Positions 1-23,810 of a stretch of 23,810 bases of DNA are shown here, piece by piece (position 1 is the first letter of the stretch; every line of letters begins with the position of its first letter). The translations under genes were made by a program, and so were the position numbers. The stretch lies in IMG/VR virus record IMGVR_UViG_3300017963_000744, positions 1 through 23,810 of that record; one strand, written 5' to 3'. The notes beneath the pieces were generated by a model, which was not told the origin of the DNA, searched no databases, and saw only the letters and a program-made list of their open reading frames with translations. This DNA comes from a virus.

Positions 1-291
1 CGTAATGCGCTCTTCAAATTTTTTGTTATGGTGTGGTTGTGTTTATGGGAGTTCTCATTTGGGGTATTAGTTCTGTCTAGTGGTATTGTTTGCATTTTCG
101 CAATATAGTCATTATTTGGATATAATGTAAATCTGCTCTACTCGTGATTTTTTTTGTGTGCAGTTGGTTTTTTTTATTTTTGTTATGATATTTATAGGAT
201 TGGTTTATGATGTTGAGGTGACCTGAAGGTGCTTGTGATGTATTATTGTTTATACAAGGGGCCATAGGTCGCTTGGTTTTGAGGTTTAGTT
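1..291. other. AT-rich leader, no supported gene
   Basis: All three forward frames close by about position 108, and none has a ribosome binding site before a usable start. A reverse-strand reading (77-265) has no binding site, and its composition looks like the complement of T-rich DNA. The stretch is rich in T runs (about 148-155 and 168-179). It contains a perfect TATAAT at 121-126, but no good -35 hexamer lies 16-18 bases upstream, so a promoter for the downstream operon is possible but not shown. Position 1 may lie just past the end of an upstream gene. Confidence 0.5.
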
Positions 292-828
292 GTGGATGGT
301 GTGAGTGTTATTTTATCTCAATTGGAGAGTGTTGGTGCAGTTGGCAATGTTTTCGAGGAAGTTGAGAATTGTGAGGAGGAAGTATCTTCTCCGATAGATG
401 TTGTAACGTCTCGAAGTGAAATTTTGGATATGTGCAAGGATGTCATGTCGCGTGTTGATGCTACTGTTCGTTCATTGGAATCCATTCGTGAAAGTGTTGG
501 AAAAATTTGGGAATTGGTGGAGAGTGCATCGGATGGTTCGAATGGTGTTGGAGCTACGGACAAGCCTGTTGTGGTGCACACGGAAGTAGCTTCTTGTGTC
601 GAATCTTCTGATGCTATTGTTTCAGGGGATGCTGTAGATTATGAGAAGGTACGGGAGCGTGTTTTGAGGCAGGTTCGTGGTGAAGTTGTGAGTGTTACGG
701 TATCGAAGGATGATGATGAATATGTGCCATTTGTGGGTGATGTGAGGGTTTCTCCTGATGGTGTTGGGATTGATGAGTCGACGATAGGTACGTTGGGAAC
801 GATTAAACCAAATTTAGTGGAGGGTTAA
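292..828 (+). CDS. Hypothetical acidic protein, possibly coiled coil
   Basis: A 178-residue protein that I do not recognise. GTG start, with GAGG at 281-284 and a 7-base spacer. The protein is acidic and rich in Val, Ser, Glu and Asp. Residues about 40-78 look helical with heptad-like hydrophobic spacing, which suggests a short coiled coil. The C-terminal third is probably extended and flexible. It has no signal peptide, membrane segment or catalytic motif. It ends two bases before the next gene and sits at the head of a phage structural operon, so a head or neck accessory role is an inference from position only. Confidence 0.7.
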   Translation: MDGVSVILSQLESVGAVGNVFEEVENCEEEVSSPIDVVTSRSEILDMCKDVMSRVDATVRSLESIRESVGKIWELVESASDGSNGVGATDKPVVVHTEVASCVESSDAIVSGDAVDYEKVRERVLRQVRGEVVSVTVSKDDDEYVPFVGDVRVSPDGVGIDESTIGTLGTIKPNLVEG

Positions 829-830
829 AA

Positions 831-1400
831 GTGCCGAGGAAATTCAGAAAGAAAGCTGGGTTGGGTATTGTGAGTTTTCCTGGTCTTCCTGGGTTAGGAA
901 ATGATGGCATTGTTGTTGGCGATGAGTACGCACGTTATTGCCCGGCGGTGCTTGATGAAGTATTTGATGATGCTTCTGATGTTCCTGGTGCTTCTTTTTC
1001 TCCTTCTGATGTTGGTGATGATGTGTTTAGGTCTGAAGGGGATGATAAAGGGGTGTATAGGATTGAGGGATTGCTTTCTGTTCCTGAGCCTGTTCCTGAG
1101 CCTGTTCCTGAGCCTGTTCCTGAGCCTGTTCCTGAGCCTGTTCCTGAGCCTGTTATTGAATTTGTGAATGATGCAGCGGAGTCAGAATTTTATGAAGCTT
1201 TGTCTGGGAATTCTGAGGAAGTAACTTCTTCAGAAGTTACTTCTGAATCTGATGTATATGTAGATGTAGATGTGGAACCACCAAATAAGTCTTGGACAAA
1301 GAAGGAGTTGTCTGAGTATGCGGTGGCATTGGGTTTGTCTGTAAAGGGTCTTACTAAGGCTCAGATTTTGGGTGCTATTCGTAATGAGGAATCGGGGTAG
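831..1400 (+). CDS. Repeat-containing protein with C-terminal HeH/SAP-like motif
   Basis: A 189-residue protein starting at GTG, with GGAGGG at 819-824. Three parts are visible: a basic, Gly-rich N terminus (about residues 1-30); an acidic middle containing six perfect Val-Pro-Glu-Pro units (residues 84-107); and a C-terminal helical motif at about 154-189 with the pattern W-T-K-K-x-L-x-E-Y-A then G-L, K and I-L. That last pattern resembles the HeH/LEM/SAP helix-extension-helix motif found at the ends of many phage structural proteins. A second copy closes the protein at 5336-5716. The VPEP array probably forms a stiff extended linker. Function is unknown; a virion-associated or decoration role is a guess. 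Confidence 0.75.
   Translation: MPRKFRKKAGLGIVSFPGLPGLGNDGIVVGDEYARYCPAVLDEVFDDASDVPGASFSPSDVGDDVFRSEGDDKGVYRIEGLLSVPEPVPEPVPEPVPEPVPEPVPEPVIEFVNDAAESEFYEALSGNSEEVTSSEVTSESDVYVDVDVEPPNKSWTKKELSEYAVALGLSVKGLTKAQILGAIRNEESG
1080..1151 (+). repeat. Six perfect 12-bp tandem repeats encoding VPEP
   Basis: Six uninterrupted copies of GTTCCTGAGCCT run in frame inside the preceding gene, followed by a diverging GTTATTGAA. There is no nucleotide variation between units, so the array is recent or homogenised. It is expected to change length by slippage in multiples of four residues without breaking the frame. Confidence 0.95.
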
Positions 1401-1402
1401 TC

Positions 1403-1540
1403 ATGCAAAAGTGTTCATCGTGTGGTAGTTCGCATGTTCTTGTGGAGACTCTACAAAATGGGGATTTTAGAGTTGAATGCAAGAAGTGTGGTTTTAAGGA
1501 GTTTCGAGATAAGAAAGGTCGGAAGTTGCTTGTGGGGTAG
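1403..1540 (+). CDS. Small zinc-ribbon protein
   Basis: A 45-residue ORF starting at ATG three bases after the previous stop; the G-rich run at 1394-1398 could serve as a weak ribosome binding site. The protein carries two CxxC knuckles, Cys4-x2-Cys7 and Cys26-x2-Cys29, with the flanking Gly, Lys and Phe residues typical of a minimal zinc ribbon, and ends in a Lys/Arg-rich tail. Folds of this size bind nucleic acid or protein surfaces. Similar tiny zinc ribbons are common in phage genomes, usually without known function. It is easily missed by gene callers because of its length. The spacing of the four cysteines is the main evidence that it is real. Confidence 0.72.
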   Translation: MQKCSSCGSSHVLVETLQNGDFRVECKKCGFKEFRDKKGRKLLVG

Positions 1541-1566
1541 AGCGTTGTGATATTTGAGAGGTGAGT

Positions 1567-2301
1567 ATGCGCCCTCCTGGTAATAAGTTGATGAATAGAG
1601 ACGATTTAGGTCAGTGGATCTTACGTCGTCTCGGAGCGCCTTTTTGGGATATTGAGTTGTGTAGTCAGCACATAATTGATGCTGTTGAGCAGGCTGTCCG
1701 GTGGTTCGCGTCGAAGAAGGGTGTGTCGAAATTGTTTTCTATTCAGACGTATTCGGGGGTGGTTGAGTATCAGCTAGATTCTGAAATTGATCGGGTTTTG
1801 GATGTAGCTTATGAGACTCATAAGATGGATCTTTCTTTGATTTTTTCTCCTTTCACTCTTCTTGAGGAGAAAATTCCCTATGATGTTTTTGCTTCTGGTG
1901 CTTCTGGGGGTTTGTATTCGAGTTATGTGCAAGCGCTTCAGTATATTGAGATGGCTAAACGTGTGTTGAGTGCTGATTTTGAATGGACTGAGATAAATGA
2001 CAAGCTTTTTATTGCTCCTCCTCCGGTAGATTCTAGATGTCTGATTGTGTGGGCGAAAATTAACTTCACACAGATTGAGGAATTGGAGGAGCGTGATCAT
2101 GAACTTATTAAGCGGTATGCGCTTGCTAAAGCTCAACGGGATTTAGCGTGGGTACGTGGTAAGTATCAGGATCTTCCTGGTGCTCAGGGGAATGTTGCTT
2201 TAAATTGGGAGCGTTTGTTGGAAGATTCGGATGCTGAAATAGAGCGATTGGAAGAAGAGATTATGGGAACTGGGTTCCCTATGGGGATTTTGACAGGTTA
2301 G
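1567..2301 (+). CDS. Neck / head-tail connector protein, T4 gp13-like
   Basis: A 244-residue protein. ATG 1567 is preferred over GTG 1561 because GAGAGGTG (1555-1562) then sits 4 bases upstream. The N terminus has the motif 'hydrophobic-L-R-R-L-G-A-P' followed by a helix with 'I-I-D-A-V-E-Q-A-V-R-W-F' (about residues 16-48). This is the pattern I associate with gp13-type neck proteins of T4-like phages, where a helix-rich connector joins portal to tail. The C terminus (about 170-235) is helical and charged. Its place at the head of the neck and tail-completion genes, before sheath and tube, supports this. The assignment rests on recalled motif resemblance, not a search; another connector family is possible. 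Confidence 0.6.
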   Translation: MRPPGNKLMNRDDLGQWILRRLGAPFWDIELCSQHIIDAVEQAVRWFASKKGVSKLFSIQTYSGVVEYQLDSEIDRVLDVAYETHKMDLSLIFSPFTLLEEKIPYDVFASGASGGLYSSYVQALQYIEMAKRVLSADFEWTEINDKLFIAPPPVDSRCLIVWAKINFTQIEELEERDHELIKRYALAKAQRDLAWVRGKYQDLPGAQGNVALNWERLLEDSDAEIERLEEEIMGTGFPMGILTG

Positions 2302-2336
2302 GCTTTCAGCTTGGGGGTTTACATGAGGTGTGAGCT

Positions 2337-2921
2337 GTGTCTATTTCTAAAAAATGTTCTGGTATAGTAGATTGTAATTTTGCGGAATTGTCTATGAAAG
2401 GGCCTCAGAAGTGCGGCCCGTTTCAGTTAGATGGTCGTGATGCGGCTATGTTTGATCATTTTGCGCAGGAGCATACTAGTGCTGGGGGCACGTCTATTTG
2501 GTTGTGGCATCAGAATCTAGGACAATCTATTAGGGATCCGCTTTATGATGAGCCTATTGAACGGGAATGGCAGGGACCTTTTAAATTGAAGGGTTTTGTG
2601 GAGTACATTCCAGGGACGCCGGAGATGCGAGAGGAAGGTATGGTTGTCAGGTGGCAGGGCCGGGTGTGGTTAGCTCGGAAGGAGTTGGAGGATACGGGAA
2701 CACCGGCGCCGCTTGAGGGAGATGTTGTGAGGTTTTGGGATAATAAGTTTTTTGCAGAGCATGGTGTTAATGCTGAAGAAGGGGTGCATGGGGGGTATTA
2801 TTTCGATGTTATTAATGCGGATGATGATGGGCATGTTCAGGACTCGGGGCATTTTGTAGGCATTGTTTTGACGGTGCTTCGCCGTACTGAGTTTACTCCT
2901 GAGCGAAGGTTAGATTCGTAG
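2337..2921 (+). CDS. Putative head-closure/neck protein, T4 gp14-like
   Basis: A 194-residue protein starting at GTG 2337, with GAGGTG at 2325-2330. It is mostly beta in appearance. It has a 'L-Y-D-E-P-I-x-R-x-W-x-G-P-F' motif near residues 62-76, a 'E-G-D-V-V-R-F' strand at about 126-132, and a C-terminal segment reading as alternating strands ending in 'F-V-G-I-V-L-T-V-L-R-R-T-E-F'. The 'gene product EPxxRxxxGP then GDhhxF' layout resembles neck proteins of the gp14/head-closure type, which seal the capsid vertex and receive the tail. Its position directly after the gp13-like gene fits the T4 order. This is inference; no catalytic motif is present. Confidence 0.45.
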   Translation: MSISKKCSGIVDCNFAELSMKGPQKCGPFQLDGRDAAMFDHFAQEHTSAGGTSIWLWHQNLGQSIRDPLYDEPIEREWQGPFKLKGFVEYIPGTPEMREEGMVVRWQGRVWLARKELEDTGTPAPLEGDVVRFWDNKFFAEHGVNAEEGVHGGYYFDVINADDDGHVQDSGHFVGIVLTVLRRTEFTPERRLDS

Positions 2922-2932
2922 TAGAGGGTTGT

Positions 2933-3400
2933 ATGAGTTTAGATTTTGAAATGGTTAGAGCTGCTGTTGCGAATGGTTTGTCGGTGATATGTGCGACGTG
3001 TGGTAGGTATTGGGATGGTCGTCGCAAGGGTTTGCCAGGTTCTAAGTGTTCGGTTGTTAAGCCCTGTGGTTCTCCGATTGTCAGGCTTACTTTTCCTGAA
3101 TATGTGGGTCCTATCACGAATTTTGCTCGTATGTGTTTTGTGTGTGGTGGTGATTCGGCTTATGGGTTGAGAGTCGGAGCTTCTGAGCGTGTGATAGGCG
3201 TGTGTAAACAGCACGTGCGTATGTTGAAGGATGTGCAGCCTGTTAATTTGAAATTGAATGGAGACCCGGTGGTAGACATTGTTGATGCTGTGAGGGGTAG
3301 GATTTCACAGACGAGTTTTTTTGGTCCGAGGAAGAAGCTTTTCTCGGAAGTTGTTTCTGAGGTGGAAGCTGAGTTGTCTGGAAAGAGTGGTGGTGAGTGA
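2933..3400 (+). CDS. Hypothetical protein with two probable zinc sites
   Basis: A 155-residue protein; ATG start with AGAGGG at 2923-2928. Two clusters of metal-type ligands are visible: Cys20-x2-Cys23-x15-Cys39-x5-Cys45, and Cys68-x2-Cys71-x19-Cys91-x2-His94. The second is compatible with a treble-clef-like knuckle. The region after residue 100 has no cysteines and ends in a Ser/Gly/Glu tail. I do not recognise the family. It lies between neck-type genes and overlaps the next gene by four bases, so it is probably translated with them. A structural zinc-binding role in the neck, or an assembly factor, are both possible. Confidence 0.7.
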   Translation: MSLDFEMVRAAVANGLSVICATCGRYWDGRRKGLPGSKCSVVKPCGSPIVRLTFPEYVGPITNFARMCFVCGGDSAYGLRVGASERVIGVCKQHVRMLKDVQPVNLKLNGDPVVDIVDAVRGRISQTSFFGPRKKLFSEVVSEVEAELSGKSGGE

Positions 3401-4221
3401 GTCTGTTTGTTGATAGTCGAGAGTTTGATAGCGCGTATGCCTTGGTAAGGGCATGGCGGAAGCGGGCTCGTGCTGTTAGAAGTCAGTTTTTGTATCGTTC
3501 TGTAGATTGTGTTTATAAGGATGTTTTGAAGAATATTCCTTCGGATAGAGATGAGCTACGGAAGTCGCTTCGAGTTCAGCGCATACAAGGGCTTTCTGAT
3601 GCTGTAGATGGTTATTGTATTCGGGCGATACCTAGTAGAACTGTAGTAAAACGTGAAGATGCGGAGGATGTAGTTGTTTATGTTTCTGCAAAAAATAATC
3701 TTTTGTATAAAGTGCCTGAAGCTACTTTGATTTTGCAGGAGTTCAGTCCGTGGACTTTGGACACTTTGCCGTATCCTCCTGATGCAAAAACGTCAGATGT
3801 GATTTCTAGGAAGGTTAGTAGAAGAGAAGTGGTAAAGGTTCGTAAATTGCGGCGGCGAGACCGATCTGTGTGGCGACGGAGGATTGTTGCGGCGGGGCTG
3901 AGAATGCGTGATAAGGGTGCATTGGTGGGGAAGGATCGGCCAGAAGCTGTTTCTGATGTGGCTTTTGAGTCGATGCGTTTAGAGTTTGGTTTGGGGGATT
4001 CTCCTGCTAAGTCCCATTGGCGGAAAGGGATTCTGAGGTTGGCGAAGGGTGGCGGAATTGGTATGATTTCTCGTAGGAGAGAGTTTGTCAGAAGTATGAC
4101 GGATTTGAGTTTTTCTGCTTGGAAGCGGTGGCCTGTTCGTGTTGGAGATGTTGTGTCGGTATCTGTTGCTAAGCATTTGGTTTCATTTCAGGACAGATTG
4201 GGTTTGAGATTGGGAAGGTAA
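3397..4221 (+). CDS. Hypothetical basic protein of the neck region
   Basis: A 274-residue, strongly basic protein. It begins at GTG within a GTGA overlap with the preceding stop. The N-terminal 75 residues are helical, with 'Y-A-L-V-R-A-W-R-K-R-A-R' then 'I-P-S-D-R-D-E-L-R-K-S-L'. This loosely recalls the start of HK97 gp10-type tail-completion proteins (helix, then 'P-x-D-T-G-x-L-R-x-S'). An Arg-rich stretch at about 138-175 (many RR and KR pairs) could contact DNA passing through the neck. No domain is confidently recognised, and the tail-completion idea is weak. Confidence 0.65.
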   Translation: MSLFVDSREFDSAYALVRAWRKRARAVRSQFLYRSVDCVYKDVLKNIPSDRDELRKSLRVQRIQGLSDAVDGYCIRAIPSRTVVKREDAEDVVVYVSAKNNLLYKVPEATLILQEFSPWTLDTLPYPPDAKTSDVISRKVSRREVVKVRKLRRRDRSVWRRRIVAAGLRMRDKGALVGKDRPEAVSDVAFESMRLEFGLGDSPAKSHWRKGILRLAKGGGIGMISRRREFVRSMTDLSFSAWKRWPVRVGDVVSVSVAKHLVSFQDRLGLRLGR

Positions 4222-4511
4222 TGATTTCTGTTATGACAAATGGTGATTGTGGGGATGGTATCTGTGAGGATTTATTCATTCAGTATGTTTTTGATAGTTA
4301 TTTGGATCATGTTATAGATCGGTTGGAGGAGAAGGGTGTGGATGCAGTAGTTGGTATGGAAGTTATTTTTAATATTGTTGAGCATCTTGGGAGTAATGGT
4401 GTGTTGCCAGAGTTTCCGGATGTTGGTGCATCTTGTGTTGTTTTGGGGAAGTGGTTGCTTGCGGCGGTGGACTTTGGTTTTGCTGATTTTGTTGTGGAGG
4501 CTGTTGAGTGA
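4221..4511 (+). CDS. Hypothetical small acidic protein
   Basis: A 96-residue protein. ATG overlaps the preceding TAA by one base (TAATG), so translation is likely coupled. It is acidic and rich in Val, Asp and Gly, with predicted helices around residues 22-40 and 75-95 and no membrane segment or motif. It ends in a GTGA overlap with the next start. Function is not recognised; position between the basic neck-region protein and the tail terminator is the only clue. Confidence 0.6.
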   Translation: MISVMTNGDCGDGICEDLFIQYVFDSYLDHVIDRLEEKGVDAVVGMEVIFNIVEHLGSNGVLPEFPDVGASCVVLGKWLLAAVDFGFADFVVEAVE

Positions 4512-5332
4512 CGCATGATCCTCAAATACCCTTGGCAGGGCGTAGTGAACGGTTAGCAGGTACAGCTCCGTCTGGTATTGTTGGTTTGAGGAATTTTGAT
4601 GAGGGTGTAGCGACGACTTTAGGAGCAGAGATTCATGAGGTTGATACTGGTAAGGGGCCTCATAGTAATTTTTATATTTCTAGTGGTATTCTTCCTGTTG
4701 AGCCTGCTCCTGGACTTCCTGGAGTGCCTATTATTTTTTCTCATCCAGAGGATGTGTATGCTCGATATAGGCAGCCTGTTTTAGTTATTAGAAGGGATGA
4801 TATATCACCGGCTATGAATCGTTGGCATCCTGGTCACAAGTCGTTTAGGGCTGCTGCTCAGGGGGCAAAGGTTGTTGCTGTAACGTTTGATGCTTCGACT
4901 CGAGCAGAGACTGTTGTTCAAGGTTACGATCGCTATGAGACAAAAGATACCGGGGTTCCGTTTGACATTGTTTATACAATTTCGATATATGCTAGGCATC
5001 GTGGTAAGGGGAACCTTCCGAGGTCGGGTGCTCCTACAGGATTTGTAGGTGCTGAAGGGTCTCCTAGAAATCAAGTGAATCGGATTTTGGATTATGTGTT
5101 GAGAGTTTATGCTCCGTATTGTCAGGTGATTGTTCAGGATAGTTTGGGAGATGATCGAAAATATTCAGCGTATATGGAAGCGGTTTCTCACTTGGATAAT
5201 GTTCCGGATGTGACTGATCGTGTGTTGGGATTTGCGGTTACGTTACGGGTTGAGGGTGAGTTAGATTTGTCCGATCCTGTTGTACATCGTGCTGCTACAG
5301 ATTTAGTGTTGGATTTTAGTGTGAAGGAGTAA
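4508..5332 (+). CDS. Probable tail terminator / tail completion protein
   Basis: A 274-residue protein starting at GTG inside a GTGA overlap. The N-terminal part (about 35-150) is beta-rich. The segment from 'F-D-I-V-Y-T-I-S-I-Y-A-R' to 'N-Q-V-N-R-I-L-D-Y-V-L-R-V' and 'R-V-L-G-F-A-V-T-L-R-V-E-G-E-L-D-L' (about 155-255) has the strand, long helix, strand order seen in tail terminator proteins of the T4 gp15 / lambda gpU kind. These cap the tail tube and stop polymerisation. It immediately precedes the sheath gene apart from one small protein, the expected place for gp15. The assignment is by layout and motif feel; moderate confidence. Confidence 0.5.
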   Translation: MTHDPQIPLAGRSERLAGTAPSGIVGLRNFDEGVATTLGAEIHEVDTGKGPHSNFYISSGILPVEPAPGLPGVPIIFSHPEDVYARYRQPVLVIRRDDISPAMNRWHPGHKSFRAAAQGAKVVAVTFDASTRAETVVQGYDRYETKDTGVPFDIVYTISIYARHRGKGNLPRSGAPTGFVGAEGSPRNQVNRILDYVLRVYAPYCQVIVQDSLGDDRKYSAYMEAVSHLDNVPDVTDRVLGFAVTLRVEGELDLSDPVVHRAATDLVLDFSVKE

Positions 5333-5335
5333 CGC

Positions 5336-5716
5336 ATGGGGAAGTATTTTAATCCGAAGCGTGGTCCTGTGACGGTATCGTTGAGGACAGGGGAGTCTGC
5401 TATTGTGGGGCCTAAGAAGGTGCTTCGTGTGTCTCCAGAGCAGGATGGGTCTGCTATGTTGCATGCTATGGTTCGTCGCAAACTCCTTATAAGGTTACCG
5501 GATGATGTTGTGGCGGAGAATGTAGTGGGGGAAGTGGTTAAATCTGTGGAGCCTCAGATTTCTAAATCGGTAGACAGTACGGAGTTGAAAGAAGAGCTGC
5601 CGAGTATGAAATGGTCTAAGAAGAGGTTAAAGGAATATGCAGAGTGCAAAGGTTTGGAAATTTTGCCAGGTTCGGTTAAACTGGAGATCTTGAGGGTGAT
5701 TGAAAGTGCTAGTTAG
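5336..5716 (+). CDS. Small protein with C-terminal HeH/SAP-like motif
   Basis: A 126-residue protein; ATG start with AAGGAG at 5326-5331, overlapping the end of the previous gene. The N-terminal 55 residues are beta-like and contain 'T-G-E-S' followed by a helix and 'K-L-L-I-R-L'. A similar layout (G-E-S, helix, hydrophobic strand, acidic tail) begins the protein at 8458-8805. A Glu/Val/Ser linker follows. The last 36 residues (91-126) carry W-S-K-K-x-L-x-E-Y-A, then G-L and I-L, closely matching the C-terminal motif of the protein at 831-1400. HeH/SAP-like tails bind nucleic acid or protein in other contexts; here the partner is unknown. Confidence 0.7.
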   Translation: MGKYFNPKRGPVTVSLRTGESAIVGPKKVLRVSPEQDGSAMLHAMVRRKLLIRLPDDVVAENVVGEVVKSVEPQISKSVDSTELKEELPSMKWSKKRLKEYAECKGLEILPGSVKLEILRVIESAS

Positions 5717-5752
5717 TAGACTGGCAGTAAGATGGGTACGAACAGCGTTAGA

Positions 5753-5775
5753 ACGGACGAGGTACGACTGTCCGT
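5753..5775 (+). promoter_or_regulatory. Small hairpin in the 80-bp leader of the sheath gene
   Basis: ACGGAC (5753-5758) and GTCCGT (5770-5775) form a perfect 6-bp inverted repeat with an 11-base loop. It ends 9 bases before the GGAGGT (5785-5790) of the sheath gene. It could be an mRNA processing or stability element or an operator. No good sigma70 promoter pair was seen nearby. Confidence 0.3.
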
Positions 5776-5796
5776 AAATAGATTCGGAGGTAACTG

Positions 5797-8370
5797 ATGG
5801 CGGAAATTCTCAGTCCAGGCGTGTTTGTGGAAGAGGTACCGAGTGCCGTTCAGGTTGTTCAACCGGTGTCCACATCTAACATGGGGATTATTGGTGCGAC
5901 TCAGAGAGGTCCTACTGACGAGGCTACGTTGGTGACTTCGTTTTCTCAGTTTACTAAGATTTTTGGTGAGCTTATAGCGGATTCTAGAACTGGTTTGGCG
6001 ATGGCGGCGTATTTTGCGAACGGTGGTAAGCGAGCTTATGTTGTTCGTGTTATGCCGGGTGATGCTGTTGAGGCTGGTTCTTCTGTGAGTGCTCCGTCGG
6101 CATATGATCTTGGACAGTTAACGAGTGCTCGACGAAATTTTCAATGTAATATAGGTGATGGTGTCACTGCGGCTGTTACTGAGTTGGTTCTTACTCCGAC
6201 TGCATTGGTTACTCCTATTGTGGCTGTGCCGGGTACGGCCGGTGTGACGTTCAGATGGAGAGCAGATGATTCTGGTGTGACTACTGAGAATTTGTTTGAG
6301 CGGGATGGTGTTACTGCGCTTGTTCAGGATTCAGTAGGTCATCCGAATCATCATTATGAGGGGCGTGTTGTCACTTCTATGCCTAGTGATGGAGTGGATT
6401 CTTCGCTTCCGAGCATAATGCCTGGTGCTACTATTACGTTGAATTGGGATCCTGATGGTGGTACTCCGACAACTCTGGCATTGACTCAAGTTGGGACCAC
6501 ATTGCGTGCGACGGGTACGTCTGGGCAAGGAACTGTGGCAGAGCTTGATCTAATCACTGGTTTCTTGGTTGTGACGTTTGCTGGTACTGAAGTTCCTGTC
6601 GTTGGTGGTGATGGTGGTAATATCACTCTGGATTATACTCCTGGTACTGATGTGATTTCGATTGTGGATAATGGGAGTGGTGTTATTCCTGCCACAGCGG
6701 ATCTTACAGGTGCTGGTACGGTTGCGTATGTGGGTGCTACCGCTGGTGCTTATTCGTTCACGGCTGCGGCTGGGTCTGAGCCTGGGACGGGGTGTCCTGT
6801 TCTCTGTGATTATGATATTCAGGCGTGGGATCTCGACCCCATATCTGTGGGTACATGGGCGAATGATATGAGGGTGGAGTGCATTGGGAATGATGATTAT
6901 TACACCAATGCAACGGATACGTATACAAGGTTTAACATCAATGTTAGGTTGTTGAACTCGTTGACGAGTCTCTATGACATTATAGAGACTTATGAGGAAA
7001 TAACCTTCACGGATACCACGTCGGCGCAGTACTTTCCTGATGTGCTGAATGACCTTTCGGACTTGGTTAATGTTGTAGAACCGGCTGATACGGCGGAGGG
7101 ACCTCAACATCTTAATGGGTTGGCAAGGAGTTTGATTGTAGCGGCTGGAGATGAATTAACTGGGAATCGCCAGATTACTACGACCTTGCTTGATCTTCCG
7201 ATTAATGCTCGATCTGTTCAGATTGATTGGACGGATGATGGTGGTACAGCTCGCAGTATTACTGATGATGGTGCTGGGAATTTGATTGGTGATGTGGATG
7301 CGGCTGGGAACAATACGATCAATTACACTACTGGTGCGTTGGATGTGTTGCTTTCTAATGCTATAGGTCAGGATCAGTTAGTGCCTGTTGTGTATCGGTC
7401 TACATCTGAGGAAGATTCTCATGTAGATACTTTTTCGGGTGGTACGGATGGTACGTTTGATACCACGAACTATGGTCGTAGTCAGTTCACGGTGATAACG
7501 CTTGAACCGAATTTCCAAGGTCTCTACGCTCTGAATAAAATCGAAGAATTGATGCAGGTTGTGATTCCGGATTTCGCTGGTGATATTCAGATTACGAAAG
7601 ATATCATGGATTATGTAGATGGCAGGGAGTCGTTGCCTTCAGGTGGAGATCGGTTTGCAATTTTTGTTGTTCCACAGGGATCTTCAGCTCAGGAAGCTGT
7701 GGATTTCTTGAGGATTGATATAGCTCAAAATTCCAAGTTCTGTGCTATGTATTGGCCTTGGGTTAAAGTGGCAGATCCGTTGGCTGACAATCGGCCGGTA
7801 GTATTCCCGCCTCTAGGTCATATAGCTGGTATTTATGCAAGAACTGATTCGACGCGTAATGTTGGGAAAGTGCCTGCTGGTACTGTGGATGGTGCTTTGA
7901 GTTTTCTTGTGGGTTTGGAAATTGATTCTATCAGTCAGGGTGAGCGCGATGTGGTTTATCCGGCGCGTATTAATCCTCTAGTTTCTAGTCCTCAAACGGG
8001 TCTTGCGGTGTGGGGTGCTAGGACCACGTCACTTCAGAGTGAGTGGAGGTATATCAATGCTCGTCGGTTGTTCATGTTTGTTGAGAAATCGGTATATAAT
8101 TCAACCCACTGGATTGTTTTTGAGAATAATGGTCCTGGTCTTTGGGCAAGGATCAAGGCACAGATTCAGGGATTCCTGACGAATCTATTCAATGATGGTC
8201 TTTTTGCGGGTACGACCCCAGCGCAGGCTTTCTATGTTACGGTGGATGAATCGAATAATGATGCGGCATCTATAGACGCGGGGCAGGTGATTATTGATGT
8301 GGGTATCGCGCCGAATAAACCTGCGGAGTTTGTCAGGTTCAGGTTTGCTCATAAGACTTTAGATTCATAG
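5797..8370 (+). CDS. Contractile tail sheath protein, gp18-like, with insertions
   Basis: An 857-residue subunit of the contractile sheath that surrounds the tail tube. ATG start with a strong GGAGGT 6 bases upstream. The N terminus 'L-S-P-G-V-F-V-E-E-V' and 'G-I-I-G-A-T-Q-R-G-P' (residues 5-39) is the classic sheath opening. The C terminus from about 740 ('Y-I-N-A-R-R-L-F-M-F-V-E-K-S-V', 'F-E-N-N-G-P-G-L-W-A-R-I') and the final strand 'A-E-F-V-R-F-R-F' form the conserved C-terminal sheath domain. The conserved middle core returns at about 340-425 with 'G-T-W-A-N-D-M-R-V'. Two insertions, roughly 115-335 and 432-550, are beta-rich and contain related modules at 205-282 and 462-534. They probably project outwards on the sheath. 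It is longer than the 659-residue T4 gp18. Confidence 0.95.
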   Translation: MAEILSPGVFVEEVPSAVQVVQPVSTSNMGIIGATQRGPTDEATLVTSFSQFTKIFGELIADSRTGLAMAAYFANGGKRAYVVRVMPGDAVEAGSSVSAPSAYDLGQLTSARRNFQCNIGDGVTAAVTELVLTPTALVTPIVAVPGTAGVTFRWRADDSGVTTENLFERDGVTALVQDSVGHPNHHYEGRVVTSMPSDGVDSSLPSIMPGATITLNWDPDGGTPTTLALTQVGTTLRATGTSGQGTVAELDLITGFLVVTFAGTEVPVVGGDGGNITLDYTPGTDVISIVDNGSGVIPATADLTGAGTVAYVGATAGAYSFTAAAGSEPGTGCPVLCDYDIQAWDLDPISVGTWANDMRVECIGNDDYYTNATDTYTRFNINVRLLNSLTSLYDIIETYEEITFTDTTSAQYFPDVLNDLSDLVNVVEPADTAEGPQHLNGLARSLIVAAGDELTGNRQITTTLLDLPINARSVQIDWTDDGGTARSITDDGAGNLIGDVDAAGNNTINYTTGALDVLLSNAIGQDQLVPVVYRSTSEEDSHVDTFSGGTDGTFDTTNYGRSQFTVITLEPNFQGLYALNKIEELMQVVIPDFAGDIQITKDIMDYVDGRESLPSGGDRFAIFVVPQGSSAQEAVDFLRIDIAQNSKFCAMYWPWVKVADPLADNRPVVFPPLGHIAGIYARTDSTRNVGKVPAGTVDGALSFLVGLEIDSISQGERDVVYPARINPLVSSPQTGLAVWGARTTSLQSEWRYINARRLFMFVEKSVYNSTHWIVFENNGPGLWARIKAQIQGFLTNLFNDGLFAGTTPAQAFYVTVDESNNDAASIDAGQVIIDVGIAPNKPAEFVRFRFAHKTLDS

Positions 8371-8420
8371 GGATTTTATGTTTTGTTTCGTGGGTTTTTT
8401 AGTGAGTTTGGGGTTTGAAT

Positions 8421-8434
8421 CTCGGTTGGCCGAG
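8421..8434 (+). other. GC-rich stem-loop between sheath gene and next gene
   Basis: CTCGG-TTGG-CCGAG is a compact 5-bp GC-rich stem with a 4-base loop in the 87-base gap after the sheath stop. No T run follows it (TTTTTT lies upstream at about 8393-8398), so it is not a normal intrinsic terminator on this strand. It may protect or separate the sheath message. Confidence 0.3.
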
Positions 8435-8457
8435 TTAGCATTTCATGGAGGAGTGAT

Positions 8458-8805
8458 ATGTTGGTGACGTTTACAAATGCATCTTCTGAAGATAGATTCA
8501 TCAGTCTTCTGTACAAAAATTTGGAGGCAGGTGAGTCGGTGCAGGTTTCGAAATCACGATCTGAGCTTGATCAAGAACAAGAGTTGAAAAAGTTGGTACA
8601 GGATGGCACGATCGTACTTTCTTTTGCAGAGGAAGATGGAGATGATGCTGCGGTTGGAACCGAGCCGCATCCGGCGTTCTCGAATTTGACGCGACCGTTG
8701 CCAACCGTTTGGCCGATTTATTCGGCTATATGGAATACAGATGATAATGCGCTGAATTGGACGGATGGGACAAATTGGCGTGCGGCTGATGGGACGATCA
8801 CGTGA
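8458..8805 (+). CDS. Small virion-type protein with a W-rich C-terminal tail
   Basis: A 115-residue protein; ATG start with GGAGGAG at 8447-8453. The N-terminal 60 residues (V-T-F-T-N then 'L-E-A-G-E-S-V-Q-V', helix, 'K-L-V-Q-D-G-T-I-V-L-S-F') look like a small beta domain similar in layout to the start of the protein at 5336-5716. After an acidic linker, the C terminus (about 88-115) has 'I-W-N-T-D-D-N-A-L-N-W-T-D-G-T-N-W-R', a pattern I associate with surface and appendage proteins of uncultivated phages. It lies between sheath and tube genes. A small structural or decoration component of the tail is the likely role, but unproven. Confidence 0.65.
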   Translation: MLVTFTNASSEDRFISLLYKNLEAGESVQVSKSRSELDQEQELKKLVQDGTIVLSFAEEDGDDAAVGTEPHPAFSNLTRPLPTVWPIYSAIWNTDDNALNWTDGTNWRAADGTIT

Positions 8806-8862
8806 TGAGTTGAGTTCATGTTTGTAAGTTGTTTATATTCTAGCAGATAGGAGAGATGCATT

Positions 8863-9843
8863 ATGGCACTTGTAGTGTACAATTTGACGGGGTCGCCGGT
8901 AAGTTTGGCTGCTGGGAATCCTGTTCGTTCGATTCCAGCTAGTGGTAGTCCGCCGTCTTGTGGTCCTGGTGTTGATGTGACTTCTGAGCTTCGGCCTTCT
9001 ACGGCAGTTGATCCTGCTAATGGTGTGACTGGAGGATTGGACGCTGCGGATTATTCTGCTCTTCAAGCGCAAGTGGGTTCGCTTGCTTTCGAGTGGACTA
9101 GGGATCCGGAGTATCTGACATCTGGATTGAGTGTTGGTGGGCCAACGGCTGGTGTTCATGCAACTTCGCATCAGAATGGTGGGAGTGATGAAGTCAGTGT
9201 GGCTGGTTTGAGCGGTGTTCTTGCTGATGCACAGATTCCATCAACTCCTGGTGTTATTGCTTCGTTTCGGCTTGTTCAGTCTGGTCAGCCGACTGCTACC
9301 GATACGTTGAGTATAGGTGCTGATGTTTATGAGGCGGATGGTGCGGGGGCGAACATCAATTTTGTGATAGCTGGTACGGCTGAAGCGACGATGGATAATT
9401 TACTTGCTGCTATTCAGGCGTCTGGTACAGAGGATGTTGTTGCTTCCAAGGTCAACGCTACTACTTTACTTGTTCAGTCTGCCGATGCTCCGAATGGATC
9501 TGCTGTTGCTGCCAGTCCGGATATTGCTATTGTCAATGGTCTGACCAATTATGCATCATCTATTGGCGATGCGAATATGAATACTCTTGCAGGTAGAGCT
9601 GCAGGAGCTGTTCAGATGAGTGTTGTTTCATTGACGATCACGGCGGCTATGGTAACGGCTGCGGAGGCGCGTGTTACGTTGCCGTTTACTCCTGTTGCGT
9701 TCAATCCGGTCGTTTTGAATACTTCTGGAGATATCAAAGCGGCTGGTGCAGATTCCTTCACTATCAGTGGTGATGATATTGTCATAGCGCTTGGTGGTGC
9801 AGACATCGTGGCTACTGATGTTGTGCGTATGATTGTATGGTAG
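8863..9843 (+). CDS. Probable virion structural / fibre-type protein
   Basis: A 326-residue protein; ATG start with TAGGAGAG just upstream. The N-terminal part (1-75) is a beta-like domain ending in 'L-D-A-A-D-Y-S-A-L-Q-A-Q-V' and 'F-E-W-T-R-D-P-E-Y-L'. At about 98-123 is the motif 'H-A-T-S-H-Q-N-G-G-S-D-E-V-S-V-A-G-L-S-G-V-L-A-D-A-Q', a hallmark of phage fibre and other virion surface proteins, usually a trimeric collar between domains. The C-terminal 200 residues are Ala/Val/Thr-rich beta sequence without catalytic motifs. It sits between sheath and tube genes, which is unusual for a host-recognition fibre, so a collar, whisker or sheath decoration role is also possible. Confidence 0.7.
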   Translation: MALVVYNLTGSPVSLAAGNPVRSIPASGSPPSCGPGVDVTSELRPSTAVDPANGVTGGLDAADYSALQAQVGSLAFEWTRDPEYLTSGLSVGGPTAGVHATSHQNGGSDEVSVAGLSGVLADAQIPSTPGVIASFRLVQSGQPTATDTLSIGADVYEADGAGANINFVIAGTAEATMDNLLAAIQASGTEDVVASKVNATTLLVQSADAPNGSAVAASPDIAIVNGLTNYASSIGDANMNTLAGRAAGAVQMSVVSLTITAAMVTAAEARVTLPFTPVAFNPVVLNTSGDIKAAGADSFTISGDDIVIALGGADIVATDVVRMIVW

Positions 9844-9899
9844 TTGAATCTCGATCGTGTTGGTATTATAGGTTTTAAACAGAGAAGGGAGGCTGTCAA

Positions 9900-10433
9900 A
9901 TGGCGAGGCCAGTAGCGGAAGATTTTTTGCACTCGATGCGGTTTCATGTCGAGGTTATTGATGGGACTCGGCCCGATGCAGGCTTTGGCCCGCCGGAGGC
10001 TGGTTTCTCTATGTGTTCGGTGCCGGAGGCGACTGTTGAGTCGGTGGAATACAAAGAAGGTACCTACATTTACACGCGGAAACAACCTGGAAACACGTCA
10101 TTCTCTGACGTTTCGTTATCGAGAGGGGTAGCTATTACTGACTCTGCGTTTTGGACGTGGATGAAGATTGTGATGGAGGGTGCCGGTGAGTATCGGCAGG
10201 ATGTAAGAATCAAACACTATCATCGTGAGGAGGGTCTTCCTGGTAGTGGGGATGTCGGTGCAAATTTGACAGCTATTCCGACAAGTGTTGATGCTGCTAG
10301 AACGTATGAGTTGTTTAATGCGTTTCCAGCGCGTCATAAGGTTGCTGGTGATCTTGATGCTACCGCGTCCGAAATTTCCATCATGGAATTAGATCTCTCA
10401 ATTGAGTATTTCAATGTGATCATTGCTGCATAG
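9900..10433 (+). CDS. Tail tube protein, gp19 family (first copy)
   Basis: A 177-residue member of the T4 gp19 tail tube family, which forms stacked hexameric rings through which DNA passes. ATG start with GGGAGG at about 9887-9892. Diagnostic features are 'F-H-V-E-V' near residue 15, 'V-E-Y-K-E-G' then 'R-K-Q-P-G-N' at 49-64, 'F-W-T-W-M-K-I-V' at 84-91, and a C terminus 'F-P-A-R-H-K-V-A-G-D-L-D-A-T-x-S-E-I-S-I-M-E-L-D-L-S-I-E-Y-F' at 142-171. It is close to the family's usual length. A second, divergent family member follows immediately. This compact one is the better candidate for the main tube subunit. Confidence 0.9.
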   Translation: MARPVAEDFLHSMRFHVEVIDGTRPDAGFGPPEAGFSMCSVPEATVESVEYKEGTYIYTRKQPGNTSFSDVSLSRGVAITDSAFWTWMKIVMEGAGEYRQDVRIKHYHREEGLPGSGDVGANLTAIPTSVDAARTYELFNAFPARHKVAGDLDATASEISIMELDLSIEYFNVIIAA

Positions 10434-10441
10434 GCAGATGA

Positions 10442-10457
10442 AGGCCCTTTTGGGTTT
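10442..10457 (+). other. Stem-loop in place of a clear ribosome binding site
   Basis: AGGCCC-TTTT-GGGTTT can fold as a 6-pair RNA stem (three C-G pairs plus two G-U and one A-U) with a U4 loop. It sits 3 bases before the start of the second tube gene, where no good Shine-Dalgarno is seen. It could limit initiation of that gene relative to the first tube gene. Confidence 0.3.
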
Positions 10458-10460
10458 AGT

Positions 10461-11240
10461 ATGCGTAGTACGCTCACAGATTATCTTCAAACGTATGCGT
10501 TTTGGCTTATGGACGTAGCGCCTATTGAGCCATTGGCATTACCTATTTTTACTCCGTTGTTGGGATTCTCATCTATTACGGCTCCAGAGATACAGTTGGA
10601 TATCAAGGAGATTACTGAGGCCAACTGGTTTTTCAAGCGGAAGGTTGTTCAGGGTGGTAATGTTGGGAATATAACATTGATGCGAGCGTCGAAATGGTAT
10701 GACAATGATTTCTATAAATGGGTTGTGGCTGCGTTGGCTGGGAATACGGGTGGGCGAGGTGCTTTGCATGCGATGGCTGTAGGAGGGGCTACTCCGCGTA
10801 GGGATTTGTTATTGATGCATTTTATGTCTCGGAGTCCGTTTCCGAAGGGGTGGTCGCAGGCTGTGGCTGCTACGGGTATTTTGGCGCTTCAAGGTACAGC
10901 AACTGGTATGACTGGTAACGCAGCTAGTTTGGCGTCTAGGGGGTATATAGAGCACGCTGCGGCTATTACGGGCGCGGCGGTGGCGTCGGGTTTAGGACAG
11001 CAGATAGGGCCGTTTGAGCTTACGCCAAGGTTGCCGGCTAAGGCCTGGGTGTTGTATGGTTGTTTGCCGACTCGGTACAAATCTGGAGGCGATTTTGATG
11101 CATCTGACAGCTCGATTTCTATACAGGAATTGGAGTTGGCCGTTGAGTATTGGGATGAGCTTGCGTTGGGCAGTGAAGCTGCGCCGGTAGCGTTGGGTGT
11201 TGCGATTGCAGATGCTGTTGGTAGTCCGACATCGAGATGA
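10461..11240 (+). CDS. Second gp19-family tail tube-like protein
   Basis: A 259-residue paralogue of the preceding tube protein. Shared features are 'F-F-K-R-K-V-V-Q-G-G-N-V-G-N-I-T-L-M' (57-74), 'W-Y-D-N-D-F-Y-K-W-V' (79-88) and 'L-P-T-R-Y-K-S-G-G-D-F-D-A-S-x-S-S-I-S-I-Q-E-L-E-L-A-V-E-Y-W' (202-231). Between them is an Ala/Gly-rich insertion at about 130-185, and a 28-residue Ala/Val tail follows. No strong ribosome binding site precedes ATG 10461, which suggests lower output. Second gp19-fold proteins in contractile tails often act at the tube-baseplate junction (T4 gp54 and gp48 are examples of tube-initiating proteins; eCIS also carry a second tube gene). A junction or initiator role is inferred. 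Confidence 0.82.
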   Translation: MRSTLTDYLQTYAFWLMDVAPIEPLALPIFTPLLGFSSITAPEIQLDIKEITEANWFFKRKVVQGGNVGNITLMRASKWYDNDFYKWVVAALAGNTGGRGALHAMAVGGATPRRDLLLMHFMSRSPFPKGWSQAVAATGILALQGTATGMTGNAASLASRGYIEHAAAITGAAVASGLGQQIGPFELTPRLPAKAWVLYGCLPTRYKSGGDFDASDSSISIQELELAVEYWDELALGSEAAPVALGVAIADAVGSPTSR

Positions 11241-11248
11241 GGTGTGTG

Positions 11249-11434
11249 ATGAGTGATTGGGAGACATTGGATACAGAGAAGTTACTTCGAAAGCGCCGGG
11301 AGCAGCATGAGGCGACGACTTCTACAGGTGTAGGTAGTTATGAAACTCCTTTGGGAGAACCGTTGCGGCCTTCTGTGGTTCCGTGTAAGCCTGTAGAGCG
11401 CTCGAAAAAGAAGAAGAAGCGGGAGACGGATTGA
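11249..11434 (+). CDS. Small Lys/Arg-rich hypothetical protein
   Basis: A 61-residue protein. ATG 11249 is preferred because GAGGTG (11239-11244) lies 4 bases upstream. The alternative ATG 11237 overlaps the previous stop by four bases but lacks a binding site and would add four residues. The N terminus is a charged helix (about 1-22), the middle is Ser/Thr/Pro/Gly-rich, and the last 12 residues are almost all Lys, Arg and Glu. It has no recognised domain. It sits between tube and chaperone genes, where small tail-assembly factors are common. Confidence 0.6.
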   Translation: MSDWETLDTEKLLRKRREQHEATTSTGVGSYETPLGEPLRPSVVPCKPVERSKKKKKRETD

Positions 11435-11724
11435 TGGCTGTTCCCTCAAAATCTGTGATAGAGTGTGATGGTTTTATTCAGTGTGAACACATTGATTATT
11501 TTTTAGATAGTGTTTTTGGGAGTATGTGTAATTTCAGAGAATTTTATAGGGATGGGTATTTTTATTGTGATACTTTTAAATGTGCTGTTACAGCGGAGTG
11601 TGCGGCAGAGAATGGTTGGATTGCTATGGCGGAGTGTTGGAGGGATTCGAATGGTTGTCTGTCGGATTGCATTGTGTTTAATTGTTCGTCTGAAGATTGT
11701 TTGAGAATCAAAAGACGTGTGTAG
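11434..11724 (+). CDS. Cysteine-rich small protein of unknown function
   Basis: A 96-residue protein. ATG 11434 overlaps the preceding TGA by one base, with GGGAGA at 11421-11426; a TTG one codon earlier is less likely. It has 11 cysteines spread through the chain, at about residues 10, 16, 31, 44, 49, 55, 67, 74, 78, 83 and 88, and many aromatic residues. The spacing is not a simple CxxC zinc pattern, and there is no signal peptide that would suggest a secreted disulfide-rich protein. Its base composition is more AT-rich than the tube genes. I do not recognise the family. Confidence 0.6.
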   Translation: MAVPSKSVIECDGFIQCEHIDYFLDSVFGSMCNFREFYRDGYFYCDTFKCAVTAECAAENGWIAMAECWRDSNGCLSDCIVFNCSSEDCLRIKRRV

Positions 11725-11741
11725 ATTTTTTTTGTGTTGTG

Positions 11742-11761
11742 TTACTTAAAAGTTGAAGTAA
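11742..11761 (+). promoter_or_regulatory. Inverted repeat upstream of the RHH-domain gene (possible operator)
   Basis: TTACTT (11742-11747) and AAGTAA (11756-11761) form a perfect 6-bp inverted repeat with an 8-base centre. An inner ACTT-AA-AAGT symmetry overlaps it. It ends 1-2 bases before the GAGAGGTG ribosome binding site of a gene encoding two ribbon-helix-helix repeats. That fold typically binds short inverted or tandem sites and often autoregulates. The operator role is inference. Confidence 0.35.
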
Positions 11762-11774
11762 GAGAGGTGAAGTT

Positions 11775-12347
11775 GTGGTAGAGATTTTGAATGTGTCCTC
11801 TGATGACAGGAAGGAGGCGTGGGCTACTCGAGTATGGGTGGCTTGCGGGGGTAAATGCTCGAATTGCGGGTCAGATGAGCGTCTGAAGGTTCGGATGATT
11901 GTTCCGGCGGAGTTAGGTGGTCGGAAAGTTGTGAGTAATGGTACTTTGCTTTGTCGGACGTGTGAGTTGGCTGATCAGATCGGCAGGAAAGTACCTCAGC
12001 CAGCTTCTGGGGAGCATACTCGCCCTATAAATTTTTATATAGGGAAGGAGCTTCACGGTCGCCTTAAGAATGGTTTAGCTTCTGACTATGGTTTTAGAAG
12101 TGTGTCGGCTTTGGTAAGGTTTCTTATGTCGACGTTTGTTGCTGATCCTGTGCGGTTTGATGATCTCGGTATGTATCAGGGGGGTGGTTCAGATGTGAAA
12201 GTGAATGTGTGGGTTGGTCGGGATGTTTATGATCGATTCAAGGCTATAGCTGATAGTAATGGTTTCACTGTTACTGATACCTTGAAGGGTTTGATAGTTA
12301 TGTATGAGGTTGAAACTCAACGTATTGTAGGGAGGATTGGAAGATGA
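11775..12347 (+). CDS. Degenerate HNH zinc domain fused to tandem ribbon-helix-helix repeats
   Basis: A 190-residue protein starting at GTG, with GAGAGGTG at 11763-11770. Residues 24-65 follow the HNH layout: Cys28-x2-Cys31, then 'V-R-M-I-V-P-A-E-L-G-G', 'S-N-G-T-L-L' and Cys60-x2-Cys63. The usual catalytic 'D-H' is Arg40-Met41, and the His after the second knuckle is Glu64, so nuclease activity is unlikely. Residues 85-122 and 143-180 are two clearly related ribbon-helix-helix units (aligned 'I/V-N-F/V-Y/W-I/V-G-K/R-E/D', 'R-L/F-K', 'G-F'), probably folding as a pseudo-dimer. Zinc knuckle plus RHH suggests sequence-specific DNA binding by a regulator. It overlaps the chaperone gene by four bases. 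An inactivated homing-type gene is an alternative origin. Confidence 0.75.
   Translation: MVEILNVSSDDRKEAWATRVWVACGGKCSNCGSDERLKVRMIVPAELGGRKVVSNGTLLCRTCELADQIGRKVPQPASGEHTRPINFYIGKELHGRLKNGLASDYGFRSVSALVRFLMSTFVADPVRFDDLGMYQGGGSDVKVNVWVGRDVYDRFKAIADSNGFTVTDTLKGLIVMYEVETQRIVGRIGR
12023..12044 (+). repeat. Perfect 7-bp inverted repeat within the RHH gene
   Basis: CCCTATA (12023-12029) and TATAGGG (12038-12044) flank an 8-base AT centre. They lie exactly where the coding sequence passes from the zinc domain to the first RHH repeat. TATAAATT inside it also resembles a T4-type late -10 element. It may be an internal operator, a promoter or a chance effect of codon use. Confidence 0.4.
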
Positions 12348-13180
12348 GTGATGAGGGGGTTGTTAGTTCAAATGTTGGTGCGGCTGTGGGTGGTATAGAG
12401 CATGTGCACACAGTTAATCAGATGGAGACTGCGAAGTCTACTGAAGGTATATTTGAGCTTCCGTGTGGGTATTTGGATGTGAATACTCAGGAAGTGATTA
12501 AAGATGTTCAAATCAGGGAGATTACTGGCCGGGAAGAGGATATGTTGGCGTCTTCACGTTTGTCGTCTACTCAGAAGATATCATCGCTTTTGACAGGGTG
12601 CGTGGTTCGGATCGGGGTGGTGACGGATAAGGGGCATATTACTCGTATAGTGCAAAATTTGACTGTAGGGGATCGTTTTTTTCTTATTTTTGCGATTAGG
12701 CGTGTGACACTTGGGGATGATTTTCCTGTACGGGAGCGGTGTCCGGAGTGTGGTGTGAAGACGTTGTTTATGGTGGATTTAGGGGAGGATTTAACAGTGC
12801 GATCTATGCCTGATCCTAGCAGAAGATTGTATGATGTGGTGTTGCCGTCGTCTGGAGTTCTCGCGCGTTTTAAAGTGTCCACAGGTATGGATGAAGAGCG
12901 TCTAGCTAAGATTAGGAAACATAATAAGAATATGGATGCATTGTCTCAGGGGATACTAATGCGTTTGGAGTTGTTGGGAGATGAGAAACCTACGCTTCGT
13001 ATGGTTCAGGATTTGGGCATGAGAGATCGCCATTATCTTCGAGAGCAATTCCAATCTGTTGAAGGTGGGGTGGATACTACGTTAGAATTGGAATGTCCTT
13101 CTTGTGGCAATGAATGGGAGAAGGAATTGGATTTAGGTGGTACGGGTTTTTTCTTCCCTGGGGGTCGGCGAAGGTCTTAG
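12344..13180 (+). CDS. Tail assembly chaperone / baseplate protein (T4_baseplate family)
   Basis: A 278-residue protein; ATG start in an ATGA overlap, with GGGAGG just upstream. It matches the T4 baseplate-assembly family (gp26/gp51-type) pattern: 'V-Q-I-R-E-I-T-G-R-E-E-D-M-L' at 55-68, 'L-T-V-G-D-R-F-F-L-I-F-A-I-R' at 106-119, zinc ribbon Cys133-x2-Cys136, 'V-L-P-S-S-G' at 166-171, and a second knuckle Cys251-x2-Cys254. In phages with this order the protein precedes the tape measure and serves as its chaperone, comparable to lambda gpG. Its last codons read through a T TTT TTC slippery heptamer, where a -1 shift would replace the last eight residues with a 67-residue extension, giving 337 residues. 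Confidence 0.82.
   Translation: MSDEGVVSSNVGAAVGGIEHVHTVNQMETAKSTEGIFELPCGYLDVNTQEVIKDVQIREITGREEDMLASSRLSSTQKISSLLTGCVVRIGVVTDKGHITRIVQNLTVGDRFFLIFAIRRVTLGDDFPVRERCPECGVKTLFMVDLGEDLTVRSMPDPSRRLYDVVLPSSGVLARFKVSTGMDEERLAKIRKHNKNMDALSQGILMRLELLGDEKPTLRMVQDLGMRDRHYLREQFQSVEGGVDTTLELECPSCGNEWEKELDLGGTGFFFPGGRRRS
13147..13153 (+). promoter_or_regulatory. Putative -1 programmed ribosomal frameshift site (T TTT TTC)
   Basis: In the chaperone frame the codons are GGT TTT TTC, so positions 13147-13153 give the canonical X XXY YYZ heptamer with X=Y=T, Z=C, where both tRNAs can re-pair after slipping back one base. An SD-like AGGTGG lies at 13135-13140 upstream. The 0-frame stop is TAG 13178-13180. 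The -1 frame stays open to 13356. I saw no convincing downstream stem-loop by eye. Confidence 0.65.
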
Positions 13181-13356
13181 AGAAGGAGATTTTTTATTTG
13201 ATGGAAAGTTGGGGATTATCGTATGAATCTATTATGAGTATTCCTGTGACTAGGCGGCATCGTTTGGTGGCTCAGAAGAGTGATTTGGAGAGAAAGCGGC
13301 AGCAAAATCATGAGGCTTCTATGTCAAGAGTGCGAAGGGCACGTCGATCCCGGTGA
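13153..13356 (+). CDS. Frameshifted C-terminal extension of tail assembly chaperone (gpGT-like)
   Basis: This is a -1 frame extension of 67 codons read after F270 of the chaperone, starting L-P-W-G-S and continuing 'L-E-K-E-I-F-Y-L-M-E-S-W-G-L-S-Y-E-S-I-M-S-I-P-V-T-R-R-H-R-L'. The pattern 'I-F-Y-L' then 'S-Y-x-x-I-M-S-I-P-x-x-R-R' is typical of the second tail chaperone domain that binds the tape measure. It ends in an Arg-rich tail. The extension begins before any start codon with a good binding site, which supports fusion by frameshifting. Independent initiation at ATG 13201 (AAGGAG 13183-13188, spacer 12) or ATG 13114 without a clear site is the alternative. Confidence 0.65.
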   Translation, partial: LPWGSAKVLEKEIFYLMESWGLSYESIMSIPVTRRHRLVAQKSDLERKRQQNHEASMSRVRRARRSR

Positions 13357-13399
13357 TTGTTTGAATTTTTTAGGAGGCTGACTAACTGTAGATGGTGTG

Positions 13400-13495
13400 A
13401 TGATCAATCGAGATGTAAATGGCGCTCGCGGGATATTCCTTCGAGCTTTGGTAGATTCACCCGCGCTACAAGCGTGCGTTGTTAACGTTAGTTAA
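13400..13495 (+). CDS. Possible 31-residue leader ORF before tape measure gene
   Basis: A short ORF starts at ATG 13400, overlapping TGA 13398-13400 of a two-codon ATG-GTG reading frame. That tiny frame follows AGGAGG (13372-13377) at a long spacing. The product (ending A-C-V-V-N-V-S) has no recognised motif. Base composition around 13420-13475 is more GC-rich than nearby. It may be a translated leader or chance; low confidence. Confidence 0.15.
   Translation: MINRDVNGARGIFLRALVDSPALQACVVNVS
13427..13465 (+). other. Long-loop stem upstream of the tape measure gene
   Basis: CGCGGG (13427-13432) pairs perfectly with CCCGCG (13460-13465) across a 27-base loop. The 158-base gap also holds two GTTAAC palindromes at 13481-13486 and 13491-13496, the second ending 4 bases before the AAAAAGGA ribosome binding site. 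This is the longest untranslated stretch inside the tail operon and may hold a control element. Confidence 0.35.
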
Positions 13496-13514
13496 CGAAA
13501 AAGGATCGGCTGGA

Positions 13515-16500
13515 ATGAACTTCATGGGTTTAGGATTTTCCTTTGGTTCTAAGGATGTCGGTTTGGATTCTGGCCTCAAGGGTATCGAGAATCAATTCAA
13601 GAAATTAGATGATGTTATTAAGGGGTTTAAGACTTCTGCGGCTGAAAGTTTCTCGCCAATTGAATCTTTTGTAAGTGGTTTGAAAGATAAGTTGTCGTCT
13701 TTTCAGAGAGATGTTGGTGGTGGTGTGGATTTGGGTGATGCTCTGAAGGTAGGCGAGGAAGGGAGTAAAGCAACGGAGACGGTAGGTGGTCTTGGTAATG
13801 CTGTTAGAGGGTTATCTAAAAGAGTGAAAGGGTTTATTCCTACGTTTGGTGGTGCTGCGAACTTTGTTTTGTCAGGTGCGGGGAAGATGACCGGTGCATT
13901 GGGTTGGGTTGGGATGGCTATAGGGCCGATCCTCACAGGGTTTGGGAGTATTACGGATGCCGCTGGTAGGATGGTGGATGCTGTTGCGGGCCTTCCTGGG
14001 AGAGCAGGTGATGCTATTCATCGAATAGCGAATGAAGGAATAAACCTGACAAATAGTTTGGAAGCGGAAGCTACTGCAATTGGGACATCTGTTCGTGCGA
14101 TTGGTGGTAATTTAGGGAGAATGGGACAAGACCTGAGTCGATTCACTGGCAGAGCTACCGGGTTGGCTATGGGTCTTAATGTTGGAGCGAGTGAAGCTGC
14201 TGAAGGTCTTCATGCTATGGAGGTGGCTGGTTCGGAATTAGCAGAAATGGGTTTTGAAAGTGCTCGTAGTTTTGTACAGTTTACGGCTGCCCTTGGTGTG
14301 AATGCAACTATGTTACGCAATGCGGCTTTAGGTATGAGGAATTTGTTTGGTGAAGCTAATGTGGGCATGATAGGGGAAGTAACTTCTGCGATTACATTTA
14401 TGGGGCAGGAAACCGAGGATGTTGCAGGGGCATTGAATGAACTTCCGCAGATAATGCAGTTGCTCAGATCTCGTGCCGCATTGGGGGACACACCGGAACA
14501 GATGCGCGACTTTGCTGTGGGTACTGCGGCGGCGTCTAGGGGGTTATTTACTGTTATTCAGGATGCGGGTAGAGTGCGTGAAATATCTCAAACATTGGCT
14601 CAAGCAATGACACAGGGTACTAGAGAGTATCAGGATATGTTTGCAGGTGTGCAAGACCAGCTTCCGGAGCTTTTGACAAGGTTGTCTATTGTTGGTGGGG
14701 AGGTTGATAGAGCGTTTGCTACGATGGGACAGAGTCCGGCTCAATTTTTAGAAAGCTTTGGAACTATGGTCCAACAGGCAAGGTTGCAGGGAAGAAATGT
14801 CGGTCATTTGTTAAATTTTATGCGCGGTCACATGTCTCAGGTTTTTGGTGCGGATAATACGGAGGACATGATAACTTTTTGGCAGCGTATGGATTCGTCT
14901 ACTGTGGCAGCTATGGATTCTGTTCGAGGTGCGACGGTGAATTTGGGTGAAATGGGGGCTCAGATTCACAGGACTGGAAGAACAGCACAGGAAGTATTCG
15001 AGCGGATGCGTGCTGGTTTTCAGACTGTCATGCGTCGGATAGCTCGAGATGATGTTCGTAATTTTTTGAGAGATACTCGAGAGAGTTTACAGGGTTTGCG
15101 TGTGGCCATGACGGAGGCTGCTCGGACGTCTGGTCCGTTTAGTGAGGTTGTTGGTTTGTTGTCACGGACTCAACAGTTGGGAGCGTTGGCGTTGCTTCCT
15201 GCTGGATTGAGGGGTTCGGCTATAGCTGCGGATGAGCTTCGAGGTCAGATCCGTCCATTGGTAGATGCTTTTACTACGTGGGGTGGTGTGGTAGATACTG
15301 TTTTGGCTGGAATTTCGATATTTGCTACGAGAGTTATTACGACGTTTGGTTCGCTTAGTCGTCGGGCCAGAGAGGCTGGGGAAGAATTAAATGTAATGGA
15401 GGGTTTGGGAATAGCATTAGATAAGGAATCGATTAGATTTGCGGATATTTTGGTTGGGTATATTGATGATATAGAGAACTTTGTTTTTCAAGCTGTGAAT
15501 GCTTTTGCTGCTTTGGATTGGAGTAAGCTGTTCGAGACTGGTGAAGATGGCGAAGGTCCTAAAGGTGTTATGGGTGCTCTTAAGCGCGTTTTGGATCGTT
15601 TGGGAGATATTGATTGGAGTAGTATTTGGGGGTTGTTTAGGAAGGGATTGGAGAAGCTTTTTGAGCATATTCGGCCGTGGTTAGAAGAGAAAGTCACGCA
15701 GTTGAGAACTGTTGTTACGGATAGGATAAAGGAATGGTGGCAGGGTATTAAATGGGCTGAAGTTTTTGGTGAGATAGGGGATTTGGCTGGTGGTTTGTGG
15801 GATGCTTTTCAACCTGCGTTGTCGGAATTAGCTTCTATGATTGGTCGGTGGTTCAGTGATAATTGGTCTAGTATTCTTGTGTGGTCGACGGTAGCTTTGG
15901 CTGCGGCTGTTGTAGCGGTATTTGCAGGGGCGATGGCATTGGGGTTGGGAGCTATTGCTGGATTTTTTGTAGCTCCTTTTGTTTTGGGTGTTGCTGTTGT
16001 GAAAGAGGTTGTGGATGGTTTTGGGGAAGATATTGGTATGTTTTGGGAGGAAATGGTTAATGTAGCTGAGCAATATATTTCTGATATTGTTGATTTTTGG
16101 AGCGAGTCCTGGCAGGGAATGGAATCTGCTGTTTCTGATGCTGGTACTGGGATAGAGACTGCGTGGTCTGATGTTGGGGATTTTTATGCTGAGTTGTGGG
16201 CGGATATATCTGATACTGCTTCGGATGTGTGGGAGGGTATAAAGAACACTGCGGGTGAATTTGTGGATTGGATCAAGTCTAGCGTGGATGGTTTTGTTAA
16301 TTGGTTTCGAAATACTTTTCCAAAGACTACTCAAGCTATTGAGGATGCTATTTCATTTTGGACTGGGCGTTTTGAGATGTTTTTAGGATTTGTAACGGAG
16401 ACTTGGAGCAGGTTAACGGAGAACACGGTAACGGCAATATTGTGGTTGAACGAGAATGTGTTACAGCCATTTTTCAGTTGGATGGGTGAAAAGTGGGATT

Positions 16501-17552
16501 TGGTGGCGACTACTGTTGTAGGTGTTTGGACACGAATTAAAGAAGGCGTGGCAGAAGGTTTGAATTGGTTGCAAGAGAATGTGTTTCAGCCGTTTTTCAG
16601 TGCACTTTCATTGGCGTGGGATCGTATTGGGGAAGTAGCTTCTAGGCTTTGGGAAGGCATGGCGAGTGTAGCTACGACTGTTTGGGAGGGTATTACTGAG
16701 GCCCCTACAAAAATACAACAGGCGTGGCAAAGTATAATTGGTGTTTTGCAGCCTATTTTTCAGCAAATATCTGCGTTTTTACAGCCTGTTGTAGGTATGT
16801 TTAATAGGCTTGCGGAGGTTGGTACTGGTGTTCTGGACACTATAATGTCGCATGCGGTGGGTTTGTTTGGTAGCTCTATAAATACGGTTGTTGGAGAGGA
16901 TATGGCACAGACTGAGGAGGTTATGACGGAGACGGCTCAGAGAGTGTCTGATGTTATGCAATCGGTGCTTCATGATGCGACGGTTCGTGCGATAGTTGAC
17001 GGTTTTTCGGAGGGTTTTAATCAAGTTGTTGAAAATATGGATGACTTTTCGGATCGTATGTTGGAGGCATTTAGAGATTTGAGTAGTGGTATTTTAGAGA
17101 TTACATCGAATTTGTTTTCGACTGTGATTGATCAGTCTGTGGATTCATTAATTGCAACCGGTGTAGCTGTAGAAGGAATTATAGGTCGGTTGAGAACTCT
17201 TACTATTGCTCAATCTCGATTGGCTGCTGCGAGATCTGAGGCTGTGTCGGAGTTATCACGTCCTGCTGATGAGGAGGCGATGCGCAGGCGGATGGCTCAG
17301 TTGGAGAGTAGTCCGGTTCTTCAAGCGATTCATTTTCCTGATTGGTGGACTGGTCATGGTCATCGTGGGGGTTATAGGGATCTGTTCGAAGCGAAGATGA
17401 ATGAGCTTATTGTCACTGTCCAAGGTCTCCAAACGGCACCAGTTGGGGGTACGGTAGAGGAACGTGTACGTACGTTGAGATCGATACAGGCTGAGGTTAG
17501 GCGTGCTGGTGTTGGTGGGCATACTGGTGTGCCTGGTGGTCCTGGGAGGTAG
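13515..17552 (+). CDS. Tail tape measure protein
   Basis: A 1345-residue protein that sets tail length and lies in the tube lumen until DNA ejection. ATG 13515, with AAGGA at 13501-13505, is preferred over an upstream TTG at 13479 that has no binding site. The N-terminal 200 residues are Gly/Ala-rich and helical. Residues about 785-825 form a strong hydrophobic stretch (two probable membrane-spanning helices). About 860-1070 is a helical region with regularly spaced Trp and Phe, including a near-duplicated 'E-N-V-x-Q-P-F-F-S' unit. The C terminus is charged and Gly-rich. No lysozyme or peptidase motif was seen. It is the longest gene here and directly follows the chaperone pair, as in lambda and T4-like phages. 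At about 0.15 nm per residue the tail would be near 200 nm. Confidence 0.93.
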   Translation: MNFMGLGFSFGSKDVGLDSGLKGIENQFKKLDDVIKGFKTSAAESFSPIESFVSGLKDKLSSFQRDVGGGVDLGDALKVGEEGSKATETVGGLGNAVRGLSKRVKGFIPTFGGAANFVLSGAGKMTGALGWVGMAIGPILTGFGSITDAAGRMVDAVAGLPGRAGDAIHRIANEGINLTNSLEAEATAIGTSVRAIGGNLGRMGQDLSRFTGRATGLAMGLNVGASEAAEGLHAMEVAGSELAEMGFESARSFVQFTAALGVNATMLRNAALGMRNLFGEANVGMIGEVTSAITFMGQETEDVAGALNELPQIMQLLRSRAALGDTPEQMRDFAVGTAAASRGLFTVIQDAGRVREISQTLAQAMTQGTREYQDMFAGVQDQLPELLTRLSIVGGEVDRAFATMGQSPAQFLESFGTMVQQARLQGRNVGHLLNFMRGHMSQVFGADNTEDMITFWQRMDSSTVAAMDSVRGATVNLGEMGAQIHRTGRTAQEVFERMRAGFQTVMRRIARDDVRNFLRDTRESLQGLRVAMTEAARTSGPFSEVVGLLSRTQQLGALALLPAGLRGSAIAADELRGQIRPLVDAFTTWGGVVDTVLAGISIFATRVITTFGSLSRRAREAGEELNVMEGLGIALDKESIRFADILVGYIDDIENFVFQAVNAFAALDWSKLFETGEDGEGPKGVMGALKRVLDRLGDIDWSSIWGLFRKGLEKLFEHIRPWLEEKVTQLRTVVTDRIKEWWQGIKWAEVFGEIGDLAGGLWDAFQPALSELASMIGRWFSDNWSSILVWSTVALAAAVVAVFAGAMALGLGAIAGFFVAPFVLGVAVVKEVVDGFGEDIGMFWEEMVNVAEQYISDIVDFWSESWQGMESAVSDAGTGIETAWSDVGDFYAELWADISDTASDVWEGIKNTAGEFVDWIKSSVDGFVNWFRNTFPKTTQAIEDAISFWTGRFEMFLGFVTETWSRLTENTVTAILWLNENVLQPFFSWMGEKWDLVATTVVGVWTRIKEGVAEGLNWLQENVFQPFFSALSLAWDRIGEVASRLWEGMASVATTVWEGITEAPTKIQQAWQSIIGVLQPIFQQISAFLQPVVGMFNRLAEVGTGVLDTIMSHAVGLFGSSINTVVGEDMAQTEEVMTETAQRVSDVMQSVLHDATVRAIVDGFSEGFNQVVENMDDFSDRMLEAFRDLSSGILEITSNLFSTVIDQSVDSLIATGVAVEGIIGRLRTLTIAQSRLAAARSEAVSELSRPADEEAMRRRMAQLESSPVLQAIHFPDWWTGHGHRGGYRDLFEAKMNELIVTVQGLQTAPVGGTVEERVRTLRSIQAEVRRAGVGGHTGVPGGPGR

Positions 17553-17555
17553 GTT

Positions 17556-17879
17556 GTGGCTGTAGCTGTGCATAGGGGGAGCCGTTTAAGGTTTGGGGAA
17601 TTGGTTTCTGTGGATGGTGTGGAGTTTTGGGACGTTTTGGATATTCCTGAAATTCCTTCTCAGATTGATGATTTGATTCATTTGGTTACTGGGGTAGATA
17701 GGATTGATTTGTTGGCTCACAAGTATTATCAGGATTCACGGTTATGGTGGGTTATTGCGGTGGCTAATGATTTTGAGGATCTCCCGACGGAGTTAAATGT
17801 GGGGGATGAGATTCGCGTACCTGCTCCGAGGTATGTGCATCAGGTATTATTTAAGAAGGCATCGGTGCAAAGGCGGTAA
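17556..17879 (+). CDS. LysM-like baseplate protein, T4 gp53-like
   Basis: A 107-residue protein; GTG start with GGGAGGT at 17544-17550 overlapping the tape measure stop. The core 'D-R-I-D-L-L-A-H-K-Y-Y-Q-D-S-R-L-W-W-V-I-A-V-A-N' followed by 'L-N-V-G-D-E-I-R-V-P' (about 48-91) is the LysM-like fold of gp53 in T4, and of the LysM proteins in P2-type tails and contractile injection systems. It links the inner baseplate ring and the wedges. Length and position right after the tape measure fit well. It is not expected to bind peptidoglycan enzymatically. Confidence 0.85.
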   Translation: MAVAVHRGSRLRFGELVSVDGVEFWDVLDIPEIPSQIDDLIHLVTGVDRIDLLAHKYYQDSRLWWVIAVANDFEDLPTELNVGDEIRVPAPRYVHQVLFKKASVQRR

Positions 17880-17885
17880 TGTAGG

Positions 17886-19247
17886 GTGGCTGAGTTTGAT
17901 TTTTCAGCACCGTTTGTAGCGGCAAGAATTCGTCTTCCTAGTGGGGATGTGTTTCCGCTTTGGGTGAATGTTGGGGGAGCGGAAACGCTTCGTCCGCGTA
18001 TACCTGGTACTGAGGATATTCAGGCGTTGGCGTTTGTTCAACAGGTAGAAGTGCAGTTGAATTTATCAACGCTTCCTAAGATTTCTGTACAGATGAGTCC
18101 TCCGTTTGAGGATGGAATGAAATTTTTAGATTCTCCTTTGGCTGATGGTAGAATTACGAATGCTTTGGAGGTTCAGCTTGGTTATGCTGGTGGTACAGGA
18201 GATGGTGGAGCTGTTCTTTCTCCGTTGTATGTAGCAGGGTTGACAGCTCCGGAGGTTTCTATAGGTAGGGATATTCAGATTACCCTGAAAGGGCAGGGTT
18301 TGGGACGGAGTACTGAGATTCAGGGGGGTCGAGTAGTAGCGGAGGATAGGGATACGTTAGAGGACATCATTCGTAGGTTGGTCCAGGGTGCAGGGAATAG
18401 GACAACATTGGAGGTGGATTTTTCTGCTGTAGAAGCTACTTCCAGAGCTGGCCAAGCTCTCCGGACATCTGCTGCTGGATATTGTCAGGGTGGGCGGTCT
18501 GATTGGATAGCGTTGTGGGATTTGGCTGAGCGGACTCATTGTTTTATGAATATTGTTGGACCGGCTAGGAATGGGCAGGCGTCGAAGTTGTTATGGTTGC
18601 CAAAGTATGAGGCATTCACTGCGCCTCCGTCGAGACGCTATAGGTTGTACCATTATACTGGGGGGTTGCTCACAGAGGAGGAGTGGCCGCTGATTTCGTT
18701 CCAGTGTAATACGGAGGCAATTTGGACGGCTGTGGCGTATCAGGATATATTGAATCATGGGGCTGTTTTGCATGGTGTGAATGCGGATTCTGTTAGTGCT
18801 GAGGAGCATTCGACTACGGTTGAAGATCAAGCTGCACCTGTGTTGAGTGGAGAAGGTGTACAGACTACTGAGGGAACGGATGAGTTGCCGGATACGGCTC
18901 TCACTCTTCCTGGGAGTCCAGATAATTCCGAGGCTGTTAGTAGGGCAGGGGCGGAGGTGGCAGCTGGTGGGCCTATGAGCATACAGTGTGAGATTGAAAC
19001 ATTGGGAGATCCTCGTGTTCTTCCTGGGGATGTGGTAGCTATGTCAGGTTTGGGTCGAAGATTTGACAATCGTTTATACGGTGTTTTTAGTGTGACTCAT
19101 ACGATAGGAGTTGGTGGTTTTTCTACTAATTTGGTTGTGCAGTCGGATGTTGATCCTAATATGGTGGAGGGTCGGACTCCTACTGGGCCTCGAAACACTG
19201 CCGATGTGCGGTCGACGTCAGAACATGTGGCAAATGTTAGGAGTTAA
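17886..19247 (+). CDS. Baseplate hub protein, gpD / gp27-like
   Basis: A 453-residue protein; GTG start six bases after the previous stop, with a weak AAGGCGG upstream. The N-terminal beta half (about 1-145), the 'E-D-R-D-T-L-E-D-I-I-R-R-L-V' helix (about 157-171) and 'A-L-W-D-L-A-E-R-T' (about 210-218) match the late-control protein D family, which forms the trimeric hub at the tail tip that carries the spike. A Glu/Thr/Pro-rich acidic stretch (about 300-350) is a likely disordered insertion. The C terminus (about 362-430: 'L-P-G-D-V-V-A-M-S-G-L', 'Y-G-V-F-S-V-T-H') is the conserved final hub domain. The next gene encodes its spike partner. Confidence 0.85.
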   Translation: MAEFDFSAPFVAARIRLPSGDVFPLWVNVGGAETLRPRIPGTEDIQALAFVQQVEVQLNLSTLPKISVQMSPPFEDGMKFLDSPLADGRITNALEVQLGYAGGTGDGGAVLSPLYVAGLTAPEVSIGRDIQITLKGQGLGRSTEIQGGRVVAEDRDTLEDIIRRLVQGAGNRTTLEVDFSAVEATSRAGQALRTSAAGYCQGGRSDWIALWDLAERTHCFMNIVGPARNGQASKLLWLPKYEAFTAPPSRRYRLYHYTGGLLTEEEWPLISFQCNTEAIWTAVAYQDILNHGAVLHGVNADSVSAEEHSTTVEDQAAPVLSGEGVQTTEGTDELPDTALTLPGSPDNSEAVSRAGAEVAAGGPMSIQCEIETLGDPRVLPGDVVAMSGLGRRFDNRLYGVFSVTHTIGVGGFSTNLVVQSDVDPNMVEGRTPTGPRNTADVRSTSEHVANVRS

Positions 19248-19249
19248 TT

Positions 19250-20107
19250 GTGGCTATAACTGCTGAAGAAATTTTGGATAATATTACGAGATATGGTATA
19301 GAGTTTTATCGTGTTTATCCTGGTTTATATCGTGGTGTTGTGACTGCTAATGATGATCCTAAGAAACAGGGACGTGTTAAGGTGCATGTCCCAGCTTTGC
19401 AAGAAAGAGCTTCTCCGGTGTGGATAAAAGCTGCTATGCAGGGTGCTGGGGATGGTCGTGGCGTGTTTTGGCCTCCGGAAGTTGGTGATCCTGTTTATGT
19501 GTCATATGCGGAGGGACAGCCGAGTAGACCTGAGTGTTATTTCGGGGGGTGGTATGGGTATCGTGATAATAGTTCGGATGTGCCGGATGAGTTAGGGTAT
19601 TCTTCAACGTATCCTGATATCAGAGGGTTTAAAACTCGGATGGGACATCATTTTATTTTCAGTGATAGTGATGGGGATGAGCGTGTTGAGATTGTTTGGA
19701 ACAAGGCCAATCCGAGTGATGTTGCTAAGACTGATCGTACGAAGACCGCTTCTCAAGGAAGTAATGTTTTGGGGGGTGGTAGTGCATCGATCAAGTTTAC
19801 TTCTGATGGTTCTATAGAGATTACAGATAATGCTCAACCGAATCAATCTGTTAAGTTGGATGCTCAAACGGGTCAAATAGAAATTGAGGATAAGTCTGGT
19901 AATAAGGTCACGTTGAGTGCGTCTGGTGTTAGGGTTGAAACTACTTCAATAGATTTGGGTGGTTATGCTGTGGAACCTGTGATCAAAGGCCAGTCGTGGT
20001 TAGCGTGGGCGATGGCTCATACTCATTCTACGAGTGTTGGACCGTCTGGGCCTCCAATTGTGGTACCTACGGCTTCGTTATTATCGCAGGTTGTCAAGGT
20101 GAAGTGA
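19250..20107 (+). CDS. Baseplate central spike, gp5/VgrG-like
   Basis: A 285-residue protein; GTG start with AGGAG about 7 bases upstream. Residues 25-105 form the gp5/VgrG OB-fold: 'Y-R-G-V-V-T-A-N-D-D-P-K-K-Q-G-R-V-K-V', then 'W-P-P-E-V-G-D-P-V-Y-V-S-Y' and 'G-G-W-Y-G'. About 125-240 is a short repeat-like beta segment that should form the trimeric needle, with 'G-S-I-E-I-T-D' and 'G-Q-I-E-I-E-D' strands. The C terminus has 'H-T-H-S-T-S-V-G-P-S-G-P-P' (257-269), a probable metal-binding tip. Unlike T4 gp5 it has no lysozyme domain, so cell-wall lysis must come from elsewhere. Confidence 0.88.
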   Translation: MAITAEEILDNITRYGIEFYRVYPGLYRGVVTANDDPKKQGRVKVHVPALQERASPVWIKAAMQGAGDGRGVFWPPEVGDPVYVSYAEGQPSRPECYFGGWYGYRDNSSDVPDELGYSSTYPDIRGFKTRMGHHFIFSDSDGDERVEIVWNKANPSDVAKTDRTKTASQGSNVLGGGSASIKFTSDGSIEITDNAQPNQSVKLDAQTGQIEIEDKSGNKVTLSASGVRVETTSIDLGGYAVEPVIKGQSWLAWAMAHTHSTSVGPSGPPIVVPTASLLSQVVKVK

Positions 20108-20487
20108 TGGCTACGCCTGTTATATTTCGAGGGATTAAGTATCCGTTTCAGAAGGGGACAACATCATTCCCGGCGATTTCTGAAGGGGATGATGTTATTA
20201 AGGATTCGTTGCTTCAGTTGGTTTTGACTATGAACGGGCAGCGAATTATGAGACCTACTGTTGGGACGAATGCACTCTCGTTTGTTTTTGAAAATAATGA
20301 TGCTGTACTGGGAAATTTGCTTCGTGCGGAGATCCAGGGAGTGGTGGCAAAATACGAGCCTCGTGTGCAGGTGTTGGATGTCATTGTGGAACAGAAGGGA
20401 TCCGAGATCATAATCACTGTGGGATATATTGTGTTGGCTACGAGGCGGCAGGGTTCTGTTGGCATTTCTGTCCCCCTACCGGTGTGA
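20107..20487 (+). CDS. Baseplate wedge protein, gp25/GPW family
   Basis: A 126-residue member of the gp25-like family (P2 gpW, T4 gp25). It forms part of the wedge and helps trigger sheath contraction. ATG 20107 overlaps the spike gene's TGA by one base, with AAGGTG at 20097-20102; an in-frame upstream ATG at 19996 lies inside the spike gene and is rejected. Family features include 'F-P-A-I-S-E-G-D-D-V-I-K-D-S-L-L-Q-L-V-L-T' then 'R-I-M-R-P-T-V-G', and 'I-I-I-T-V-G-Y-I-V' near the end. Length is typical. Confidence 0.92.
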   Translation: MATPVIFRGIKYPFQKGTTSFPAISEGDDVIKDSLLQLVLTMNGQRIMRPTVGTNALSFVFENNDAVLGNLLRAEIQGVVAKYEPRVQVLDVIVEQKGSEIIITVGYIVLATRRQGSVGISVPLPV

Positions 20488-20497
20488 GGAGTGAGTT

Positions 20498-22678
20498 ATG
20501 GCAAGTGAGTTGGCGTTAGGATCGTTGAATCGTGCTAGATATGCTGGATTGGATTTTGATACTCATAACGATGATTTGTTGGCTAGATTACAAGTGAAAT
20601 ATGCGGCGGAGTTTAATGATTTCTCTGTAGCTAGTTTAGGTATTATGCTTTTGGATCTCACTGCGTATGGTTTGGACACCCTGAGTTTTTATTTAGATCG
20701 TAGAGCTACGGATATGTATTTGTCCACGGCGCGTACGCGGCGGAGTGTTGCGAGGACTAGTCGTCAATTGGGCTATAAAATGGGTGGTGCGGTAGCATCT
20801 TCGGTTGATTTGCGTGTTGTAGTTAATGATGTTCATACGTTTGATGTGCCGATACCGGCCGGGTTCCAATTTGATGGTCCGGATGATTTGATTTTTGAAG
20901 CTGCTGAGGAAGTTCTTTTCACTCCTTCTGAGCAGGGACTTGATAACTTCAAATATGTTCCGTGTTATGAAGGGGAGACTATTCAGGAGACGTTTGTTTC
21001 TGATGGAACGTCTGCTCAGGTGTTTGAGTTGCGCAGGGTGCCTTCGGACAAGTATGTTGTTCAGGGTGCCGTTGTGTGTACTGTGGATGGTGCTACGTGG
21101 GAAGAAGTATCGCTTTTGGAGTACGGTGCAACTGATCAGGTTGAGGTTGGCTACAACGATGTCCCGGCTACGATTCGTTTTGGGGACGGTATTTTTGGTA
21201 ATATTCCAGCGGCTGAGACATCTATAGTTGTGACATATGTAGCTTCTAGGGGGAAATCTGGGCAGGTTCAGGCGAGTACTATTGAGTCCGAAACGTCTAG
21301 TTTGGTGGTGTCATTCACGGAAATAGCTTTAACGGTTACTAACCCTGAAGGTTCTGTTGGTGGGGATGATTGGGAATCTATTTCTAGTGCGAAAGCTTTT
21401 GCACCTAAGGTTCGTAAGTCTGGTGATTCTGCTGTAGTGGGTGAGGATTATGAAGCCCTGGCTGGTTCTTTTAGTGATCCTCTTTTTGGTAGAGTGGCTG
21501 TGGCTAAGGCTTTGTCGTCTCGGTCGGCAGCGACGGATCTCACGGTTCAGAATTATTTGTTAGATATTAGAAATGGTGTCGATGTTCTGAACACGTCATT
21601 GTTGGCTGCTACTACTGCTATAGTGAGTGCTCTGGATTCGATTGATAGTTCTGTGATTACTCTTAATAGTGATGTTGTGGATATTACTTCTCAGCAAAGT
21701 ACTATTGATACGGAAGCTACTTCTGCGCGTTCGAACACACGCACGATTAAGGATTATACGGGGGAGATTGGTGTTGATGCAACAGATATAGGAAACTTTG
21801 TTACAGATGGGAAGTCAGCTGTGGATGCTATTGCGACGCATGCTACTACTAGTCAGCTTACAACTGCTGATAAAAATTCATTGAAAGGCTATTTTGATTT
21901 GATTCAATCTGAAGCAACGGCAATAGGTAGTGCTGTTGTTAATGCGGAAGCTTTGGCGAATGCAGCTATTAGTGATTTGAATTCCGTTTTGAGTGAGTCC
22001 TCGGATTTGAGTGTTTCTATTGTGTCTATTAGTTCTGTGAGCTCGTCTATTAATACACAGAGTGCGGCTATACGAACTGAGGCAAGTGGTATTGATACTG
22101 ATAATGATACGCTTGTGGATCTGGTAGATCCTACATTATCTTCGAGTGCGGTTTATGGCATAAATACGCATTTTGATAGGATTTTGGCGAATGATTGTAA
22201 AGCTAACTTGGTGACTGTTCCTATTTTGGTGCGAGATTCAGGAGGTTTCTATACGGCACCGTCTAGTGGGTTAGTAAGTTCTCTTCAGACTTTTTTGGAT
22301 GGTAGGAAGGAAGTTACTCAAACCGTATCGGTCACGTCAGGTGAGAATTTTCTTATCAGTGCTGTAGTTCGAGCTCGAGTGGGTGTGTTCAGTGGGTATT
22401 CAGAAGCTGTTATTCAAACTTCAGTGGTGTCTGTTATTGAAGGGGTTCTTCGAGATAGAGATTTCGGTGTTTCATTGTATGAGTCTGATTTGGATGATGT
22501 TATTTTGGATGTGGTTGGCGTGGCTTTTGTTAATACTAGAATACAGGGACATTTAGATACGGATGGTACTACGATACTGACGTCTCGTCTTGATTCTGAT
22601 AGTAATCTTATAATTTTAGATAGTGAGATTATTAGTAGAGGGACGGTTACGGTCACAACTGAAGTTGTTTCTGAATGA
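20498..22678 (+). CDS. Baseplate wedge protein, gp6/J-like, with large coiled-coil-like insertion
   Basis: A 726-residue wedge protein; ATG start with GAGGAG upstream. The N terminus (about 40-100: 'L-L-D-L-T-A-Y-G-L-D-T-L-S-F-Y-L-D-R-R-A', 'L-G-Y-K') and the beta region to about 335 ('R-F-G-D-G-I-F-G-N-I-P' at 227-237) match the gp6/gpJ fold that dimerises to form the wedge ring. The conserved C-terminal part returns at about 570-726. Between about 350 and 550 is a Ser/Thr/Ala/Asp-rich segment with heptad-like Leu/Ile/Val spacing and almost no aromatic residues, which reads as a long helical hairpin or coiled coil inserted in the fold. This insertion is unusual for the family and may add a spoke to the baseplate. 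Confidence 0.88.
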   Translation: MASELALGSLNRARYAGLDFDTHNDDLLARLQVKYAAEFNDFSVASLGIMLLDLTAYGLDTLSFYLDRRATDMYLSTARTRRSVARTSRQLGYKMGGAVASSVDLRVVVNDVHTFDVPIPAGFQFDGPDDLIFEAAEEVLFTPSEQGLDNFKYVPCYEGETIQETFVSDGTSAQVFELRRVPSDKYVVQGAVVCTVDGATWEEVSLLEYGATDQVEVGYNDVPATIRFGDGIFGNIPAAETSIVVTYVASRGKSGQVQASTIESETSSLVVSFTEIALTVTNPEGSVGGDDWESISSAKAFAPKVRKSGDSAVVGEDYEALAGSFSDPLFGRVAVAKALSSRSAATDLTVQNYLLDIRNGVDVLNTSLLAATTAIVSALDSIDSSVITLNSDVVDITSQQSTIDTEATSARSNTRTIKDYTGEIGVDATDIGNFVTDGKSAVDAIATHATTSQLTTADKNSLKGYFDLIQSEATAIGSAVVNAEALANAAISDLNSVLSESSDLSVSIVSISSVSSSINTQSAAIRTEASGIDTDNDTLVDLVDPTLSSSAVYGINTHFDRILANDCKANLVTVPILVRDSGGFYTAPSSGLVSSLQTFLDGRKEVTQTVSVTSGENFLISAVVRARVGVFSGYSEAVIQTSVVSVIEGVLRDRDFGVSLYESDLDDVILDVVGVAFVNTRIQGHLDTDGTTILTSRLDSDSNLIILDSEIISRGTVTVTTEVVSE

Positions 22679-22698
22679 GTTGGTTTTTGTGTCTTGTA

Positions 22699-22729
22699 TT
22701 GGTAATCTTTTTACTTTTAGTGCTACACT
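22699..22729 (+). promoter_or_regulatory. Possible promoter before the fibre-type gene
   Basis: TTGGTA (22699-22704) and TACACT (22724-22729), preceded by TGC (extended -10), are separated by 19 bases within a 93-base gap. The match is only partial. A promoter here would separate fibre expression from the baseplate operon. AGTG-CTA-CACT is a small inverted repeat over the same -10. Confidence 0.25.
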
Positions 22730-22771
22730 GATTTTGTATGGAACTTCACTCGGGGGTATGAGAGAGGTGGT

Positions 22772-23810
22772 ATGACACGGACAGCTATTCGGCAGGACCC
22801 CCAGCTCCAGTCATCTGAAACTTACGATGATAGTATAGCTCCGTCACTTGCGAATTATGTTACAAATGTGACGGATGGTGAGGATGATTTTAATTCTTTG
22901 CGTTCGTTATGTCATACGATAGTGAAGCGGAGAACTGGGAATTGGTATGATGATCTAACTACTCCGACGACGTTCACTGGTGAGGGAGAGACTCAGCGGG
23001 GTGTTGATGATCTGAATATAGATCTGCACGAGTTGGAGCGGAAACGAATACTTAATCGCCGGCCTGTTGTTGGTGCGAGTGTGGGGCCGGTGGCGACGGA
23101 TGCACAGCATATAATTTTGGATGCGGCAGGAGAGCTCCCTGGAAATACTACGGCTGCCGTAGGGGCTGTGACTTCGTTAGGTACTGTTGTGGCGTATGCT
23201 TCGACGTTTGATAGTGCACAGCTCACTGAGGTATCTGGTGGGAATGCACTTCAGCCTAAAAACCTTTGTAAAATAACGGATGCGGCATCTGGTGACCCTA
23301 TTCTCACATCTACTGGCAGAGAGGTGTATGGTTTGCTGCAAAGCGAATCAAATACAGATAAACACACGATTACAACAACGACTACTACAAGGGTTCAGAT
23401 TAGTTTTGTTGTACGGAATTCAACGAATGATGATTTGGAGTTGGCTGCTACGGGTGAGATGGACGCGAAGACGTTCGACTATGCGCCGGTAGAACGTTAT
23501 GCTTGGGATCCTCTTCCGGAAGAGGCGTTTTTGGGTGATGATTTTGTGGATGTTGGTGCTGCTAATGTAAGTCGGCAATCTGGTTATGATAACCAGGGAA
23601 CAACGGCGGTTGATCTGACAACGAATGCTACGTTGGATTTGGAAGGTGCTGGGTTAGCTTGGAGAATTCGTGATGATGCTGAAGCGAATCTTTTCAGTGT
23701 TATTGAGGGTTCGGCTGGAAGTACGTCTGAGGTTGAGTTTGGAGCGGCTGTTGATGTTTTTGACAATGATGCGGTTGATAATAATTTTGCGGGTCAACTT
23801 AAGGTGGCCA
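22772..23810 (+). CDS. Probable tail fibre/appendage protein, 5' part only
   Basis: The frame is open from ATG 22772 (GAGAGGTGG at 22762-22770) to the end of the window, 346 codons, with no stop; the rest lies outside. The N terminus 'Y-D-D-S-I-A-P-S-L-A-N-Y-V-T-N-V-T-D-G-E-D-D-F-N-S-L-R-S-L' then 'T-G-N-W-Y-D-D-L' (about 18-62) is the layout of large virion surface proteins that follow the baseplate genes in uncultivated myoviruses. Residues 95-345 are Thr/Asp/Gly-rich beta sequence, probably a fibre shaft domain. Because it follows the gp6-like gene directly, it is likely attached to the baseplate. Receptor-binding function is inferred, since the distal end is missing. Confidence 0.75.
   Translation, partial: MTRTAIRQDPQLQSSETYDDSIAPSLANYVTNVTDGEDDFNSLRSLCHTIVKRRTGNWYDDLTTPTTFTGEGETQRGVDDLNIDLHELERKRILNRRPVVGASVGPVATDAQHIILDAAGELPGNTTAAVGAVTSLGTVVAYASTFDSAQLTEVSGGNALQPKNLCKITDAASGDPILTSTGREVYGLLQSESNTDKHTITTTTTTRVQISFVVRNSTNDDLELAATGEMDAKTFDYAPVERYAWDPLPEEAFLGDDFVDVGAANVSRQSGYDNQGTTAVDLTTNATLDLEGAGLAWRIRDDAEANLFSVIEGSAGSTSEVEFGAAVDVFDNDAVDNNFAGQLKVA

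Follow-up and report, generated by a model that had tools for sequence, protein, structure and literature searches.

The gene at positions 11775–12347 of the sequence shown above (here termed X) raises the question of what a protein with DNA-binding features is doing inside the tail operon of a phage. The window, i.e. the whole stretch of 23,810 nucleotides analyzed, is a contractile-tail phage contig. It displays the gene order sheath, two gp19-like tube genes, X and a gp26-like T4_baseplate gene that a DUF6760 frame overlaps, followed by genes for the tape measure and the baseplate. Two small open reading frames are located between the second tube gene and X, and the gp26-like and DUF6760 sequences lie between X and the tape measure. 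The original prediction, made from the sequence alone, had placed X between tube and tape measure genes; this held, and the position is refined to between tail-tube gene 2 and the gp26-like gene. The neighboring genes are:

5797–8370, sheath gene
9900–10433, plus strand, tail-tube gene 1 (Pfam gp19)
10461–11240, plus strand, tail-tube gene 2 (Pfam gp19)
12344–13180, plus strand, gp26-like gene (T4_baseplate, PF12322; Pfam E-value 8.6e-10 and synteny)
13114–13356, plus strand, DUF6760 frame, in the -1 frame and overlapping the gp26-like gene

X is predicted to encode a 190 amino acid protein. A plausible ribosome-binding site supports the start, as does the matching start region in the closest relatives. 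The gene and its domains are:

11775–12347, plus strand, gene X, GTG start, dead HNH-like zinc domain joined to a tandem RHH putative DNA-binding protein
11799–11984, plus strand, X residues 9–70, degenerate HNH/treble-clef zinc domain (C28, C31, C60, C63; catalytic His absent)
12018–12143, plus strand, X residues 82–123, RHH unit 1 (strand-helix-helix in the AF2 model; hhalign match to unit 2)
12144–12194, plus strand, X residues 124–140, linker (FDDL..YQ..) conserved across 37 homologues
12195–12335, plus strand, X residues 141–187, RHH unit 2, whose strand (D)VKVNVWV is the best-conserved stretch

An AF2 model from a 14-row alignment has a mean pLDDT of 81.6. The zinc part is modeled as a helix followed by a zinc-type beta-beta-alpha unit. 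The remainder displays the strand-helix-helix arrangement that defines an RHH unit twice, at E82-89 H91-104 H110-123 and at E141-148 H149-161 H166-189, with pLDDT mostly 75–92 in both units. In the model the two units pack together as in an RHH dimer and share a two-stranded ribbon; this fold aligns to one-chain TraY over both units. A profile-to-profile comparison of unit 1 with unit 2 by hhalign gives a probability of 91% (P 1e-6) at 22% identity over 41 columns, and the duplication within X is thus considered real but old. The linker between the units has an invariant D130, with L131 and Q135 almost so (37 homologues). N-x-W is conserved on both strands of the ribbon, and the ribbon residues K142, N144, W146 and N86 are conserved in 33–36 of 37 homologues.

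In the zinc domain, C28, C31, C60 and C63 are unchanged in 37/37 distinct homologues. With the fold matches, this meets the definition of a treble-clef/beta-beta-alpha zinc domain with a CxxC...CxxC pattern. Pfam HNH and PHROG HNH matches are weak but consistent, found in 14/14 aligned family members, and those of the window protein are under the curated cut-offs. Residue 41, the column of the first catalytic His, is M, L, P, F or R in the family, and residue 64, the column of the last metal-site His, is E, R, D, Q or A; His is present in 0/37 homologues at either position. Thus X does not qualify as an HNH nuclease. The HNH Asn (N55) and the Gly-Gly pair (48–49) are retained, and the other positions invariant in the 37 distinct homologues, besides the cysteines, are P44, G48, G49, N55, R61, S109, R115 and D130. 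It remains plausible that the zinc domain derives remotely from an HNH nuclease.

The original prediction had described a dead HNH domain with intact zinc knuckles fused to two RHH units that are internal duplicates, an architecture for which no described family was known. All of these claims held. Homologues that keep the HNH catalytic residues would have counted against it, and there are none in the 37. The whole architecture corresponds to no described family in Pfam, NCBIfam, PHROGs, INPHARED or PLSDB. X thus appears to be a new variant of RHH regulator that carries a dead, HNH-derived zinc domain, with the reservation that DNA binding is inferred indirectly, from the conserved ribbon and from the operator described below.

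Profile scans found X homologues in 27 IMG/VR loci and in one MAG contig (L029). In all of these X is preceded by a tail-tube gene and followed by the gp26-like gene in the same orientation, and the gp26-like gene is the next conserved gene 3′ of X in all X-bearing loci, with a gap of 0–500 nt. X is always upstream of the gp26-like/DUF6760 pair. The MAG contig is short and is labeled Candidatus Sulfotelmatobacter, possibly through binning, and all the genomes are uncultured fragments. No full-length relative of X was found in 50,697 phage records. Cultured phages and plasmids gave HNH-domain matches only, without a full-length relative, and 396 bacterial genomes of the phylum of L029 gave no further full-length match, just generic HNH domains.

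A survey seeded on the gp26-like gene gave 63 loci, 39 of which have X upstream (gap 0–500 nt). One locus, L139, is alone in having a single-RHH protein at the position of X; this protein matches Pfam RHH_1 above cut-off. More distant loci (gp26 identity ≤33%) are without X, and in L141 nothing is found at that position. In the cultured gp26-like relatives LIS04 and SP-15 the hub gene directly follows the tube gene and no RHH gene is annotated between them. The distances among X proteins correlate with those among the gp26-like proteins (Mantel r 0.877), and the mean pairwise identity is 51% for both. Because of the fixed locus and the co-evolution with the gp26-like gene, X is regarded as a vertically inherited core gene rather than a mobile endonuclease.

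Several other features of these loci were noted. The overlap of the gp26-like and DUF6760 sequences has a slippery TTTTTTC at 13147–13153 in the right phase for a -1 frameshift. An in-phase TTTTTTC is present in this overlap in 24/25 loci checked, including the distant X-less L136, L139 and L141, so a fusion of the two products through programmed frameshifting, as in tail assembly chaperones, is likely. The 65 aa open reading frame at 11237–11434 is conserved between tail-tube gene 2 and X in most relatives. Between it and the operator is a cysteine-rich 97 aa frame at 11431–11724 that has no match in the other contigs and appears to be an orphan insertion. The 189 aa open reading frame at 831–1400 has a run of PVPE repeats, and its C-terminal stretch (WTKKELSEYAVALGLSVKGLTKAQILGAI) is similar by eye to the end of the 5336–5716 open reading frame. 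In L136 a 74 aa protein at the position of X (5771–5992) is RHH-like by eye, without a Pfam match. Upstream of it is the direct repeat GAGTGTAG with a spacing of ~12 bp, which could conceivably be the operator of this protein.

The upstream regions of X share a 20-bp inverted repeat of 8-4-8 form, NTACNTCA-N4-TGANGTAN. The inverted repeat that the original prediction had pointed out upstream of X was confirmed and is the predicted operator of the window, located in the gap that separates the upstream gene from the X start codon:

11742–11761, plus strand, predicted operator TTACTTAA-AAGT-TGAAGTAA, half-sites 11742–11749 and 11754–11761
11762–11769, plus strand, ribosome-binding site of X (GAGAGGTG), read from the sequence and abutting the predicted operator

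The window operator has a leave-one-out PWM score of 20.6, as against 8.6 for the runner-up in the 23.8 kb, and 0/200 Markov windows score as high. With ≤2 mismatches allowed, the plain pattern gives about 10 times as many matches in 27 contigs as a reversed control. A site scoring ≥10 within 130 bp upstream of X is present in 21/23 contigs, at a control rate of 0.3% per region, and the remaining two contigs (G015 and G017) display strong twin sites ahead of the open reading frame just upstream of X. The operator of L025 is a 12/12 match. The matrix was trained on X-upstream sites and the counts for X in the 23 contigs are thus partly circular; the independent tests are the leave-one-out scores, held-out loci and targets other than X. 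Among 14 held-out X loci from the gp26 survey, the best site of the locus is at the X start in nine (L107, L111, L116, L121, L125, L130, L133, L134 and L137). L124 has a weaker site at this position, and no clear operator is found at X in L119 and in the divergent L131, L135 and L140. A conserved operator ahead of its own gene, as expected of an autoregulator, is therefore seen in the 21 of 23 contigs and the 9 of 14 held-out loci. Sites were mapped to genes with a simple greedy ORF caller and tblastn. Because several of the contigs are almost identical, there are fewer independent events than the contig counts suggest.

Twin sites start 23 bp apart in L010–L012 and 32–35 bp apart in L009, L014, L017 and L023, and the half-sites are 12 bp apart. 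This spacing would be compatible with proteins bound next to each other on a single face of the helix, a possibility that is inferred only. The right half-site in many relatives lies directly against the Shine-Dalgarno sequence of X or overlaps it. No sigma-70 promoter was recognized near X in the window. Apart from a weak T at -6 and a purine following the site, the flanks of the sites lack a conserved motif that resembles a promoter. A terminator-like hairpin just upstream of the site is clear in L010, L012, L025, L028 and L125. An upstream terminator as a general rule was rejected, as it is absent in the window and in most relatives. L139 has direct repeats of the half-site TGANGTAV; of 6 copies in 12.7 kb, 4 are at most ~100 bp from where the single-RHH gene starts.

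The operator is also found at other genes. Homologues of tail-tube gene 1 have it in 7–8 of 23 contigs and those of tail-tube gene 2 in 4/23, with the window in neither group. In G013 tail-tube gene 1 is ~45 kb from X, yet it is still preceded by the operator. A predicted structural-protein family without a Pfam match (G013 78267 and homologues) has it in 5/5, and a CIS_tube-like gene (in G022) is also preceded by it. It is present in 3/21 members of the family of the window open reading frame at 8458, in 1/19 sheath genes, and in 0/13 tape measure and 0/10 baseplate J genes. Ahead of 20 other gene families it was found at 0 of 258 mapped starts. Thus in some relatives the operator marks tail-tube and structural genes and almost never others. 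X is the only gene with an operator in the 23.8-kb window, so there X would control its own operon alone. Separately, a perfect operator (score 22.1) lies 2 bp ahead of an 87 aa open reading frame in L033 at ~7198–7480 (G004:67198–67480). This frame (G004 67219) looks by eye like the beginning of a von Willebrand type A domain, and a second von Willebrand-like protein (G013 44839) has a weak site.

With respect to known systems, the best structural match of X residues 81–186 is to F TraY chains (Z 8.9–9.8, rmsd ~3), well above the next rows. TraY of the F plasmid has in common with X the one-chain RHH-dimer fold (Z 9.8 over 98 residues, 10% identity). The F relaxosome study (PMC12117103) describes F TraY as a monomer whose one chain contains the complete RHH-dimer fold, and TraY of R1 as a protein with one RHH that acts as a dimer; these two states are paralleled by the X family versus L139. 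However TraY is a conjugation relaxosome protein at oriT, is without a zinc domain and has no detectable sequence relation to X. An inverted-repeat operator ahead of the own gene is typical of ParG, CopG and Arc-type autoregulators. Likeness of X to this group is seen in sub-threshold matches of unit 2, to ParG in 11/14 family members and to RHH_5 in 6/14; the window protein scores 19.7 with RHH_5 (cut-off 26 bits) and 17.5 with ParG (cut-off 21.4), i.e. below the curated cut-offs. Unlike X, these regulators are single-RHH homodimers without a zinc domain, and none is known to us in a phage tail operon.

VirC2 of the Agrobacterium Ti plasmid is a tandem RHH protein in one chain. It is a weak structural match to X (Z 4.4) and differs in architecture and in its role in T-DNA processing. 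Tandem RHH proteins of archaeal filamentous and rod-shaped viruses resemble X in BFVD models (e.g. A0A3S8NF24, TM 0.76 by target length), but they belong to archaeal viruses, have no HNH-like domain and are in other loci. For the zinc domain, HNH folds match X residues 8–74. HNH nucleases (GVE2 HNH, McrA and IscB HNH) share with X the fold, the C4 zinc knuckles and the HNH Asn, and are set apart by the catalytic histidines, both lost in all 37 X homologues. DotN of the Legionella type IV coupling complex has an HNH-like zinc fold that matches X residues 7–63 (Z ~4); it is a secretion adaptor without RHH, and the fold alone is in common. In the open-licence literature searched, neither the X architecture nor regulation of phage tail genes by an RHH protein was found to be described.

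The architecture, the loss of catalytic residues, the fixed locus, and the conserved operator and its distribution are shown. The reading favored here is that X is likely a sequence-specific DNA-binding autoregulator of tail genes, probably a repressor; DNA binding, stoichiometry and direction are inferred, as there are no binding or expression data. The two RHH units of one chain would fold as an intramolecular pseudo-dimer, TraY-like, whose two-stranded ribbon would read one TGANGTA half-site. Two chains would fill the 20-bp inverted repeat, one per half-site, as inferred from fold and site. With X on its operator, transcription of X, the gp26-like gene, DUF6760 and the tape measure would most likely be prevented, because the operator touches or overlaps the ribosome-binding site of X. 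The result would be negative feedback on tail supply, reaching the tail-tube and other structural genes in some relatives. Negative feedback is favored over activation because the site is universal for X and sporadic for other genes. The geometry itself does not permit repression to be distinguished from activation, and no promoter is recognized near the window operator, so the direction remains an inference. The catalytically dead zinc domain is probably a folding, DNA-binding or partner-binding module, a role that is likewise inferred. In a bolder version, which is unlikely, X would be a tail-assembly checkpoint whose zinc domain binds a tail protein, e.g. the gp26-like/DUF6760 chaperone; unassembled parts or finished tails would then alter binding of X to its operator and tune tail-gene transcription to assembly.

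The autoregulator reading has to be weighed against four other roles. X may be a transcription activator, with the 20-bp element as part of a late promoter and RNA polymerase recruited to X and the tail genes in a positive feedback. The site often follows a terminator-like hairpin with the start codon close behind, which leaves little room for a separate promoter, and no other conserved promoter-like motif is beside the sites. However, apart from X the sites are sporadic, whereas all late operons would be expected to have one if X were an essential late activator; in addition, a site over the ribosome-binding site, as in many relatives, is unusual for an activator. This role is considered unlikely. 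Still less probable is a role in translation, with X as an autorepressor bound to the element in the form of an RNA hairpin that covers the ribosome-binding site. In its favor, the right half-site is directly next to the Shine-Dalgarno sequence or overlaps it. The arms do not covary, which favors a DNA operator over an RNA stem: arm position 5 has 9 pairs versus 9.2 expected from shuffled arms, and positions 6–8 show neither an excess of pairs nor compensating changes, i.e. there is no covariation at any variable inner position. Second sites are regularly spaced and ≥60 bp upstream, and the half-sites in L139 are direct repeats that are unable to pair. RHH ribbons are also known as readers of DNA.

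The original prediction had offered three roles for X, namely a late-gene regulator, a domesticated homing endonuclease, or a structural protein reusing a DNA-binding scaffold. The regulator option is strongly supported by the operator at X and at the tail-tube genes of relatives, in the absence of binding data. An active or recently domesticated homing endonuclease is all but ruled out. In its favor are the HNH profile and fold similarity, and the presence of two endonuclease-like open reading frames in the same operon in L002, recognized by eye: a LAGLIDADG-like frame between the two tube genes (6140–6952, plus strand) and an HNH-type homing-endonuclease-like frame ahead of the tape measure (9615–10313, minus strand). 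From these it appears that real mobile endonucleases do enter the tail operon. Against this role are the loss of both catalytic His residues in 37/37 homologues, the constant place in every X-bearing locus and the correlation with gp26 (Mantel r 0.88); with a fixed locus, vertical inheritance and no catalytic residues, this option fails as a present function. A tail structural or assembly protein is suggested by the fixed position among tail genes, but the conserved putative DNA-contact ribbon has a matching operator, and in a sister lineage X is replaced by a single-RHH protein. This option received no support and is likewise practically excluded.

Late structural genes of phages are usually described as being switched on together by a late activator, a sigma factor or an antiterminator. 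In the phages considered here, an entire group of uncultured viruses with contractile tails, the tail operon contains a putative regulator with a readable, conserved operator, and a nuclease domain has been kept without its catalytic residues over 37 divergent homologues, joined to a TraY-like fused RHH pair. If the autoregulator reading is true, the supply of tail parts in these phages would be under feedback control, an idea that is directly testable because the protein, the site and the targets are all defined by sequence.
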